DNA from: Alphaproteobacteria bacterium
GTDB lineage: Bacteria; Pseudomonadota; Alphaproteobacteria; DSM-16000; Inquilinaceae
Length of the DNA: 64,000 bases
Reading direction: 5' to 3'
Assembly: GCA_028281265.1 (NCBI GenBank)
Contig: JANQKE010000188.1
Coordinates: forward strand, 62,001-126,000
Each line of letters starts with the position of its first letter. The stretch's first letter is position 1. The translations under genes and the position numbers were made by a program. Of the stretch, positions 1-64,000 are shown one piece after another. The notes below the pieces were generated by a model. It was not told where the DNA came from and searched no databases. It was given only the letters and a program-made list of their open reading frames with translations.

Positions 1-1
1 G

Positions 2-2818
2 GGGATCGATCTTCGGGCCGGCGGCGGCCCGGCCGGCGCGCCGGCCGGGCTGCCCCGGCTGCCGGTCGACCGGGTGACGGTGTCCGATCTCGACCTCGCC
101 ATCACCACGCCGGTCGGGCCGGTGACCGTGGCCGCGAGCGCGGTGATCGACGGGCCGCCGGGCGGCCCGCTGGCGCTGCGAACGACGGATCTGGCCGTGT
201 CCGTCCCGAACGCGACGCTGTCCGGCCGGCTCGTCGGGACGGTCGAACCGGATCTGTCGGCGTCGGTCCGGTTCAGCGATCTGGCGGGCCGGGTCGACCG
301 GGATCGGGCCCGGCTGACGTTTGCGGATGCCGAGGCGGCCGTCGACCGGCCGGCGGGTCGGCCCGTCACCTGGTCGGTCACGGTCCCCCGGATCTCGGTG
401 ACCGTCCCCGGCCGGCCGGCCCTCGACGGCCGGCTGACGGCCGATGGCGACCCGTTTCCCCGCCGGATCAGCGTGGCGGCCGACGGGGCGGAGAGCGGCG
501 TGTCCGCGTTCGCCGAGGTCGCGCTCGATCCCCCCGCCGCCGACACCGCCCAGGCGATCGCCCAGATCGGGTTGCAGGCGGACGATCTGGCCGCCGCGGC
601 CGCGGCGGCCGGGATCGGTCTGCCGTTGGCCGGCAGCGGCCGGTTGGACGGGACGCTGACCGTCCCGCTGGCCGCCTTGCGGACCGGCACCGGCACGTCC
701 TGGCCCGAACGGCTGGCCGGGAGCCGGGCGCAAGCCGTGCTGACCGGCCATGGGGTGGCCTGGGGGGAGGCGTTGACGGATGGCGAGATCGATCTGCCCC
801 TGGCCCTTGCCCTGCGTCGGGACGGTCTGGCGGTCCGGTCGAGCGGCCCGTGGACGGCTCGCGGCCGGTGGGCCGGCCTGCCGGTGGGGCTGACCCTGGC
901 CGGACCCGGTGACCGGCCGGTCACCGTCGGGGTGCCGCTGAGCGGGCCGGCGGCCGTCCTGGACGTCGACGCCGGCGGCCGCGGCTATTGGGGCGACCGC
1001 ATCGGCGCCGGCGCCGTGGCCGCGATGCTGGGGTGGTCGGACGAAGGCTTGCGCCTGGATGACGGCCGGTTCAGCCTGGCGACCGGCCCGATCGCCGTGG
1101 GTGACATGACGGTCCGCGTCGCCGAGGCGACCATGCGCGGCCATGGCGACGGGGACCGGTTCACCGGCCGTGCCGCGCTGTCGGCGGTGCTGGCCGGCGA
1201 GGCCGCCACGGTCGGGGTCGACGGTGCCGCCGTCTCCGCCGATCTCGGCATCGACTGGCAGGCGGGCCGCCTGGTCGTCGACCCGGTGGGGGACTGCCAG
1301 ACCGTGACGGCCGATCGGCTGACCGTTGGCGACGGCGTGCGCGTGACCCGGCCCATACAGCTCTGTCTGGGGCGCAGCGGCGACCGGCCGCTGGCCGTAT
1401 GGGACCGGTCGTCCGGGGCCGTCCGGCTCGCGTCCCGCCTCGGGCCGGTCGAGACCTCGATCCGCATGGCGGGGACCGGTCTGGAGGTGTCGCTGCCGCC
1501 GATCGCGCTGGTCGCATCCCGGGCCGATCGTCCAAGCCCGTGGCGGTTCGAGGGACGGCTGCAAGGGGGCACCGTCGCGGCCGCGGATCCGGGCTTGTCG
1601 CTGACCGGCCTGGACCTCGCGGTGACGGGGACCGGCCCTTCGGCGGGTTCCCCCCTGTCGGCGGTGGCGAGCGTGCGCGAGGGCCGTCTCGCCAGCACGG
1701 CCGTGCCCGCGCTGTTCGCCCCCTTGCGGGTGATCGGCCGCGCGGGCCTGACCGGCGACCGGCTGGACGGACGCGTCACCGCGACCGGGGCGCTCGGCGC
1801 CCTGACCGTCCGGGCGGACGTCTCCCACCGGATCGCAAGCAGGCAGGGGGCGGTCGACATCGCGCTGGAGCCGCTGTCCTTTGCCCCCGGTGTCCGGCAG
1901 CCGGGCGATGTGGCCCCGGTCGCCGCGACCCGGCCGGTCGAGGACGTCTCCGGCGTCGTCGCCGCGACCGGCCGGGTCGCCTGGCGGCCGGGCCGGCCGC
2001 TCGACAGTTCGGGAACGGTGACCGTGAGCGACGGTGCGGCGGTCACCAGGGCGGGAACGATCCTGGGGGTCGAGACGGTGCTGACGCTGTCCTCCCTCGT
2101 CCCGCCGGTGCTTCCGCCCGGGCAGACCTTGCGGTTCGAGCAGGCCGATATCGGCGTGCTGGTAGGCCCCGGAAGGGCGGTGTTCGGGCTCGACGCCGAC
2201 CGTGTCCTGTCCGTGTCCGACATCGCCATCGACTGGGCCGACGGCGTGCTCGCCGCGGAGCCCTTCACCCTCGACGTGACCGCCGTCGCCCCGGACCTGG
2301 TCCTGACCGCCGAGGGGATCAGCCTGCCGGCCGTGCTGGCGCCCCTGCCGATCGAGGGGCTGTCGACGACCGGCCGGCTCAGGGGCCGTGTGCCGGTCCG
2401 GGTGGAAGGCACGGCCCTGGTGATCGACAACGCCGTGCTGGAGAGCGCGGAGCCCGGACTGATCCGCTATCGTCCGGCCGAACCCCCGGCCTTTGCGGCC
2501 GGCGATGCGGGCGGCGGCGTCGATCTGTTCCTGCGCGCGGTGGAGAACCTGAACTACGAATCGCTGCGGCTGACCCTCGACGGGCGGACCGGTCAGGATC
2601 TCGAAGTCGGCATTGCCATAGAAGGGGCCAATCCGGACCTGTATGATGGCTATCCGGTCGCGCTCAACGTGACGGTCACCGGCGCGCTCGACGAAATCCT
2701 GCGCGATAGCCTGCGGGCCGCCAATTACGGGCTGCTGGCAGGAGATCGGCTGCAGGAACGGGCGCGCGAGGCCGTCACCGGCGACGCGATCGATGAGATC
2801 CTGCGGATCGGGCAGTGA
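2..2818 (+). CDS. ydbH: YdbH-like intermembrane phospholipid transport protein, 5'-partial
   Basis: The reading frame is already open at base 2, so the N-terminus lies outside the window; 938 residues are visible. The protein is long and repetitive in beta-strand pattern, with alternating Gly/Asp-rich and hydrophobic stretches, as in AsmA-like/YdbH bridge proteins that span the periplasm and carry phospholipids between the membranes. The conserved C-terminus (residues NYGLLAGDRLQERAREAVTG near the end) fits YdbH. The assignment rests mainly on the two following genes, which match YnbE and YdbL, reproducing the ydbH-ynbE-ydbL gene order known from Escherichia coli. Phospholipid transport is family knowledge, not something seen here. 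Confidence 0.8.
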   Translation, partial: GIDLRAGGGPAGAPAGLPRLPVDRVTVSDLDLAITTPVGPVTVAASAVIDGPPGGPLALRTTDLAVSVPNATLSGRLVGTVEPDLSASVRFSDLAGRVDRDRARLTFADAEAAVDRPAGRPVTWSVTVPRISVTVPGRPALDGRLTADGDPFPRRISVAADGAESGVSAFAEVALDPPAADTAQAIAQIGLQADDLAAAAAAAGIGLPLAGSGRLDGTLTVPLAALRTGTGTSWPERLAGSRAQAVLTGHGVAWGEALTDGEIDLPLALALRRDGLAVRSSGPWTARGRWAGLPVGLTLAGPGDRPVTVGVPLSGPAAVLDVDAGGRGYWGDRIGAGAVAAMLGWSDEGLRLDDGRFSLATGPIAVGDMTVRVAEATMRGHGDGDRFTGRAALSAVLAGEAATVGVDGAAVSADLGIDWQAGRLVVDPVGDCQTVTADRLTVGDGVRVTRPIQLCLGRSGDRPLAVWDRSSGAVRLASRLGPVETSIRMAGTGLEVSLPPIALVASRADRPSPWRFEGRLQGGTVAAADPGLSLTGLDLAVTGTGPSAGSPLSAVASVREGRLASTAVPALFAPLRVIGRAGLTGDRLDGRVTATGALGALTVRADVSHRIASRQGAVDIALEPLSFAPGVRQPGDVAPVAATRPVEDVSGVVAATGRVAWRPGRPLDSSGTVTVSDGAAVTRAGTILGVETVLTLSSLVPPVLPPGQTLRFEQADIGVLVGPGRAVFGLDADRVLSVSDIAIDWADGVLAAEPFTLDVTAVAPDLVLTAEGISLPAVLAPLPIEGLSTTGRLRGRVPVRVEGTALVIDNAVLESAEPGLIRYRPAEPPAFAAGDAGGGVDLFLRAVENLNYESLRLTLDGRTGQDLEVGIAIEGANPDLYDGYPVALNVTVTGALDEILRDSLRAANYGLLAGDRLQERAREAVTGDAIDEILRIGQ

Positions 2819-2846
2819 TCCTTCGTGCAAGAAAGGGCCCCAGCGC

Positions 2847-3098
2847 ATGACCAGCATGCCCCCCACCCCGGTGGACGATCGGCCGGATGGCCTGCCGCCG
2901 GATCGTCGACGGCTGATCGGTGCCGGTCTTGCGGCCGCGGGCGGTCTGGCGCTGTCGGCCTGTTCGCCGACGGTGCGGGTCGAAGCACCGGAACGCCCCA
3001 TCGAGATCAACCTGAACGTCAACATCACCCAGGAAGTCCGCGTTCGGATCGACCGAGACCTCGAAAGCCTGTTCGAAGAAAATGACGACATCTTCTGA
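2847..3098 (+). CDS. ynbE: YnbE-like small lipoprotein
   Basis: An 83-residue protein with a twin-Arg-containing leader, a hydrophobic stretch and a lipobox (LSAC) near residue 38, so it is probably a lipid-anchored outer-membrane protein. The mature part (RVEAPERPIEINLNVNITQE, then a charged helix ending NDDIF) matches YnbE, the lipoprotein partner of YdbH. The ATG at 2847 is chosen because GAAAGG lies about 10 bases upstream; an earlier in-frame start at 2793 would overlap ydbH and has no ribosome-binding site. It lies 28 bases after ydbH and overlaps the next gene by 17 bases, which suggests one transcript. Confidence 0.85.
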   Translation: MTSMPPTPVDDRPDGLPPDRRRLIGAGLAAAGGLALSACSPTVRVEAPERPIEINLNVNITQEVRVRIDRDLESLFEENDDIF

Positions 3099-3477
3099 TC
3101 TGCGGCGTCCACCGACCGTCCGCACCGCCGGTTCGGCGTTTCGCCTGACCCGCCGGGCCGCCCTTGCCGGGGCGGCCCTGGCCGGCGTCGCCCTGGCCGC
3201 CGCACCGGCCCGCGCTCAGAACCTGGACGAGGCCCGGGCCCGCGGCCTGGTGGGGGAACAGCCCAACGGCTATCTGGGCGTCGTCACGCCGGCCCCGGGG
3301 ATCGAGGCGCTGGTCACCAGCATCAACGCCCAGCGGCGGGCCGCCTACGAAGGCATCGCCCGGGACAACGGGGTGCCGCTGGCCGCCGTCGAACAGCAGG
3401 CCGGCCAGACCCTGATCGGCCGCGCCGCGCCGGGGACCTTCGTCATGAACGCGTCCGGCACCTGGGTCCGGAAATAG
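3082..3477 (+). CDS. ydbL: YdbL family (DUF1318) periplasmic protein
   Basis: A 131-residue protein with an Arg-Arg export signal (TRRAALAG, hydrophobic core, cut after ARA near residue 45). The mature part holds the DUF1318 pattern: LDEARARGLVGEQPNGYLG, then INAQRRAAYEGIA and a C-terminal GTWVRK. YdbL is a periplasmic chaperone-like partner of YdbH and YnbE in the E. coli system. The start overlaps the ynbE end, so translation is probably coupled. It is the last gene of the operon and is followed by a convergent gene, with a repeat element carrying a hairpin between them. Confidence 0.85.
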   Translation: MTTSSDLRRPPTVRTAGSAFRLTRRAALAGAALAGVALAAAPARAQNLDEARARGLVGEQPNGYLGVVTPAPGIEALVTSINAQRRAAYEGIARDNGVPLAAVEQQAGQTLIGRAAPGTFVMNASGTWVRK

Positions 3478-3483
3478 ATCGAC

Positions 3484-3579
3484 CTTGCGTTCGGATGGGC
3501 TCATCTGAACGTTGAGGTAAGGTGATCGACTTCGAGGAGGGGGAGCATCCTTATGTCCGGTCGGACGTAAGGATGCTCC
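3484..3579 (+). repeat. Composite palindromic repeat, copy A
   Basis: First of six related intergenic elements. It has an inverted repeat (3488-3511, arms CGTTCGGATG and CATCTGAACG), then the shared linker TAAGGTGATCGACTT at 3518-3532, then a second hairpin at 3542-3579 with 18-base arms starting GGAGCATCC, a 2-base loop and one G/T mismatch. It sits between the convergent ydbL and ytoQ genes, where the second hairpin could end transcription from both sides. Confidence 0.85.
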
Positions 3580-3631
3580 AGCGGTCCCGGCGGCCGGGTC
3601 GGGCGCCGAGGCCCGGCCCGGCCTATTCGGC

Positions 3632-4099
3632 CTATTCGGCGGCTTGTGCCATGGCCGGCAGATGACCGGTCAGCACGTAGCGCAGGATGTCGACGACCTG
3701 GTGCGGCCGCTCGGCGACCGCGAGGGCGGCGGCGTCGACCTCCTTGAGCGCGTGCTGGTGCTCGGGCGGGTGCAGAACGACCAGCGACTTGCCCAGGGCC
3801 GCGGCATAGCCGGCGTCGAACGCCGCGTTCCACTGCTTGTACGTCTCCCCGAAGCGGACGACGACGATATCGGCGTCGGCGATCCCCTTGCGGGTGCGGA
3901 TGGCGTTGACCATCGCGCCCTTGTGGTCGTGCCAATACTTGGCCGGCTCCGCCCCCAGGATCGCCACCCCGCAATCGTCCGATGCGGCGTGATCGGTCAC
4001 CGGGCCGGTGAAGCGGACGTCCAGGCCGGCGGCCCCGGTGACGATCTGCTCCCGCCAATCGGTGTGGATCTCCCCGGAGAGATAGACGTTCAGCGTCAC
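3632..4099 (-). CDS. ytoQ: YtoQ family protein
   Basis: A protein of about 155 residues matching the YtoQ family: VYLSGEIHTDWREQI at the start, FTGPVTDHAASDDCG, then DADIVVVRFGETYKQWNAAFDAGYA and VVLHPPEHQHALKEVDAAA. The fold resembles nucleoside 2-deoxyribosyltransferase-like proteins, but the biochemical role is unknown. The GTG at 4099 is preferred because AAAGGACGG lies just upstream and the family begins right before VYLSGEIH. An ATG at 4123 would add eight residues but has no ribosome-binding site. It is transcribed alone, divergent from the sugar isomerase gene. Confidence 0.8.
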   Translation of the reverse strand: MTLNVYLSGEIHTDWREQIVTGAAGLDVRFTGPVTDHAASDDCGVAILGAEPAKYWHDHKGAMVNAIRTRKGIADADIVVVRFGETYKQWNAAFDAGYAAALGKSLVVLHPPEHQHALKEVDAAALAVAERPHQVVDILRYVLTGHLPAMAQAAE

Positions 4100-4307
4100 G
4101 GTATCCGTCCTTTCGTGGCTCATGCTGCGACCGGCCATGGGCGCCCGGCGCGGTTGGCCGTTGACGCAAACATATGTTCGCGAGGACACTTTGCCACTGT
4201 CGACGCCGCCCGCCCGAAGACCGGCGGGCCCGCGACGCCGGCCATCCATCGGCCGATCCCAATGTCCCCGTGAGAGCGGACAGCGATAGACCGGGAGGAA
4301 AGCGATC

Positions 4308-5366
4308 ATGAAGACCATGCGGGGACCGGGGCTTTTCCTGGCCCAGTTCGCCGGCGACGAGGCGCCGTTCGACGGCTGGGACGCGATCACCCGATGGGCC
4401 GCGGAGTGCGGCTATGCCGGGGTGCAGATCCCGAGCTGGGACGGGCGGCTGTTCGATCTGGACAGGGCCGCCACCTCCCCCGACTACTGCCAGGAGGTGC
4501 TGGGCGTCGCCCGGGCCAACGGGGTCGAGGTCACCGAGCTGTCGACCCATCTGCAGGGCCAGCTGGTGGCGGTGCATCCCGCCTACGACGCGGCGTTCGA
4601 CGGCTTCGCCGCCCCGCAGGTCCGGGGTGACCCGGCGGCCCGCCAGGCCTGGGCGGTCGACCAGGTGACCAAGGCGCTGACCGCCTCGAAGAACATGGGC
4701 CTGACCGCGATGGCGAGTTTCTCCGGGGCGCTGGCCTGGCCCTATGTCTACCCGTGGCCGCAGCGCCCCTCCGGGCTGATCGAGACCGCCTTCGACGAAC
4801 TCGCCAGGCGCTGGCGCCCGCTGCTCGATCATGCCGATGCGTGCGGCGTGGACGTCTGTTACGAGATCCACCCCGGCGAAGATCTCCATGACGGGATCAG
4901 TTTCGAGATGTTCCTGGAGCGGGTCGGCGATCACGGCCGCTGCAACATGCTGTACGATCCCTCGCACTACGTCCTGCAGCATCTCGATTACCTGGACAAT
5001 CTCGATATCTACAAGGACCGGATCAAGATGTTCCACGTCAAGGACGCCGAACTCAATCCGACCGGTCGCCAGGGGGTGTATGGCGGCTATCAGTCCTGGG
5101 TCGACCGGGCCGGGCGGTTCCGCTCCCTGGGCGACGGGCAGGTCGATTTCGGGGCGGTGTTCTCCAAGCTGACGGCCAATGATTTCGACGGCTGGGCCGT
5201 GGTCGAGTGGGAGTGCTGCCTGAAGCACCCCGAGGACGGGGCCCGGGAAGGGGCGGCGTTCGTCCGCGACCACATCATCCGGGTGACCGACAAGGCGTTC
5301 GACGATTTCGCCGCCGGCGGCGCCGACGAAGCCGCCAATCGCCGCATGCTCGGCATCGACCGGTGA
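4308..5366 (+). CDS. Sugar phosphate isomerase/epimerase (TIM barrel)
   Basis: A 352-residue protein of the xylose-isomerase-like/AP-endonuclease-2 TIM-barrel family. Metal and substrate ligands expected for this fold are visible: the Glu in CYEIHPGEDLHDG, the Asp and His in LYDPSHYVLQH, the His in IKMFHVKDAE, and the Glu in WAVVEWECCL. Members interconvert ketoses or act on inositol-type substrates; the exact substrate cannot be read. GGGAGGAAAGC precedes the ATG. It is followed 70 bases later by a Gfo/Idh/MocA dehydrogenase, a common pairing in sugar and polyol catabolism, and then by an ABC sugar importer. Confidence 0.88.
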   Translation: MKTMRGPGLFLAQFAGDEAPFDGWDAITRWAAECGYAGVQIPSWDGRLFDLDRAATSPDYCQEVLGVARANGVEVTELSTHLQGQLVAVHPAYDAAFDGFAAPQVRGDPAARQAWAVDQVTKALTASKNMGLTAMASFSGALAWPYVYPWPQRPSGLIETAFDELARRWRPLLDHADACGVDVCYEIHPGEDLHDGISFEMFLERVGDHGRCNMLYDPSHYVLQHLDYLDNLDIYKDRIKMFHVKDAELNPTGRQGVYGGYQSWVDRAGRFRSLGDGQVDFGAVFSKLTANDFDGWAVVEWECCLKHPEDGAREGAAFVRDHIIRVTDKAFDDFAAGGADEAANRRMLGIDR

Positions 5367-5436
5367 CGCAAAGTGACGGGCGGGTCTTTGCGCATGGCCG
5401 GATCGGGGCCGGCGCCGCAGCAAGGGGATATGGAAC

Positions 5437-6612
5437 ATGGTAATCGAAAGCGGCGGCAGCGCGGGCGCGGCCAAGCGGGTCCGGCTGGGCATGGTCGGCG
5501 GCGGCCGGGACGCCTTCATCGGCGCGGTGCACCGGATCGCGGCCCGGCTCGACGACCGGTTCGAGCTGGTGGCGGGGGCGCTGTCCTCGACGGCGGAGAA
5601 GGCGCTGGCCTCGGGCCGTGATCTCGGCCTGGCGGAGAGCCGGATCTACTCGGACTACGCCACCATGGCCAAGCGCGAAGGCCGCCTGAAGGAGGGGATC
5701 GACGCGGTCGCCATCGTCACGCCGAACCATATGCACTACCCGGTCGCCAAGGCGTTTCTCCGCCGCGGCATCCATGTGATCTGCGACAAGCCGCTGACCG
5801 CCACCCTGGCCGACGCCAGGAAGCTGGCCAAGGAGGTCGAGAAGTCCGAAGCCCTGTTCATCCTCACCCACAACTACACCGCCTATCCGATGATCCGCCA
5901 GGCGCGGGCGATGATCGCGGAGGGGGAGCTGGGCGACATCCGGGTGGTGCAGGTGGAGTACGCGCAAGACTGGCTGGCCGAGGACCTGGAGAGTTCCGGC
6001 CACAAGCAGGCCGGCTGGCGCACCGATCCGGCGCGCAGCGGGGCCGGCGGGTCGACCGGCGATATCGGCACCCATGCCTACAACCTGGTCTGCTTCGTCA
6101 CCGGTCTCACGGTCGAGGCCCTGAGCGCGGACCTGTCCCGTTTCGTCGACGGCCGCCAGGTCGACGACAACGCCCATCTGCTGCTGCGCTTCGCAGGCGG
6201 CGCCCGGGGCATGCTGTGGTCGAGCCAGGTCGCGGTCGGCAACGAGAACGGCCTGCGGCTGCGGGTGTTCGGGACCGCCGGCGGGCTCGAATGGGCGCAG
6301 GAAGAGCCCAACCACCTATGGTACACGCCGATCGGCGAGCCCAAGCGGTTGCTGACCCGCAACGGTGCGGGGGCGACGCCGGCATCCCGGGCCCTGAGCC
6401 GGATCCCGCCGGGGCATCCGGAGGGCTATCTGGAGGGCTTCGCCAATCTCTACGGCGAAGCGGCGGACGCCATCCTGGCCCGCAAGAGCGGCGATCCCCT
6501 GCCCGACGGCCTGGCCTTCCCCACCGTCGAGGACGGGATCAAGGGCGTCGCTTTCGTCGACGCTTGCGTCCGCTCCTCGGCCAAGAACGCGGCCTGGGTC
6601 AGCCTGGGCTGA
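5437..6612 (+). CDS. Gfo/Idh/MocA family NAD(P)-dependent oxidoreductase
   Basis: A 391-residue dehydrogenase with an N-terminal Rossmann fold (RLGMVGGGRDAFIGAVHR, residues about 11-28) and the family signature AIVTPNHMHYPVAKAFL, followed by ICDKPLT with the Lys-Pro cofactor/substrate motif. The C-terminal alpha/beta substrate domain includes GGSTGDIGTHAYNL, with the expected His. Members oxidise sugars or inositols. A ribosome-binding site (AAGGGG) precedes the ATG. It probably forms a two-gene unit with the upstream isomerase; a GC-rich hairpin follows the stop. Confidence 0.9.
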   Translation: MVIESGGSAGAAKRVRLGMVGGGRDAFIGAVHRIAARLDDRFELVAGALSSTAEKALASGRDLGLAESRIYSDYATMAKREGRLKEGIDAVAIVTPNHMHYPVAKAFLRRGIHVICDKPLTATLADARKLAKEVEKSEALFILTHNYTAYPMIRQARAMIAEGELGDIRVVQVEYAQDWLAEDLESSGHKQAGWRTDPARSGAGGSTGDIGTHAYNLVCFVTGLTVEALSADLSRFVDGRQVDDNAHLLLRFAGGARGMLWSSQVAVGNENGLRLRVFGTAGGLEWAQEEPNHLWYTPIGEPKRLLTRNGAGATPASRALSRIPPGHPEGYLEGFANLYGEAADAILARKSGDPLPDGLAFPTVEDGIKGVAFVDACVRSSAKNAAWVSLG

Positions 6613-6630
6613 TCCTGGCGTGCCGTCAGC

Positions 6631-6653
6631 GCTCCCGGGTCGATCCCGGGAGC
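6631..6653 (+). terminator. GC-rich hairpin after the oxidoreductase
   Basis: A 9-bp perfect stem (GCTCCCGGG and CCCGGGAGC) with a 5-base loop lies 19 bases past the stop of the oxidoreductase gene. There is no T-run, so it may be a Rho-assisted terminator or an RNA-stabilising hairpin. Confidence 0.55.
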
Positions 6654-6742
6654 ACGGGCCCCGCGACGGGACCGTGCGGGCGGGGGGCGTTCGGCTGGCC
6701 CCACGCCCCCGCGCGCCCGTACGTCGGTATCGCTCAGCCGAT

Positions 6743-6894
6743 CCACTAAACTAGCAAACCGGCGTACCCGACCGCGTCGCGGGATCGTTTCCGCGTTCGC
6801 CAATCTCATGTAAGAATTCGCCGGCCTATGCTGCGCTGCGGCAAGGTTCGGAAAGACTCCGGTGGATGGAGCGCTTGACATCAAAGTTTAGTGG
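6743..6894 (+). promoter_or_regulatory. Spaced inverted repeat with GTTTAG half-sites
   Basis: In the 471-base gap before the solute-binding protein, CCACTAAACT (6743-6752) and its exact reverse complement AGTTTAGTGG (6885-6894) are 142 bases apart centre to centre. The second site reads GTTTAG-TG-GTTTAG and overlaps a promoter-like TTGACA. The layout suits a looping repressor or activator of the sugar importer. Which regulator binds is unknown. Confidence 0.45.
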
Positions 6895-6902
6895 TTTAGT
6901 TT
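6875..6902 (+). promoter_or_regulatory. Candidate sigma-70 promoter for the sugar ABC operon
   Basis: TTGACA at 6875-6880 is followed after 16 bases by TAGTTT (6897-6902), inside the only AT-rich stretch of this gap. The -10 match is weak. The leader that follows (about 180 bases) holds three AATCCAGG/ATCCAGGC-like repeats and the AGGGAGGAAG ribosome-binding site of the solute-binding protein. Confidence 0.4.
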
Positions 6903-7083
6903 TTCCTCGGGCACGCAGAGCCCGCGGTTCGACGAGACCGCGGCCGTCCGGACGGGCAAGGGGCATCGAAAGCGGCCGCTCCGGCACCGTCCGGCGCGAA
7001 GCGGGTCTTCGGGGCGGCGCGGACGTCCCCAACCAATCCAGGCCGGTCCATCCAGGCCCAATCAATCCAGGGAGGAAGCATCG

Positions 7084-8409
7084 ATGCGTGCTGTGAAATT
7101 TCTGTCGGCGACGGCCATCGGTCTGGCCTTGGCCGGTGCCGGCGGAGCCGCCAACGCCCAGTCGGACGAGCTGACCCTGTGCTGGGCGGCCTGGGATCCG
7201 GCCAACGCCCTGGTCGAGCTGTCGCGGGACTTCACCGCCCAGACCGGCATCGACATGGAGTTCGAGTTCGTGCCCTGGCCGAACTTCGCCGACCGGATGC
7301 TGAACGAACTGAACTCCGGCGGCCGGCTGTGCGACCTGCTGATCGGCGACAGCCAGTGGATCGGCGGCTCGGCGGAGAACGGCCACTACGTCCTGCTCAA
7401 CGACTTCTTCGAGCAGGAAGGCATCTCGATGGACGACTTCCTGCCCGCGGCCGTCTACGCCTATTCCACCTGGCCGAAGGGCGAGCCCAACTACTACGCC
7501 CTGCCGGCGATGGGCGACGCGCTGGGCTGGACCTACCGCCGCGACTGGTTCGAGCGGGAAGACCTGCAGGCCGAGTTCCAGGCCGAGCACGGCCGGCCGC
7601 TGGCCGCGCCGGAGACCTGGACCGAGCTGATGGAGGTGGCCAGCTTCTTCCAGGGCCGGGAGATCGACGGCAACACCGTCTATGGGGCCTACATCTTCAC
7701 CGAGCGCGGCTCGGAAGGGATCACCATGGGCGCCACCGCCGCGCTCTATGCCTGGGGCTTCCAGTACGAGGCCGAGCCCGGCTCCTACAACATGGCGGGG
7801 GCGGTCAACGGGCCGGAGGCGGTCGCGGCGCTGGAGTTCTACAAGGCGCTCTACGAGTGCTGCACGGCCCCGGGCTATACCGACAGCTACATGAGCGACG
7901 GTCTGGACGCGTTCCGCTCCGGCCAGGTCGCCATGCAGATGAACTGGTTCGCCTTCTTCCCCGGCCTGCACAAGGACGAGCAGGTCGGCGGCGACCGCAT
8001 CGGCTTCTTCGTCAACCCGTCCCAGAACGTCGAGGCGTCGACCCTGGGCGGCCAAGGCATCTCGGTGGTCAGCTATTCCGACAACATCGAGGGGGCGCTC
8101 GAATACATCAAATGGTTCGCCCAGCCGGAGATCCAGCAGCGCTGGTGGGAGTTGGGCGGCTATGCCGTGCACAACGCGGTGGTGACGGATCCGGGCTTCC
8201 CGGCCTCCGCCCCGTTCGCCGGGCAGTTCCTGGACGCGATGAGCAATGTGCGGGACTTCTGGCAGGAGCCGACCTACGCCGAACTCCTGCTGTCCATGCA
8301 GCGGCGGTTGCACGACTACGTCGTCGCCGATGTCGGCACCGCCCAGGAGGCCCTCGACGAGCTGGTCGAGGACTGGACCGAAGTGTTCGAAGATGACGGC
8401 AAGCTCTGA
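7084..8409 (+). CDS. ABC sugar transporter, extracellular solute-binding protein
   Basis: A 441-residue family-1 solute-binding protein with a cleavable signal peptide (residues 1-26, ending ANA). Typical cluster-B features follow: an early WAAWDPAN segment, FVPWPNFADRMLNEL, and FRSGQVAMQMNWFAFFPGL in the second lobe. It would capture a sugar or polyol in the periplasm and hand it to the two permeases encoded next. AGGGAGGAAGC precedes the ATG. A strong hairpin separates it from the permeases, as often seen where the binding protein must be made in excess. Confidence 0.92.
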   Translation: MRAVKFLSATAIGLALAGAGGAANAQSDELTLCWAAWDPANALVELSRDFTAQTGIDMEFEFVPWPNFADRMLNELNSGGRLCDLLIGDSQWIGGSAENGHYVLLNDFFEQEGISMDDFLPAAVYAYSTWPKGEPNYYALPAMGDALGWTYRRDWFEREDLQAEFQAEHGRPLAAPETWTELMEVASFFQGREIDGNTVYGAYIFTERGSEGITMGATAALYAWGFQYEAEPGSYNMAGAVNGPEAVAALEFYKALYECCTAPGYTDSYMSDGLDAFRSGQVAMQMNWFAFFPGLHKDEQVGGDRIGFFVNPSQNVEASTLGGQGISVVSYSDNIEGALEYIKWFAQPEIQQRWWELGGYAVHNAVVTDPGFPASAPFAGQFLDAMSNVRDFWQEPTYAELLLSMQRRLHDYVVADVGTAQEALDELVEDWTEVFEDDGKL

Positions 8410-8423
8410 CGCCCGACCATAGG

Positions 8424-8459
8424 CCCCGGGGGGCGGCACGCCCGCGCCGCCCCCCGGGG
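8424..8459 (+). terminator. Strong intra-operon hairpin after the solute-binding protein
   Basis: A perfect 14-bp stem (CCCCGGGGGGCGGC and its complement) with an 8-base loop lies 15 bases downstream of the solute-binding protein stop and 90 bases before the first permease start. There is no T-run. It probably attenuates transcription or protects the upstream mRNA, giving more binding protein than permease. Confidence 0.65.
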
Positions 8460-8548
8460 TCGATCTGGGCGACGAGCCGTCATGCGCCCGCCGGTCCGGC
8501 CGGCGCCCGCCGCTGCCCCTTCCCGACCCGTCCCGCTGGAGTGGTGTG

Positions 8549-9511
8549 ATGGCCGGTCCTTCCGTTGCCGACCGTATCGCCGACCGCGCCGCCGCGGCCA
8601 CGCCGATGACCGTCGTCCGCACCGTGCGCGGGCTCACGGACCGGGCGATCGCCTGGATCTTCGTCGCACCGACGATCTTCCTGCTGCTGGCGATCAACAT
8701 CTTCCCGCTGATCTGGACGATCAATCTCAGCTTCACGAACTACCGCGCCAACCGGCTGACCCGGCCGGCGGAGTATATCGGCCTGCGCAACTACGAGCGG
8801 CTGCTGACCGACCCCGACATCTGGCACAACATGCAGGTCACCGCCCATTTCGTGCTGTGGACCCTGTTCTTCCAGGTGGTGATCGGGTTCGCCCTGGCCT
8901 GGCTGATCAACCGGCAGTTCAAGGGCCACGGCTTCTGGACCACCATCATCGTGCTGCCGATGATGCTGTCGCCGGCGGTGGTCGGGAATTTCTGGACGTT
9001 CCTGTATCAGCCGCAGATCGGGCTGTTCAACTACGTCATCAGCTTCTTCACCGGGGTCGACCCGTCCTCGTTCGACATGATCGGCTCGGTGGCGCTCGCC
9101 CCCTGGTCGATCGTGATCGTCGACACCTGGATGTGGACCCCGTTCGTGATGCTGATCTGCCTGGCCGGGCTGAGATCGATCCCGGAATCGATCTACGAGG
9201 CGGCGGAGATCGACCGCGCCTCGCCCTGGCGGCAGTTCTGGACCATCACCGTGCCGATGGTGCTGCCGTTCCTGATGCTGGCGGTGCTGTTCCGCGGCAT
9301 CGAGAACTTCAAGATGTTCGACCTGGTGGTCGAACTGACCTCCGGCGGCCCGGGATCGGTGACCGAACTCGCCTCGATCAACCTGAAGCGCGAGGCGTTC
9401 GAGAAGTGGCGGACGGGCTACGCCTCGGCCTATGCGATCATCCTGTTCGTGACCGTGTTCGGGCTGGCCAACATCTACGTCAAGGCGCTGAACAAGGTGA
9501 AGGAACGATGA
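8549..9511 (+). CDS. ABC sugar transporter permease (MalF-type)
   Basis: A 320-residue membrane protein with six predicted helices and the EAA loop (YEAAEIDRASPWRQFWTITV) that docks the ATPase. It is a binding-protein-dependent inner-membrane permease for a sugar or polyol. The ATG at 8549 is chosen because GGAG lies 7 bases upstream; a GTG directly before it is less likely. Its stop overlaps the next permease start (ATGA), showing translational coupling. Confidence 0.92.
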   Translation: MAGPSVADRIADRAAAATPMTVVRTVRGLTDRAIAWIFVAPTIFLLLAINIFPLIWTINLSFTNYRANRLTRPAEYIGLRNYERLLTDPDIWHNMQVTAHFVLWTLFFQVVIGFALAWLINRQFKGHGFWTTIIVLPMMLSPAVVGNFWTFLYQPQIGLFNYVISFFTGVDPSSFDMIGSVALAPWSIVIVDTWMWTPFVMLICLAGLRSIPESIYEAAEIDRASPWRQFWTITVPMVLPFLMLAVLFRGIENFKMFDLVVELTSGGPGSVTELASINLKREAFEKWRTGYASAYAIILFVTVFGLANIYVKALNKVKER

Positions 9512-10455
9512 GTGCCGAAGCCCACTCCGTCGTCGCCCCCTCGACCGGCTGGCGGCGCTTCGCGGCGGTAGTGGTGATCGCCTACGCGCTGGCGATGCTG
9601 GTGCCGCTGGGCTGGATCTTCATCACCGGCTTCAAGTCGCCCAACGATGCGATCGCCTATCCGCCCAAGGTGTTCTTCGAGCCCAGCCTGGAAGGCTACG
9701 TCAACGTCTTCACCACCCGCACCCGGCAGAGCCAGGAATACATGGACAGCCTGCCGCCGCCGGAAACCTGGTACGACGAGCTGGTCCGGTCCCGGAACAT
9801 GGTGATCGCCGGGCCGTCCCGGTTCGGCCAGCGCTTCATGAACTCGCTGATCGTCGGCTTCGGGGCGACGTTCCTGACCGTCTTCCTGGGCACGCTGGCG
9901 GCCTATGCCTTCTCCCGCTTCAAGGTGCCGCTCAAGGACGATCTGCTGTTCTTCATCCTGTCGACCCGGATGATGCCGCCGATCGCGGTCGCGATCCCGA
10001 TCTTCCTGATGTACCGGACGCTGGGGCTCAACGACACCCATCTGGGCCTGATCCTGCTCTACACGGCCGTCAACCTATCGCTGGCGGTGTGGCTCCTGAA
10101 GGGCTTCATGGACGAGATCCCGCGGGAATACGAGGAAGCCGCCCTGATCGACGGCTACACGCGGCTGCAGGCGTTCCGGAAGGTGGTGCTGCCCCAGGCG
10201 ATGACCGGGATCGCGGCGACGGCAATCTTCTGCCTGATCTTCTCGTGGAACGAATACGCCTTTGCGCTGCTGCTGACCTCCGGCCAGGCGCAGACGGCCC
10301 CGCCCTTCATCCCGACCATCATCGGCGAGGGCGGGCTCGACTGGCCGGCCGTCGCGGCGGGCGCGACCCTGTTCATGATCCCGGTCCTGGTGTTCACGGT
10401 CCTGCTGCGCAAGCACCTGCTGCGCGGCATCACCTTCGGGGCGGTGCGCAAATGA
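9508..10455 (+). CDS. ABC sugar transporter permease (MalG-type)
   Basis: A 315-residue partner permease with an EAA loop (YEEAALIDGYTRLQAFRKVV). It starts inside the upstream stop (ATGA) after GAAGGAACG. Between the first and second helices there is an unusually long hydrophilic loop (about residues 50-105, rich in charged residues and PPPETWYDEL), longer than in most MalG-type proteins and presumably facing the periplasm. The gene is followed, again with an ATGA overlap, by a small membrane protein. Confidence 0.92.
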   Translation: MSAEAHSVVAPSTGWRRFAAVVVIAYALAMLVPLGWIFITGFKSPNDAIAYPPKVFFEPSLEGYVNVFTTRTRQSQEYMDSLPPPETWYDELVRSRNMVIAGPSRFGQRFMNSLIVGFGATFLTVFLGTLAAYAFSRFKVPLKDDLLFFILSTRMMPPIAVAIPIFLMYRTLGLNDTHLGLILLYTAVNLSLAVWLLKGFMDEIPREYEEAALIDGYTRLQAFRKVVLPQAMTGIAATAIFCLIFSWNEYAFALLLTSGQAQTAPPFIPTIIGEGGLDWPAVAAGATLFMIPVLVFTVLLRKHLLRGITFGAVRK

Positions 10456-10652
10456 CCCGATACCTGACCGATTTCCTGCGCGGTCTCTTACGTTGCCGCC
10501 GCGGACCGTGGGAGATGCTGGCCACCATCTTCATCGCCGTCGGGGTGGTGATGCTGATGCAGCCGCTTGCGATCGTGCTGTTCTCCTACTCCTTCGTCAC
10601 CCTGCTGATCGGCGTGGTGATGTTCCTGATCGTCAGCCATTTCCCGGAATGA
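10452..10652 (+). CDS. Small two-helix membrane protein of the ABC operon
   Basis: A 66-residue protein that starts on the ATGA overlapping the permease stop and ends 6 bases before the ATPase gene, so it is firmly inside the operon. It has an Arg-rich N-terminus (RYLTDFLRGLLRCRRGP) followed by two hydrophobic helices (about residues 23-41 and 44-62) joined by a short turn, with no signal peptidase site. The coupled start, conserved spacing and sensible composition argue for a real gene. It may be an accessory subunit of the importer; no function is known. Confidence 0.75.
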   Translation: MTRYLTDFLRGLLRCRRGPWEMLATIFIAVGVVMLMQPLAIVLFSYSFVTLLIGVVMFLIVSHFPE

Positions 10653-10658
10653 CCCGCC

Positions 10659-11756
10659 ATGGCCGAGATCGTCATCGAGAACCTGCACAAGGCCTTCGGC
10701 GACTTCACCGCGGTGAAGAGCTCCAGCTTCACCATCGCCGACGGCGAGTTCTTCATGCTGCTGGGGCCGTCGGGCTGCGGGAAGACCACGACCTTGCGGA
10801 TGATCGCGGGGCTGGAGCTGCCGACCTCCGGCAAGGTCTATATCGACGGGGAGGAGGTGTCGCAGAAGCGCGCCTCCCAGCGGGACATCGCCTTCGTCTT
10901 CCAGATGTTCGCGCTCTACCCGCACATGAACGTCTACCGCAACATCGCCTATCCGCTGGCGAGCCAGGGCATGGCCCGGTCCGACATCAGGGCCCGGGTC
11001 GGGGAGGTGGCGGAGATGCTGCGCATCACCTCGATCCTCAAGCGGCCGGTCGGCGGGCTGTCCGGCGGCGACCGGCAGCGGGTGGCCTTGGGCCGGGCCA
11101 TCGTCCGCCGGCCCAAGGCGTTCATGATGGATGAGCCGCTGGGGGCGCTGGATGCCGAGTTCCGCGAACTGATGGCCGAGGAGCTGCGCGACCTGCACGA
11201 CCGGATCGGGGCGACCACCGTCTACGTCACCCACGACCAGCTCGAAGCCATGCAGATGGGCGACAAGATCGTGGTCATGAACCACGGCGTGGTCGAGCAG
11301 TTCGGCACCCCGCAGGAGATCTACGACCGGCCGGCGACCCTGTATGTGGCCGACTTCATCGGCTCCCCGCCGATGAACTTCCTGGCCTTCGACGGCGCGC
11401 TCGCCCCCGGTCAGGCGAGCGTGCATCTGGGCGACTGCGCGGTCGCGGTCCCGCCGGTGCGGGAGGGGATGAGCGGCCGGCCCCTGGCGCTGGGCGTCCG
11501 GCCCGAGCATGTCCGGCTCGACGATCACGGGCGGCTGCGCGGCGAGGTGTTCGAGACCGAGTATCTCGGCACCACCCAGATCGCCACGATCGAGACCGCG
11601 TTCGGCACGCTCAAGGCCCGGCTGCCCGCGGCCCGGCGGCTGGAGATCGGCGAGCGGGTCGGCCTGTCCTTCTATGCGCCGCGGCTGTCGCTGTTCGACC
11701 GGCACACCGGCCGGGCGGTCCGTACCGCGCTGACCGAGGGCGAGTACCATGGCTGA
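10659..11756 (+). CDS. ABC transporter ATP-binding protein (UgpC/MsmK type), first
   Basis: A 365-residue ATPase. It has Walker A GPSGCGKTT, Q-loop region FVFQMFALYPH, signature LSGGDRQRV (Asp in place of the usual Gln), Walker B AFMMDEPLGALD and H-loop YVTHDQ. The C-terminal regulatory OB-type domain (about residues 235-365) is typical of sugar importers and lets such ATPases be shared between transporters. It follows the small membrane protein by 6 bases, and its end overlaps the second ATPase gene by 8 bases. Confidence 0.93.
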   Translation: MAEIVIENLHKAFGDFTAVKSSSFTIADGEFFMLLGPSGCGKTTTLRMIAGLELPTSGKVYIDGEEVSQKRASQRDIAFVFQMFALYPHMNVYRNIAYPLASQGMARSDIRARVGEVAEMLRITSILKRPVGGLSGGDRQRVALGRAIVRRPKAFMMDEPLGALDAEFRELMAEELRDLHDRIGATTVYVTHDQLEAMQMGDKIVVMNHGVVEQFGTPQEIYDRPATLYVADFIGSPPMNFLAFDGALAPGQASVHLGDCAVAVPPVREGMSGRPLALGVRPEHVRLDDHGRLRGEVFETEYLGTTQIATIETAFGTLKARLPAARRLEIGERVGLSFYAPRLSLFDRHTGRAVRTALTEGEYHG

Positions 11757-12753
11757 GGTCCGGCTGACGGGGGTCAGCAAGAGCTTCGGCAAGACGGTCG
11801 CCATCCGGGACGTCGACCTCGCCGTGGCCGACGGGGAGTTCGTCGTCCTGCTCGGCCCGACCGGGGCCGGCAAGACGACGACCCTGCGCACCGTCGCCGG
11901 CCTGGAACGGCCCGAGACCGGCACGGTGCATATCGGTGGGAAGGACGTGACCCGCAGCGCCCCGGCCGAACGGGACGTCGCCTTCGTCTTCCAGCAATAC
12001 TCGCTCTATCCGCATCTGACCGTGTTCGAGAACATGGCCTTCCCTTTACGGTCCCCGGCCCGCCGGGTGCCGGAAGACCGGATCACCGAGCGGGTCGGCC
12101 AGGTCGCCGAGATGCTCAGGATCGACCACAAGCTGGCCAACAAGGCGACCCGGCTTTCGGGCGGGGAGATGCAGCGGGTGGCGATCGGCCGGGCTTTGGT
12201 GCGCGACCCCTCGATCTTCCTGATGGACGAGCCGCTCTCCAGCCTCGACGCCAAGCTGCGCGCCGGCCTGCGGGTCGAGCTCAAGCGTATCCAGTACGAG
12301 CTCGGGGCCACGATCCTGTACGTCACCCACGACCAGATCGAGGCGATGACGCTCGCCACCCGGGTCGGCGTGCTCAACCAGGGCCGGCTGGTCCAGATCG
12401 GCACGCCGAAACAGATCTACGAGGATCCCGACGACATTTACGTCGCCGGCCGTCTGGGCAGCCCGCGCATCAACCTCGTGCCGGCGGGCGTGATCGCCGT
12501 TCCCGCCCCGCCGGGCACCGCGACGGTCGGGCTGCGCACCGAGCATGTCGAGATCGGCCGGGACGGCACGCCGGCCACCATCGACCGGATCGAGCATCTC
12601 GGCGACCAGAGCCGGGCGCACATGACCGTCGCCGGCACGCCGTTCACCGTGCTGGTCGATGCCCATACCGACCTGGCGCCGGGGGACTCGGTCGGTCTGA
12701 GCCCCCGCGCGCCGCTGTTCTTCGATGCGGCGGGCACCCGCATCCGCGCTTAG
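11749..12753 (+). CDS. ABC transporter ATP-binding protein (UgpC/MsmK type), second
   Basis: A 334-residue ATPase with Walker A GPTGAGKTT, signature LSGGEMQRV, Walker B IFLMDEPLSSLD and H-loop YVTHDQ, plus a shorter C-terminal regulatory domain. It overlaps the first ATPase gene by 8 bases. Two different ATPase genes next to one permease pair suggest a heterodimer. Another option is that one of them energises the second importer at 20.8-24.1 kb, which has none of its own. Confidence 0.93.
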   Translation: MAEVRLTGVSKSFGKTVAIRDVDLAVADGEFVVLLGPTGAGKTTTLRTVAGLERPETGTVHIGGKDVTRSAPAERDVAFVFQQYSLYPHLTVFENMAFPLRSPARRVPEDRITERVGQVAEMLRIDHKLANKATRLSGGEMQRVAIGRALVRDPSIFLMDEPLSSLDAKLRAGLRVELKRIQYELGATILYVTHDQIEAMTLATRVGVLNQGRLVQIGTPKQIYEDPDDIYVAGRLGSPRINLVPAGVIAVPAPPGTATVGLRTEHVEIGRDGTPATIDRIEHLGDQSRAHMTVAGTPFTVLVDAHTDLAPGDSVGLSPRAPLFFDAAGTRIRA

Positions 12754-12798
12754 GGAAGAGGGACGATCGGCGTCGGCACCGACCCGGAAGGAAGCACC

Positions 12799-14424
12799 AT
12801 GGATCAGTTCATCAACACCAAGGAAACCCTGGTCACCGAGGCGCTGGACGGGCTGCTGCGGACCTCCGGCGGCCGGATCGCCCGGCTCGACGGCTATCCG
12901 CACATCAAGGTCATCGTGCGGTCGGACGGGCCGAAGGACCGGGTGGCGCTGGTCTCGGGCGGCGGCTCGGGGCACGAGCCGGCCCATGCCGGCTTCGTCG
13001 GCGAGGGCATGCTCACGGCCGCCGTCTGCGGGGAGGTCTTCGCCTCGCCCTCCGTCGACGCGGTCCTGGCCGGCATCCTGGCGGTGACCGGGGCGCCGGG
13101 ATGCCTCTTGATCGTCAAGAACTACACCGGCGACCGGCTCAATTTCGGCCTGGCGGCGGAGAAGGCGCGCGCGCTCGGGTACGAGGTCGAGATGGTGGTG
13201 GTCGAGGACGACGTCGCCATCCCCGATGCCGCCCAGGCTCGCGGGGTCGCCGGCACGCTGTTCGTGCACAAGGTCGCCGGGGCGGCGGCGGCCGAGGGGG
13301 CGGATCTCGCCACCGTCGCCGCGGCGGCGCGGAGGGTGGCCGACAAGGTCGTCTCGATCGGCATGTCGCTCGACACCTGCATGATCCCCGGGGCGGCCCG
13401 GGAGGCGCGGATCGAGCCGGGCCAGGCCGAACTCGGGCTCGGCATCCACGGCGAGCCGGGGATCGAGAAGGTGCCGTTCGACGGGGCCAGGGGGGCGGTG
13501 GCGCTGGTGTTGAGCCGGCTGCGCGACCATTACGACCATACGGTTCCGCACGCGCTGCTGCTCAACAATCTCGGCAGTTGCACCGAGCTGGAGATGGGGG
13601 TGCTGGCCGAGGAGATCACCCGGTCCGATCTGGCCGATGCGCTCACCCGGGTGGTGGGGCCGGCGCCGCTGATGACCTCGCTCGACATGCGCGGCTTCTC
13701 GGTCTCCCTGCTGGCGCTGACCGAGCGGGAGCAGGCCTGGCTCGACGCGCCGACCGGTGCCCCGGCCTGGCCCGGTAGCCACGCCATCCATCGGCCCGAC
13801 GTGCTGCCGATGCCGGCGGGGCTGGGGGAAACCGCACAGCCGACCCCGTCGGCCGATCCGCAGCGGCGGGCCTGGCTGCTGAAGGCCTGCGGCATCCTCG
13901 AAGCCCAGGAGGTCGACCTCAACGTGCTCGATGCCAAGACCGGCGACGGCGACACGGGCTCGACCGTCGCCACCGCGGCCCGGGCGGTTTCCGCCATGGT
14001 GGACGCCCTCCCCTTGGCCGATCCGCCGGCGCTGCTGCGGGCGATCAGCGGGGAGCTGAGCACGGCCATGGGCGGCTCCAGCGGCGTGCTGCTGGCCATC
14101 TTCTGCGCCGCGGCGGGGGAAGCGGCCGAGGACGGTGCCGGTTTGCCGGCCGCCCTGGAAGCCGGGCTCGACCGCATGATGGCCGTCGGCGGGGCCAGGC
14201 CCGGCGACCGGACCATGATCGACGCCCTGGCGCCGGCCCTTGAGGCGCTGGCCGCCGGGGAAGCGATGCCGGCCGTCGCGGCGGCGGCCCGGCAGGGGGC
14301 CGACGCCACCAGGGCGATGCCCGCCCGTGCCGGCCGCTCCGCCAATGTCTCGATCGCCGACCTCGAAGGTCACGCCGATCCCGGGGCCGAGGCGGTGGCC
14401 CGCCTGTTCGCCGGTCTCGCCTGA
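12799..14424 (+). CDS. Dihydroxyacetone kinase, fused DhaK-DhaL
   Basis: A 541-residue two-domain kinase. The DhaK domain (about 1-330) has the GGGSGHEPAHAGFVG motif and GLGIHGEPG, whose His forms the covalent hemiaminal with the ketose substrate. The DhaL domain (about 350-541) has the Mg-ATP motif TGDGDTGST and GGSSG. The length and fusion match ATP-dependent enzymes of the Citrobacter type (about 550 residues). The family also includes kinases for erythrulose and other C3/C4 ketoses, so the substrate is open. GGAAGGAAGC precedes the ATG. Confidence 0.9.
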   Translation: MDQFINTKETLVTEALDGLLRTSGGRIARLDGYPHIKVIVRSDGPKDRVALVSGGGSGHEPAHAGFVGEGMLTAAVCGEVFASPSVDAVLAGILAVTGAPGCLLIVKNYTGDRLNFGLAAEKARALGYEVEMVVVEDDVAIPDAAQARGVAGTLFVHKVAGAAAAEGADLATVAAAARRVADKVVSIGMSLDTCMIPGAAREARIEPGQAELGLGIHGEPGIEKVPFDGARGAVALVLSRLRDHYDHTVPHALLLNNLGSCTELEMGVLAEEITRSDLADALTRVVGPAPLMTSLDMRGFSVSLLALTEREQAWLDAPTGAPAWPGSHAIHRPDVLPMPAGLGETAQPTPSADPQRRAWLLKACGILEAQEVDLNVLDAKTGDGDTGSTVATAARAVSAMVDALPLADPPALLRAISGELSTAMGGSSGVLLAIFCAAAGEAAEDGAGLPAALEAGLDRMMAVGGARPGDRTMIDALAPALEALAAGEAMPAVAAAARQGADATRAMPARAGRSANVSIADLEGHADPGAEAVARLFAGLA

Positions 14425-14456
14425 GGACCGCGCACCGCATGGGGGGAGGGGCCGCG

Positions 14457-15161
14457 ATGTCCGATCGAACAGGCCGGCCGCAGCCGGTCCGGGCCGGTTG
14501 CCGCCGGCCCTTCGCTCCCGACCCGGTCCGCCCGGCGCGGGCCGTCGGGCTGACCGCGGATCTGCTCGAAGCCGCGGCCCGGGCGCTGCTGCAGGCCGAG
14601 GATCGGCTGGGAGTGCTGGACACCGCGATCGGTGACGGCGATCACGGCCGCAACATGGCCCGCGGCGCCCGCGCCGTTGCCGGGATCGCCCGGGACGTCG
14701 TGGAACGGCCGCTGCCCGAGGCGTTGCACCGCCTGGGCATGACGGTCGTGAACTCGGTCGGTGGTGCTGCCGGGCCGCTCTACGGGTCCTGCCTCTTGGC
14801 GATGGCGCAGGCGGCCGAGACCGAAGCCCCCGGTCGGCCGATCGATCCGCCGATGCTGGCGCGCCTGTGGGCGGCGGGCGTCGAGGCGGTCAAGCGGCGC
14901 GGACGTTCGGATGTCGGGGCGAAGACGATGCTGGACGTGTTGGTGCCGGCGCTCGCCGCGCTGTCCGCCAGCCCCCGCCTGACGGCCGAAGCGGTGCGGG
15001 CGGCCGCCGAGGCGGGGCTCGCCGGCACCGGGCCGATGCGGGCCACCAAGGGCCGGGCGGCCTATCTCGGGGACCGGTCGGTCGGTCACCTGGACCCCGG
15101 CGCGGCATCGGCGGCCTTGATCATCGAAAGGGTGATCGATGCCGTGGAAGCCGGCCGATGA
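14457..15161 (+). CDS. dhaL: Dihydroxyacetone kinase subunit DhaL
   Basis: A separate ADP-binding DhaL subunit of 234 residues. It shows the metal-binding motif AIGDGDHGRNM (about residues 55-65), GGAAGPLYGS and AKTMLDVLVPA. In PEP-dependent systems DhaL holds ADP permanently and is rephosphorylated by DhaM. The ATG at 14457 is preferred to 14439 because GGGGAGGGG lies between them as ribosome-binding site. Its stop overlaps the dhaM start (ATGA). Confidence 0.9.
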   Translation: MSDRTGRPQPVRAGCRRPFAPDPVRPARAVGLTADLLEAAARALLQAEDRLGVLDTAIGDGDHGRNMARGARAVAGIARDVVERPLPEALHRLGMTVVNSVGGAAGPLYGSCLLAMAQAAETEAPGRPIDPPMLARLWAAGVEAVKRRGRSDVGAKTMLDVLVPALAALSASPRLTAEAVRAAAEAGLAGTGPMRATKGRAAYLGDRSVGHLDPGAASAALIIERVIDAVEAGR

Positions 15162-15541
15162 CGGCCCGGGTCTCCCTGGTGATCGTGTCCCACTCCCCGG
15201 GGATCGCCCGGGGCACGGTCGACATGGTCCGGCAGATGGTGGGCGACGAGATCGCGGTGGTCGGTGTCGGCGGCCGGCCCGACGGCAGCCTGGGGACGGA
15301 TTGCCCGATGATCCGGGCGGCGATCGAATCGGTCTATTCGAAGGCGGGGGTCGCCGTCCTGGTCGACCTGGGCGGAGCCGAGACCAACAGCGAGATGGCG
15401 ATCGAACAGTTGCCGCCGGCCTGGGCGGATCGGGTGACGATCTGCGATGCCGCGATCGTCGAAGGGGCGATCATGGCGGCGACCGAGGCTGCCGCCGGCG
15501 CCGATCTCGACGCCGTCCGGCGGGCGGCAGAGGAGTACTAG
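15158..15541 (+). CDS. dhaM: DhaM, EIIA-type phosphotransfer subunit of dihydroxyacetone kinase
   Basis: A 127-residue protein of the mannose-type EIIA fold. The phosphorylated His is in LVIVSHSPGIARG (residue 12), and VDLGGAETNSEMAIE is typical of DhaM. It passes phosphate from HPr to the ADP on DhaL. In E. coli, DhaM is one polypeptide that also carries HPr and a piece of enzyme I; here those parts are separate genes that follow immediately. It starts in the dhaL stop (ATGA). Confidence 0.9.
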   Translation: MTARVSLVIVSHSPGIARGTVDMVRQMVGDEIAVVGVGGRPDGSLGTDCPMIRAAIESVYSKAGVAVLVDLGGAETNSEMAIEQLPPAWADRVTICDAAIVEGAIMAATEAAAGADLDAVRRAAEEY

Positions 15542-15544
15542 TCA

Positions 15545-15844
15545 GTGGCTTCGGCTGTCCCGTCCGTGCCGTTGCTCGAAGCGGCGGTGTCGATCGCCGA
15601 CGACAGCGGCCTGCACGCCCGACCGTCGGTGGCGCTGTCCCAACTCGCCAAGCGGTTCGCCGCGCGCGTGGAACTCACGGTCGGCGAGGCCGGACCGTGG
15701 GTGAACGCGAAATCCGCCACCGCCGTCCTGCGCCTGAAAGCCAGCCGCGGGGACACCCTGTCGGTGCGGGCCGAAGGAGACGATGCGCGCCAGGCGATCG
15801 ATGCCGTGATCGCGCTGGTCGCGCGCGGTTTCGACCCACCGTGA
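15545..15844 (+). CDS. HPr family phosphocarrier protein
   Basis: A 99-residue HPr-like protein. The phosphorylated His sits in SGLHARPSVAL (residue 25) and the second conserved segment is VNAKSATAVLRL. It should carry phosphate from the enzyme I encoded next to DhaM. It begins at GTG three bases after the dhaM stop, and its own stop overlaps the GTG of the enzyme I gene (GTGA). Confidence 0.9.
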   Translation: MASAVPSVPLLEAAVSIADDSGLHARPSVALSQLAKRFAARVELTVGEAGPWVNAKSATAVLRLKASRGDTLSVRAEGDDARQAIDAVIALVARGFDPP

Positions 15845-17478
15845 GCGGTGATCCCGATACGCTTGCCCTGACCACAGGCCGCTGCGGCAGTTCCGGCCGG
15901 GTGGTCGCCCCCCTGGTCGTCCTGCCGGCGTTGGAACGCCCCCGGCCGAAGGCGGGCGAGGTGCCGGGAGCGGCCGCGCCGATGACCCGGTTTCGGGGGG
16001 CCTTGATGGCCGTGCGCAGCGAATTGGCCGATCTGGCCGACCGAGCGCCGCGGGCCGAAGCCGGGATCATCGCGTTCCAGCAGGCCGTCCTGGACGACCC
16101 CGAGATGATCGACCCCGTCGCCGACGCGATCGCCGCCGGGGACGACCCGGGCAAGGCCTGGCACGCCGCCTTCGCCGCCGCGATCGCCGAGCTGGATGCC
16201 GGGGACGACCCGACCTGGGCGGTGCGGGGGGACGATCTGCGCGAGCTCAGGGACCGGGTCGGATCGATCCTGCAGCCGGGCGGACACGCCCGATCCGCGG
16301 AACCGGCCGATCTGGCCGGGCATATCCTGTGGACCGACAGGATCGGCCCGGCCGCCTTCATCGAGGCGTGCCTTGCCGGCCTCGCCGGTGCCGTGGTGCG
16401 TCAGGCGAGCCCGGCCAGCCACATCGCCATCATCGCCCGATCCCGCGGCGTGCCGCTCCTGGTCGGTGCGTCGGGCCCGCTGCCGGAGCACGGGCCGCGG
16501 GGCGATCACCTGCTCGACGCGGATGCCGGCGGCCTGTGGCGCCTGCCATCGTCCGCCGCCGCGCCGGTTCGCGCCGGCGTGCCCGGCCCGGGGGCACCGG
16601 CCGCCCGGCCGGGCGCGGTCGCGACCGACACCGGCGATCCGGTTGCGCTGACCGTCAGCGTGGATCAACCGCTGCGCCCCGGCGCCGGGCTCCCCGAGGC
16701 GGCATCGGCGGTGGGGCTGGTGCGGACGGAGTTCGTCGGCGCCGATGCCGGCCGGCCGCTGGCCGAAGCCGCCCAGACCGGCCGCTACCGGGCGATCCTG
16801 GCGGCCGGGGCCAGCCGGCCGGTGGTCTTCCGGCTGTTCGATGCGGGCGGCGACAAGCCGCTGATCGGCCTGACCGGGCCGGAAGAACCCAACCCGCTGC
16901 TGGGTCCCAGGGGGATCCGGGCCCTGTTGCAGGCGCCGGACCTGCTCGCGATCCACATCCGTGCGCTGCTGCGGGCATGCGGACGGGAAGGGGCCGCGAC
17001 GGCCGATCTCCTGCTCCCCATGGTCGGGACGATGGAGGAGGTGACGGCCGCCCGCGCGGCCGTCGATGCCGCGGCAACCGCCGTACGGGCCGAAGGGGTC
17101 GCCGTTCCGCCGGTCCGTCTGGGACTGATGGTGGAGGTGCCGGCGACCGCGCTGACCATCGACCGCTTCGAGGCGGACTTCCTGGTGCTCGGCGGCAACG
17201 ATCTGGCGCAATACGCCCTGGCCCGGTCGCGGGACCGGGAGATCTCCTGCTACAATGCCGGGGTGACGCATCCGGCGGTGGTGGAGATGATCGAACGCAC
17301 GGTGGCCTCGGCCCGGCGCCGGGACCTGCCGCTCAGCTATTGCGGGCCGCTGCTGGACGAGCCCGGTGCTTTGTCCATGGTCCTGTCGGCCGGTGTCCGC
17401 ACGCTGGTGGTGCCGATATCGGCTCTGGCGCCGGTGGCGGGGGCCGTCCGCGCCTGGCCGGAGGCGGCGGCGGGATGA
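15841..17478 (+). CDS. ptsI: PTS enzyme I (PEP-protein phosphotransferase)
   Basis: A 545-residue enzyme I. The active His is in ASPASHIAIIARSRGVPLLVG. The PEP-binding barrel shows RLFDAGGDKP, NPLLGPRGIRALL, VLGGNDLAQYALARSRD and a Cys near CYNAGVTHP. It takes phosphate from PEP and passes it to HPr. It starts at GTG inside the HPr stop and ends in an ATGA overlap with the next gene. A complete EI-HPr-DhaM relay beside the kinase makes this locus self-contained. Confidence 0.92.
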   Translation: MSGDPDTLALTTGRCGSSGRVVAPLVVLPALERPRPKAGEVPGAAAPMTRFRGALMAVRSELADLADRAPRAEAGIIAFQQAVLDDPEMIDPVADAIAAGDDPGKAWHAAFAAAIAELDAGDDPTWAVRGDDLRELRDRVGSILQPGGHARSAEPADLAGHILWTDRIGPAAFIEACLAGLAGAVVRQASPASHIAIIARSRGVPLLVGASGPLPEHGPRGDHLLDADAGGLWRLPSSAAAPVRAGVPGPGAPAARPGAVATDTGDPVALTVSVDQPLRPGAGLPEAASAVGLVRTEFVGADAGRPLAEAAQTGRYRAILAAGASRPVVFRLFDAGGDKPLIGLTGPEEPNPLLGPRGIRALLQAPDLLAIHIRALLRACGREGAATADLLLPMVGTMEEVTAARAAVDAAATAVRAEGVAVPPVRLGLMVEVPATALTIDRFEADFLVLGGNDLAQYALARSRDREISCYNAGVTHPAVVEMIERTVASARRRDLPLSYCGPLLDEPGALSMVLSAGVRTLVVPISALAPVAGAVRAWPEAAAG

Positions 17479-17948
17479 GCGACCGGTCCGTCCCCGATGC
17501 CGATGAGTTGGTGGCCGCCTACAAGACCCTGCTGCGCGACTATCTCGCCCGGCGGCCCTCCGGCGCGCGCCAGCGCATCGCCAAGGTGATGGGCACGCAC
17601 AAGAGCTTCGTCTCCCAGATCACCAATCCGAGCTACCGGGTCCCGGTACCGGCCCAGCATGTGCAGACGATCATCGACGTCTGCCATTTCTCGCCGGAGG
17701 AAAGGGCGGCCTTCCTGTCCGCCTACCGCCGGGCGCATCCCGGCTTCGCCGAGCCGATGGGACCGGCGGCGGTGCAGGTGCCGTCCGGCTTCTGGGTGCC
17801 GCTCCCTGACCATGTCACGGCCGAGCAGGCCCGGGAGATCGAGCGCGTCGTCCGCCGGCTGACGGCCGATCTCATCGGTCTGGCAACGCCCGTCGCGCCG
17901 GCGGATCGGAGTACCGGTTCCCGTCCGGGCTCGCGGCTGCGGGGGTGA
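17475..17948 (+). CDS. Helix-turn-helix (XRE-like) protein of the dha operon
   Basis: A 157-residue protein with a Cro/CI-like helix-turn-helix in its first half (RQRIAKVMGTHKSFVSQITN, about residues 32-51, then VPAQHVQTIIDVC). Its second half is a conserved region, FSPEERAAFLSAYRRAHPGF, followed by a helix near the end. The position, overlapping both the enzyme I stop and the next dhaK start, suggests it senses or controls the dihydroxyacetone kinase operon. DNA binding is inferred from the motif only. Confidence 0.75.
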   Translation: MSDRSVPDADELVAAYKTLLRDYLARRPSGARQRIAKVMGTHKSFVSQITNPSYRVPVPAQHVQTIIDVCHFSPEERAAFLSAYRRAHPGFAEPMGPAAVQVPSGFWVPLPDHVTAEQAREIERVVRRLTADLIGLATPVAPADRSTGSRPGSRLRG

Positions 17949-18937
17949 TCGTGGCTGCCGAGCACCCGGTCGACCGGTTGGTGAGCGACGCGCTGTCGGG
18001 TTTCGCCCGCCAGCATGCCGATCGGGTCGCCCTGCATGCGGCGCCGCGGGTGCTGTACCGTGCCGGACCAGCCCCGGCCGGCAAGGTGGCCCTGATCGCC
18101 GGCGGCGGGTCGGGGCACGAGCCGCTGCATATCGGCTTCGTCGGCCGGGGCATGCTCGATGCGGCCTGCCCGGGGGAGGTGTTCACCTCGCCCACCCCGG
18201 AACAGGTGCTGACGGCGTATCGCCTGGTCGCCGGGCCGGCGGGCGCCCTGATGGTGGTGAAGAACTATCCCGGCGACGTCATGAATTTCGACATGGCCCT
18301 GGAGGCGGTCGCCGGCCCGGTCGACCGGGTGCTGGTGACCGACGACGTCGCCACCCGGGACGGCCGGGACTCCGACACCGCCCGAGGGCTGGCGGGGACC
18401 GTCGTGGTCGAGAAGATCGTCGGGGCGGCGGCCGAACGCGGAGCGGACCTCGCGGCCTGCACCCGGCTGGGCCGGGCGGTCGTTTCCGCCACCGGGTCCC
18501 TGGCGGTCGCCTTCTCCGGTGCGGCGATCCCGTTTGCCGACCACCCGCCGTCCCCCTGGGGGCCGGGGGAGATCGAGGTCGGTGTCGGCATCCACGGCGA
18601 ACCGGGCCGGCGGCGCGGCCCCCGGCCGCCGGTGGCCGACCTGGCCGAAACGCTGGTGGCGGAGATCGTTGCCGCCTTGGGTCTGCGCCGCGGTCAACCG
18701 GTCATGGTGCTGGTCAACGACCAGGGCGGGCTGCCGGCGGTCACCCTGCACGGCGTCGCCGCCGCGGTCGACCGCGCGGTGGAGCGGCGGGGGCTGGTCC
18801 CGGCACGCCGGCTGGCCGGCACCTACTGCACGACGCTCAACATGAACGGCTGCTCGGTCACCCTGACGGTGGTCGACGAGGCCTGGCTGCCGCTGTGGGA
18901 CGCGCCGGCCGACACGGTGGCGTGGTCCCGACGCTGA
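17945..18937 (+). CDS. dhaK: Dihydroxyacetone kinase subunit DhaK
   Basis: A stand-alone substrate subunit of 330 residues. GGGSGHEPLHIGFVG and EVGVGIHGEPGRRRG are present, the latter with the substrate-binding His, plus NMNGCSVTLTVVD near the end. With dhaL, dhaM, HPr and enzyme I it completes a PEP-dependent kinase beside the fused ATP-type enzyme. It starts at GTG 17945 in a GTGA overlap; a second GTG at 17951 is possible. It is the last gene of the plus-strand block and is followed by a repeat element. Confidence 0.9.
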   Translation: MIVAAEHPVDRLVSDALSGFARQHADRVALHAAPRVLYRAGPAPAGKVALIAGGGSGHEPLHIGFVGRGMLDAACPGEVFTSPTPEQVLTAYRLVAGPAGALMVVKNYPGDVMNFDMALEAVAGPVDRVLVTDDVATRDGRDSDTARGLAGTVVVEKIVGAAAERGADLAACTRLGRAVVSATGSLAVAFSGAAIPFADHPPSPWGPGEIEVGVGIHGEPGRRRGPRPPVADLAETLVAEIVAALGLRRGQPVMVLVNDQGGLPAVTLHGVAAAVDRAVERRGLVPARRLAGTYCTTLNMNGCSVTLTVVDEAWLPLWDAPADTVAWSRR

Positions 18938-18959
18938 CGGGACGCGGGACCGGGCCGAT

Positions 18960-19077
18960 CTGCACTCAGATGGACCCATCCGAAGGCAGGTAAGTCGATC
19001 GACTTCAAGCGGGTAAGGTGATCGACGTTAAAGAGCGAGACCCTCCTCCCTGCGTCCGTTCGGACGCTTGGATGCTC
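18960..19077 (+). repeat. Composite palindromic repeat, copy B
   Basis: A diverged copy. It has a first inverted repeat at 18960-18989 and then the linker present twice (TAAGTCGATCGACTT and TAAGGTGATCGACGTT). A short hairpin GCGTCCG-TT-CGGACGC at 19052-19067 is followed by GGATGCTC. It lies between dhaK and the gntR gene, both on the plus strand. Confidence 0.75.
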
Positions 19078-19129
19078 TGGGGTGTCCGCCGCACGGCCAC
19101 GACAGGGGAGGGAGGCGGGTACATCGTTG

Positions 19130-19182
19130 TTGACAGCATCGATGGCCACGCGGTCTAATCCGGGCGGTGTGGTATAGACCGC
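19130..19182 (+). promoter_or_regulatory. Promoter and GntR/HutC-type operator of the gntR gene
   Basis: TTGACA (19130-19135), an 18-base spacer and TCTAAT (19154-19159) form a good sigma-70 promoter. GGTATAGACC at 19171-19180 fits the GT-N-TA-N-AC core bound by HutC/DasR-type GntR proteins. GCGGTCTA (19150-19157) and TAGACCGC (19175-19182) add a wider inverted repeat. The regulator gene starts 28 bases downstream, so autoregulation is likely. Confidence 0.65.
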
Positions 19183-19210
19183 ATGGCCCGGCCAACCCGA
19201 TCGCTCTCCG

Positions 19211-19954
19211 ATGCTCGCGCTCGATCCCGATTCCGAGACACCGCTGTACCGCCAGCTCAAGACCCTGCTGCAGACCCAGATCCAGTCCGGGGCCCTTGCG
19301 GTGGGCGGCCGTGTGCCGTCCGAGCGGGAGCTGGCCGATGCCCACGGCGTCAGCCGGATGACCGCCCGCCAGGCCATCCAGTTGCTGGCCGCCGATGGTC
19401 TGGTGCGCTCCCGGACCGGCAAGGGCACCTATGTCAACCGGCCCAAGATCGACCATTCCCAGCGCCGGCTGACCGGGTTCACCGAGGAGATGCACCGGCT
19501 CGGCCGCCGCCCCGGCGGCCGCTTGCTCGATACGGCCGTGCGTCCGGCCGGCCCGGCTGTCGCCGAACGCCTGCATCTGGTCGAGGCGGCGCCGGTGGCC
19601 GTCATTCGCCGGCTGCGCTCGGCCGACGATCTGCCTTTGGCGATCGAGGTCGCCCATCTCGACGCCCGCCGGTTCGACGGCCTCGCCGAGCGGTCCGATC
19701 TGGGTGAGCGCTCGCTCTACGCCGTTCTGACGGAGCGGTACGGCACCACGCTGGCCTGGGCGGACCAGTCGGCGGAGGCCGACTTGCCCACCCCGGCCGA
19801 GCGGGCGACCCTGGCCATGCCGGCCCGCGCCGCCGTGCTCCGCCTCGAACGGGTGTCCTTCGATCGGGACAACCGGCCGGTCGAATACGTCACCGCCGCC
19901 TATCGCGGCGACCTCTATCGGCTGCGCAGCGTGCTGCGGCCCCAGGCCAGTTGA
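19211..19954 (+). CDS. GntR family regulator with UTRA domain (HutC subfamily)
   Basis: A 247-residue regulator. The winged helix-turn-helix is at about residues 12-75 (VPSERELADAHGVSRMTARQAIQLL, then GTYVNRP). The effector-binding UTRA domain (about 90-245) includes RRLRSADDLPLAIEVAHLD and ends with VEYVTAAYRGDLYRL. Members sense phosphorylated sugars or amino sugars and repress uptake operons. It lies 10 bases before a SIS-domain gene and heads the second sugar-uptake cluster; a HutC-type operator lies just upstream. Confidence 0.92.
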   Translation: MLALDPDSETPLYRQLKTLLQTQIQSGALAVGGRVPSERELADAHGVSRMTARQAIQLLAADGLVRSRTGKGTYVNRPKIDHSQRRLTGFTEEMHRLGRRPGGRLLDTAVRPAGPAVAERLHLVEAAPVAVIRRLRSADDLPLAIEVAHLDARRFDGLAERSDLGERSLYAVLTERYGTTLAWADQSAEADLPTPAERATLAMPARAAVLRLERVSFDRDNRPVEYVTAAYRGDLYRLRSVLRPQAS

Positions 19955-19964
19955 TCCCGGATTG

Positions 19965-20723
19965 ATGAACCCAGCCTCCCCCGACCTCCCGACCGGGGCC
20001 GCGGCCTATATGGCGGCCGCGCGCCGTGTGCTCGACGCCGTCGCCGACACGCAGATGCCGGCGATCGACGCTGCGGCCTCCCTGTGCGCCGAAGCGATCC
20101 GGCGGGACGGGCAGATCTTCCTGTTCGGGACCGGCCATTCGCACATGCTGGCCGAGGAGGGGCATTTCCGCGCCGGCGGCCTGGCCCCCGTATGCCCGAT
20201 CCTGGCGACCGGGCTGATGCTGCACGAAGGCGCGTTGACCAGCACCCGGCTGGAGCGCACGCCCGGCATCGCGGCCGCGGTGCTCGACCGCTATCCGATC
20301 GGGCCGGCGGACGTCGTGGTCGTCTTCTCCAATTCCGGCGTCAACGCGGTGCCGGTGGAGGCGGCGGAGACCGCCAAGGCGAAAGGGGCCAAGGTCATCG
20401 GCGTGATCGCCGCCGCCTACGCCGCCGCGGCGACCCCGCCGGCCGGCGGCCGGCCGCTGAGCGCGGTCGTCGATCTGGTGATCGACAATCGGGGCCCGCC
20501 GGGCGACGCGCTGGTCGAGATCCCGGGCAGCGGGCAGCGCACCGGCCCCGGCTCGACCCTCGCGGCGGCCTTCATCCTCAACGCGGTCCTGACGGAGACC
20601 GCCTGCCGGCTGGCCGAAGCCGGGATCCGGCCGCCGGTCTACGTCAGCGCCAACATGCCCGGCGCCCAGGAGAACAATGCGGGCCTGATCGACCGCTACC
20701 GGCCCCGCAACCCGCATCTGTGA
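19965..20723 (+). CDS. SIS domain sugar isomerase-like protein (UPF0309 type)
   Basis: A 252-residue SIS-fold protein. Sugar-phosphate-binding elements are visible: IFLFGTGHSHMLAEEGHFRAGG near residue 50 and VVVVFSNSGVNAVPVE. Members isomerise phosphosugars or bind them. It follows the GntR gene by 10 bases and precedes the second ABC importer, so it probably processes the imported, phosphorylated sugar. The ATG at 19965 is used; a TTG precedes it directly. Confidence 0.85.
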   Translation: MNPASPDLPTGAAAYMAAARRVLDAVADTQMPAIDAAASLCAEAIRRDGQIFLFGTGHSHMLAEEGHFRAGGLAPVCPILATGLMLHEGALTSTRLERTPGIAAAVLDRYPIGPADVVVVFSNSGVNAVPVEAAETAKAKGAKVIGVIAAAYAAAATPPAGGRPLSAVVDLVIDNRGPPGDALVEIPGSGQRTGPGSTLAAAFILNAVLTETACRLAEAGIRPPVYVSANMPGAQENNAGLIDRYRPRNPHL

Positions 20724-20728
20724 CGGAC

Positions 20729-20787
20729 GTGGGGATTTTTCCCACAAAGCCCGTGCCACGGCGACGATCGTGGGAGGTTTTCCCACG
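20729..20787 (+). promoter_or_regulatory. Twin GTGGG...CCCAC palindromes before the second solute-binding protein
   Basis: Two similar inverted repeats lie in tandem: GTGGG-N7-CCCAC at 20729-20745 and CGTGGGA-N5-TCCCACG at 20769-20787. Their centres are 41 bases (about four helical turns) apart, and they sit just upstream of the solute-binding protein gene. They look like paired repressor operators. They do not match the HutC-type core found before gntR, so another regulator may bind. Confidence 0.55.
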
Positions 20788-20839
20788 CAACCAACCGGCC
20801 GCACCGCACCCACCGCGGCCCGACACAGGAGGAGGACCA

Positions 20840-22132
20840 ATGACCATGACCCGCACATCCGTTCTGGCCGGGGCGGCGACGGCCCTGGCGCTGACGGCGC
20901 TGTCGGCACCGGCCCTGGCCCAGACCGAGCTTCTGATCTGGCACATGGAGCAGCCGCCCCACCGGGTGGAGCGCATCCAGTCCCTGCTCGACGCCTTCAA
21001 CGCGGCGAACCCGGACATCACCGTCCGACAGGAGCCGCAGAACTGGGGCGAGATCTATGCCAAGGCCCCGGCCGCGGTGGCCGCCGGCAACGCGCCCGAC
21101 CTGTTGTTCGCCATCCCCGACTTCACCCCGCTGCTCAAGCAGCTCGGCGCGGTCCAGCCGGTCGACGCCATCGTCGCCATGCTGGACGAGGCGCATGGCT
21201 TCTACCCCGCCGCGCTCGAACCGTACGCCTATGACGGCCATGTCTGGGCGGTGCCGCTGTACAACATGGCGGTATCGCTGTGGTATCATCGGCCGATGCT
21301 GGAGGCCGCCGGGATCGCGCCGCCGACGACGTGGGACGCGTTGCGGGCCGCCGCCGAGGCCCTGACCGGTGACGGCGTCTACGGCATCGGGCTGCCGGCG
21401 AACAAGCATCTCTACACCGACCAGACGACCTACGCCCTGATGGTCAACAACGGGGCGTCCGCCCTGTACGACGCCGACGGTTCGATCCGCTTCGACACCC
21501 CGGAAACCCAAGGCGCGCTCGCCTTCTACGACGAACTCGCCGCCTTCTCCCCGCCCGACATCGCCAGCTGGACCTGGGGCGAGGCCGAGGCCTGCTTCGC
21601 CTCGCGGGCGTGTGCGATGATCCTACAGTTCACCGTCATCACCACCTTCGAGACGCAGACCGACGGCACGCCGGACCAGTTGGGCGTGGCCGCGATCCCG
21701 GCGGCCGAGGGGGTCGCCGATCCCGGCACGATCGCCTACGCCAACGGCGTGATGCTGCTGACCGACGACCCGGCCAAGCATGACGCGGCGGCCGAGTTCC
21801 TGTCCTTCCTGATGACGCCGGAGAATTACGGCCGCTTCCTCAACATGGAGCCCGGCCTCTTCCTGCCGGTGACGGAAACCGGGGCGGAGGCGGAGTCCTT
21901 CTGGTCCGACCCGGTGGCGGTGGCCTATCGCAGCCAGATCGAAACCATGCTGGAGAACAGCCGGAACGGGCGGCTGTTCGGCTTCACCGACGGCAACATC
22001 TTCCCCTCGATCGCCGCGATCTCGGCCCAGAACCTGATCTCCCAGGCGACCCAGAGGGTCGTGCTCGGCGACGAGGATCCGGCCGACGCCGCCGCCGAGG
22101 TCCAGGAGATGATGGAAGACGCGATCGAGTAA
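20840..22132 (+). CDS. ABC sugar transporter, extracellular solute-binding protein (second system)
   Basis: A 430-residue family-1 binding protein with a signal peptide ending ALA near residue 27. The mature part starts with TELLIWHMEQPPHRVE, then INPDITVRQE-like NPDITVRQEPQNWGE and GNAPDLLFAIPDF, typical of MalE/UgpB-like proteins. AGGAGGAGG lies just upstream of the ATG at 20840; a second ATG follows at 20846. It is the first gene of an importer with two permeases and a kinase but no ATPase. A repeat element separates it from the permeases. Confidence 0.92.
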   Translation: MTMTRTSVLAGAATALALTALSAPALAQTELLIWHMEQPPHRVERIQSLLDAFNAANPDITVRQEPQNWGEIYAKAPAAVAAGNAPDLLFAIPDFTPLLKQLGAVQPVDAIVAMLDEAHGFYPAALEPYAYDGHVWAVPLYNMAVSLWYHRPMLEAAGIAPPTTWDALRAAAEALTGDGVYGIGLPANKHLYTDQTTYALMVNNGASALYDADGSIRFDTPETQGALAFYDELAAFSPPDIASWTWGEAEACFASRACAMILQFTVITTFETQTDGTPDQLGVAAIPAAEGVADPGTIAYANGVMLLTDDPAKHDAAAEFLSFLMTPENYGRFLNMEPGLFLPVTETGAEAESFWSDPVAVAYRSQIETMLENSRNGRLFGFTDGNIFPSIAAISAQNLISQATQRVVLGDEDPADAAAEVQEMMEDAIE

Positions 22133-22164
22133 GCGCGTCCCCCGCATCCCGGGGGGATCGGCTG

Positions 22165-22236
22165 GATCGACCGGCGTTCGGATGGCCTCGTCCGAACGCC
22201 GGTAAGGTGATCGACTTCAAAGAGTTAGAGCATCCC
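22165..22236 (+). repeat. Composite palindromic repeat, copy C (inside an ABC operon)
   Basis: An inverted repeat with 12-base arms (CCGGCGTTCGGA, 22171-22182, and its complement at 22191-22202) is followed by TAAGGTGATCGACTTC and AAAGAGTTAGAGCATCCC up to 22236. The second hairpin is missing. It lies between the solute-binding protein and permease genes. Read in the permease frame, the linker would encode IDFKELEHP. Confidence 0.85.
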
Positions 22237-22287
22237 CCAGCCGGCCCCGTCGCCCGCCAGACCCGTCGCCAGACAGCGCCACCGTTC

Positions 22288-23253
22288 ATGTCCGTGACTT
22301 CCAGCCCAGAGCCCGGGACGGCCGCCGATCGGGCCACGCGGCGGCCGCGCGCCTGGCCGGCGGGGCTCGACAGCCGGCGACGGCGGGAGGCCGCGCTCGG
22401 CTATCTGTTCATCGCCCCGCTGGTGCTGTGGCTGGTGGCCACGATCCTGTGGCCGCTCGCCGCGTCGGTCCATCTCAGCCTGCTCGACGTCCGCCTGATC
22501 GGCACCCAGGGCAGCTTCATCGGCCTGGACAACTATATCCGGGTGCTGACCGACGACCGGTTCTGGGCGGCGATCGGCCGGTCCGGCATCTGGATCCTGG
22601 GCAATGCCGTCCTGCAGACGGTCCTGGCGTTTTCCGCCGCGCTGGTCCTGGCGCAGCTCTTCCCCGGGGTGCGGGTGGCCCGGACCCTGGTGATCCTGTC
22701 CTGGATCGTGCCGACGGTGGTGGCGGTGATCTTCTGGCGGTTCCTGCTCAACGCCTCGGGCGGCGGGCTGATCAACCCGCTGCTGATCGAGCTGGGACTG
22801 ACCGACGATCCGGTCGGCTTCTTCAGCTCCGGCGGGTCGGCGATGACGTCGCTGATCGTCATCAACTCCTGGCGGTGGTTCCCGTTCATCACCGTGATCC
22901 TGCTCGCCGCCCTGTTGCGGGTGCCGTCGGATCTGTACGAGGCGGCGGCGATCGACGGGGCGACGGCCGTCCAGCGCTTCCGCTACATCACCGTGCCGAT
23001 GCTGCAGCCGACCCTGTTCGTGGTCGGGCTGATCGGCACGCTGCTGTCGTTCAACGTGTTCGACATCATCTGGCTGATCACCGCCGGCGGACCGTCGAGC
23101 GACACCACCACCGCACCGGTGATGATCTACGAGACCGCCTTCAAGCGCTTCCGGCTCAGCATCGCCGCGGCCATGTCGGTCGTCACGGCGCTGATCCTGG
23201 TCGCCTTCGCGCTCGTCTTCATCCGCTTTGCCCAACCCAAGGAGATGGGATGA
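22288..23253 (+). CDS. ABC sugar transporter permease (second system, MalF-type)
   Basis: A 321-residue permease with six helices and an EAA loop (YEAAAIDGATAVQRFRYITV). The ATG at 22288 (MSVTSSPEPG) is chosen because the frame upstream of it is made of repeat-element sequence. A GTG at 22207 would add 27 residues, the first of them derived from the repeat, with no ribosome-binding site. It couples to the next permease through an ATGA overlap. Confidence 0.9.
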   Translation: MSVTSSPEPGTAADRATRRPRAWPAGLDSRRRREAALGYLFIAPLVLWLVATILWPLAASVHLSLLDVRLIGTQGSFIGLDNYIRVLTDDRFWAAIGRSGIWILGNAVLQTVLAFSAALVLAQLFPGVRVARTLVILSWIVPTVVAVIFWRFLLNASGGGLINPLLIELGLTDDPVGFFSSGGSAMTSLIVINSWRWFPFITVILLAALLRVPSDLYEAAAIDGATAVQRFRYITVPMLQPTLFVVGLIGTLLSFNVFDIIWLITAGGPSSDTTTAPVMIYETAFKRFRLSIAAAMSVVTALILVAFALVFIRFAQPKEMG

Positions 23254-24077
23254 AACGGTCGCCTGGAACCGCGATCGCCCGGACGCTGGTCCTGGCGATG
23301 CTGACCCTGTTCATCGTGGTGCCGTTCTACTGGGTGGTGGCGGGCTCGTTCCGCGCGCCGGCGGAGATCATCGCGCGGGAGGTGATCTGGTTCCCGCAGA
23401 GCGTCACCTTCGAGCATTACGAGAACCTGCTGCGCCAGTCGCCGTTTCCGACCTATCTGCTCAACAGCCTGATCGTGGCGGCCGGCACGATGCTGGCGAC
23501 GGTGGTGGTCAGCACGCTGGCGGCCTACGGCTTCTACCGGTTGCGGTTTCCCGGCCGGGAATGGCTGTTCCGGGCGACCTTGCTGGCCTACGCCTTCCCG
23601 GGGGTGCTGCTGATCGTGCCGATGTACGGGATGATGAGCGGGCTGGGTCTGATCGACAATCTGCTGTCGCTGATCATCATCAACGTCACCTTCGCCGCGC
23701 CGTTCGCGGTGTGGATGATGAAGGTGTTCTTCCAGACCATCCCGAAGGAGCTGGAGGAGGTGGCCGAGCTCGACGGCGCCACCCGGCTTCAGGTGCTGAC
23801 CCGCATCCTGCTCCCCCTGGCGGCCCCGGGGGTGGCGGCGATCGGCATCTTCGCCTTCGTGATGTCGTGGACGGAGTACATGTTCGCCTCCATCCTCATC
23901 CTGTCCGACGGCCTGCGCACCTTGCCGGTCGGCCTCGCCGGGATCATCGGCCAGTACCAGATCGACTGGGGCCTGCTGCTGGCCGGGGCGACCCTGGTGA
24001 CGGTTCCGGTGGTGGTGCTGTTCACCCTGATCGGCCGGTACTTCATCGCCGGGATGACCGCCGGTGCGGTGAAGTGA
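23250..24077 (+). CDS. ABC sugar transporter permease (second system, MalG-type)
   Basis: A 275-residue permease with an N-terminal helix, five more helices and an EAA loop (LEEVAELDGATRLQVLTRIL). GGAGATGG precedes the ATG, which overlaps the upstream stop. Its own stop overlaps the GTG of the kinase gene. No ATPase gene follows, so the complex must borrow one, most simply from the UgpC/MsmK-type genes at 10.7-12.8 kb. Confidence 0.92.
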   Translation: MKRSPGTAIARTLVLAMLTLFIVVPFYWVVAGSFRAPAEIIAREVIWFPQSVTFEHYENLLRQSPFPTYLLNSLIVAAGTMLATVVVSTLAAYGFYRLRFPGREWLFRATLLAYAFPGVLLIVPMYGMMSGLGLIDNLLSLIIINVTFAAPFAVWMMKVFFQTIPKELEEVAELDGATRLQVLTRILLPLAAPGVAAIGIFAFVMSWTEYMFASILILSDGLRTLPVGLAGIIGQYQIDWGLLLAGATLVTVPVVVLFTLIGRYFIAGMTAGAVK

Positions 24078-25606
24078 CGGCCATCGGCCCCGCGGACCCG
24101 CTTTGGCTCGGCCTCGACGCCGGCAGCTCGGTCGTCAAGGCGGCCCTGTTCGATGCCCGCGGCCGGGAAGTGGCCTCGGCCGGCCACCCGATGGGAGCGG
24201 TCAAGCCGCATCCCGGCTGGTCCGAAGTGCCGATGCAAGCGGCGTGGGACGCCACCGTGGCCAGCATCCGCGCGGTGCTCGACCGGGCTCCCGATGCGGC
24301 GTCGCGGGTCGCCGGGATCGGGGTGACCGGCTGCATGGTCGGGGCCTGGCCGATCGATGCGGCGGGGCGGCCGGTCCGCAACGGCATCCTGTGGAACGAC
24401 GGCCGGGCGCAAGACCTCATCGACCGGCTGATCGATCGCCATCCCGGTCTGCTGGCCGATGTGTTCGCGGCGGATGGCTGCGTCCTGCAGCAGGGCTGTA
24501 CCCTGCCGGTGGTCGCCTGGCTGGCCGAAGCCGAGCCCGACGCGCTCGCCCGGACCGCCGCCATCCTCGGCACCAAGGACTGGATCCGCTACCGGCTGAC
24601 GGGCCGGGTGGCGATCGACGAGACCGAGACCGCCGTCGCCCCCGGGGACACCCGGACCCGGCGGCATGACCCGGGCCTCCTGGCCCTGTTCGGCCTGGAC
24701 GCCCATGCCCGCCGGTTCCCCGCCGTCCGGCCCAGCGCGGCCTTGGCCGGTACCGTCACCGCGGTGGCGGCACGGCAGACCGGCTTGCGGGCCGGCACCG
24801 CCGTGGCGATCGGCGCGGGCGACGTGCCGGCCAGCACCTTGGGCGTCGGCGCGTCGGCACCGGGGCGCGGCTGCGTCATCCTGGGCACCACCTGCCTGGT
24901 CGGCAGCGTCGTGCCCGAGCCGGTGTTCGAGCCGCCGGAGGTCGGCTTGCTGTTCGCGCTGCCCAATGGCCGCTGGCTGCGCACCATGACCAATGTCGCC
25001 GGCACCACCAATCTCGACTGGGCGCTGGCACGTCTGCTGCCCGATGCCGGTGGCGACCGCTTCGCCGCGGCCGAGCGGCTGGCGGCACCGGTGGCGCCCG
25101 GCGCGCGCGGGCTGGTCTATCTGCCCTATCTGTCGGAGGTCGGGGTGATCGCCCCGTTCGTCGACTGGAACGCGCGGGGCGAGCTGTTCGGGCTGACCGA
25201 CCGGCACGCCGCCGCCGATCTGGTCCGCGCGGTCTACGAAGGGGTGGCGCTGTCGATCCGGGACTGCCTGTCGGCGATGCCGAACCGGCCGGACCGGTTG
25301 CGGCTGGCCGGCGGCGGCGCCCGCAGCCCGCTGTGGTGCCGGATCATCGCGGACGTGACCGGCTGCGCGATCGAGGTGCCGGCGGGCAGCGAGTTCGGCG
25401 CCCGGGGGGCGGCACTGCTGGCCGCCGTCGCCACCGGCCGATACGCCGACGTCGACGCGGCCGTCGCGGCCACCGACCGGCTGGACCGGACCTACGCGCC
25501 CGATCCGTCGACCGCGCCCGCCTACGACCGGGCCTATGCGACCTACAAGGCGCTGCGGCAGGCGCTGCGGCCGGTCTGGGCTCAGGCGGGCGGCCGCCCC
25601 GACTGA
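24074..25606 (+). CDS. FGGY family carbohydrate kinase
   Basis: A 510-residue kinase with the N-terminal phosphate loop GLDAGSSVVKAALFDARG, the segment NGILWNDGRAQDLI, the ADP-binding region GAGDVPASTLGVGA, and the C-terminal FGGY-type signature LAGGGARSPLWCRIIADVTG. Members phosphorylate xylulose, ribulose, erythritol, glycerol or autoinducer-2-like sugars; the substrate is not evident. The GTG start overlaps the permease stop (GTGA), so it probably phosphorylates the sugar delivered by this importer. Confidence 0.9.
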   Translation: MTAIGPADPLWLGLDAGSSVVKAALFDARGREVASAGHPMGAVKPHPGWSEVPMQAAWDATVASIRAVLDRAPDAASRVAGIGVTGCMVGAWPIDAAGRPVRNGILWNDGRAQDLIDRLIDRHPGLLADVFAADGCVLQQGCTLPVVAWLAEAEPDALARTAAILGTKDWIRYRLTGRVAIDETETAVAPGDTRTRRHDPGLLALFGLDAHARRFPAVRPSAALAGTVTAVAARQTGLRAGTAVAIGAGDVPASTLGVGASAPGRGCVILGTTCLVGSVVPEPVFEPPEVGLLFALPNGRWLRTMTNVAGTTNLDWALARLLPDAGGDRFAAAERLAAPVAPGARGLVYLPYLSEVGVIAPFVDWNARGELFGLTDRHAAADLVRAVYEGVALSIRDCLSAMPNRPDRLRLAGGGARSPLWCRIIADVTGCAIEVPAGSEFGARGAALLAAVATGRYADVDAAVAATDRLDRTYAPDPSTAPAYDRAYATYKALRQALRPVWAQAGGRPD

Positions 25607-25610
25607 CCGG

Positions 25611-26831
25611 TCAGCCGGCGCGGACCTGCACCGTCTCCCCGATCCAGTCGAGGGTCCGGCGCAGATCGTCGAAGTCCGGCAGCCGCACCCGCATCCAGGC
25701 GTTGGCCATGAACCCGGCGGCGACCGGCTGGGTCGGCGTCCCCGGTTCGGGCAGGTGAAACGCCGTGACCTTGTCGTGCAGGTCGGCGAACACCCGCTCG
25801 ACCCCCCCATAGCCGGCGATCACCCCGTCCCGGTCGGGGCGCAGGGCGATCAGCCCGCAGGCGTAGCGCCGGCTGGGCTGCTGCTCGACCCGGCCTCCGG
25901 TCACCGCCAGCGCCCAGTCCCGATAGAGGTCCATCTCGTTGGCGTCGTTGTAGAGATCCCAGTGGTTGACCCCGGGTGGCCGACAGCCGATCTCCGACAC
26001 CTTGAGCCCTTTCGGCCCGAAGAACCATTCCATATGCGTTGCCGTCGTGCCGATGCCCAAGGCCGCGTTCACCCGGGCGGCGACGGCCCGGACATCGTCA
26101 TAGACCGGGCTTTCGACGGCGTTGGTGGCGACCATCTGCGGGCTGATCCACCGGGTGCGCATCGCCTCCAGCACGTTGGGGAAGTAGTGGGTGACGAAGC
26201 TGTGGCCGATGCGCCCGCCGACCGACAGCGTGTCCAGGAACCCTTCATGCCCGTCGACCCATTCCTCCACCGCCACCGGGGCGCGGTCGGCGACGCGGCT
26301 GTCCAAGAGGGCCTGCTCCAGCTCCGGCGGCGTGGCCGCCTTGAAGGTGCCGGAGGCGCCGGCCGCATCCCGGGGCTTGATCACCACCGGCAGGCCGACG
26401 GCAGCGGCGAACGCCCGCACCTCCCGGGGGTCGTCGGTGCCGATCGACTGCGCGACCGGGATCCCGGCCGTCCGCAGCGCGTCCTTCATCGCTGGCTTGT
26501 CGCGGCACAGATAGGCGGTGCGCACCGAGGTCCCGGGGATGCCGGTGGCTTCCCGCACCTTGGCCGCCGGCAGCACATGCGCCTCGATCGTGGCTTCCAG
26601 CCGGTCCACCCATTCAAGGGACTGTAGGTGGCGGACGGCGCCGAGCAGCTCCCCCTCGTCGGTGACGGAGCGTATCTGGACGTATCGGGTCAGCCAGCCG
26701 CGGAGCTCCCCGTCCAGATGGTCGGGCGGCCGCTCTCCGATCGCGGTGACGTTCGTGCCGATGGCCTTGAGGGCGCGCACGAAATGCCGCTGGTAGCTCG
26801 GGAAGGCCGGCTCGATCAGGATCACGTTCAT
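25611..26831 (-). CDS. ATP-grasp domain enzyme
   Basis: A 406-residue ATP-grasp protein. It starts with a Rossmann-like preATP-grasp part (NVILIEPAFPSYQRHFVRALKAIG) and continues with the nucleotide-binding VVIKPRDAAGASGTFKA. The metal-binding region EWFFGPKGLKVSEIGCRPPG follows. Such enzymes join a carboxylate to an amine or thiol through an acyl-phosphate; the substrate is unknown. The ATG at 26831 is taken because the preceding frame runs into repeat sequence. It converges on the FGGY kinase gene with only 4 bases between the stops and has no clear partner. Confidence 0.85.
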   Translation of the reverse strand: MNVILIEPAFPSYQRHFVRALKAIGTNVTAIGERPPDHLDGELRGWLTRYVQIRSVTDEGELLGAVRHLQSLEWVDRLEATIEAHVLPAAKVREATGIPGTSVRTAYLCRDKPAMKDALRTAGIPVAQSIGTDDPREVRAFAAAVGLPVVIKPRDAAGASGTFKAATPPELEQALLDSRVADRAPVAVEEWVDGHEGFLDTLSVGGRIGHSFVTHYFPNVLEAMRTRWISPQMVATNAVESPVYDDVRAVAARVNAALGIGTTATHMEWFFGPKGLKVSEIGCRPPGVNHWDLYNDANEMDLYRDWALAVTGGRVEQQPSRRYACGLIALRPDRDGVIAGYGGVERVFADLHDKVTAFHLPEPGTPTQPVAAGFMANAWMRVRLPDFDDLRRTLDWIGETVQVRAG

Positions 26832-26875
26832 CGCGGGCACCCGGTGGCGGTGGATGGGGGGAGGGGAACGCTGGA

Positions 26876-26942
26876 TCACCTTATCTGCGTTCATCAAATG
26901 GACTCATCTGACCGCAGATAAGGTGATCGACTTCAAAGAGTT
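26876..26942 (+). repeat. Composite palindromic repeat, copy D (core)
   Basis: The core has 15-base arms (ATCACCTTATCTGCG at 26876-26890 and its complement at 26913-26927), followed by GATCGACTTCAAAGAGTTAG. The hairpin slot that follows is filled by a 66-bp perfect palindrome, listed separately. The element lies between the divergent ATP-grasp and amylosucrase genes. Confidence 0.85.
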
Positions 26943-27008
26943 AGATCGGGATTGGGACGTCAGGGGCGATCGCGAGCGCGATCGCCCCTGACGTCCCAAT
27001 CCCGATCT
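26943..27008. repeat. Perfect 66-bp palindrome
   Basis: Two 32-base arms are exact reverse complements around a 2-base centre (AG at 26975-26976). The left arm begins AGATCGGGATTGGGACGTCA and contains GCGATCGC near the centre. It occupies the position where other copies of the repeat family carry a shorter hairpin. It is too long and perfect for an ordinary operator; with no T-run it is not a typical terminator. Confidence 0.95.
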
Positions 27009-27056
27009 GGCGCCGGGTCATACGGCAATCCGCCGGAACCGGCCACCGCCCCGGTG

Positions 27057-27118
27057 CCCGCCCGTCCGATACCCGCCCGTCCGATACCCGCCCGCCCCGG
27101 TGCCCGCCCGCCCCGGTG
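27057..27118 (+). repeat. Short tandem repeat, 15-16 bp units
   Basis: Two copies of CCCGCCCGTCCGATA (27057-27086) are followed by two copies of CCCGCCCGCCCCGGTG (27087-27118). The rest of the 489-base gap between the ATP-grasp and amylosucrase starts holds no convincing gene, only a repeat element, the palindrome and a Cys-rich open frame with no good start. AGAGGGACC just before 27321 is the ribosome-binding site of amylosucrase. Confidence 0.8.
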
Positions 27119-27320
27119 CCCGTCCGATCGTGCGTCACCGGCGCCCGGCCAGCCGGTCTGCGCCGGCTGCACGGCCTGCCTGCGCGGGGTCTGCGCGCAA
27201 CCGGCATGCGGGGGGTGCGTTTGAAGCCGTGGAATGTCCCCGTTACACCCGCCCAATCCGTAAAAAGCCGCCGGACCTTGACCGCCCGCGCACCCGCACC
27301 ATCCGGCCTGGAGAGGGACC

Positions 27321-29285
27321 ATGCCGATCGCCCCCGCCGATCTGCCGCGCGAAGCCCGCCGCACCGTCGCCCGTCTGACCCCTGGCCTGCAACGTGTCTT
27401 CAAGGACGAGCCGGTGCTGTGGCCGCCGTTCCTGATCCGGCTGGAACGGGAGTTGCCGCGGCTGCTCGACCTGCTGCACCGGCTCTATGGCTGGCGCTAC
27501 GACTTTCACTGGCACCTCGAACAGGTGCTGCTGACGGCCGCCCGCGCTTGGCGGGAGCGGCCGGCGCCGTGGCGCGCCTGGGACGCCGAGGAGGAGGCCG
27601 CCGCGGCGGCCGGCCGGCCCTGGTTCCACGACAACCGCCAGGTGGGGGCGGTCGCCTATGTCGATCGGTTCGCCCACGACCTGGAGGGCTTGCGGGAACG
27701 GCTGCCCTATCTCGATCGCCTCGGCGTGACCTATCTGCACCTGATGCCGCTCTTGCGCGCCCGGGCGGGGGAGAGCGACGGCGGCTACGCCGTGTCCAGC
27801 TATCGGGAGGTCGAGCCCCGGCTCGGCACGATGTCGCAGCTCGCCCAGTTGGCGACCGAGCTGCGGTGGCGCGGCGTGCGGCTGTGCCTGGACTTCGTGT
27901 TCAACCACACCGCCGATGACCATGACTGGGCGCTCGCCGCCAAGGCCGGGGACAGGGACAAGCAGGACTATTACTGGATGTTCGACGACCGGACCGTGCC
28001 GGACCGGTTGAGCCCCGGCCTGCGGGAGATCTTCCCCGATCGCGGCGGGGACGCGTTCACCTTCGTTCCCGAACTCGGCAAGCATGTCTGGACGACGTTC
28101 AACACCTATCAGTGGGATCTGAACTTCTCCAACCCCGCCCTGTTCCGCCAGATGGCCGAGGAGATGCTGTTCCTGGCCAATCGGGGGGTCTCGGTCCTGC
28201 GGCTCGACGCGGTGCCGTTCATCTGGAAGCGGGAAGGGACCGACAGCGAGAACCAGCCCGAGGCGCACGGGATCATCCAGGCGTTCAATGCGATCGGCCG
28301 GATCGCCGCCCCGGGCCTGGCGTTCAAGTCCGAAGCGATCGTCCATCCCGACCAGGTCACGTCCTACGTGTCCCCGCAGGAGGCCCAGGTCAGCTACAAC
28401 CCGCTGCTGATGGTGCTGTTGTGGGAGAGCCTGGCGACCCGCGACACCACGCTGATGCGCCACAGCCTGATCAAGCGCTTCGGGCTGCCGGACGGGGCGG
28501 GCTGGATGACCTATATCCGCTGCCATGACGATATCGGCTGGGGCTTCGCCGACGAGGATGCCGCGGAATGCGGCATGAACGGCTTCGACCACCGCCGGTT
28601 CCTCAACGCCTTCTACACCGGCCGGTTCCCCGGCAGCGTCGCCCGCGGGCTGCCGTTTCAGGAGAACCGGCGGACGGGCGACATGCGGATCAGCGGCGCG
28701 CTGGCCAGTCTCGCCGGGCTGGAGGCCGCCCGGGCGAAGCGGGACCGGGCCGGCGTGGAGCTGGCCCTGGCCCGCATCCGGCTGCTGTACGGCATCATCC
28801 TGACGATCGGCGGGGTGCCGCTGATCTATCTCGGCGACGAGCTGGCGGTGGAGAACGACTACGCCTTCGCCGACGACCCGCACCGCCGCGACGACAATCG
28901 CTGGGCCCACCGCCCGGTGATGGACTGGCAGCGGGCCGAGCGCGATCTCGCCGACCCGGCCAGCCCCGCCGCGCGGACCACCGCCGCCCTTCGGCGGCTG
29001 ATCGCGGTCCGCCAGGACCAGCCGGCCCTGGCCGGCCCGGCGATGACCATCCTGTCGGTCCGGAACGCCCATGTGCTGGCCTATCGCCGCGGGGCGGTGG
29101 ACCGGCCCCTGGTCGTTCTCGCCAACGTTACCGAGACGCCGCAAGGGGTGGCCGATGCGGGGCTGGTGAGCCTGCTGGGGTCCGGGCCGTGGCGTGAGCT
29201 GGTGAGCGACACCCCGGTCGCCTGGGACCCGGCGGCCGGGGTGACCCTGCCGCCCTACGGCCTGTGGGTGCTGTCCGGCGGTTGA
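27321..29285 (+). CDS. Amylosucrase (GH13)
   Basis: A 654-residue enzyme that builds alpha-1,4-glucan from sucrose and releases fructose. It follows Neisseria amylosucrase closely: an N-terminal helical domain, then the barrel with nucleophile VLRLDAVPFIWK, acid/base FKSEAIVHPDQV and transition-state stabiliser IRCHDDIGWGFADEDAA. The amylosucrase-specific B' region FDHRRFLNAFYTGRFPGS and GLPFQENRRTGD is also present. Length is normal (about 640). No signal peptide is seen, so it acts in the cytoplasm. No sucrose-specific transporter gene is adjacent. Confidence 0.93.
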   Translation: MPIAPADLPREARRTVARLTPGLQRVFKDEPVLWPPFLIRLERELPRLLDLLHRLYGWRYDFHWHLEQVLLTAARAWRERPAPWRAWDAEEEAAAAAGRPWFHDNRQVGAVAYVDRFAHDLEGLRERLPYLDRLGVTYLHLMPLLRARAGESDGGYAVSSYREVEPRLGTMSQLAQLATELRWRGVRLCLDFVFNHTADDHDWALAAKAGDRDKQDYYWMFDDRTVPDRLSPGLREIFPDRGGDAFTFVPELGKHVWTTFNTYQWDLNFSNPALFRQMAEEMLFLANRGVSVLRLDAVPFIWKREGTDSENQPEAHGIIQAFNAIGRIAAPGLAFKSEAIVHPDQVTSYVSPQEAQVSYNPLLMVLLWESLATRDTTLMRHSLIKRFGLPDGAGWMTYIRCHDDIGWGFADEDAAECGMNGFDHRRFLNAFYTGRFPGSVARGLPFQENRRTGDMRISGALASLAGLEAARAKRDRAGVELALARIRLLYGIILTIGGVPLIYLGDELAVENDYAFADDPHRRDDNRWAHRPVMDWQRAERDLADPASPAARTTAALRRLIAVRQDQPALAGPAMTILSVRNAHVLAYRRGAVDRPLVVLANVTETPQGVADAGLVSLLGSGPWRELVSDTPVAWDPAAGVTLPPYGLWVLSGG

Positions 29286-29373
29286 GCGCGTGGCGGACTT
29301 CGGTAGGGTGGGACGGTCGAGCCCGGATCCCGATCCGGCACCCCTGCCCGTCGCCTTGCGTGAGCCCGCCCCG

Positions 29374-31029
29374 ATGTCCACCCCGGTTCCCCGCATCGCC
29401 CTGATCGGCTTCCAGCTCGAGACCAACGGCTTCGCCCCGATCGCGACCGAAGACGAGTTCCGCGCCAAGGTCTATCTCGCGGGCGCCGCCCTGACCGAGG
29501 ATCTGGGATCCGCGGCGCCGCGGGTGTCGGCCACCACCTCCGGGTTTGCCGCGGCGATGGACGCGACCGGACCGTGGCAGCCGGTGCCGATCGTCGAGAC
29601 CGCGTGCAACCCGTCCGGCCCGGTCGACCAGGCGTTCTTCGATCGGCTGCTGGGCGACATGCGCCGGCGGCTCGACGCGGCCGGGCCGCTGGACGGGGTC
29701 TATTGCGCCCTGCACGGGGCCGCGTCGGCCACCGCCGATCCCGACCCCGACGGGACCATCCTGTCCATGGTGCGGGACGGGGTCGGATCGGACGTGCCGG
29801 TGGTCGGCACCCTCGACCTGCACACCAATCTCTCGCGCAGGATGGTGGCGGCGGCCGATCTGCTGATCGCCTTTCTGACCAATCCGCATGTGGACCTGCG
29901 GGAGCGGGGGCTCGAAGCCGGCCAGGCGATGCGCCGGCTGCTGGCGGGTGACCGGACGGCCAAGGCGTTCATCAAGCTGCCCCTGCTGCCGCCATCGGTG
30001 GCCCTGCTGACCAGCCACGGCGCCTATGCCGACGTGGTGCGGCGCGGCCAGGAGCGGCTGGCCGAGCCGATCGCCAATGTCAGCGCATGCGCCAATTTCA
30101 GCCTCGCCGACTCGCCCAAGAACGGCATGGCGGTGCTGGTGACGGCCTGGACCCGGGAGGTCGGCCCGGACGCCGCGGCGGATGCGGCCGACGCGCTGGC
30201 CCGGGATCTGGCCGGTCAGCTCTGGCGGGACCGGCCACGGCTGGAGGCCCGTCTCACCCCGCTGGACGCAGCCACGGAAGAGGCGGTGGCGGTCGCGCGC
30301 ACGCCCGATCTGCCGCCGCTGCTGCTGGCCGATGTGGCCGACAATCCCGGTGGGGGCGGCCGCGGCAACACCATGCACCTCCTGGAAAGTCTGTACCGGG
30401 CCGGGGTGACCGGGGCGGTGGTCGGCATCGTCTTCGACCCCGACCTCGCCGCCGAGGCGCATGGCCTGCCGATCGGCACCGCCTTCACCGCCCGGTTCAA
30501 CCGGTCCGAGGACAGCCCCCATTCCGCCCCGTTCGCGGCCCCGGCGGTGGTCGCCCAGCTCAGCGATGGGGAGATCGTCGGCCGGCGCGGCATGGCGGCG
30601 GGGCGGAAGCTCTCCCTCGGGCCGACGGTGCGGCTGCGGCTGCCGGTCGCCGGCAAGGGCGGCGCCCCGTCCCGCGCCGCTGCGGGCGGGACCGTCCCCG
30701 CCGGTATCGATGCCCCGGCTATCGATCCCCCGGGTATCGACGTGGTCGTCGTCAGCATCCGGCATCAGTTGCACGAGCCGCGGATGATCGAACATGTCGG
30801 GGTGGATCTCGCGGCCGTGCGGGTGCTGGCGGTCAAGAGCCGCGGGCATTTCCGCGCCGCCTTCGACGAGCGGTTCCCGCCCGACCGGATCCGCGAGGTC
30901 GACTGCCCCGGTCTGGTGACCCCGATCCTGGCGCGGGTCCCGTTCCGCCACGTCCCCCGGCCGATCTACCCGCTGGATCCCGACACCGGCTGGTCGGTGC
31001 CGGAACCGGGGGCCGGCCGCGTCGGGTGA
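29374..31029 (+). CDS. M81 family metallopeptidase (MlrC-like)
   Basis: A 551-residue protein of the MlrC family. It begins with RIALIGFQLETNGFAP and has the metal-site segments DGVYCALHGAASA and GTLDLHTNLSRRM. The MlrC-type glycine-rich motif LADVADNPGGGGRGNTMHLL follows. Named for microcystin breakdown, most members act on other unknown substrates. The ATG at 29374 (MSTPVPRI) is preferred to 29290 because the family starts just before RIALIGF. There is a Pro/Ala-rich insert near residue 440. Confidence 0.87.
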   Translation: MSTPVPRIALIGFQLETNGFAPIATEDEFRAKVYLAGAALTEDLGSAAPRVSATTSGFAAAMDATGPWQPVPIVETACNPSGPVDQAFFDRLLGDMRRRLDAAGPLDGVYCALHGAASATADPDPDGTILSMVRDGVGSDVPVVGTLDLHTNLSRRMVAAADLLIAFLTNPHVDLRERGLEAGQAMRRLLAGDRTAKAFIKLPLLPPSVALLTSHGAYADVVRRGQERLAEPIANVSACANFSLADSPKNGMAVLVTAWTREVGPDAAADAADALARDLAGQLWRDRPRLEARLTPLDAATEEAVAVARTPDLPPLLLADVADNPGGGGRGNTMHLLESLYRAGVTGAVVGIVFDPDLAAEAHGLPIGTAFTARFNRSEDSPHSAPFAAPAVVAQLSDGEIVGRRGMAAGRKLSLGPTVRLRLPVAGKGGAPSRAAAGGTVPAGIDAPAIDPPGIDVVVVSIRHQLHEPRMIEHVGVDLAAVRVLAVKSRGHFRAAFDERFPPDRIREVDCPGLVTPILARVPFRHVPRPIYPLDPDTGWSVPEPGAGRVG

Positions 31030-31120
31030 GGGCGGGACGCCCGAAGCGTGTGCGCGGCAGCGCCGCGCCCCGAACGCCTGACGCGATGCGGGGGGGGCGT
31101 CGCCTCGGCGCCGGCCGGTA

Positions 31121-32335
31121 TCAGTCGGAGGCGGGGGCGGGCCGGGCGGCCGCCCGATCGGCCGACCGCACCGCCAGCGCGCCGGCGAGCCCGATCAGGG
31201 ACGCCAGCAGCATCACCGCCGGCAGCGCCCAGACCGCATTGGCGGCCGTGACGACCAGCCCGGTCACCCCGGCCATCAGCGCCCCGCTCCCGACCGTCAG
31301 CGCGCCCGCGAGACCGGCCGCACTGCCGGCCAGGTCCGGCCGGACCGACATCACCCCGGCATTGCTGCTCGGCATCGTCACCCCGTTGCCGAGCCCGACC
31401 GCCATGCAGGCGCCGAAGACCACCATGGGATGCTGGACGCCCAGCGCCACCAGGACGAGGCCGAGGCTCAGCCCGGCGCAGGCCACGATCCGGCCGGCGA
31501 TCATCATCGTGACCAGCGGGTGGCGTTCAGCGTACCGGCCGGCCAGGAAGCTGCCGGCGACGAAGCCGCCGGTGATCGACCCGATCGCGATCCCCACCAG
31601 CAGCGGCGGCAGCCCGAACACCGCCTCGGCCAGAAGCGGCGCGCCGGTGATGAACGCGTAGAACGCCCCGGTGGAAAACGCCATGCAGACCGCATAGCCC
31701 CAGAACGGCCGCGATCGCAGCAAGGTGCGGTAGCCCTGCCCCGGCCGGCCGGCGCTGCGCGTCGTGTTGGTGTTGGTCTCCCCCAGATCGATCCAGCACA
31801 GCAGCAGCACCGCCGCGCCGCACAGGGTGAACAGCCAGAAGCTCGCCCGCCAGCCGAAGCCGGTGTCCAGCAGGCCGCCGACCAGCGGGGCCAGCATCGG
31901 TGCGACCGCCCAGGCGCTCGCCAGATAGCCGATCAGGCTCGCCGCCCTCTGCGCCCCGGCGGTGTCCCGGATGACGGCCAGCGACACGGCATGGCCGGTG
32001 ATGATCGCCCCTTGCAGCGCGCGGAACACCAAGAAGGTCGCGATGTCGGTCGACAGCACGCAGCCGAGCGAGGCGAGGGTGAACAGCAGCAGGGCCGCCA
32101 GCATCACCGGCCGCCGGCCGTAGCGGTCGGACAGCGGTCCCATCACCGTCTGCAGGACGGCCGTCACCGCCGCGTAGCCGGTCACCGCCAGCGACACCAG
32201 GCCGTAACCGACCCCGAAATCGGTCGCCATTCCGGGCAGGGACGGCAGGAACAGGTTCAGCGAGATCACCGACAGCCCGCTGAGCAGGACCAGGGTCGCG
32301 AGATGCGGTGCGGAACGGTGCGTCGACGCCGGCAA
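31121..32335 (-). CDS. MFS transporter, Bcr/CflA type
   Basis: A 404-residue, 12-helix major facilitator. The motif between helices 2 and 3 is GPLSDRYGRRPVML, and LVFRALQGAIITG and AVIRDTAGAQRAASLIGY match the Bcr/CflA drug-exporter subfamily. It probably expels a toxic compound or metabolite. It lies 197 bases downstream of arsJ on the same strand, so it could be read from the ars operon, but the gap and lack of overlap leave that open. Confidence 0.88.
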   Translation of the reverse strand: MPASTHRSAPHLATLVLLSGLSVISLNLFLPSLPGMATDFGVGYGLVSLAVTGYAAVTAVLQTVMGPLSDRYGRRPVMLAALLLFTLASLGCVLSTDIATFLVFRALQGAIITGHAVSLAVIRDTAGAQRAASLIGYLASAWAVAPMLAPLVGGLLDTGFGWRASFWLFTLCGAAVLLLCWIDLGETNTNTTRSAGRPGQGYRTLLRSRPFWGYAVCMAFSTGAFYAFITGAPLLAEAVFGLPPLLVGIAIGSITGGFVAGSFLAGRYAERHPLVTMMIAGRIVACAGLSLGLVLVALGVQHPMVVFGACMAVGLGNGVTMPSSNAGVMSVRPDLAGSAAGLAGALTVGSGALMAGVTGLVVTAANAVWALPAVMLLASLIGLAGALAVRSADRAAARPAPASD

Positions 32336-32531
32336 GACGGATCCGCCTGTTGGCGATGCGGGCTCCGGCGCCCGGGCGCCGAGGCCGGGTCCCGACCCGA
32401 TCCGCCGCCCGCCCGCGGCCGTGGCCCCAAGCTGAACGGCAGGAGATCATCGGCACCGGTCGGCCGCCACCGGTGTCACGACATGCCTGCCATGGGTCGA
32501 CGGGGCGGCGGCCGGTGAGGGCCATCCCGCT

Positions 32532-33773
32532 CTAGGGTTCGACGGTCAGCCGGTCGCCGACCGGCGGCGGACGCGTCTTCGGCAGCCCCAGCGCGATCAG
32601 GGCCGACGCCAGGACGAAGACCGATGCCGTGGCCAGGCACGCGCCCAGCCCGCCGAGCTGGTAGGACAAGCCCGACAGCAAGGAGCCGACCAGCCGGCCG
32701 GCCGCGTTGGCCATGTAGTAGAAGCCGACATTCAGGGCCGCCTTGTCGGCGTCCGAATAGGCCAGGATCAGATAGGAGTGCACCGCACTGTTGATCGCGA
32801 ACGCGATCCCGAACAGCCCCAGCCCGATGACGATGCTGGCCTGCGGTTCGGCACCCGCCGCCAGCGCCGCCCAGATGCCCACGGGGATCGCGGCCAGGAC
32901 GAACGCCCATAGCCGGGCCATCGGCACCTCCCGCGCCAGGCCGTCGGGCGACCGGCGGATCACCGTCGGCGCGGCCGCCTGCACGAAGCCGTAGCCGATC
33001 ACCCACAGGGCCAGGAAGGTGCCGACCTGAACGAAGCTCCAGCCCAGGACATCGTAGGCGAAGATCGGCACGCCGACCACGAACCACACATCGCGGGCGG
33101 CGAACAGGAACAGCCGCGCCGCCGACAGGATGTTGATCGGCCGGGACTTCGACAGGATCTCGGAGAACGGTGCCTTGTCCTTGGTCTTGCCGAGATCGCC
33201 CGACAGCAGGGTGACCGACGCCAGCAGCACCACCGCCAGCGCCCCGGCCATCGCCCCCAGGGCCCCCCCGAACCCCAGGGTCGCCAAGAGCAGCCCGCCG
33301 AGGAAATAGCCCACCCCCTTGAGCGCGTTCTTCGAGCCGGTCAGCAGCGCCACCCAGCGGAACAGGGTACCGTGCGCCCCGCCGGGGACGACGACCTTGA
33401 TCGCGGTCTTCGCGCTCATCTTGGTCAGGTCCTTGGCGATCCCGGCCAGGCCCTGCGCGGCCACGACATAGGCGATCGACGCGGCCAGGGGCCATGCCGG
33501 GTCGAGCAGCGCGAGCATGCCCAGGGCCGCGATCTGGAGGGTCAGCCCGCCATGGAGCGTCGACCGCAGGCCGAACCGCGCGCCGATCCAGCCGCCGACC
33601 AGATTGGTGATCACCCCGAACAGCTCGTACAGCACGAACAGGAAGGCGAGCTGGAACGGCGTGAAGCCCAGCGTGAAGAAGTGCAGCAGCACCAGCATGC
33701 GCAGCGCGCCGTCGGTGAGCGTGAACCCCCAATAGGCGGCCGTGACGATCGCGTAGTTGCCGACGGCGTTCAC
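32532..33773 (-). CDS. arsJ: ArsJ, organoarsenical efflux MFS transporter
   Basis: A 413-residue MFS protein that matches Ars[21 protein letters not shown] at the start, [20 protein letters not shown], and [19 protein letters not shown]. ArsJ exports 1-arseno-3-phosphoglycerate, the unstable product made when GAPDH uses arsenate in place of phosphate; outside the cell it breaks down to arsenate. The ATG overlaps the stop of the GAPDH gene (ATGA), so the pair is translationally coupled, as in the described two-gene arsenate resistance unit. Confidence 0.93.
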
Positions 33774-34789
33774 CGCCCGATCCCCGCGGCCAGCTTGGCG
33801 ACCAGTTCGGCCAGCCGATGGGCGTACCCCATCTCGTTGTCGTACCAGGCGTAGATCTTGAGCTGGGTGTCGTCGACCACCATCGTGCTGGGTCCGTCGA
33901 CGATCGCCGAGCGGGTGTCGTTGACGAAATCGGCGGAGACCAGCGGCCGCGTCTCGAAGCCTAGGATGCCTTCGAGCGGGCCGTCGGCCGCCGCTTCGAA
34001 CAGCGCGTTGACCTCCTGGGCCGTGACCGCGCGGCTCATCTCGAACACGCAGTCGGTCAGCGAGGCGTTGAGCAGCGGCACCCGCACCGCATGGCCGTTC
34101 AGCCGGCCGGCGAGGTCGGGATAGATCAGCCCGATCGCCGTGGCGGAGCCGGTCGTCGTCGGGATCAGGGAGTTGAGCGCGGAGCGGGCGCGGCGCAGGT
34201 CCCGGTGCGGCGCATCGACGATCGTCTGGGTGTTGGTGACGTCGTGGATGGTGGTGATCGATCCGTGCCGGATGCCGATCGCCTCCTGCAATACCTTGAC
34301 CACCGGGGCGAGGCAGTTGGTGGTGCAGGAGGCGGCCGTCACCAGATGGTGCCGGTCGGGATCGTACAGATGGTCGTTCACGCCCATGACGATGTTGAGC
34401 GCGCCGCCATCCTTGACCGGGGCGGCCACCGCGACCTTGGCGACGCCGAGGTCATGGTAGGGGGCCAGTGCCGCCGCCTTGGTGAACCTGCCCGACGCTT
34501 CGACCACGATGTCGACCGCTTCGTCCCGCCACGGTCCCTGGGCGGGGGTCGTCGCCTCGGCAAAGCGGATCGCCCGGTCGCCGATCAGAAGACGGCCGCC
34601 GTCGACGCATACCGGCTGCGGCCAGCGGCCGTGCACGCTGTCGAACGCCAGCAGATGGGCGGCCGTCTCCACCCCGCCTTCGGGCTCGTTGACGGCCACG
34701 ACGTCGAAGGGCAGCGCGCGGTCGACCGCGGCCCGCAGCATCAGCCGGCCGATCCGGCCGAAGCCGTTGATGCCAACACGGACGGACAT
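33770..34789 (-). CDS. ArsJ-associated glyceraldehyde-3-phosphate dehydrogenase
   Basis: A 339-residue GAPDH with the NAD fold [14 protein letters not shown], the catalytic Cys in [15 protein letters not shown] and the His in [10 protein letters not shown]-adjacent strands, and [11 protein letters not shown] at the end. Beside arsJ it is taken to be the arsenate-resistance paralogue that forms 1-arseno-3-phosphoglycerate, not the glycolytic enzyme. It begins 53 bases after the ArsR-fusion stop, and its stop overlaps the arsJ start. Confidence 0.92.
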
Positions 34790-34842
34790 GGTTCACGGTC
34801 CTGGGATCGGGGGAGGAGGGGGCGACGGGACCGCGTACCGCC

Positions 34843-36264
34843 TCAGACCGGCGCGGCTTGGGAACTGCGGCCGATCTCGTCGAGCTGCTTCTGCAGGCTC
34901 AGCCGATCCAGGCTCGCGATCGGCAGGTTCACGAACAGGCTGATGCGGTTCATCAGCATCCGGTAGGCGTCGCTGAACGCGAGCCGGCGCTCCGCCTCCG
35001 TGCCGGCGGCCGCGGCCGGATCGGGAACGCCCCAATGCGCGGTCATCGGCTGGCCGGGCCAGACCGGGCAGACTTCCGCGGCGGCCTGGTCGCAGACGGT
35101 GAACACGAAATCGAGGCGGTCGGCCGTCTCGCCGGCGAACGCGTCCCAGCTCTTGGACCGCAGCCCGTCGATGGGGTGGTCGAGCTGCCGCAGCAGGTCC
35201 AGCGTGTAGGGGTGCACCGTGCCGACGGCATCGCTGCCCGCCGAGACCGCCCGGAACCGGCCCTTGCCCTCCCGGTTCAGGATGGCCTCGGCCATGATCG
35301 AGCGGGCGGAGTTGCCACGGCACAGAAACAGCACGTTGAAAGCATCCCGGTCCATCACAATGCTCCTGCTTTCGGGTGTCGACGTCGTGTCGAGCCCTTG
35401 GGTGACGAGGCTGCGCCGGCGCAACTGCTCCATCGGCAGATCGAGGAACAGCCGCGCCCGCATCGCGATCTGATCGAACAGGTCCCAATAGTCCGACGAA
35501 CCCGCCGGCTTGGCCGCGCCCGCCGGGCCGTTCCCGCCCGGAAGGTCCGGCAGGTTCCACAGCGACGGGGTCGGCCGGCCCTTCCAGCGCGGCATGGGCC
35601 TGCCCCGCGCCCGATCGGCCACGCCGACGAGGAAATCGAAGCGCGGGGCGCCGGGCGCTTCGAACCGGGCGGTCGATTTCGGCCGCAGCCCGTCGGTCGA
35701 GAGGCCGCGGCGATGCAAGACCTCCAGCACGGGTCCGTGGGCGCTGTCCGCGGGTTCGGTGCCGGCCGAATAGGCCTCGAAGCGGCCGTGTCCGAGCCGG
35801 TTGAGGACGGCCTCGGCGATCAGGCTGCGGGCGGCGTTCCGGCGGCTGAGCACCAGCACCCGGAACGGGCGGTCATCGCCGGCCGCGGTTCGATCGGCCG
35901 GCTGCCGGGTCATCAGGTGGCGGAACGGGCCCAGCGTGGCGACGTAGCCGCACAGTTCGGGATGGCCGTCACAGCAATCGTCCAGCAGATAGGCCAGGAG
36001 CCCTTTCGCGCCGTCCAGGTCGGCCGCGTACAGGATCCGCCTGTCTTGCCGGGTGGAGCGGAGCAGGCCCGCCCGTTCCAACTGGGCGAGATGGCTCGAC
36101 AGGGTGGAGGGCGGCACGTCCAGGGCCTGCGCGATCTCCCCGGCCGGCATCCCCGCACCGCCGCGCCGGACCAGCATCCGGAACGCCCGCAGCCGATGGG
36201 GGCTGGCCAGAGCGCTGATCGCCGCGAGGGTCCGGATCTCGCCGGCCACACCATCGCCAGTCAT
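34843..36264 (-). CDS. ArsR regulator fused to two low-molecular-weight phosphatase (ArsC-like) domains
   Basis: A 473-residue triple-domain protein. Residues 1-115 are an ArsR-type winged helix (PAGEIAQALDVPPSTLSSHL). Residues about 134-275 form a first LMWP/arsenate-reductase domain whose P-loop reads SRRNAARS, with Ser where the catalytic Cys should be. Residues about 313-460 form a second domain with an intact CRGNSARS P-loop and a TVCDQA segment. The regulator may therefore sense or reduce arsenic. An internal ATG at 35355 with an AGGAG site could yield the second domain alone. An operator-like palindrome overlaps the start. Confidence 0.9.
   Translation of the reverse strand: MTGDGVAGEIRTLAAISALASPHRLRAFRMLVRRGGAGMPAGEIAQALDVPPSTLSSHLAQLERAGLLRSTRQDRRILYAADLDGAKGLLAYLLDDCCDGHPELCGYVATLGPFRHLMTRQPADRTAAGDDRPFRVLVLSRRNAARSLIAEAVLNRLGHGRFEAYSAGTEPADSAHGPVLEVLHRRGLSTDGLRPKSTARFEAPGAPRFDFLVGVADRARGRPMPRWKGRPTPSLWNLPDLPGGNGPAGAAKPAGSSDYWDLFDQIAMRARLFLDLPMEQLRRRSLVTQGLDTTSTPESRSIVMDRDAFNVLFLCRGNSARSIMAEAILNREGKGRFRAVSAGSDAVGTVHPYTLDLLRQLDHPIDGLRSKSWDAFAGETADRLDFVFTVCDQAAAEVCPVWPGQPMTAHWGVPDPAAAAGTEAERRLAFSDAYRMLMNRISLFVNLPIASLDRLSLQKQLDEIGRSSQAAPV
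35355..35368 (-). promoter_or_regulatory. Internal ribosome-binding site and start inside the ArsR-LMWP fusion
   Basis: On the minus strand, AGGAG at 35368-35364 lies 8 bases before an in-frame ATG at 35355. Initiation here would give a 170-residue stand-alone arsenate reductase holding only the intact second LMWP domain. The site is better than the one at the full-length start. Confidence 0.55.
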
Positions 36265-36282
36265 TTCGGATATTCCCGAAAT
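36263..36282 (-). promoter_or_regulatory. Candidate ArsR operator overlapping the start codon
   Basis: A perfect inverted repeat, ATTTCGG-N6-CCGAAAT, covers the ATG of the ArsR fusion gene. It is AT-rich against the local background and has the size of ArsR-family operators. If correct, the regulator represses its own operon, and the mRNA leader must be very short or the true start lies downstream. Confidence 0.55.
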
Positions 36283-36354
36283 ATCGTAGTGGGGGGATGT
36301 GTACGCGCTCGCGGACGGTTTGAGAAGCCCCTATTTCATTCCCGGGCGGCCGCC

Positions 36355-36403
36355 ACCGGATCCGGCCGATGGGGCCTTGCCGCTGTCGGCGGCGGGATCC
36401 GGT
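36355..36403. terminator. Inverted repeat in the gap between the epimerase and ArsR-fusion genes
   Basis: ACCGGATCC (36355-36363) and GGATCCGGT (36395-36403) are exact complements 31 bases apart. They lie about 80 bases past the stop of the minus-strand epimerase gene and about 90 bases upstream of the ArsR-fusion start. A terminator for the epimerase transcript is possible. Confidence 0.3.
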
Positions 36404-36482
36404 CGGCGCGGTCGGCGTCGGATACGGGGTCCCGAGCCGGCGGCCCGGGAGGACCGACGGCATCTTCCGGGCCTGCGCGCCC

Positions 36483-37385
36483 TCAGGCCTGCACGTATCG
36501 CCGCCAGTCATGCCGCTCCTTGAAGCCCAGGACCTCGCGGATCTTGCGGTTGGAGAACAGGGCCTCGTATTCGCCCAGCGGCTGGGTCACCGGCACGCCC
36601 GGGAAGAAGCGCCGCAGCAGCTCGGCCGTCGGCAGGTCGATCCCGTTGGTGTCGTTGCCGGCGTTGAACACCTGGAAGCCCAACCCGTCCCTGGCCAGGC
36701 ACAGATCGACGATCTGCCCCAGATCCCGGGCGTCGATGTAGCAGAACGCGTTGCGCCGCCGTCGGGCGGGGTTGCGGAAGAAGTCCGGGAACAGGGTCCG
36801 GTACTCGTGCGGCTCGATCACGTTGCCGATCCGCAGCGCGTAGATGTCCGCGCCGGTGCGGCGCTGGAACGCCCGCGCGGTGACCTCGTTGACCACCTTC
36901 GAGCAGCCGTAGCTGTCCATCGGGTCGACGTCATAGTCCTCCTCCAGCGGCAGGCATCTGGGGTCGGTCTCGCCTTCGGAGAAGCAGATGCCGTAGGTGG
37001 TCTCGGACGAGGCGATGACGACCTTGCGGATGCCGAGCTTCACCGCCGCTTCGATGACGGTGTAGGTGCCGATGGTGTTGACCCGGAAGGTCTCGTTGTC
37101 CGGTTTGAGCAGGATGCGCGGCACGGCGGCGAAGTGGACGACCGCATCGAAGGGCTGCGGCCCGGTGCCGGTTTCCAGCCCCGCGAAATCCCCGTGCATG
37201 GTCAGCGCGTTCACCATCTGGCCGAGATCGGTGATGTCGGCGTCGAGTGTCGGCACCGCCGGGTGGTCGAGCGGCACCAGGTCGACATTGACCACCCGGT
37301 GCCCCCGGTCGACCAGATACGGCACCACATGCCGCCCCGCCTTCCCGGACCCGCCGGTGAACAGAATGCGCTTGGGGTGCGTCAT
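36483..37385 (-). CDS. NAD-dependent epimerase/dehydratase (extended SDR)
   Basis: A 300-residue extended short-chain dehydrogenase with the NAD-binding ILFTGGSGKAGRHVVPYL, HFAAVPRILL, the catalytic Ser in VIASSETTYG and the YxxxK pair in DSYGCSKVV. It resembles nucleotide-sugar epimerases and uronate dehydrogenases; the substrate is not evident. It is transcribed alone, divergent from the SQR-like gene. Confidence 0.88.
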   Translation of the reverse strand: MTHPKRILFTGGSGKAGRHVVPYLVDRGHRVVNVDLVPLDHPAVPTLDADITDLGQMVNALTMHGDFAGLETGTGPQPFDAVVHFAAVPRILLKPDNETFRVNTIGTYTVIEAAVKLGIRKVVIASSETTYGICFSEGETDPRCLPLEEDYDVDPMDSYGCSKVVNEVTARAFQRRTGADIYALRIGNVIEPHEYRTLFPDFFRNPARRRRNAFCYIDARDLGQIVDLCLARDGLGFQVFNAGNDTNGIDLPTAELLRRFFPGVPVTQPLGEYEALFSNRKIREVLGFKERHDWRRYVQA

Positions 37386-37542
37386 GGCGGGTCTCGGCCG
37401 GGTTTCGGGGAACGGGCGTCAGGCGTGGACTCCCGTGTCGCCTGCCTGTCGTGCCGGATCAAGCCCTTCGATCCGCTCGACGAGACGATCGACGGTCCCA
37501 CCATAGCACGGTCGGGTCATGCCCGGTTCGCTTGATCCATAT

Positions 37543-37558
37543 CATCAAAGTCTAATGG
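37543..37558 (+). promoter_or_regulatory. Motif shared with the sugar ABC promoter region
   Basis: CATCAAAGTCTAATGG differs at two of 16 positions from CATCAAAGTTTAGTGG at 6879-6894. It lies 65 bases before the SQR-like gene. The match may reflect a common regulator or chance. Confidence 0.3.
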
Positions 37559-37622
37559 ACAGGCCGGGTAGAGTGGTGACGATAGGCGCCGACAACGACG
37601 TAAGGGAGGGAGGAACACGCCT

Positions 37623-38936
37623 ATGGTCGATACCGTACAGACAAGCCGCCGGGCGTTTCTGGCATGGGCCGCGGCGGGAGGGGCGGCGGTGGCGCTGCCG
37701 GGGGGCCGCGTCGAGGCCCGGGCCGTTCGCACCAACGCCCGCATCGTCATCATCGGCGCCGGCGCGGCGGGGACGGCGCTGGCCAACCGGCTGGTCCGCC
37801 GGCTGGACGGGGCGGCCATCACCCTGATCGACCCTCGGGCCGATCACCTCTACCAGCCGGGGCTGTCGCTGGTGGCGGCCGGGCTGCGGCCGGCGCGCTA
37901 CGTCGTCTCCCGCACGACGGACTGGCTGCCGCGCGGGGTGACGCTGATCCCCGAAGCGGTCGCCGCCGTCGACCCCGAGGCGAAGACCGTGTCGACCGAC
38001 ACCGGCCAGACGCTCGACTACGATTTCCTGATCGTCGCCCCGGGGCTGATCCTCGATCACGACGGCATCGAGGGCTTCTCGCTCGACAGGGTGGGGCGGG
38101 ACGGCATCGGTGCCCTTTACGCCGGGCCGGACTATGCCGCCCGCACCTGGCAGGCGGCGTCCCGCTTCGTCGAGGAAGGCGGCCGCGGCCTGTTCACCCG
38201 CCCGGCGACGGAGATGAAATGCGCCGGTGCCCCGCTCAAGCATGCCTTTCTGATCGAAGACCGGCTCCGCCGGGCGGGGCGCCGCGGCAACGCCGAGGTC
38301 GTCTACGCCGCCCATAGCGGCAGCCTGTTCGGCGTCCCGATCGTCGCCGAGCGCGTGCGCATGCTGTTCGCCGACCGGGGGATCGAGCCGGTTTACAGCC
38401 AGGTGCTGCGCCGCCTGGATGCCGATCGCAAGATCGCCACCTTCGACACCCCCGACGGGCCGGAGGAGCAGGACTACGACTACATCCACGTCATCCCGCC
38501 GCAGCGCGCGCCGGATTTCGTGGTGCAGTCGGGCCTCGCCTGGGCCGACCGCTGGGTCGGTCAGGGCTGGGCGGATGTCGACCAGTACACCCTGCGCCAT
38601 AACCGCTACGGGACGGTCTGGGCGGTCGGCGACGTCGCCGGGGTGCCCAAGGGCAAGACCGCGGCCAGCGTGAAGTGGCAGGTGCCGGTGGTCGAGGATC
38701 ACCTGGTGGCCGCCGTCCAGGACCGGGACGGCACGGCGACCTACAACGGCTACACCTCCTGCCCGCTGATCACCCGGATCGGTCGGGCGATGCTGGTCGA
38801 GTTCGACTACAACAACGATCTCGTCCCCTCCTTCCCGGGACTGATCGCCCCGCTGGAGGAATTGTGGATCAGTTGGCTGATGAAGGAGGTCGCGCTGAAG
38901 GCGACCTACAACGCCATGCTGCGCGGCGACGCGTGA
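37623..38936 (+). CDS. Tat-exported sulfide:quinone oxidoreductase-like flavoprotein
   Basis: A 437-residue flavoprotein. A twin-Arg leader (SRRAFLAWAAAGGAAVALPG) directs folded export. The FAD-binding IVIIGAGAAGTALANRL follows, then the Cys segments expected of the SQR family: EMKCAGAPLKHAFL and YTSCPLITRIG. VWAVGDVAGVPKGKTAASV is the second FAD contact. It probably oxidises sulfide and feeds electrons to quinone at the periplasmic face. AGGGAGGGAGGAAC precedes the ATG. A small membrane protein follows 13 bases later and may anchor it. Confidence 0.85.
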   Translation: MVDTVQTSRRAFLAWAAAGGAAVALPGGRVEARAVRTNARIVIIGAGAAGTALANRLVRRLDGAAITLIDPRADHLYQPGLSLVAAGLRPARYVVSRTTDWLPRGVTLIPEAVAAVDPEAKTVSTDTGQTLDYDFLIVAPGLILDHDGIEGFSLDRVGRDGIGALYAGPDYAARTWQAASRFVEEGGRGLFTRPATEMKCAGAPLKHAFLIEDRLRRAGRRGNAEVVYAAHSGSLFGVPIVAERVRMLFADRGIEPVYSQVLRRLDADRKIATFDTPDGPEEQDYDYIHVIPPQRAPDFVVQSGLAWADRWVGQGWADVDQYTLRHNRYGTVWAVGDVAGVPKGKTAASVKWQVPVVEDHLVAAVQDRDGTATYNGYTSCPLITRIGRAMLVEFDYNNDLVPSFPGLIAPLEELWISWLMKEVALKATYNAMLRGDA

Positions 38937-38949
38937 GGAGGAGGCCGTT

Positions 38950-39318
38950 ATGGAAGAGCTGACGTTCGGGACCCTGATCGCCGTCTTCGAGGAGATGTTC
39001 GGGCGCGGCCTGTTCTGGCTGATGGTGGTCGTCGCCGCGGGGATCACGCTCGCCTATCTGTTCGTCCTGATCCGGGACCGGGCGGTCAACTGGCGCAAGT
39101 TCCTGCTCGCCCAGCTTTCGATGCCGGTGGGGGCGATCGCGGCGGTGGTGTTCGTCCAGGCCGTGACCCATTCCGGCTTTTCGGATGTGGGCGGACCGAT
39201 CGATGTGATCGTCCTGCTGCTGGTCGCTGGTCTGGGCGCGGTCGGCATGGCGATCCTGGTCTACACGCTGGAATCGCTCATCGGCACCAAACGGACCCGC
39301 CCGGCGGGGCATCGGTGA
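38950..39318 (+). CDS. DUF5368-like small membrane protein
   Basis: A 122-residue protein with three hydrophobic helices (about residues 20-40, 50-70 and 82-105) and a conserved start, ELTFGTLIAVFEEMFGRGLFW, resembling DUF5368 proteins. GAGGAGG lies just before the ATG. It begins 13 bases after the SQR-like gene, so the two are co-transcribed; a membrane anchor or quinone-side partner is a reasonable guess. Confidence 0.75.
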   Translation: MEELTFGTLIAVFEEMFGRGLFWLMVVVAAGITLAYLFVLIRDRAVNWRKFLLAQLSMPVGAIAAVVFVQAVTHSGFSDVGGPIDVIVLLLVAGLGAVGMAILVYTLESLIGTKRTRPAGHR

Positions 39319-39624
39319 CCGGCCGAAGCGAGGCTGCACCGCGCGGGTCATCGGCGTCTCGTACAAGGATGTGAGCGGTTGGCCTGGGTGTAGTGTGAAC
39401 GCTGACCGCTACGTGTCGTGCCCCGGCGTGACGTGCCTTGGACGGTGAACCGGGTTCCCCATGGGCGAGTGTTCACGAGAGTCCAGACCCGTCGGGGGAC
39501 GATGCGTGGCGTCTGTGTCGCGTCATGTCCGTCTGTCGGGGCCCCATGCCGGTGGCGGACGGTACTGCCGGCGGACAGGGCTGCCGGCGATTGAGTGTCG
39601 ATGCACATCAGGGTAAGGTCACGC
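39319..39624. other. Gene-free stretch before the ParDE pair
   Basis: A 306-base gap with lower GC content than its surroundings. Open frames here are short and have no ribosome-binding sites. No tRNA, palindrome or repeat-family copy was seen. It marks the left edge of the toxin-antitoxin island at 39.3-41.0 kb. Confidence 0.6.
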
Positions 39625-39888
39625 ATGATCACACGAGTCATTGCCCTACCCGAAACCCTGGACGCGTTTCTAGGAGACCAGGCAAAGGCCCGTGGCTTCG
39701 CGTCCACCGAAGACTATGTGCGTGACCTGATCGAACGGGAGCGGGATCGCGAGACCCTTCGCAGTGCGCTGTTGGCGGGGGCCGGCTCGCCTCAGATCGG
39801 CGAGGGCGATGGACAGTACATCGAAGGTCTTCGAAAGCGTGTCCATGGCACTGCCGGTGCGGGTCGGCGATCGTCCTCCGACACGTGA
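39625..39888 (+). CDS. ParD-like ribbon-helix-helix antitoxin
   Basis: An 87-residue protein with a ParD-type N-terminus (RVIALPETLDAFLGDQAKA) and the helix GFASTEDYVRDLIERERDRE. It should bind DNA as a dimer and neutralise the toxin encoded next. The ATG at 39625 follows GGTAAGG. The gene overlaps the toxin start (GTGA), the normal ParD-ParE order. Confidence 0.85.
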   Translation: MITRVIALPETLDAFLGDQAKARGFASTEDYVRDLIERERDRETLRSALLAGAGSPQIGEGDGQYIEGLRKRVHGTAGAGRRSSSDT

Positions 39889-40223
39889 GTGATCGCTTCA
39901 AGCCGCTCATCCTCGGAGCGCAGGCAAGTGACGATATCGAAACGGCCGTCGATCACTATGTCACGGTCGCCGGAACGACTGTCGGGCTCGACTTCGTCGC
40001 TGCGGTGGAGACCGCTTTTCTGCACATCCGTCGATATCCGGGGACCGGTTCTCGACGCTACGCAATCGAACTCGATCTTCCGGACCTGCGGAGCTGGCCC
40101 CTGTCACGCTTTCCTTACCTGCTCTTCTACAGGGAGCGGGAAGAGGCCGTGGATCTTTGGCGTTGCCTGCATGCCCGGACGGACATTCCCGGTCGGTTGA
40201 GGCCCCCTTCCGACTTCACCTGA
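39885..40223 (+). CDS. ParE/RelE-family toxin
   Basis: A 112-residue toxin with the ParE/RelE fold: QASDDIETAVDHYV, FLHIRRYPGTGSRRYAIE, LSRFPYLLFYRE and the C-terminal VDLWRCLHARTDIPG. ParE proteins poison gyrase, RelE proteins cut mRNA; which applies cannot be told. Its GTG overlaps the antitoxin stop. Both genes look intact. Confidence 0.85.
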   Translation: MSDRFKPLILGAQASDDIETAVDHYVTVAGTTVGLDFVAAVETAFLHIRRYPGTGSRRYAIELDLPDLRSWPLSRFPYLLFYREREEAVDLWRCLHARTDIPGRLRPPSDFT

Positions 40224-40461
40224 CAACGGCCTCGTCGTCCGCGGTTCCGGCGACAAAGACGTCCCACGCGAACTCAGGCGTGCAGGTTCGGCAGCTTATC
40301 GGTGACGGGCAAGGGCCGGTCGAAAACGACGCCGAGGGGACTGTTCGACACCTTGGAGAGCACGCCAGCGCACAACTCGGCGCGACCTTGGGCGGGCAGC
40401 TACGCTCCGATCAGCCTCGCTCGAACACCTGCTCTGAGGATCGGAGGGTGGTTGGCTCCGG

Positions 40462-40662
40462 TCAGAGCGTACCGAGCCAGGGATCGATCACGTCGATCCC
40501 ACACCCCTCGAAATCCCTTGCGTTGCCATAGAGCAATTCGGCTTCAGTGATGGCGGTCAGGTAGACGTCGGCACCGACCTGATCGCTGAGCCAGGCTTCG
40601 ACGAGCGGCTCCGGCTCCGAGCGCATCAGTTCGGAGACAATGTTCGTATCCAGAATGATCAC
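40462..40662 (-). pseudogene. PIN-domain toxin (VapC/FitB type) with an internal deletion
   Basis: A 66-residue remnant. It starts like a normal VapC/FitB (IILDTNIVSELMRSEPEPLV, then LTAITEAELLYG), but from there it jumps straight to the usual C-terminus, NARDFEGCGIDVIDPW. Intact family members are about 135-140 residues, so some 70 codons are missing in frame. The first Asp and the Glu of the metal site remain, but the later acidic residues are gone. The intact antitoxin gene lies just upstream. The toxin is almost certainly dead. Confidence 0.85.
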
Positions 40663-40672
40663 GATGGCCGCA

Positions 40673-40915
40673 CTACTCGAAACAGGGCGGCTCGGGAACA
40701 GGCGCCCGTGGTGGCGTTTCGAGCGCGATCCCGTCGAGGGATGCCATCCGGGCGCGGATTGCCACGGCGAGGTTGGCGGGGCCAACTTCATCACCGACCA
40801 CCGCCCTTAGGATTTCCCGCGCTTCCTCTTCTATAGAGCGGCCATGCTCGGCGGCGCGAACGCGCAGGCGTTGGCTGAGATCTTCGTCAAGGTTGCGGAT
40901 CGTGAGGCTGGTCAC
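40673..40915 (-). CDS. FitA/VapB-like antitoxin
   Basis: An 80-residue protein with a ribbon-helix-helix start (TSLTIRNLDEDLSQRLRVRA) and EHGRSIEEEAREILRAVVG, the FitA pattern. The GTG at 40915 is used; another GTG directly precedes it at 40918, both just after GCAGGAAC. It precedes a PIN toxin gene that has lost its middle, so it now stands as an orphan antitoxin. Confidence 0.82.
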   Translation of the reverse strand: MTSLTIRNLDEDLSQRLRVRAAEHGRSIEEEAREILRAVVGDEVGPANLAVAIRARMASLDGIALETPPRAPVPEPPCFE

Positions 40916-41041
40916 CACGTTCCTGCGTTCCGTCGGCGGCACGTCCACTTTAACCGGCTGGCGGAAGGCAATCCAACCGAACGTCGACCACGTGACTGGG
41001 TTGCGATGCCGGTACACCGCACGGACTATGGTCTGCGACCC

Positions 41042-42055
41042 TCACCAATGCACCATCGGCAGGCCGGCGACGGGGCTGCGGAAATACGGGATCGTGGTGC
41101 CGCGGAGCGAGCCGATATAGACCGTCCGCAGATCCGGGCCGCCGAAGGTGACCGAGGCGAACCACGGCGCGATGGCACCACCGCAGGCCAGCATCAGCTC
41201 CGGGGTCACCCGATCCTCGGCGAAGGCCCGCATCAGGGCCGCCGAGGCCTGCCGATCGTCGTCGTCAAGCAGGATGCGCAGCTCACCGTCGGGCGTGATC
41301 GCGAACACCCGGTCGGTCATCACATGGGTGCCCCAGAGATTGCCGAACGCATCGAACGCGATGCCGTCGATGAAGGCGCCGTGATCCTCGGGCCCGAAGG
41401 TCTGCCGCCGGCTCAGGGAGCCGTCCTCGGCGAGCTTGAGCCGGGTGATCCGGCGGCCGCAGGTCTCCACCACGTAGAGCCATTCCTCGGCCGCATCGAG
41501 CCGGACCTCGTTGGTGAAGGCGAACCCGTCGGCGACGACCCGGATGCGGCCGTCCTCCACCAGCGCCACATAGCCGTCGGCGACGGTCGGGCTGATCGCC
41601 GCCATCCAGTTCCGTATGGTGGTGGAGACGGTGAGCCACAGCCGGTCGCGGCGGTCTCGCAGGACGAAGTTGACCTTGCCGATCGGCCGGCCCTCGATCG
41701 TGTCGATCAAGACCTCGGTCCGGCCGTCCCGGGTCATCCGCTCCAGGCAATCGGTGCCGAAATTGGAGATGTAGAGGCTGCCGTCGGCGGCGAAGGCCAG
41801 CCCGTTCGGCAAGGTGCCTTCAGTGAAGCGGGTGGCGTCGTCGGCCGCCCCGGCGAAGGCCCGGGCGTGGCTCCGGGTGATGACGCGCTGGCTGCCGTCG
41901 GGCCGGATATGGACCACCCCGCCCCGGGCGTCGGCCGTCCACAGGCTGCCGTCGCGTTCGGCCAGGATGCATTCCGGCCGCTGCAGATCCTGGCCGATAT
42001 GGCGGATCTGCGCGGTGTCGACGGTAAAGCCGTCGAGCGGGTTCCCGGCCGCCAT
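41042..42055 (-). CDS. SMP-30/gluconolactonase family protein
   Basis: A 337-residue beta-propeller hydrolase. Typical segments are RPECILAERDGSLWTADARG, LPNGLAFAADGSLYISNFG, FTNEVRLDAAEEWLYVVET and HGAFIDGIAFDAFGNLWGT, with metal-binding Glu, Asn and Asp residues of this family. It probably opens a lactone made in the same pathway. The ATG at 42055 lies 2 bases after the OsmC stop; it is the last gene of the minus-strand catabolic operon. Confidence 0.87.
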   Translation of the reverse strand: MAAGNPLDGFTVDTAQIRHIGQDLQRPECILAERDGSLWTADARGGVVHIRPDGSQRVITRSHARAFAGAADDATRFTEGTLPNGLAFAADGSLYISNFGTDCLERMTRDGRTEVLIDTIEGRPIGKVNFVLRDRRDRLWLTVSTTIRNWMAAISPTVADGYVALVEDGRIRVVADGFAFTNEVRLDAAEEWLYVVETCGRRITRLKLAEDGSLSRRQTFGPEDHGAFIDGIAFDAFGNLWGTHVMTDRVFAITPDGELRILLDDDDRQASAALMRAFAEDRVTPELMLACGGAIAPWFASVTFGGPDLRTVYIGSLRGTTIPYFRSPVAGLPMVHW

Positions 42056-42057
42056 GC

Positions 42058-42552
42058 TCACACGTCCGTCCACCCGTCGGCGGTCTTCAGCCGGTGGGTG
42101 ATGACGTTGGCCCGCCCGAGGGTCTGCTCGAGGAAGCAGCCGCGCTTGGCCGCGGCGATCAGCTCCTTGACCCGCGTCTCGTCGGCATCGCTGTCGAGGG
42201 TGATGTCGAGCTCGAACCCCTTGGGGGCGGTGCTGTAGAGCTTGTTCGGCTCCGGCGTCCATTCCCAGCGGATGCGGGCGTCGACCTGGAGAGCGTGGAC
42301 CGTGATCCTAAGGCGCTTGGCGAAGGCGCGGATCTGGGTCATCAGGCAGCCGACCAGCCCGCCGACGAACAGGGCGAGCGGCGGCGGGGCGGTGGCGTCG
42401 CCGCCGTGGAACGGACCCTCGTCCGTGGCCAGGGTGAACGTCTCCGCCCACGGCTTGACCATGCGCACGTCGAGATCGTTGCGCATCTTGCCGGTGGCCG
42501 TACCGGTGCAGTCGAAGCGCACCTCGGTCTTGGTGTCGGGCTGGTCGACCAT
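42058..42552 (-). CDS. OsmC family protein
   Basis: A 164-residue OsmC-fold protein. The two redox Cys segments are GGLVGCLMTQI and KRGCFLEQTLG. GGGAGGTATT precedes the ATG at 42552. The family includes thiol peroxidases, but many members linked to catabolic operons have unknown roles. It lies between the BKACE and SMP-30 genes on the same strand, so a metabolic or protective function in that pathway is likely. Confidence 0.88.
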   Translation of the reverse strand: MVDQPDTKTEVRFDCTGTATGKMRNDLDVRMVKPWAETFTLATDEGPFHGGDATAPPPLALFVGGLVGCLMTQIRAFAKRLRITVHALQVDARIRWEWTPEPNKLYSTAPKGFELDITLDSDADETRVKELIAAAKRGCFLEQTLGRANVITHRLKTADGWTDV

Positions 42553-42578
42553 GCTCGCAATACCTCCTCGTGCGGGGA

Positions 42579-43517
42579 TCAGAACCTGACCAGGTCGCCG
42601 CCCTTGAGCGCGAGCAGGGCGCGCGCTTCGGCGGGGGTGGCGACGGCCTGGTCCAGCGCTTCGATGATGGTGCGGATCTTCTCCACCTGCTGGGCGTTGC
42701 TCTCGGCCATCCTGCCCGGGCCGATATAGAGGCTGTCCTCCAGCCCCACCCGGACATGGCCGCCCATCACCACGGCCTGGGTCAGGCTCGGCATCTGGTG
42801 CCGTCCGGCGGCCAGCACCGACCAGACATAGTCGTCGCCGAACAGCCGGTCGGCGGTCCGCTTCATGAACACCACGTTCTCCGGATCGGGGCCGATCCCG
42901 CCCAGGATGCCGAAGATCGTCTGGATCATGATCGGCGGCCTGATCAGGCCGCGGTCGACGAAATGGGCGAGATTGTAGAGGTGGCCGATATCGTAGCACT
43001 CGAACTCGAACCGCGTGCCGCAGCCCTCTCCCAGATGCGTGAGGATGTACTCGATATCCTTGAAGGTATTGCGGAAGATGAAGTCATCGGTGCCGCGCAG
43101 GTACGGCTCCTCCCAATCGAACTTCCACTGCTTGAACTTGTCGGCGGCCGGGAAGATGCCGAAGTTCATCGAGCCCATGTTGCAGGAGCACATCTCCGGC
43201 TCGGCCTTCAGCGGGGCGGCCAGGCGTTCCTCGACGGTCATGTTGAGCCCGCCGCCGGTGGTGATGTTGAGCACCGCATCGGTCGACTGCTTGATCACCG
43301 GCAGGAACTGCATGAACACGTCCGGGTCCGGGGTCGGCTTGCCGGTCTCGGGGTCGCGGGCGTGCAGGTGCAGGATCGAGGCGCCGGCCTCCGCCGCGTC
43401 GATCGCCTGGCGGGCGATGTCCTGCGGAGTGTAGGGCAGGGCATCCGACATGGTCGGGGTGTGGATGCCGCCGGTGACGGCACAGGTGATGATCACCTTG
43501 CGGGGGGGCTTCGCCAT
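42579..43517 (-). CDS. BKACE (beta-keto acid cleavage enzyme, DUF849)
   Basis: A 312-residue TIM-barrel enzyme of the 3-keto-5-aminohexanoate cleavage family. Zinc ligands appear in ASILHLHARDPETGKP and in the His-containing GGHVRVGLEDSLY near the C-terminus. VIITCAVTGGIHTP is the usual start. These enzymes condense a beta-keto acid with acetyl-CoA and release acetoacetate plus a new CoA ester. The substrate here is unknown; the TRAP importer and cyclase nearby suggest an organic acid. Confidence 0.9.
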   Translation of the reverse strand: MAKPPRKVIITCAVTGGIHTPTMSDALPYTPQDIARQAIDAAEAGASILHLHARDPETGKPTPDPDVFMQFLPVIKQSTDAVLNITTGGGLNMTVEERLAAPLKAEPEMCSCNMGSMNFGIFPAADKFKQWKFDWEEPYLRGTDDFIFRNTFKDIEYILTHLGEGCGTRFEFECYDIGHLYNLAHFVDRGLIRPPIMIQTIFGILGGIGPDPENVVFMKRTADRLFGDDYVWSVLAAGRHQMPSLTQAVVMGGHVRVGLEDSLYIGPGRMAESNAQQVEKIRTIIEALDQAVATPAEARALLALKGGDLVRF

Positions 43518-43587
43518 GGCGTGGGTCCTCGGACGGAACGGGAAGGAGGGTGAATTGGGCTGGCCAACGGGCGGTCGCGCGGCCCGG

Positions 43588-43878
43588 TCAGAACCGGTCG
43601 GGCCAGGCTCGGGCCGCGTGCAGCGCCGCCAGCACCTGCACCGCGTCGCCGCGCATGCGGGAGGCCAGGATGTATCGGGTCCCGGGTACGACCCATTCCC
43701 GGGTCCCGGCGACCCGACCGGCGCGGCCGATCTCCGGATAGGTGGTCAGCAGACGCGACGCCTCGAACAGCCGCAGCACCAGGCGATGGGCGGCGTCCGG
43801 GTCGTCGGCACCGACATGGTCGTGGATCGCTTGCAGGTCGTCGCGCGCGCGCACCAACCATGCAAGGCGCAAGGCCAT
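43588..43878 (-). CDS. ParE-like toxin inside the catabolic operon
   Basis: A 96-residue ParE/RelE-fold protein: LVRARDDLQAIHDHVGADDP, LLTTYPEIGRAGRVAGTREWVVPGTRYILA and VQVLAALHAARAWPD. The ATG at 43878 lies 5 bases after the antitoxin stop. It sits, with its antitoxin, between the cyclase and BKACE genes in the same orientation. Confidence 0.85.
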   Translation of the reverse strand: MALRLAWLVRARDDLQAIHDHVGADDPDAAHRLVLRLFEASRLLTTYPEIGRAGRVAGTREWVVPGTRYILASRMRGDAVQVLAALHAARAWPDRF

Positions 43879-43883
43879 CCGGA

Positions 43884-44138
43884 TCAGGGAGCCACGGGTA
43901 AGCGTGTGCGGTCGCGGACCCAGGCCGCCATGGCCTCGTCGTCCAGGAACGGCCCGCCGGCATCGGCGGCGGCGACCGCCCGTTCGATGTGCCGCACCTG
44001 CCCGTCCTGAACGGCCACGAAGGCGGCAAGGGCTTCCTCCATGACGGCGACTCGATCCACGCCCCGGTCGGCCGCAATCCGGTCGATCGCGTCGAGCGTG
44101 CCTTGCGGGATCGGCAGAGTGACGGTCGGATCGGACAT
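43884..44138 (-). CDS. ParD-like antitoxin
   Basis: An 84-residue protein beginning VTLPIPQGTLDAIDRIAADRGVDRVAVMEEALA, a ribbon-helix-helix pattern, with an acidic middle (FLDDEAMAAWV) that would wrap the toxin. It precedes the ParE-like gene by 5 bases. The composition matches its neighbours, so any insertion is not recent. Confidence 0.8.
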   Translation of the reverse strand: MSDPTVTLPIPQGTLDAIDRIAADRGVDRVAVMEEALAAFVAVQDGQVRHIERAVAAADAGGPFLDDEAMAAWVRDRTRLPVAP

Positions 44139-44260
44139 CGCAGCAGCGGGGCGTCGGGCGTGAACGGCACACCGACGCTATCACGGCCTCGACGTTCCGG
44201 CCAAACACCGATGGTGGCCGGGCGGCGGGCGTGTGCGGGAGGGGCGGCTGTCCGCATCGC

Positions 44261-45034
44261 TCAATCCAGGATGGCGACGGCGCGGGTGAAGCCGGCCGAC
44301 GCCGCCTTGATCTTGAACGGGAAGCAGGACAGCGTGAAACCGGTCGCCGGGAGCCGATCGAGATTGGTCAGCTTCTCGATCTGGCAGTAGCCGATGTCGC
44401 GGCCGGCCTTGTGCCCCTCCCAGATGATCGAGGAGTCGCGGGTGTCCTGCCAGCGCTTGGCGGTGTGGATGAACGGCGCGTCCCAGGACCAGGCGTCGGT
44501 GCCGACCACGCGCACGCCGCGTTCGGTCAGGTAGAGCGTCGCCTCTCGGCCCATGCCGCAGCCCTTGGTGAGGTAGTCCGGCTGGCCGTAGGCCGCCCCG
44601 GCGCTGGTGTTGACCACGACGATGTCCAGCGGCCGGAGCCGATGGCCCACCCGGGCCAGCTCGGCCTCCAGATCGGCGGCTGTGACCAGGTAGCCGTCGG
44701 CGAAATGGCGGAAATCGAGCTTCACGCCCGGGGCGTAGAACCACTCCAGCGGCACCTCGTCGATCCGCAAGGCCGGTTTGCCGCCGTCCTGGGTCGAGGC
44801 GTAGTGGTAGGGCGCATCGACATGGGTGCCGTTGTGGGTCTGGATCTTGAGTTTCTCGATCGCCCAGCCTTCCCCGTCGGGGAGCTGGTCCGGCGTCATC
44901 CCGGGGAAGAACTTCACGACATCCGGGGCGGACTGCCTGTGGTCGATATACTCGATCTCCGGGGTGTAGCCGGGCGGGTCCGAGGCGATGTCGGCCTCCA
45001 GCGAGACCGAAAGGTCGATGAAGCAGCGGGCCAT
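44261..45034 (-). CDS. Cyclase family protein (kynurenine formamidase-like)
   Basis: A 257-residue metal-dependent hydrolase. The family metal motif is KIQTHNGTHVDAPYHY, followed by TSAGAAYGQPDYLTKGCG and GTDAWSWDAP. Relatives open formylkynurenine or cyclic amides and lactones. CTGGAGGGAGAGG precedes the ATG. It lies directly downstream of the TRAP transporter genes and before a toxin-antitoxin pair. Confidence 0.88.
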   Translation of the reverse strand: MARCFIDLSVSLEADIASDPPGYTPEIEYIDHRQSAPDVVKFFPGMTPDQLPDGEGWAIEKLKIQTHNGTHVDAPYHYASTQDGGKPALRIDEVPLEWFYAPGVKLDFRHFADGYLVTAADLEAELARVGHRLRPLDIVVVNTSAGAAYGQPDYLTKGCGMGREATLYLTERGVRVVGTDAWSWDAPFIHTAKRWQDTRDSSIIWEGHKAGRDIGYCQIEKLTNLDRLPATGFTLSCFPFKIKAASAGFTRAVAILD

Positions 45035-45061
45035 GGCGGCCTCTCCCTCCAGAAGAAGGCT

Positions 45062-46366
45062 CTACAGCAGACCGGTGGCCAGGCCCGGAAAGGCCACCAC
45101 CAGGGTCAACACGAACAGCATGACCAGCGCGAACGGCGCGGCACCGGCGAAGATGTCGCCGAGCGACACGTCCATGTCCGACAGGGTGCCCTTGATCACG
45201 AACACCGACAGGCCCAGCGGCGGGGTCAGAAGCCCGATCTCCACCGCCAGAACGGTGATGATGCCGAACCAGACCAGATCCAGACCCAGGGCCTGGGCGA
45301 TCGGCAACGCCAGCGGCAGGACGATCAGCATGATCGAGGACGCGTCCAGGATCGTCCCCATCACGATCAGCAGCAGCACATAGGCGGCGATGAAGCCGTA
45401 GATCCCGATCTCGGCAGCGATGATCCATTCGGTCACGGCCGTCGGCAGGCCGCTCATCGACAGCATGCGGCTGTACATGGTCGCCGCGACGATCAGGAAG
45501 CAGATCGACGCGGTGATGTGGCCGGTCTCGATCGTGACCTTCCACAGGCCCCTGAGCGGCAGCCGGCGCTTGGCGACGGCGAGCACGATCGCCCCCAGGG
45601 CGCCGACCGCACCGGCCTCGGTCGGGGTGAACAGCCCGCCATAGATCCCGCCCAGGACCAGGGCGATCAGGAGCGCGATCGGGGCGACCTTGGCGGCCAG
45701 GCCGAAGGCGGTGTCCTCGCCCGGATCCGCGGGCACGGCGCGGCCGGTGAAGCCCGGCAGCCGGGTCGCCAGCAGCCAGATCATGACGCTGAACGCGGCC
45801 GCCAGGACCAGGCCCGGCAGCACGCCGGCGATGAACAGGTCGCCGACCGACTGCTCCGACAGGACCGCATAGAGGATCAGCAGCAGCGAGGGCGGGATCA
45901 GCATCCCCAGGACCGAGGAGCCGGCGACCACCCCGGTCGCGAACCGCTTGGTGTGGCCGACGCGCAGCATCTCCGGCACCGCGACCCGGGCGAACACGGC
46001 CGCCGAGGCGATCGAGATGCCGGTGATCGCCGCGAACAGGGTGTTGGCCCCGACGGTCGCGATCCCCAGGCCGCCCTTGATCCGGCCGAAGGCGCGGTTG
46101 GCGACGTCGAACGTGTCCCGGCCGATCTGGGCCTGGCTCACCACCAGGCCCATCAGCACGAACAGCGGCACCACGCCGAAGATGTAGGAGCTGATGCTGT
46201 CGTTGATCGACAGGGAGAGCAGGCGGCCGGCCAGAACCGGGCTGTCCCGCATCAGCCACACGCCGATGAACGAGGTCAGCGCCAACGCGATGGAGACGTG
46301 CAGGCCGGCATAGACCAGTGCGACCATCACCGCCAGCGAGCCGATGCCGATCTCAAGCCCGGTCAT
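45062..46366 (-). CDS. dctM: TRAP transporter large permease (DctM)
   Basis: A 434-residue membrane protein with about 12-13 helices. DctM features include GVPLFVLMGLVVSQAQIG, VAGSSVLGMLIPPSLLLILYA and LDLVWFGIITVLAVEIGLLTPPLG. It forms the sodium-coupled channel for an organic acid delivered by the DctP-type binding protein. It overlaps the small permease gene by 14 bases. Confidence 0.93.
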   Translation of the reverse strand: MTGLEIGIGSLAVMVALVYAGLHVSIALALTSFIGVWLMRDSPVLAGRLLSLSINDSISSYIFGVVPLFVLMGLVVSQAQIGRDTFDVANRAFGRIKGGLGIATVGANTLFAAITGISIASAAVFARVAVPEMLRVGHTKRFATGVVAGSSVLGMLIPPSLLLILYAVLSEQSVGDLFIAGVLPGLVLAAAFSVMIWLLATRLPGFTGRAVPADPGEDTAFGLAAKVAPIALLIALVLGGIYGGLFTPTEAGAVGALGAIVLAVAKRRLPLRGLWKVTIETGHITASICFLIVAATMYSRMLSMSGLPTAVTEWIIAAEIGIYGFIAAYVLLLIVMGTILDASSIMLIVLPLALPIAQALGLDLVWFGIITVLAVEIGLLTPPLGLSVFVIKGTLSDMDVSLGDIFAGAAPFALVMLFVLTLVVAFPGLATGLL

Positions 46367-46916
46367 TCGGCCCTCCGGTGATCGCCCGGGCGACGAGCAG
46401 GAGCGCGCGCATCGCGAAGGTCAGCAGCATCGCCGCCCCGCCGACCACCACGATCAGATTGATCGGCCAGGTCGGGGCGGTGAAGTTGCCGACGGCGCCG
46501 ACGAACTCGCCCCGCGCCACCGACCGTTCGTAGATCGACCAGGCCGAGGTGAGGACGATCCCCATCATCACCGCTCCGGTGGCGTGGAACGCCGCGTCGA
46601 TGCCGTCGGCCAGCCGGGGCAGGCGCCGGCGGACGGCCCCCAGGATCGCGTCCGAGCGGGTGAGCCGTCCGACGCTCAGCGTGTTGGCGAGCTGCAGGAA
46701 CACGATGCCGAGGATCGACAGCGACACCATTTCCGGCACCCCGTTGATCGGGTTGCCGAAGGCCCCGCGGCCGACGACGTCGGCATTGATCAGCAGCATC
46801 AGCGCCAGGATCCACGCCGTCCCCACCGCGTTCATCGCCGAGGTGGCGGCGTCGAGCAGGCGGGCGGCCCCGTCGAGGGGCCGCCAGCCGCAGCGCAACC
46901 GGTCCGCACCGGCCAT
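46353..46916 (-). CDS. dctQ: TRAP transporter small permease (DctQ)
   Basis: A 187-residue, four-helix protein matching DctQ (NAVGTAWILALMLLINADVVGRGAFGNPI-type segment and SIYERSVARGEF). AGGAGG lies 9 bases before the ATG at 46916, which decides the start; the frame is open further upstream into the binding-protein gene but without any site. It pairs with DctM in the membrane. Confidence 0.9.
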   Translation of the reverse strand: MAGADRLRCGWRPLDGAARLLDAATSAMNAVGTAWILALMLLINADVVGRGAFGNPINGVPEMVSLSILGIVFLQLANTLSVGRLTRSDAILGAVRRRLPRLADGIDAAFHATGAVMMGIVLTSAWSIYERSVARGEFVGAVGNFTAPTWPINLIVVVGGAAMLLTFAMRALLLVARAITGGPNDRA

Positions 46917-46942
46917 GATGGCGCCTCCTGCCCGCCGGATCC

Positions 46943-48001
46943 TTACTCCTGGTCCCAGTTGCGCGGCAGGTCGATGCCCTCGTCGCGCAGCGCCTCCATG
47001 AAGGCGGTCAGGACCGTCGAGCCGGGCAGGCCGCGGCCGTCGGCTTGTGCGGCCCATTGCTGCGGGATGTTGGGCAGGGCCGCGGCCCAGCGCGCCCGCT
47101 CCCCGGCCGAAAGATCGGTGATGGTCGCCCCGCCGGCCTCCATCGCCGTCAGGGAGCTGTTCACCCGGTCGACCAGCTCGATCGTGAAGGCCAGGGTGTA
47201 GTCTTCGGCCCCGACCCGCAGGGCGTCCTGCACCTCGGCCGGCAGCGTGTCGAACCACAGCCGGTTGGCGACGACGGAGCCGGCGTACTGGGCACCGAAA
47301 TCCGTCTGCGTGACGTAGGGCGCCACCTCGTACAGGCGGGCCGGGGCGGCGGCGGTGGGGAAGACGACGATGCCTTCGAACACGCCGGTCTGCACGTCGT
47401 TGTAATAGGTGGTCAGGTTGCCGGAGACCCCGACCGCCCCGGTGCCCTCCAGCCAGTTCACCGCCGGGCCGGGCGCGCCGATCTTGCGGCCGGCGAGGTC
47501 GTCGAGGCTGTCGACCGGGAACGTGGTCATCAGCAGATAGTTGTCCAGGGCGAAGCCGCCGCCGAGATATTCGAGGTCGAACGCGTGCCAGCTCTCCGCC
47601 ACCCCGGGCACGGTGTCGTGCAGCATGTCCATGATGTCGGTGATCAGGATCGGGTCGGACGTGCCGAACGGGCTGACATAGGTGACGTTCTGCAGCGGCA
47701 GGTTCGACGGCTCGAACACCGTCGGCACCACGCCGACCTCCGCCAGGCCCGCTTCCAGCGCTTCCAGCTCACCGCCGACCGAGGCCAGCGAGCCGCCGTA
47801 GAACTCGGCCCATTCGATCGCGTAGTCCGAGCCGGCGAGTTCCCGATCGACGGCCGGAATGAACGTCTCGGTCAGGTGCTTGACCCACAGGAAGATCGGC
47901 GGGTGGCCGTTGACCACGTTGACCTGAAGGGTCTGTTGTGCCGCCGCCGGCCCGGCGGCCAGCCCCAGCAAAGCGGTCCCGGCGAGAAGCAAACCACGCA
48001 T
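46943..48001 (-). CDS. dctP: TRAP transporter solute-binding protein (DctP type)
   Basis: A 352-residue periplasmic binding protein with a signal peptide (MRGLLLAGTALLGLAAGPAA, cut after AAA). Typical DctP parts are the Arg in LAGRKIGAPGPAVNWL, DVQTGVFEGIVVF and VANRLWFDTLPAEVQDAL. It would capture an organic acid. It begins 12 bases after the TetR gene, so regulator and transporter share a transcript. Confidence 0.92.
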   Translation of the reverse strand: MRGLLLAGTALLGLAAGPAAAQQTLQVNVVNGHPPIFLWVKHLTETFIPAVDRELAGSDYAIEWAEFYGGSLASVGGELEALEAGLAEVGVVPTVFEPSNLPLQNVTYVSPFGTSDPILITDIMDMLHDTVPGVAESWHAFDLEYLGGGFALDNYLLMTTFPVDSLDDLAGRKIGAPGPAVNWLEGTGAVGVSGNLTTYYNDVQTGVFEGIVVFPTAAAPARLYEVAPYVTQTDFGAQYAGSVVANRLWFDTLPAEVQDALRVGAEDYTLAFTIELVDRVNSSLTAMEAGGATITDLSAGERARWAAALPNIPQQWAAQADGRGLPGSTVLTAFMEALRDEGIDLPRNWDQE

Positions 48002-48013
48002 GACTATCCTCCC

Positions 48014-48703
48014 TTACGATGATTGTGCGGTGGGGGTCGGACCGGCAGCGCCGGACCGACCGGAAACGACCAGTGCCCGCAGCCCGGCGCACAGAAACGG
48101 CACCACGCGGGCGATGATCACGTCGGGGTCGTCGTCGTCGCAGACCCCGTCCGACAGGGTGGCGGCCCGTCCCGTCCGGGCCATCACCGACAGCGCCACC
48201 CCGATGCAGTAGAGATAGCCCCGCACCGCCGAAGGCCGGTCGAGACCGGGCAGGGCGGTCTGCAGGGCGTCGATGTAGCGCCGAGCGATCGCGTCGTAGT
48301 GCCGGCTGGTCAGCAGCCGCGACCGCCCGTCCGAACCGTTGGCCAGGGCGACGATCAGCTTGGCGTAGTGGGCGCCGCCGCGGGCGTCGTCGTGGCCGAG
48401 CTCGATGGTCGGCCGAAGCAGGGCTTCGACCACGGCTTCCAGGTTCGGCGTGCCGCCGGCGAGCAAGGCGTCGAGGCCGTCGTCCCGGCGGAGGTTGATG
48501 TCGCCGGCCCGGCGTTCGATGACGGCGGAGAACAGCCCGTCCTTGCTGTCGAAATAATAGTGCACCAGGGCCTGGTTGACCCCAGCCTCCCGAGCGATCG
48601 CCCGCATCGACGCCCCGCCATAGCCGAGCTCGGCGAACAGCCGTTCGGCGGCATCCAGGATCGCCGTGCGGGCGTCCTTGTGGGCGAGATCCCCTTGGGG
48701 CAT
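48014..48703 (-). CDS. TetR family regulator of the TRAP/BKACE operon
   Basis: A 229-residue regulator with an N-terminal helix-turn-helix (ASMRAIAREAGVNQALVHYYF, residues about 32-52) and an all-helical ligand domain. It is the first gene of the minus-strand operon. Two tandem palindromes at 48726-48786, upstream of its start, are good candidates for its own operators. It likely releases the operon when the imported acid or a derivative is bound. Confidence 0.92.
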   Translation of the reverse strand: MPQGDLAHKDARTAILDAAERLFAELGYGGASMRAIAREAGVNQALVHYYFDSKDGLFSAVIERRAGDINLRRDDGLDALLAGGTPNLEAVVEALLRPTIELGHDDARGGAHYAKLIVALANGSDGRSRLLTSRHYDAIARRYIDALQTALPGLDRPSAVRGYLYCIGVALSVMARTGRAATLSDGVCDDDDPDVIIARVVPFLCAGLRALVVSGRSGAAGPTPTAQSS

Positions 48704-48725
48704 CGTGGCGTCTGCTCTCCCATCC

Positions 48726-48786
48726 GGAGCGGATCGTCGTCCGCTTCTCGTTTCATTGAACGCCGGAGCGGATCGTTGTCCGCTCC
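48726..48786 (-). promoter_or_regulatory. Tandem TetR-type operators
   Basis: A 39-base unit occurs twice back to back (48724-48762 and 48763-48801; 34 of 39 bases match). Each holds a palindrome with 8-base arms and a 6-base spacer. In the second unit GGAGCGGA and TCCGCTCC are perfect; in the first one arm base differs. They lie 23 bases upstream of the tetR start, as expected for autoregulation. No convincing -35/-10 pair was assigned. Confidence 0.7.
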
Positions 48787-48833
48787 CTGTTTCATTAAAC
48801 GATTGACGAAATCACCGATGCGAGTCAAGCCCT

Positions 48834-48896
48834 CCCGTCTCCCGTCTCCCGTCTCCCGTCTCCCGTCTCCCGTCTCCCGTCTCCCGTCTCCCGTCT
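48834..48896. repeat. Heptanucleotide tandem repeat, nine perfect copies of CCCGTCT
   Basis: Nine identical 7-base units run without a mismatch. The array starts at the stop codon of the amidotransferase gene and ends about 130 bases upstream of the tetR start, next to AGTCAA (a minus-strand TTGACT) at 48823-48828. Perfect arrays of this kind change length by slippage. Confidence 0.97.
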
Positions 48897-49617
48897 ACTC
48901 GATCGGTTCCCGGACGTGATGGACGGGGTGGTGACGCTCGTGGACGGCGTGCACGAAGGCACGGAAGAGCCCGCGGAAATGGCCCCGGTGCAGCAGGAAC
49001 TCGGGGTGGAACTGCACCCCGACCAGGAACCGGTGGTCGAGATCCTCGATCGCCTGGACGGTGCCGTTGGCCTCCCGGGCCGCCACCCGCAGGCCGGTGC
49101 CGAGCCGGTCGATCGCCTGGGTGTTGAGGGCATTGACCCATAGCGACGCCTGCCGGGTGATCCTGGCCAGCCGGCTGCCCGGCTCCACCGTGATCCGCTT
49201 GCGGAAGGAGATCGCGGGCCAGATGCCGGGGCCGGGATAGTCCCTGGCGTGATGGACCTGCCGGGCATCGAGGTGCAGGGAGCCGCCGCGCGTCACGTTG
49301 ACCAGTTGGAGGCCGCGGCAGATCGCCAGGATCGGCAGATCCTGGGCGAGCGCACGGTCCAGCCAGTCCGCCTCCAAGGCGTCCCGATCGGGCTCGTAGC
49401 GGTACCCCGGCTTGGCCTCTCCGCCGTACCGGCCGGGCTCGACGTCGGTGCCGCCGCTGAACAGGACGCCGTGGACGGTCTCGGGCGATCGCGGGTGCCG
49501 GGGCGTCAGCGGTACCGGCTCCCCGCCGGCCTGCCGGATGGCGGTGTAGAGCCAGAAGTCGGCCGAATCCCAGCCTCTCCCCGACCCTGTGACGGCGATG
49601 CGGGGGCGGACGGCCAT
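48895..49617 (-). CDS. Class I glutamine amidotransferase-like hydrolase (peptidase C26, PuuD type)
   Basis: A 240-residue protein with the nucleophile elbow ILAICRGLQLVNV and the His-Glu pair in VGVQFHPEFLLH. HGVLFSGGTDVEPGRYGG matches the gamma-glutamyl hydrolase/PuuD branch. It would cleave a gamma-glutamyl amide. It lies 3 bases after an ATP-grasp ligase gene. Its stop codon runs into the heptanucleotide array, so array changes do not alter the protein unless the stop is read through. Confidence 0.9.
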   Translation of the reverse strand: MAVRPRIAVTGSGRGWDSADFWLYTAIRQAGGEPVPLTPRHPRSPETVHGVLFSGGTDVEPGRYGGEAKPGYRYEPDRDALEADWLDRALAQDLPILAICRGLQLVNVTRGGSLHLDARQVHHARDYPGPGIWPAISFRKRITVEPGSRLARITRQASLWVNALNTQAIDRLGTGLRVAAREANGTVQAIEDLDHRFLVGVQFHPEFLLHRGHFRGLFRAFVHAVHERHHPVHHVREPIE

Positions 49618-49620
49618 CGC

Positions 49621-50937
49621 TCAGCGCCTCAGCTCCGCCGGCAGCTCGCCATAGCGCAACAGCGAGCCGAGAATGAACAGCACGCCCAGGCCGACCAGCG
49701 GGTCGTCCTGATCCGCGGCGATGGTGTCGATCGCGCGTGCATCGGCGATCTGCCGCTTGAGCGTCTGGAACGCCTGCCGCAGGTCCAGCCCGCCTTCGCG
49801 ATGCTCCCCGAACCGGCGCAGCCCGTCCTCGAGAGTGCCGGCGCCCAGCCGGCTCAGCAGGGTGGCATGGGTCTCGGCATGGTCGTCGCCGGCATGGCCC
49901 TCCCTGGAGGCCGTCTCCAGGGCCGCCAGCAGCCAAAGCCCGGGCAGCTTGCTGCGGTAGCCGATCTTCGCCCCGGGGACCGCGGCGACCCGGCCGGTCA
50001 CCGTCGCCTCGTACAGCAGCCAGGGGAAATCGATGCCCGACCCCACCGAATGGTCGAGATTGGCCCAGAAGCGCGGGTTCACTTCGATCAGCAGCGGCGC
50101 GTCGTCCTCGCGCCCGGTCCACATGAAATCGATCTCCGCCACGCCGGTCCAGCCGGCCCGGGCCAGCAGCGGTGCGGCGGCGTCCCGGAACCGGTGGTGC
50201 CGGACGGTCTCCCGCACCACCCCGGCGCCGAAATCGGCCGGGTAGTTGACCACGTTCCGGTATGCCATGTCGGTAACGAGGTCACCGTCGATCGCCAGGA
50301 CGCAGTAGCAATAGTCGGCGCCCGGCGCGATGGCCTGGACGACCGGCGTCCCGGGATAGTGCTGGCGGATCGTCCGCCAGGCCTTGCGCGCCGCCTGGGC
50401 CGTCTCCGCCTTGGCGATCCCGCGGCCGCCGACCGCGTCGGCCGGCTTGACCAGGCAGGGGAAGGTCATCTCGGCCAAGGCGTCGGCCAGGTCCCGCGCC
50501 GTCTCGCAGGCGAAGGACAGGGGCGTGCTCAGCCCGAGCCGCCGGGCGGTCCGGGCCAGCGTGTCCTTGGGGTCGACCGTGCCGATCGCCGCTGCCGGCG
50601 GGGCGGTGACCTTGATATGCGGGGCGAACCGGTCGGCGTGTCGGGCGATCAGCTTGGCGTCGTTGAACATCGGCATCAGCACATAGGGCCGGTCGTCCTC
50701 GGGACGGTGCTCCAGCACGATGCGTTCGAGATCGTTGATGTACAGGTACGGATCGAGCGCGGCCCGCTTGTGCACCAGGGTCTTGTCCACCCATTTGGAG
50801 AAGGACAGGGCGGTGAAGTCGACATCGTCGAGGCCGATCACCTCCACCCCCCGCCGCCCCAGGGACTGCGCCGCGGTCACGGCCATCAGGGACCGGCCAT
50901 AGGTGATCAGCACTCGGCCCTGGGAGAGGTCCTGCAT
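49621..50937 (-). CDS. ATP-grasp ligase paired with an amidotransferase
   Basis: A 438-residue protein. The N-terminal part (VLITYGRSLMAVTAAQSLGRRG, then VIGLDDVDFTALSFSKWVD) is a preATP-grasp fold. The ATP-grasp core has FPCLVKPADAVGGRGIAKAE and the metal site VAEIDFMWTGREDDAPLLIEVNPRFWANLDHSVGSG. A C-terminal helical region of about 110 residues has no recognised family. It resembles carbamoyl-phosphate synthase-like ligases that join amino acids to unusual acceptors. The gene precedes the C26 hydrolase by 3 bases, so the two should act on related compounds. Confidence 0.87.
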   Translation of the reverse strand: MQDLSQGRVLITYGRSLMAVTAAQSLGRRGVEVIGLDDVDFTALSFSKWVDKTLVHKRAALDPYLYINDLERIVLEHRPEDDRPYVLMPMFNDAKLIARHADRFAPHIKVTAPPAAAIGTVDPKDTLARTARRLGLSTPLSFACETARDLADALAEMTFPCLVKPADAVGGRGIAKAETAQAARKAWRTIRQHYPGTPVVQAIAPGADYCYCVLAIDGDLVTDMAYRNVVNYPADFGAGVVRETVRHHRFRDAAAPLLARAGWTGVAEIDFMWTGREDDAPLLIEVNPRFWANLDHSVGSGIDFPWLLYEATVTGRVAAVPGAKIGYRSKLPGLWLLAALETASREGHAGDDHAETHATLLSRLGAGTLEDGLRRFGEHREGGLDLRQAFQTLKRQIADARAIDTIAADQDDPLVGLGVLFILGSLLRYGELPAELRR

Positions 50938-50997
50938 CGGGGGTCGCCACCGGATCGATCCGCCATTCCCTGAACCCCGCTCTTGTTCTCACCTTGG

Positions 50998-51050
50998 AGA
51001 GCAGGACCCGGACAGGGGGATGCGTCACCCCTCTGTCCGGATCCTGCTCT
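50998..51050. repeat. Long hairpin between divergent genes
   Basis: AGAGCAGGA...CAGGGG and its complement pair over 22 bases with one mismatch and one G/T pair around a 9-base loop. It lies between the start of the ATP-grasp ligase and that of phoX, which point away from each other, so it is not a simple terminator. About 100 bases on, GTCGATCAAAGGGTTGATGG may be a decayed linker of the composite repeat family. Confidence 0.7.
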
Positions 51051-51231
51051 AGCGCAGACCGGGGACGGACGATCTGCGGTGCATCAATCTGCCCGGCGAG
51101 GGCAAGCGTCCGAACTCAACGGGCGGCAAGCCTCCCTGTCGATCAAAGGGTTGATGGCATCGCTCGCGTCCCGGCGGCGGCCCTCGGGCCGGTCCGGGAG
51201 CGCCCGGCGCCCCGGGCCGGGTTTCACATGT

Positions 51232-51262
51232 CCGTAACAAGACCGTCACGCGGATTATATGT
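51232..51262 (+). promoter_or_regulatory. Pho box and -10 element of phoX
   Basis: Two 7-base direct repeats, CCGTAAC (51232-51238) and CCGTCAC (51243-51249), are separated by 4 bases. This is the 11-base spacing of PhoB sites, and the repeats fit the CTGTCAT/C consensus at 5 and 6 of 7 positions. TTATATG (51255-51261) lies six bases further on as a -10 element. PhoB activation under phosphate limitation is the likely control. Confidence 0.7.
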
Positions 51263-51366
51263 TCCGCGGCTAGGTTGCGCCCCGACCGCGTCGGCCCGGC
51301 ACGAAGCCCGGGCCCTAGGCAATCAATAAACGCGGCGTCACCTCTGCTCACGCCATGGAGATCGAG

Positions 51367-53373
51367 ATGAAGAACTTCGACGTTTCGAAGTTTGAGAACA
51401 AGGCTGCGGCCTTCGAGGCCTTCGACGACATCCGCACCAGCCCCGAAGGCGCGCCCACCATGGGGGACGTCGTCGCCGCCCGGTTCGGTCGCCGCGACCT
51501 GGTCAAGGGGTCGCTGGCCGTCACGGCCGTGACCGCCACCTTCGGCGCCGCCGCCCTGTCGGCCGGCCGGGCCGACGCCCACGCGCATGGCGGCATGCGC
51601 TACGTGTTCGACGAGATCCAGCACGGTGTGGACGAAACCCACCACGTCGCGCCGGGCTACAGCGCCGACGTGCTGATCCGCTGGGGTGATCCGGTGGAAG
51701 CCGACGCGCCGGCATTCGATCCGCAGAACCAGACCGCCCAGGCGCAGTCCAAGCAGTTCGGCTACAACAACGACTATATCGGCTATCTGCCGCTGCCGAT
51801 GGGGTCCGAAACGGCCGATCACGGCCTGCTGTGCGTGAACCACGAATACACCAACGAAGAGGTCATGTTCCCGGGCCTGGGCCGGCAGGACAATGCCGAG
51901 TTCGCCGGTATGACCCAAGAGCTGGTGGACATCGAAATGGCCGCCCATGGCGGGTCGATCATCGAGATCCGCAAGGTCGACGGCAAATGGGAAGTCGTCC
52001 CGGGCAGCCGGTACGCCCGCCGGATCACCGCGCTGGCCACCCCGATGGACATCACCGGCCCGGCCGCCGGCCTGGACCGGATGAAGACCTCCACCGATGC
52101 GACCGGGACCCGGGTCATCGGCACCATCAACAACTGCGCCGGCGGCATGACCCCGTGGGGCACCTACCTGATGGCCGAGGAGAACTTCCACGGCTATTTC
52201 TGGGGTGAGCTGACCGAAGACCACGCCGAGTACCGGAACTACGACCGGAACGGCATCCCGGGCGGCTGGTATGCCTGGGGCCGGTACCACGACCGCTTCG
52301 ACATCAACAAGGAGCCGAACGAAGCCAACCGCTTCGGCTACATCGTCGAAGTTGACCCCCTGGACCCGACCTCGACCCCGAAGAAGCGCACCGCCCTGGG
52401 CCGCTTCCGGCATGAAGGCGCGGAGTCGATCGTCAACGGCGACGGCCGGGTGGTGGTCTATACCGGCGACGACAACCGGTTCGACTATCTCTACAAGTTC
52501 GTGACCGCTGGTACCTTCAACCCGGACGATCGCGCCGCCAACATGGACCTGCTCGACGAGGGCACCCTCTACGTCGCCAAGTTCCATGAGAACGGCAAGG
52601 TCGAGTGGCTGCCGCTGGTCTACGGCGAAGGCCCGCTGACCGAAGCGAACGGCTTCACCAACCAGGGCGACGTGGTGATCGAGAGCCGGATCGCCGCCGA
52701 TCTCCTGGGCGCGACCCCGATGGACCGTCCCGAAGACGTCGAGCCGAACCCGGTGACGGGCAAGGTCTACGTCATGCTGACCAACAACAGCCGCCGGACC
52801 CCGGAGCAGGTCGACGCCGTCAACCCGCGGCCGGAAAGCCGTTTCGGCCACATCGTCGAGATCTCCCCGCCGAACGGCGACCATGGCAGCACCATGGACG
52901 ATTGGGAGATCGTGGTGCTCTGCGGCGACCCGAACGTCGAGGACGTCGGCGCGATGTGGAACCCCGCCACCTCGGACAATGGCTGGTTCGCGTCGCCGGA
53001 CAACTGTGCGGTCGACAACCAGGGCCGTCTGTGGATCTCCACCGACCAGGGCTCGGGCTGGGCCCGTTCCGGCACCGCCGACGGTGTCTGGGCGCTGGAG
53101 ACCGAAGGCGACCTGCGTGGGACCGGCAAGATGTTCTTCCGGGTGCCGATCGGTGCCGAGATGTGCGGTCCGAAATTCACCCCGGACGACACCACCCTGT
53201 TCGTCGCGGTCCAGCACCCGGCGACCGACGGTACCCGGAACTACCCGGGCTTCGAGCGGGATTCGACCTTCGAAGACCCGGCCACCCGCTGGCCGGACTT
53301 CCAGGACGGCATGCCGCCGCGCCCGTCGGTGGTCGCCATCACCAAGGACGATGGCGGTCCGATCGGCGTGTGA
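51367..53373 (+). CDS. phoX: PhoX-family alkaline phosphatase
   Basis: A 668-residue protein of the PhoX/DUF839 family, with a Tat leader (RFGRRDLVKGSLAVTAVTATF, cut after ADA). Conserved parts are PLPMGSETADHGLLCVNHEYTNEE, NNCAGGMTPWGTYLMAEENFHGYF, RRTPEQVDAVNPRPESRFGHIVEI and RPSVVAITKDDGG. PhoX enzymes use calcium and iron in the periplasm to release phosphate from esters. The ATG at 51367 follows GGAG by 6 bases; another ATG at 51355 would add four residues. The Pho box upstream supports the role. Confidence 0.92.
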   Translation: MKNFDVSKFENKAAAFEAFDDIRTSPEGAPTMGDVVAARFGRRDLVKGSLAVTAVTATFGAAALSAGRADAHAHGGMRYVFDEIQHGVDETHHVAPGYSADVLIRWGDPVEADAPAFDPQNQTAQAQSKQFGYNNDYIGYLPLPMGSETADHGLLCVNHEYTNEEVMFPGLGRQDNAEFAGMTQELVDIEMAAHGGSIIEIRKVDGKWEVVPGSRYARRITALATPMDITGPAAGLDRMKTSTDATGTRVIGTINNCAGGMTPWGTYLMAEENFHGYFWGELTEDHAEYRNYDRNGIPGGWYAWGRYHDRFDINKEPNEANRFGYIVEVDPLDPTSTPKKRTALGRFRHEGAESIVNGDGRVVVYTGDDNRFDYLYKFVTAGTFNPDDRAANMDLLDEGTLYVAKFHENGKVEWLPLVYGEGPLTEANGFTNQGDVVIESRIAADLLGATPMDRPEDVEPNPVTGKVYVMLTNNSRRTPEQVDAVNPRPESRFGHIVEISPPNGDHGSTMDDWEIVVLCGDPNVEDVGAMWNPATSDNGWFASPDNCAVDNQGRLWISTDQGSGWARSGTADGVWALETEGDLRGTGKMFFRVPIGAEMCGPKFTPDDTTLFVAVQHPATDGTRNYPGFERDSTFEDPATRWPDFQDGMPPRPSVVAITKDDGGPIGV

Positions 53374-53412
53374 GGATCGCCGACCTGGAACGTCCTGGGT
53401 CCGAACGGTCCC

Positions 53413-53490
53413 AGATAGGATGCTCTAAGTCGTTGAAGTCGATCATCTTATCTGCGTTCGGATGAACCCCGTCCGAACGCAGGTTGATCT
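53413..53490 (-). repeat. Composite palindromic repeat, copy E
   Basis: In reverse orientation: GGATGCTCTAA, the linker GAAGTCGATCATCTTA, then the inverted repeat CTGCGTTCGGA (53452-53462) with its complement at 53472-53482. A weak hairpin CTGGGTCC...GGTCCCAG (53395-53414) sits in the second-hairpin slot. It lies between the convergent phoX and hxlR genes. Confidence 0.85.
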
Positions 53491-53492
53491 GG

Positions 53493-53517
53493 AGCGTGCT
53501 GCCCGCTGCAGCACGCT
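53493..53517. terminator. Hairpin next to repeat copy E
   Basis: AGCGTGCTGC and GCAGCACGCT form a perfect 10-bp stem with a 5-base loop, between the convergent phoX and hxlR genes. It could end transcription from either side. The remaining 130 bases up to the hxlR stop hold only a run of C residues and no gene. Confidence 0.5.
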
Positions 53518-53650
53518 GCGGCACGGCCGGGCTCGCCAACGCCCGGCCGTCGTCGTTTGCGCCGACGGCCGGGTCAGGGCCGATGCGGCCTGCCGATGCA
53601 TCGGCGCCGGGGGGACGATCGCCCCGCCCCGCCCCCGCCCCCCCCCGGGG

Positions 53651-54145
53651 TCAGGGGGCGGCCGGACCGTGGGCGTCGTCGGCATCCAGGGTGATGCTGC
53701 CGTAGTCCTCGACCGCCGTGCCGTCGTCCCGAACCACCTGGGTGGTCACCCGTTGGCCGGTGGCGTCCCGCAACGCCAGCCGGGAGGGCGGTCCGCCGGC
53801 ATGGACGTTGCCCCAGTCCCGCAAGGCGATCAGGGCGGGCATCAGGGCTCTCCCCTTGTCCGACAACCCGTAGGCCTGGCGCGTGCGCTGCCCCGGTACG
53901 CGATACGGGCGCTGCTCCAGGATGCCGTTGGCGACGAGCTGCGCCAAGCGGTCGGCCAGCACCGAGCGCGGGATGCCGAGATCATCGCGGATCGCCTCGA
54001 ACCGCTCCACCCCGCACAGCGCTTCCCGCAGGATCAGAAGCGTCCACGCATCGCCGATCGCCCGCACCGCGCGGGCCAGGGCGCAATGCTCCAGCGAGGA
54101 CGGCGCGCGTTTCGGCGCGGATGACGGACCGGGATCAACCGACAT
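53651..54145 (-). CDS. HxlR family transcriptional regulator
   Basis: A 164-residue regulator with the HxlR domain: SLEHCALARAVRAIGDAWTLLILREALCG, FEAIRDDLGIPRSVLADRL (recognition region), then a wing RVPGQRTRQAYGLSDKGRAL. The Cys in EHC is conserved and often senses redox or electrophile stress. A further C-terminal part of about 40 residues is extra. It is divergent from an MFS exporter gene, with a palindrome between them, so it probably represses that exporter and itself. Confidence 0.9.
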   Translation of the reverse strand: MSVDPGPSSAPKRAPSSLEHCALARAVRAIGDAWTLLILREALCGVERFEAIRDDLGIPRSVLADRLAQLVANGILEQRPYRVPGQRTRQAYGLSDKGRALMPALIALRDWGNVHAGGPPSRLALRDATGQRVTTQVVRDDGTAVEDYGSITLDADDAHGPAAP

Positions 54146-54163
54146 GACCTCACGCTAGCAGGG

Positions 54164-54182
54164 TTTGTGTTTCGAACTCAAA
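54164..54182. promoter_or_regulatory. Candidate HxlR operator
   Basis: TTTG-N-GTT-N3-AAC-N-CAAA is an almost perfect dyad of 19 bases in the AT-rich gap between hxlR and the MFS gene, 18 bases upstream of the hxlR start. Location, length and symmetry fit a shared operator. Confidence 0.6.
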
Positions 54183-54291
54183 TCATCTAGGCTAAGTATG
54201 AAAAGTGAATTCAGCCTCCGCGAGGCGGGCCTCGCATGGCGCTTGAACGAAAAGGACGGCTTGAGATGAGGTCATCTCGGCGCAGACCGGC

Positions 54292-55482
54292 ATGACGCCC
54301 GCTCCGGCACCCGCCGAGGCACCGTTGACGGCGGCGGCGGCCTTGCTCTGCGTGACCGTGCTGGCCTTGGCGCCGGCGGTCGCTCTGGGCATCGCCCGCT
54401 TTGCCTATGCCCTCGTGCTGCCGGCGATGCAGGCCGATCTCGGCTGGACCTACATCCAGTCCGGCGGCCTCAACACCACCAATGCCGTGGGCTATCTGCT
54501 CGGGGCTCTGCTGGCCGCGGCGGCGATCCGGACGCTGGGCAGCCTTCGGGTGGTCGGGATCGGCCTGGCGGGCTGCATCGCCGGTCTCGGCCTCGCGGCC
54601 GTCACGACGGATTTCGGCCTGCTCAATGCCAGCCGGGCCCTGGCCGGGATCGCCGGCGCCCTGGCATTCGTCGCCGGCGGGGTGGTGGCGGCGGAGATCG
54701 CACAGCGCCGGCCGGATCGGGCCGCCCTGATCCTGGCCGTCTACTATGCCGGCCCGGGGCTGGGGATCGTGCTGTCCGGTGTGCTGGTGCCGGCGGTCCT
54801 GGGCGGCGGCGATCCCCCGCAATGGCAGACGGCATGGCTGGTGCTGGCCGCCCTGGCCGTGCCGCTGAGCCTGGCTTTGGCGGTGCTGCGCGGTCGCTTC
54901 ACCGTATCCGCCGCAGCCGAGGCGGCCGATCCGGTCGAAGGACCGGCGATGCCGTGGCTCCTGGCCGGCTACGCCGTCTTCGGCGCCGGCTACATCGCCT
55001 ATATGACCTTCATGCTGGCCTGGATCGGCCAAGCGGGGGCGGGGGCGGGGGCCCGGGCCGTCTTCTGGATCGTCCTGGGGGTGGCGGCGATGTCGTCCCC
55101 GTGGCTGTGGCCGGGTGTGCTGGCCAAGGGGCGGCACGGCCGGGCGTTCGCACTCCTCGCCGGGGTGTGTGCCGTCGGGGCGATCCTGCCCCTCGTGCTG
55201 GCCCACACCGCGACGCTCCTGGTGTCGGCCGCTTTGTTCGGATGCAGCTTCTTCGCCGTCGTCGCCGCCACGACGGCCTTCGTCCGCCGCAATCTGCCCA
55301 AGCGGGCCTGGCCGTCGGCGATCGGCCGGCTGACGGTGGCGTTCGGCCTCGGCCAGACCGTGGGCCCGGTCGGAACCGGCTGGCTGAGCGACTGGCGTGG
55401 CAGCCTGACCGACGGGCTGTGGCTGTCGGCGGGGTTGCTGCTGCTCGCCGCCCTGGTCGGCTGGCGGCAGCGGGACGGGTGA
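54292..55482 (+). CDS. YbfB/YjiJ family MFS transporter
   Basis: A 396-residue, 12-helix transporter. GIARFAYALVLPAMQADLGW, NTTNAVGYLLGALLAA and SRALAGIAGALAFVAGG follow the YbfB/YjiJ pattern. It likely expels a small toxic molecule and is controlled by the divergent HxlR regulator. No strong ribosome-binding site is seen before the ATG. Confidence 0.88.
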   Translation: MTPAPAPAEAPLTAAAALLCVTVLALAPAVALGIARFAYALVLPAMQADLGWTYIQSGGLNTTNAVGYLLGALLAAAAIRTLGSLRVVGIGLAGCIAGLGLAAVTTDFGLLNASRALAGIAGALAFVAGGVVAAEIAQRRPDRAALILAVYYAGPGLGIVLSGVLVPAVLGGGDPPQWQTAWLVLAALAVPLSLALAVLRGRFTVSAAAEAADPVEGPAMPWLLAGYAVFGAGYIAYMTFMLAWIGQAGAGAGARAVFWIVLGVAAMSSPWLWPGVLAKGRHGRAFALLAGVCAVGAILPLVLAHTATLLVSAALFGCSFFAVVAATTAFVRRNLPKRAWPSAIGRLTVAFGLGQTVGPVGTGWLSDWRGSLTDGLWLSAGLLLLAALVGWRQRDG

Positions 55483-55741
55483 CGCCCGAAGCGAGCCGGC
55501 ACGGGACCGGATGCCGGCGGGCGAGGCGACCGCCATCTTCCGTGCGTCGGCCCGTCCGGAGCCCGGCCGCGCCTACCCCGCCGGCCCGCCGGGTCGACGT
55601 CCGGTAAGGGCGGTCCGCTGGGTTGCGTTGCACCGGTCCCATGGCAAACCGGTACGCTGTATGATCCAATCCCGGCGACCACGAGGGTCGGGGCGGAGCG
55701 ACGCGCCCCTGCGACCCTCAGCGACCGGGGCCGGATCCGCC
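55483..55741. other. Gap before the cNMP-EAL gene
   Basis: The gap holds no gene. The only feature is a somewhat AT-richer stretch near 55620-55675 (GTTGCGTTGCAC... and GTATGATCC) that could hold the promoter of the next gene; spacing does not allow a firm assignment. Confidence 0.4.
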
Positions 55742-56929
55742 ATGACAATCCAGACGCTGACAGAGCGGTATCGCAGCGGTGAGACGATCTTCAGCGCCGG
55801 CGACCCGGCCGACGCGGTCTATGTGGTGGAGGCCGGACAGGTCGGGGTCTTCGGGGGCGGGAACGGGGACGGGCGCCCGGTCGCCGTCCTCGCGGCCGGT
55901 GAGTTCTTCGGCGAGATGGCGATCGTCGACGGCCGGCCCCGATCGGCCACGGTCCGGGCCCTGTCCGACTGCCGGTTGATCACCCTCAATCGCCGCCAGA
56001 TCGTCAGCCGGATGACCGCGGCCGACCCCGCCTTGCGCCTGTTGATCCGGGTTCTGGTCGACAGGCTGCGCCGCCAGGTCGCACCGGACCGGGTCGGCGC
56101 GCCGGCCCTGGCCGACGAGATCGACGCCACCGACCACCACCGGACGATCGACCGGCTCAAGCTGGAGGCCGAGTTGCAGATCGCCGTCGACAACGACCAG
56201 CTCGATCTGCATTTCCAGCCCATCGTCGACCTGACGGCCCATCAGTTGGCGGGGTTCGAGGCGCTGATCCGCTGGCGCCATTCCACCCGCGGCCCGGTGC
56301 GGCCGGACCTGTTCATCGGCTTGGCGGAGCAGTCGAGCCTGATCACCGCCATCGATCGATGGGTGCTGGAGCGCGCCGTCGCCGCCCTGGCCCGGCTGCG
56401 CGCGGTCTCGACTTCCGGACTGCCCTTGTTCATGGCGGTCAACATCTCCGCCCGGCATCTCGCCGACCCGGGCCTCGTCGATTTCGTCTCCGAGACCGCC
56501 GGGCGGGCCGGTATCGATCCCTCGATGCTCAAGCTCGAGGTCACCGAAGGGGTCGTCGTCAACGATTGGGACGTGGTCGACTGCTTGCGGGCCTGCCAGG
56601 GGCTGGGCTGCCGGATCTCGCTGGACGATTTCGGCACCGGGTATTCGTCGCTCAGCTATCTCAGCCGGCTGCCGATCGACGTCCTGAAGATCGACCGCTC
56701 CTTCGTCGGGGCGATGCTGGACGACCACCGGACGATGGCGATCGTCCGCTCGATCGTCGGCCTGTCGGAAGGCCTCGCCATCCCTCTGGTCGGCGAAGGG
56801 ATCGAGACCGCGCGCCAGCTCGCCGTGCTGACCGATCTCGGCTGCCGGTTCGGCCAGGGCTACCTGTTCTCGAAAGCTCTGCCGGAGACCGAGGCGATGG
56901 TCCTCGCCCGCGGTTTCCGGATGCCCTGA
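55742..56929 (+). CDS. Cyclic-nucleotide-binding plus EAL domain phosphodiesterase
   Basis: A 395-residue fusion. Residues about 1-120 are a cNMP-binding/Crp-like sensor domain (YRSGETIFSAGDPADAVYVV, AAGEFFGEMAIVDGRPRSATV). Residues about 150-390 are an EAL domain with its catalytic residues: FEALIRWRH, MAVNISARHL, LKLEVTEG, SLDDFGTGYSSLSYL, VLKIDRSFVG and VGEGIETARQLA. It should hydrolyse cyclic di-GMP under control of a bound nucleotide. A cellulose synthase gene at the end of the window is a possible downstream target of the same signal. Confidence 0.92.
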   Translation: MTIQTLTERYRSGETIFSAGDPADAVYVVEAGQVGVFGGGNGDGRPVAVLAAGEFFGEMAIVDGRPRSATVRALSDCRLITLNRRQIVSRMTAADPALRLLIRVLVDRLRRQVAPDRVGAPALADEIDATDHHRTIDRLKLEAELQIAVDNDQLDLHFQPIVDLTAHQLAGFEALIRWRHSTRGPVRPDLFIGLAEQSSLITAIDRWVLERAVAALARLRAVSTSGLPLFMAVNISARHLADPGLVDFVSETAGRAGIDPSMLKLEVTEGVVVNDWDVVDCLRACQGLGCRISLDDFGTGYSSLSYLSRLPIDVLKIDRSFVGAMLDDHRTMAIVRSIVGLSEGLAIPLVGEGIETARQLAVLTDLGCRFGQGYLFSKALPETEAMVLARGFRMP

Positions 56930-56962
56930 CGCGTTCGGCGGGGCAGGGGCCGCCGACGATGC

Positions 56963-57069
56963 AGCATCCCCCCGCGTCCGACCGGACGCGGGGGGATGCT
57001 CTAACTCCTTGAAGTCGTTCACCTTGACCTGTGTTCAGACGGGTCCATCCGAACGCAGGTCGATCCGGA
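56963..57069 (-). repeat. Composite palindromic repeat, copy F
   Basis: The most complete copy, in reverse orientation. A perfect hairpin (56963-57000; 18-base arms beginning AGCATCCCCCCGCGTCCG, 2-base loop) is followed by the linker CTAACTCCTTGAAGTCGTTC and the imperfect inverted repeat at 57027-57060. It lies between the convergent EAL and hflC genes, where the hairpin could end both transcripts. The remaining bases to 57203 hold no gene. Confidence 0.9.
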
Positions 57070-57203
57070 GCAAGATCACATGAGGGTCACGCACCCGCAT
57101 GGGTCCCGATCCCGCTCCGGCGGACCGACCCTCCGGACCGGCATGACGATGGCGGAGATGGGCGGCGCCGGCCCGCCGATCGACCGGCGCGATACCCCGC
57201 CGC

Positions 57204-58232
57204 TTACCGAAGGGCCGCGGCGGCCGTTGGTCCGGTGCCGGCGGGTGCCGACGGCAACGGGACCAGGCTCGACGTCTCGGCCTGCGGCTCGACCTCGGCC
57301 GCCTCGTCCGCCGGCGGGGCGGTTCCGGCCGCTGTCGGCGGATCGGCCGGCACCGGCAGCGGCGCCACACCGCCCGTTATGTCCTGGAAGAACCGGAAGA
57401 AGTCGCCTTCGGGGGAGAGGACCAGGGTGGTTTCCTGGTTGGCCATGGAGGTCCGATACGCTTGCAGGGTTCGATAGAAGGCGTAGAACTCGGGGTTCTG
57501 GTTGAACGCCTCGGCCTGGATGACGATCGCTTCCGCGTCGCCCTGACCGCGCAGGATCTGCGCCTCGCGCTCGGCTTCGGCCAGCAGCACCGTCCGTTCC
57601 CGATCGGCGCGCGAGCGGATCTGCTGAGCCTGCTCCTCGCCCTGGGCGCGGAACTCGGCGGCCTCCCGCTCCCGCTCCGAGCGCATGCGGTCGTAGACCG
57701 ACTGGATCGTGCCCTCGGGCACGTCGGCCCGGCCGATCCGCACGTCGACGATCTCGATGCCGAAGGCTTCCACCCGGCGCTGCACCTGGTCGCGGATCCG
57801 CTCCATGAGAACGATCCGCTCCTCGGACAGGATCTCCGGCTGGGTGGCGTTGCCGATGACCTCACGCGTGGCGGAGTTGGTCACCGTGCTGACCCGCTGC
57901 ACGGCGGTGAGCTCATCCCGCACGGTCTGGAAATACAGCAGAGGATCGGCGATCCGGTAGCGCACGAACGTGTCCACATCCAGCCGCCGCTGGTCGGCGA
58001 GCAACACCTGCTCGACCGGCGGATCGACCGGGACCACCCGCCGTTCGAAGAAGCTCACCGTCTGGACGAACGGCAGCTTGAAGTTGAGACCGGGCTCGGC
58101 GATCGTCCGGACCGGCTCCCCGAACTGCAGCACCAGGGCCTGTTCGCGCTCGTCGATGGTGAAGATCGAGTTCCACAGCACCGCCACCACGATCAGCAGG
58201 ACGACGCCGAGTATACCAAGTCGCATGCTCAT
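57204..58232 (-). CDS. hflC: HflC, membrane protease modulator
   Basis: A 342-residue SPFH/band-7 protein with one N-terminal membrane helix (residues about 4-22), TIDEREQALVLQFGEPVR, IEIVDVRIGRADVPEG, MRSEREREAAEFRAQGEEQA and ANQETTLVLSPEGDFFRFF. With HflK it forms a cage around FtsH in the membrane and limits proteolysis. The C-terminus has an extra Ala/Pro-rich tail of about 50 residues. It follows hflK by 27 bases. Confidence 0.94.
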   Translation of the reverse strand: MSMRLGILGVVLLIVVAVLWNSIFTIDEREQALVLQFGEPVRTIAEPGLNFKLPFVQTVSFFERRVVPVDPPVEQVLLADQRRLDVDTFVRYRIADPLLYFQTVRDELTAVQRVSTVTNSATREVIGNATQPEILSEERIVLMERIRDQVQRRVEAFGIEIVDVRIGRADVPEGTIQSVYDRMRSEREREAAEFRAQGEEQAQQIRSRADRERTVLLAEAEREAQILRGQGDAEAIVIQAEAFNQNPEFYAFYRTLQAYRTSMANQETTLVLSPEGDFFRFFQDITGGVAPLPVPADPPTAAGTAPPADEAAEVEPQAETSSLVPLPSAPAGTGPTAAAALR

Positions 58233-58259
58233 AATCCGTTTCCTCGTCGGCGCGGCCGG

Positions 58260-59366
58260 TCAGCGGCGCAGTTCGTTCAGCGGCAGATACGGCACCACAC
58301 CGCCGCCCCCGCCGCCGACGTCGCCGTCGATGATGACCTTGTTGGTCTCCCGCAGCACCTCTTCCAGCGTTTCGATGTAGAAGCGCTGGGTGGTCACCTC
58401 GGGCGACAGCTCGAACGACCGCAGCACGTTCAGGAACCGGTCGGCTTCCCCGACCGCCTGGGCGACGATCTGCTCGCGATAGGCGCTGGCCTCCTGGATC
58501 AGCCGTTCGGCCTCCCCCCGCGCCCGGGGGATGATGTCGTTGCGATAGGCTTCGGCCTGGTTGCGCAGGCGCTGCTGGTCCTGCCGGGCGCGCTGCACGT
58601 CGTTGAAGGCGTCGACCACCGGGGCCGGCGGATCGACCCGCTGCAGTTGGACTTCCGTGATCTCGATGCCGGCCTGATAGCCGTCGATGATCTGCTGCAG
58701 GTTCGTCCGGGTCTGCGCCTGGATCAGGTCACGCGCCTCGGTCAGCGCCGGCTGGATGTCGGTGCGACCGATGATCTCCCGCATCGCGCTTTCCGCTGCG
58801 ACTTCCACCGTCTCTTCCGGATCGCGGATGTTGAACAGATAGTCGCGGGCGTTGGATATCCGCCACAGCACGGTGAAATCGATGTCGATCAGGTTTTCGT
58901 CCCCGGTGAGCATGATGCTCTCGTCAGGGTTGTCGACGATGCGGCCGGGCTGCTGCGTGAAGCCGATATCGATCCGGTTGACCCGCTGCACCGCCGGCAA
59001 GGAGACGGTCTCGATCGGGTCGGGCAGCTTGAACCGGAGGCCCGGGCCTTCGGTCCGGACATACTCCCCGAACCGCTGGACCACCGCCTGCTGTTCCGGA
59101 TTGACCTGGTACACCATGGACGACGCGAGGACGATCAGCACCACCAGGACCACGATGATGGCGACGCCGCGCCCGCCGCCGAAGCGCTTGGGCACCATCC
59201 GTTTCACCCGATCCTGGCCCTTGCGGATCATGTCCTCGAAATCCGGGGGTGTCGGACCGCCGCCGCCGCCCCCGCCGCCGGGCGGTCGGCCCCACGGGTT
59301 GTTGCCGCCACCGCCGCCGGACGATCCCCACGGATTGCCGCCGCCTCCTTGATTATTCCAAGGCAT
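58260..59366 (-). CDS. hflK: HflK, membrane protease modulator
   Basis: A 368-residue SPFH protein with the usual Gly/Asn-rich start (PWNNQGGGGNPWG), a membrane helix (about residues 68-87), VNPEQQAVVQRFGEYVRTEGPGL and the paired LQRVDPPAPVVDAFNDVQRA. It partners HflC around FtsH. It is divergent from the mrp gene; the shared gap holds a TTGACA at 59440-59445 with no good -10. Confidence 0.94.
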   Translation of the reverse strand: MPWNNQGGGGNPWGSSGGGGGNNPWGRPPGGGGGGGGPTPPDFEDMIRKGQDRVKRMVPKRFGGGRGVAIIVVLVVLIVLASSMVYQVNPEQQAVVQRFGEYVRTEGPGLRFKLPDPIETVSLPAVQRVNRIDIGFTQQPGRIVDNPDESIMLTGDENLIDIDFTVLWRISNARDYLFNIRDPEETVEVAAESAMREIIGRTDIQPALTEARDLIQAQTRTNLQQIIDGYQAGIEITEVQLQRVDPPAPVVDAFNDVQRARQDQQRLRNQAEAYRNDIIPRARGEAERLIQEASAYREQIVAQAVGEADRFLNVLRSFELSPEVTTQRFYIETLEEVLRETNKVIIDGDVGGGGGGVVPYLPLNELRR

Positions 59367-59535
59367 ACAAGAAAACCCCTGCTCGAAGTGTGCGCCGTCG
59401 TGCCACCGGTTCGGGCCGGCTGACCGGCCTCCACGTCGTTTGACAGCGGCACGGGCACGCCGCTAACCCCACCGACGGACGGTCGGCGGGCCCAGGACCC
59501 CGCCTGATATCGGAGGGGAGCGGGAGTTTTCAACC

Positions 59536-60666
59536 ATGACGCAGGTTTCCCAAGCGTCGGTACGACAAGCCTTGCAGACCGTGGCCGACCCCGACGCCGG
59601 CAAGGACCTGGTTGCGGCCGACATGATCTCCGGCATCGTCGTCAAAGACGGTCACGTGATGTTCTCGATCGAGGTCGACCCGGCCCGCGGCCCGGCACTC
59701 GAACCGGTGCGCCAGGCGGCGGAGAAGGCGGTTGCGGCCATCCCCGGCGTGCTCAGCGTGACCGCCGTGCTGACGGCCGAACGGGCGCCGGCCCGGCAGA
59801 GTGCGCCCGCGCGCGCGCCGATGCCGCAAGGCCGGCCGCGTCCCGCCGGCGGCCGCAACCGGCGGATCGAGGTGCCGGGGGTCGAAGCGATCATCGCGGT
59901 GGCCAGCGGCAAGGGCGGGGTCGGCAAATCGACCACGGCCGTCAATCTGGCCCTGGCCCTGGCGCGGCAAGGCAGGCGGGTCGGCCTGCTGGATGCGGAC
60001 ATCTACGGGCCGTCGATTCCGCGCATGATGGGCCTGTCCGGCAAACCCGGGTCGCCGGACGGCCAGACCCTCGATCCGATGACCAATCACGGCCTCAAGG
60101 TGATGTCGATCGGGTTCATGATCGACGAGGAGACGCCGATGATCTGGCGCGGGCCGATGGTGCAGTCGGCGCTGACCCAGATGCTGCGGGACGTCAATTG
60201 GGGCAACCTCGACATCCTGGTCGTGGACATGCCGCCGGGGACCGGCGACGCGCAGCTCACCATGGCCCAGCAGGTGCCGCTGGCTGGGGCCGTGATCGTC
60301 TCCACCCCGCAGGACATCGCGCTGCTGGATGCCCGCAAGGGTCTCAACATGTTCCGCAAGGTCGACGTCCCGGTGCTGGGGATCGTGGAGAACATGTCGA
60401 CCTTCGTGTGCCCCAAATGCGGTCACCGGACCGACATCTTCGGCCATGGCGGGGCGCGGGACCAGGCGGCCGAGCTGTCGGTGCCGTTCCTCGGCGAGGT
60501 GCCGCTGCATCTCGCGATCCGGGAGACCTCGGACACCGGTCAGCCGATCGTGGTGTCGGAGCCCGCCGGTCCCCATGCCGCGGCCTATGCGGCCATCGCC
60601 CAGGCCGTGCTGGAGGGGCTCGGCGGCACCAGGCGCCGGACGGCACCCAAGATCCTGATCGAGTAG
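59536..60666 (+). CDS. Mrp/ApbC-type iron-sulfur cluster carrier ATPase
   Basis: A 376-residue protein. An N-terminal MIP18/DUF59 domain (about 1-85) is followed by the deviant P-loop AVASGKGGVGKSTTAVNLALA, VVDMPPGTGDAQLT, and the cluster-binding CPKCGHRTDIFGHGG. It builds or transfers Fe-S clusters to target enzymes. A Pro/Arg-rich linker joins the two domains. A GC-rich hairpin follows the stop. Confidence 0.93.
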   Translation: MTQVSQASVRQALQTVADPDAGKDLVAADMISGIVVKDGHVMFSIEVDPARGPALEPVRQAAEKAVAAIPGVLSVTAVLTAERAPARQSAPARAPMPQGRPRPAGGRNRRIEVPGVEAIIAVASGKGGVGKSTTAVNLALALARQGRRVGLLDADIYGPSIPRMMGLSGKPGSPDGQTLDPMTNHGLKVMSIGFMIDEETPMIWRGPMVQSALTQMLRDVNWGNLDILVVDMPPGTGDAQLTMAQQVPLAGAVIVSTPQDIALLDARKGLNMFRKVDVPVLGIVENMSTFVCPKCGHRTDIFGHGGARDQAAELSVPFLGEVPLHLAIRETSDTGQPIVVSEPAGPHAAAYAAIAQAVLEGLGGTRRRTAPKILIE

Positions 60667-60672
60667 GACGGG

Positions 60673-60701
60673 CCGGTCCGGGACGGCCCCCGTCCGGACC
60701 G
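60673..60701 (+). terminator. Hairpin after the Mrp gene
   Basis: CGGTCCGGGACGG and CGTCCGGACCG pair with one bulged G around a short C-rich loop, just after the stop codon. There is no T-run; a Rho-assisted or weak terminator is likely. Confidence 0.5.
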
Positions 60702-60939
60702 CGGGGCGAGGGCCGCCCCCCGACCGCCGGACGGGGTCGGCGCAAGCGCTGTGCTGCGGTCTTGCGACCGCCGCGCCCGTGCCATATTGGGGTGCGATAC
60801 GCGTCCCTGGGCGGTGGCGCCGGCGGTGGCTCTCCGGCGCCCCGCGTTCAGGCCGGCCGATCGCGGATCGGCCGGGGTGCGGGGAACCCGCGGAGACGAC
60901 CGCCGGCCCCCGAGGTGACAGCAGGAGGAACGACGCCGG

Positions 60940-61278
60940 ATGACGGGGCGATGGGCTTCCCACGCGTTGGCGCTTGCAGCGGGCTTGGGTGCGGTCTGCC
61001 TGTGCGCCGGTTCGGCCGCGGCCGACGAGCTGTCCATCGCCCTGCGCAATGACAGCATCGCGCCGGTTTCGGTCATCCAGGTGTCGGCCGACTACCGCAC
61101 CAGTTGGGGGGGCAATCGGCTCAATGGCGCGATCTCCCCCGGCCAGATCGGGCGGGTGACCATCACCGGGGTCAACGGCCACTGCTTCTTCGACATCCAG
61201 GTCGAGGACGCCAATGGCCGCCAGGCCCAGTATTGGGGCCGCAACCTGTGCGTCGAGACCGTCATCGAGCATCGCTGA
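60940..61278 (+). CDS. Secreted protein of unknown function
   Basis: A 112-residue protein with a signal peptide (residues about 1-28, ending AAA). The mature part of about 84 residues is rich in beta strands: LSIALRNDSIAPVSVIQVSA, then WGGNRLNGAISPGQIGRVTI, and two Cys residues (GHCFFDIQVED and RNLCVETV) that could form a disulfide. GCAGGAGGAACG precedes the ATG. No family was recognised. It stands alone between the mrp gene and the convergent thyX gene. Confidence 0.8.
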   Translation: MTGRWASHALALAAGLGAVCLCAGSAAADELSIALRNDSIAPVSVIQVSADYRTSWGGNRLNGAISPGQIGRVTITGVNGHCFFDIQVEDANGRQAQYWGRNLCVETVIEHR

Positions 61279-61301
61279 CCGCCCCGTCGGCCGGCCGGAC
61301 C

Positions 61302-62270
61302 CTATTCCGGTCTGATCACGGTCATCAGTTCCCGCCATTCCCGCGCGCTCATGCCGCTTGTGGCCGGCGTCACCGGCTCGCCGGCAAGCATGCGGCGCAC
61401 CACCTGGACGGCCTGCGACGACAGCGTCGCCGCGTCGAGCCGATAGTCCCGGAACGCCCGGGCGGTCATCGGCACCCATCGCTCCAGCACGTCGACCATG
61501 ACCTCGGCATAGGCCCGGATCTCATACTGTGCATGATCGTCTGCCCGTAACCGCAGGAAATGCATCAGGTTATGGAGATCGGTCTTCCAGTACCACTGGG
61601 TATAGGTGTTGAGGGTCAGGTTCATCCGGGCCAACTCCCGGGCCAGGCCCTGACGATCGGGATCAAGCGCCGCACCGGCTTCGTCCGCGTTGAGCATCGT
61701 CTGATAGTGGCGGTAGGTCCGTTCCGCATCGGCCCGCAGCAGCGCCAGCACGTCGGCCGCCTCGTCCCCGTCCAGGACCTCGCCTCGCCCCTGCCGGTTG
61801 CTGTCCGACTGCGCGGCCAGTTGCGCCGGATCGGGGATGTAGAATTCCTTGTCGAGCACCGAATAGCGGGCCGAGTACTCGTTGACGTTGGCGGTCCGGT
61901 GACGGATCCACTGCCGGGCGATGAAGATCGGCAGCTTGACGTGGAACTTGATCTCGCACATCTCGAACGGTGTGGTGTGCCAGTGCCGCATCAGGTAGCG
62001 GATCAGTCCTTCGTCGTTGCGGACCGATTTCGTGCCCTTGCCGTAGGAGACCCGGGCCGCCTGCACCACGGCCGCGTCGTCGCCCATGTAGTCGACCACG
62101 CGGACGAAGCCGTGGTCGAGCACGGGCAGCGGCTGGAACAAGAGGGCCTCCACCGCCGCGACGGTCGGGCGCAGGGTCGGCGTGGGCTGTGAGCGGGCGT
62201 GCGCGATCTCGTCGGCCTGATCCCGGGTCAGCCGGTTGCCGGTGAGGGCGCTGGGGGGGTCATGGGTCAT
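61302..62270 (-). CDS. thyX: ThyX, flavin-dependent thymidylate synthase
   Basis: A 322-residue enzyme with the ThyX motif in [18 protein letters not shown], plus [20 protein letters not shown] and [16 protein letters not shown]. It methylates dUMP to dTMP with FAD and NADPH. The length suits alphaproteobacterial ThyX (about 300). No thyA is seen in the window. Confidence 0.95.
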
Positions 62271-62357
62271 GGCTCATCCTGACGGTCGGACCGAAGGCCG
62301 GGTTGCGAAAGCGGGGGGTGAGGCCGGACGGCGCCCGACTCCGGGCCCGGCCGGAGA

Positions 62358-63437
62358 TCAATCCCGGTCGACCGTCCGGCGGCCGTCAAGGGGAACGGGC
62401 CGCGGCTCCTGCTGGGTGATGCAGTGGATACCGCCGCCTCCGCGGGTGATCGCCGCCGCCGGCACCGGGACGATCCGCCGGTCCGGGAACAGCTCGGCGA
62501 ACAGCGCCGCCGCCTCGTCGTCGGCCGGGTCGTCGAAAGCCGGCAGGATCACGCCGGCCCGGGCCCCGTCGCCGGCCAGATAGCAGTTCACGTAGCTCTG
62601 GGTGATCCGCCGGCCGTCGGGGTGGTGCCGCGGCCGCGGCGTCGGGGCTTCGACCAGGCGCCAGGGGTCGCCGGCCGCGGTGCGGGCGCCGCCGAGCGCC
62701 CGCCGGCAGGCGTCCACCCGCGCCCGGTTGGGATCGGTCCGGCCGCCGCCGCCCGCAAGCACGATGGTGCCGGCGTCGGCGAACATGGCGATCTCGTCGA
62801 CATGCCCGGCCGTCTCGTCATCGATCAGACCCGCCGGCAGCCAGATCATGCTGTCCGCACCGAGCGCGCCGAGGATCCGCCGCTCGATCTCCGGCTGCGT
62901 CAGCCCGGGATTGCGGCTGGGATGCAGCAGGCACTCGGCCGTCGTCAGGATCGTGCCTTGCCCGTCGGTGTGGATGGCGCCGCCTTCCATCACCAGGTCG
63001 ACGGTCACGTCCGGTGTGCCGGTCCATGCGGCAATTCGCCTGCCCGCCTCCGCATCCAGGGCGTAAGGCTGGTAGATTCCGCCCCAGCCGTTGAACCGCC
63101 AGCAGACCGCCTCGACGGTGCCGTCGGCCGTCAGCCGGAACGTGGGGCCCGTGTCCCTCAGCCAACTGTCGTCCATCGCCATCGATCGGGTCTCGATGGC
63201 GGCCGGCAGACCCGGTGGGAGGGATCCGACGTCCTCGGGCCGGTGCAGCAGGCGGACCGGCTCGAAGGGGGCGATGGCCCGGGCGACCGCGGCCGTGGCG
63301 TTGCGGGCGGACGCCAGCTCGGGGCCCCAGGTTTCGGGCCGGCAGGGCCAGGCGATCCAGCAGCGGCGATGCGGTTCCCATTCCGCCGGGAAGCGCGGCC
63401 GAGAGGACGATCGGGGGGTGTCGGTCCGGCGGGTCAC
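62358..63437 (-). CDS. aguA: Agmatine deiminase / peptidylarginine deiminase family
   Basis: A 359-residue guanidine-modifying enzyme. Catalytic segments are MDDSWLRDTGPTF, VMEGGAIHTDGQGTIL, DETAGHVDEIAMF and the Cys in GGGGIHCITQQEPRP. It hydrolyses agmatine to N-carbamoylputrescine and ammonia. It is a single gene 87 bases before the thyX start on the same strand. Confidence 0.92.
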   Translation of the reverse strand: MTRRTDTPRSSSRPRFPAEWEPHRRCWIAWPCRPETWGPELASARNATAAVARAIAPFEPVRLLHRPEDVGSLPPGLPAAIETRSMAMDDSWLRDTGPTFRLTADGTVEAVCWRFNGWGGIYQPYALDAEAGRRIAAWTGTPDVTVDLVMEGGAIHTDGQGTILTTAECLLHPSRNPGLTQPEIERRILGALGADSMIWLPAGLIDDETAGHVDEIAMFADAGTIVLAGGGGRTDPNRARVDACRRALGGARTAAGDPWRLVEAPTPRPRHHPDGRRITQSYVNCYLAGDGARAGVILPAFDDPADDEAAALFAELFPDRRIVPVPAAAITRGGGGIHCITQQEPRPVPLDGRRTVDRD

Positions 63438-63666
63438 GATTTGCAGCCGATTTTAGAAAAATCTCTCGCAGTAGTTTTGTGGTCCGACAACCAATCCCCT
63501 CCTAACGGCTAGTGAGGTTTGATTCGGCAGAGATGACAGCTTGCTAGCAGGCATCTTTGACGTGATCCTTAGAGTCTCGATTCGGGCTTGCGCCGCACCC
63601 GACAGCCACCCCCATCCGTCAATCCCCTTCCCGCGCCACACCGACGCACGCCCCAGACACCCGGTC
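63438..63666. other. Gap between the deiminase and cellulose synthase starts
   Basis: A 229-base divergent gap. It has an AT-rich segment with a small dyad, GATTTT-TAG-AAAAATC, near 63450, then mixed sequence with no gene. Promoters for both flanking genes should lie here. No riboswitch motif was recognised. Confidence 0.4.
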
Positions 63667-64000
63667 ATGACACCCAGCATCGCCCCCATCAAACTGGACC
63701 AGGAATGGAGCGCCGGCGCCATGGTCGGGGTGTATCTGGGGCTGTTCTTCATCCTTGCGAGTGCCGAACTCGACATCGTCGCCCAGCTCGTCTTCGTCGC
63801 GGCCAGCATGGGGACGATGATCGTGCTGCGGTTCATGGCGCCGATCGGGCCGTTGCGGGTGGTCTTCCTGACCGTGGCTCTGCTGATCAGTGCGCGGTAT
63901 TTCGGCTGGCGCATCACCGACACGATCGACTATGTGGACCCGATCTCCCTGGTGGCGGCCGTCGCGCTGCTGCTGGCGGAGGCCTACGGTTTCATCATCG
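63667..64000 (+). CDS. bcsA: Cellulose synthase catalytic subunit-like, N-terminal part
   Basis: The first 111 residues are visible before the window ends. Three hydrophobic helices (about 18-36, 38-56 and 62-80) are followed by SARYFGWRITDTIDYVDPIS, a counterpart of the RYLxWR segment near the start of BcsA, then another helix. BcsA makes cellulose from UDP-glucose and is activated by cyclic di-GMP through a PilZ domain, which would lie outside the window. The call rests on this N-terminus alone. Confidence 0.75.
   Translation, partial: MTPSIAPIKLDQEWSAGAMVGVYLGLFFILASAELDIVAQLVFVAASMGTMIVLRFMAPIGPLRVVFLTVALLISARYFGWRITDTIDYVDPISLVAAVALLLAEAYGFII

Follow-up and report, generated by a model that had tools for sequence, protein, structure and literature searches.

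The window, the whole 64-kb stretch of DNA that was analysed, contains a heptamer array whose neighbouring genes are all encoded on the minus strand. In the direction of transcription the order is an ATP-grasp gene, an amidotransferase gene, the array, tetR, dctP, dctQ, dctM and a cyclase-family gene. The features are as follows:

49621-50937, minus strand: ATP-grasp protein, encoded 3 bp ahead of the amidotransferase gene
48895-49617, minus strand: class-I amidotransferase, gamma-glutamyl-GABA-hydrolase-like, Peptidase_C26/GATase (Pfam PF07722, 6e-44; PF00117, 1e-11)
48832-48896, minus strand: perfect heptamer array, 9.3 x GGGAGAC (period-7 run, CTCCCGT on the plus strand)
48823-48828, minus strand: TTGACT, candidate -35-like hexamer found by eye on the tetR side of the array, 3 bp away
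48724-48801, no strand assigned: a pair of 39-bp direct repeats that are 87% alike and both contain a near-perfect palindrome of the AGCGGAYRACGATCCGCT type
48014-48703, minus strand: TetR-family regulator (TetR_N + TetR_C_30; Pfam 1e-18 and 3e-28)
46943-48001, minus strand: TRAP solute-binding protein DctP (Pfam PF03480, 1e-15)
45062-46366, minus strand: TRAP large permease DctM (Pfam PF06808, 7e-81), with DctQ encoded just upstream
44261-45034, minus strand: cyclase-family gene

The maximal period-7 run (48832-48896) is 65 bp long, comprises 9.29 units and has 100% matches with no indels. The nine perfect heptamers at 48834-48896 in the preliminary description are real and represent the nine whole units of this run. 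The array is the top tandem repeat of the window (TRF score 130), and 58 of its bases match themselves at period 7, compared with 9 for the longest such run elsewhere in the window, which puts a chance origin out of the question. The window also contains, at 27046-27126, a 16-bp GC-rich unit (CCGCCCCGGTGCCCGC) in approximately five imperfect tandem copies, and three imperfect GGGTCAT units at 62257-62277, which lie over the start codon of a 322-amino-acid ORF (61302-62270, minus strand) that, judging by motif, may encode a ThyX-type thymidylate synthase.

The stop codon of the amidotransferase gene, TAG, occupies 48897-48895 and its AG forms the first two bases of the array run. The array therefore opens the 3′ untranslated region and reaches the stop codon, its G-rich strand being the coding strand of both the amidotransferase gene and tetR. 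Its other end is separated from the tetR start by 128 bp that contain no gene, and tetR and dctPQM run in the same direction; tetR is presumed to be the first gene of a tetR-TRAP operon. The ORF coordinates and the Pfam identities of the neighbours confirm the placement originally given, between the amidotransferase stop and the tetR region.

The preliminary description further suggested that copy number upstream of the tetR-TRAP promoter tunes transcription, as at the hmw genes, making the TRAP operon phase-variable. In Haemophilus influenzae the ATCTTTC array of hmw1A/hmw2A is located between promoters P2 and P1, where it overlaps the P2 -10 and the P1 -35 elements, and its copy number has been shown to set expression (PMC8262952). 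The array described here is likewise a perfect, slippage-prone 7-bp tandem array upstream of a gene, with no gene in the interval to tetR, and as TTGACT starts 3 bp beyond it a weak promoter effect is possible. This hexamer has no good -10 at normal spacing, a sigma-70 consensus scan found no site and no core promoter element is recognisable in the array. Unlike at hmw, where the array overlaps promoter elements, a change in its length would not alter a -35/-10 spacing (PMC8262952). It also differs from the hmw array in touching the stop codon of the preceding gene, in its G-rich unit and in being repeated genome-wide, and genes for TRAP uptake are not among the typical contingency genes.

The interval between the array and tetR also contains the two 39-bp repeats, whose palindromes are at 48726-48747 and 48765-48786 and each of which carries a TT(T/C)AATGAAAC box. 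These repeats are likely to be paired TetR operators, and as candidate operators between the array and tetR they are a further point in favour of the hmw-like reading. Two hairpins had been flagged as plus-strand terminators; as no gene is transcribed into them on the plus strand, they were rejected as terminators and are read as operators.

The array sits within contig C38 of a 4.33-Mb genome assembled in 232 contigs. A census of this genome by pattern searches, with the reversed patterns as control, found 73 matches to GGGANNCx3, 95 to RGGARNCx3 and 112 to RGGWRNYx3+RGG; each reversed control gave 0. The matches group into approximately 12 loci, nearly all intergenic, in which the arrays are pure or mixed and consist of the units GGGAGAC, GGGAGCC, GGGAACC, AGGAACC, AGGAGCC and GGGTGAC, with unit sequence and copy number drifting from locus to locus. 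Sister arrays are found behind xseA, gap, parC, rsmB-guaA and others, neighbours that have no function in common. Such a pattern would be expected of a genome-wide repeat rather than of a contingency locus, as the arrays follow unrelated housekeeping genes, with approximately 11 loci in addition to the present one and no confinement to regulated genes. Together with the absence of a recognisable promoter element in the array, this speaks against hmw-like control of the TRAP operon, which we regard as improbable. Perfect heptamers in front of an operon thus do not in themselves make a phase-variation switch.

The array on contig C35 has 19 units with a recurring five-unit, 35-bp block, and this higher-order period reads as the mark of block duplication. 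Six array copies terminate contigs (C13, C70, C35, C14, C102 and C194), which indicates that some arrays outgrew the reads. C13 ends with rsmB and an array, while C70 ends with an array upstream of guaA; since rsmB is directly followed by guaA in 4/4 relatives, the two contigs most likely flank a single array, 26 units long or more, which the assembly did not cross. The rsmB-guaA gene order also suggests that the host is an alphaproteobacterium. The rsmB ORF itself (locus L038, 3996-5456, contig C13) continues into an array of GGGAGAC/GGGAACC/AGGAACC units; this array seems to have engulfed the stop codon that was originally there, extending the protein by a repetitive C-terminal tail of approximately 35 residues, the frame of which would be shifted by 7-bp slippage. 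Behind a merR gene (L178, 4269-4500, contig C134), heptamers form a complex and degenerate field of GGGTGAC/GGGAGCC/AGGAGGC units in a higher-order pattern, with the stop codon TGA inside a GGGTGAC unit.

The location of some sister arrays at contig ends could be taken as a sign of an assembly or sequencing artefact. The present array, however, is inside a 147.7-kb contig, is below the usual read length and has unique flanks, and GGGAGAC is also the unit of arrays at independent loci and in numerous genomes that are unrelated, which leaves an artefact a negligible probability. Spread of the heptamers by a mobile element, MITE-like or repetitive-extragenic, would fit the presence of approximately 12 scattered copies in this genome and their absence from its relatives. 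Against this, a comparison of the heptamer-masked 400-bp flanks between loci showed no similarity above chance (it gave self-overlaps and one 21-bp match at chance level only), no terminal repeats were seen and the units differ by locus. A mobile-element origin is largely refuted by the unrelated masked flanks and we consider it very improbable.

The array is a member of a lineage-specific, genome-wide family of quadruplex-capable heptamers, found mostly in 3′ untranslated regions; it probably slips and is probably near neutral, a reading that we consider likely. G-rich heptamer arrays would gain and lose units through replication slippage, or through G-quadruplex-stalled replication with unequal exchange. 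Here such an array would have come to occupy the beginning of the 3′ untranslated region of the ATP-grasp/amidotransferase operon, reaching as far as the stop codon. Judging from the sequence, its copy number probably varies; it would mainly be neutral, or would slightly alter the 3′ end of the amidotransferase mRNA or its read-through, and tetR-dctPQM would have a promoter of its own downstream of the array. The perfect array, its family, its placement and the sister arrays at assembly breaks are observed, and slippage in vivo, quadruplex formation, near-neutrality and a separate tetR promoter are what we infer. The preliminary description had noted that such arrays slip and had offered a neutral minisatellite as the alternative to hmw-like control; slippage and this alternative agree with the perfect homogeneity of the array, the assembly-breaking sister arrays and the 35-bp period. 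The array would be usable as a strain-typing marker.

G-quadruplex-forming heptamers have been described by Rehm et al. (2015) in Xanthomonas (GGGAATC) and Nostoc PCC 7120 (GGGGA(C/T)T), where phase variation was judged unlikely and no regulatory role was found (PMC4692102). The present array shares with that class a tandem 7-bp unit, GGG tracts at 7-bp spacing and at least four units, and its family is likewise dispersed over the genome and mainly non-coding (approximately 12 loci). Because its units are GGGAGAC/GGGAGCC/AGGAACC and not GGGNATC or GGGGA(C/T)T, it is assigned to a broader G3N4 class and not to the GGGNATC family proper. The family also differs in size, with approximately 12 loci compared with more than 180, and in its host, an unrelated lineage whose relatives lack the arrays. 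In the marine Beggiatoaceae, dispersed intergenic direct repeats of a heptamer are similarly found, and are abundant; their unit, TAACTGA, is not G-rich and is proposed there to belong to a post-transcriptional regulatory network (PMC4679880).

Quadruplex formation, which for the Rehm class is judged in vitro by CD spectroscopy, is predicted here by computation. Four units give the motif G3N4G3N4G3N4G3, and the nine-unit array has G-tracts for two quadruplexes, which is also the arrangement preferred by the folding model when quadruplex energies are used. The array has a G4Hunter score of 1.26, and its modelled MFE falls from -6.5 to -17.3 kcal/mol once RNA quadruplex energies are included. 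GGGAGACx4 and the experimentally studied GGGAATCx4 have equal model energy (-8.36 kcal/mol) and G4Hunter scores of 1.29 and 1.14, respectively. With GGGAGCC a hairpin is the structure favoured by the folding model, and for AGGAACC a three-tetrad (G3) quadruplex is impossible; quadruplex formation is consequently not common to the whole family in this genome.

The heptamers of Xanthomonas and Nostoc follow a rule of position and strand: they lie up to 50 bp after the stop on the coding strand, or before the start on the non-coding strand (PMC4692102). The present family conforms to it, with the array touching the stop codon and 7/12 loci having an array no more than 40 bp after a stop codon on the sense strand, the genes at the other arrays having been called with a simple codon-usage ORF caller. 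For a random intergenic strand position, with our own gene calls, the null expectation of such a stop-proximal sense location is 0.066, and a conservative value, if intergenic DNA is scarcer, is approximately 0.18. The binomial tail is 3e-6 with a null of 6.6% and 0.002 with 18%. This enrichment right behind stop codons could reflect a 3′-end function instead of mere tolerance.

Such a function would consist of RNA quadruplexes that slow 3′ exonucleases or RNA polymerase and insulate tetR-TRAP from read-through. The shared sense-strand site directly behind the stop is consistent with it, as is the predicted quadruplex stabilisation of the amidotransferase-tetR transcript (MFE -62.4 to -76.3 kcal/mol), and most of the heptamer repeats of X. 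axonopodis pv. citri are transcribed (PMC4692102). On the other hand, the same gene pairs occur in relatives without an array, no GGGARMC array is present in the other genomes searched, and the drift in unit and copy number between loci extends to units such as AGGAACC. No uridine tract was found on the minus strand of the array. A functional 3′-end element is given as a possible but unlikely account of the array. At the present locus, only one of the three best amidotransferase matches among relatives (genome G001) keeps the ATP-grasp/amidotransferase pair, and there it occurs without the array and without tetR/TRAP genes behind it, which makes that locus uninformative on a regulatory role of the array.

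GGGARMCx4 arrays were found in 1/385 genomes of the class, namely this one. Other members of the class have at most one G3N4 heptamer array each, with units such as GGGCAGA, GGGCGAG and GGGATGT, and GGGGTTT is another G3N4 unit that occurs elsewhere as a single array. Beyond the class, GTDB genomes carry GGGAGACx4 in no fewer than 119 stretches spread over many phyla; the hosts include Gemmatimonadetes, Acidobacteria, Actinobacteria, Bacteroidetes, Myxococcota (Sorangium), cyanobacteria (Microcystis) and Gammaproteobacteria. This patchy distribution fits repeated independent expansion. A special attraction of the GGGAGAC unit was considered and rejected: among 96 genomes the reversed control was found in 3 and GGGAGAC in 1, and the occurrence of other G3N4 units as single arrays elsewhere also leaves it unsupported.

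Most arrays in the cross-phylum sample are intergenic. Those no more than 50 bp from an ORF have it on the 5′ side of the G strand in 19 cases and on the 3′ side in 4 (p = 0.003), an asymmetry that was noticed post hoc among loci that are not fully independent and with crude gene calls. An overall strand preference was rejected (14 sense and 19 antisense in tandem gene pairs), as was a general bias in 5′ versus 3′ distance (30 vs 25, flat in a plain sign test); since these broader tests are flat, the close-range asymmetry is treated as a secondary, after-looking observation. None of 24 cross-phylum arrays (0/24) lies within 50 bp upstream of a start on the coding strand, which would be explained if Shine-Dalgarno-like GGGAG repeats, or quadruplexes, are avoided in 5′ leaders.

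One reading of this pattern is that G3N4 arrays arise repeatedly in unrelated phyla by a directional process tied to gene ends, with the 5′ end of the G strand at an ORF boundary, and that the present genome is one in a recent burst, with the arrays serving as RNA or DNA quadruplex elements at mRNA 3′ ends. We consider this doubtful; if true, G3N4 arrays would be a general, so far unexplained gene-end element. The present family provides a new, independent lineage-specific example that, with the cross-phylum sample, repeats the stop-codon and strand rule of Xanthomonas and Nostoc, and it makes a further system available for testing why heptamer repeats sit at gene ends. The longest array in the cross-phylum sample, 36 perfect GGGAGAC units, is from Peptococcaceae bacterium BICA1-7 (L087, 3094-3345), where another 13 GGGAGAC units are found at the edge of the same locus.
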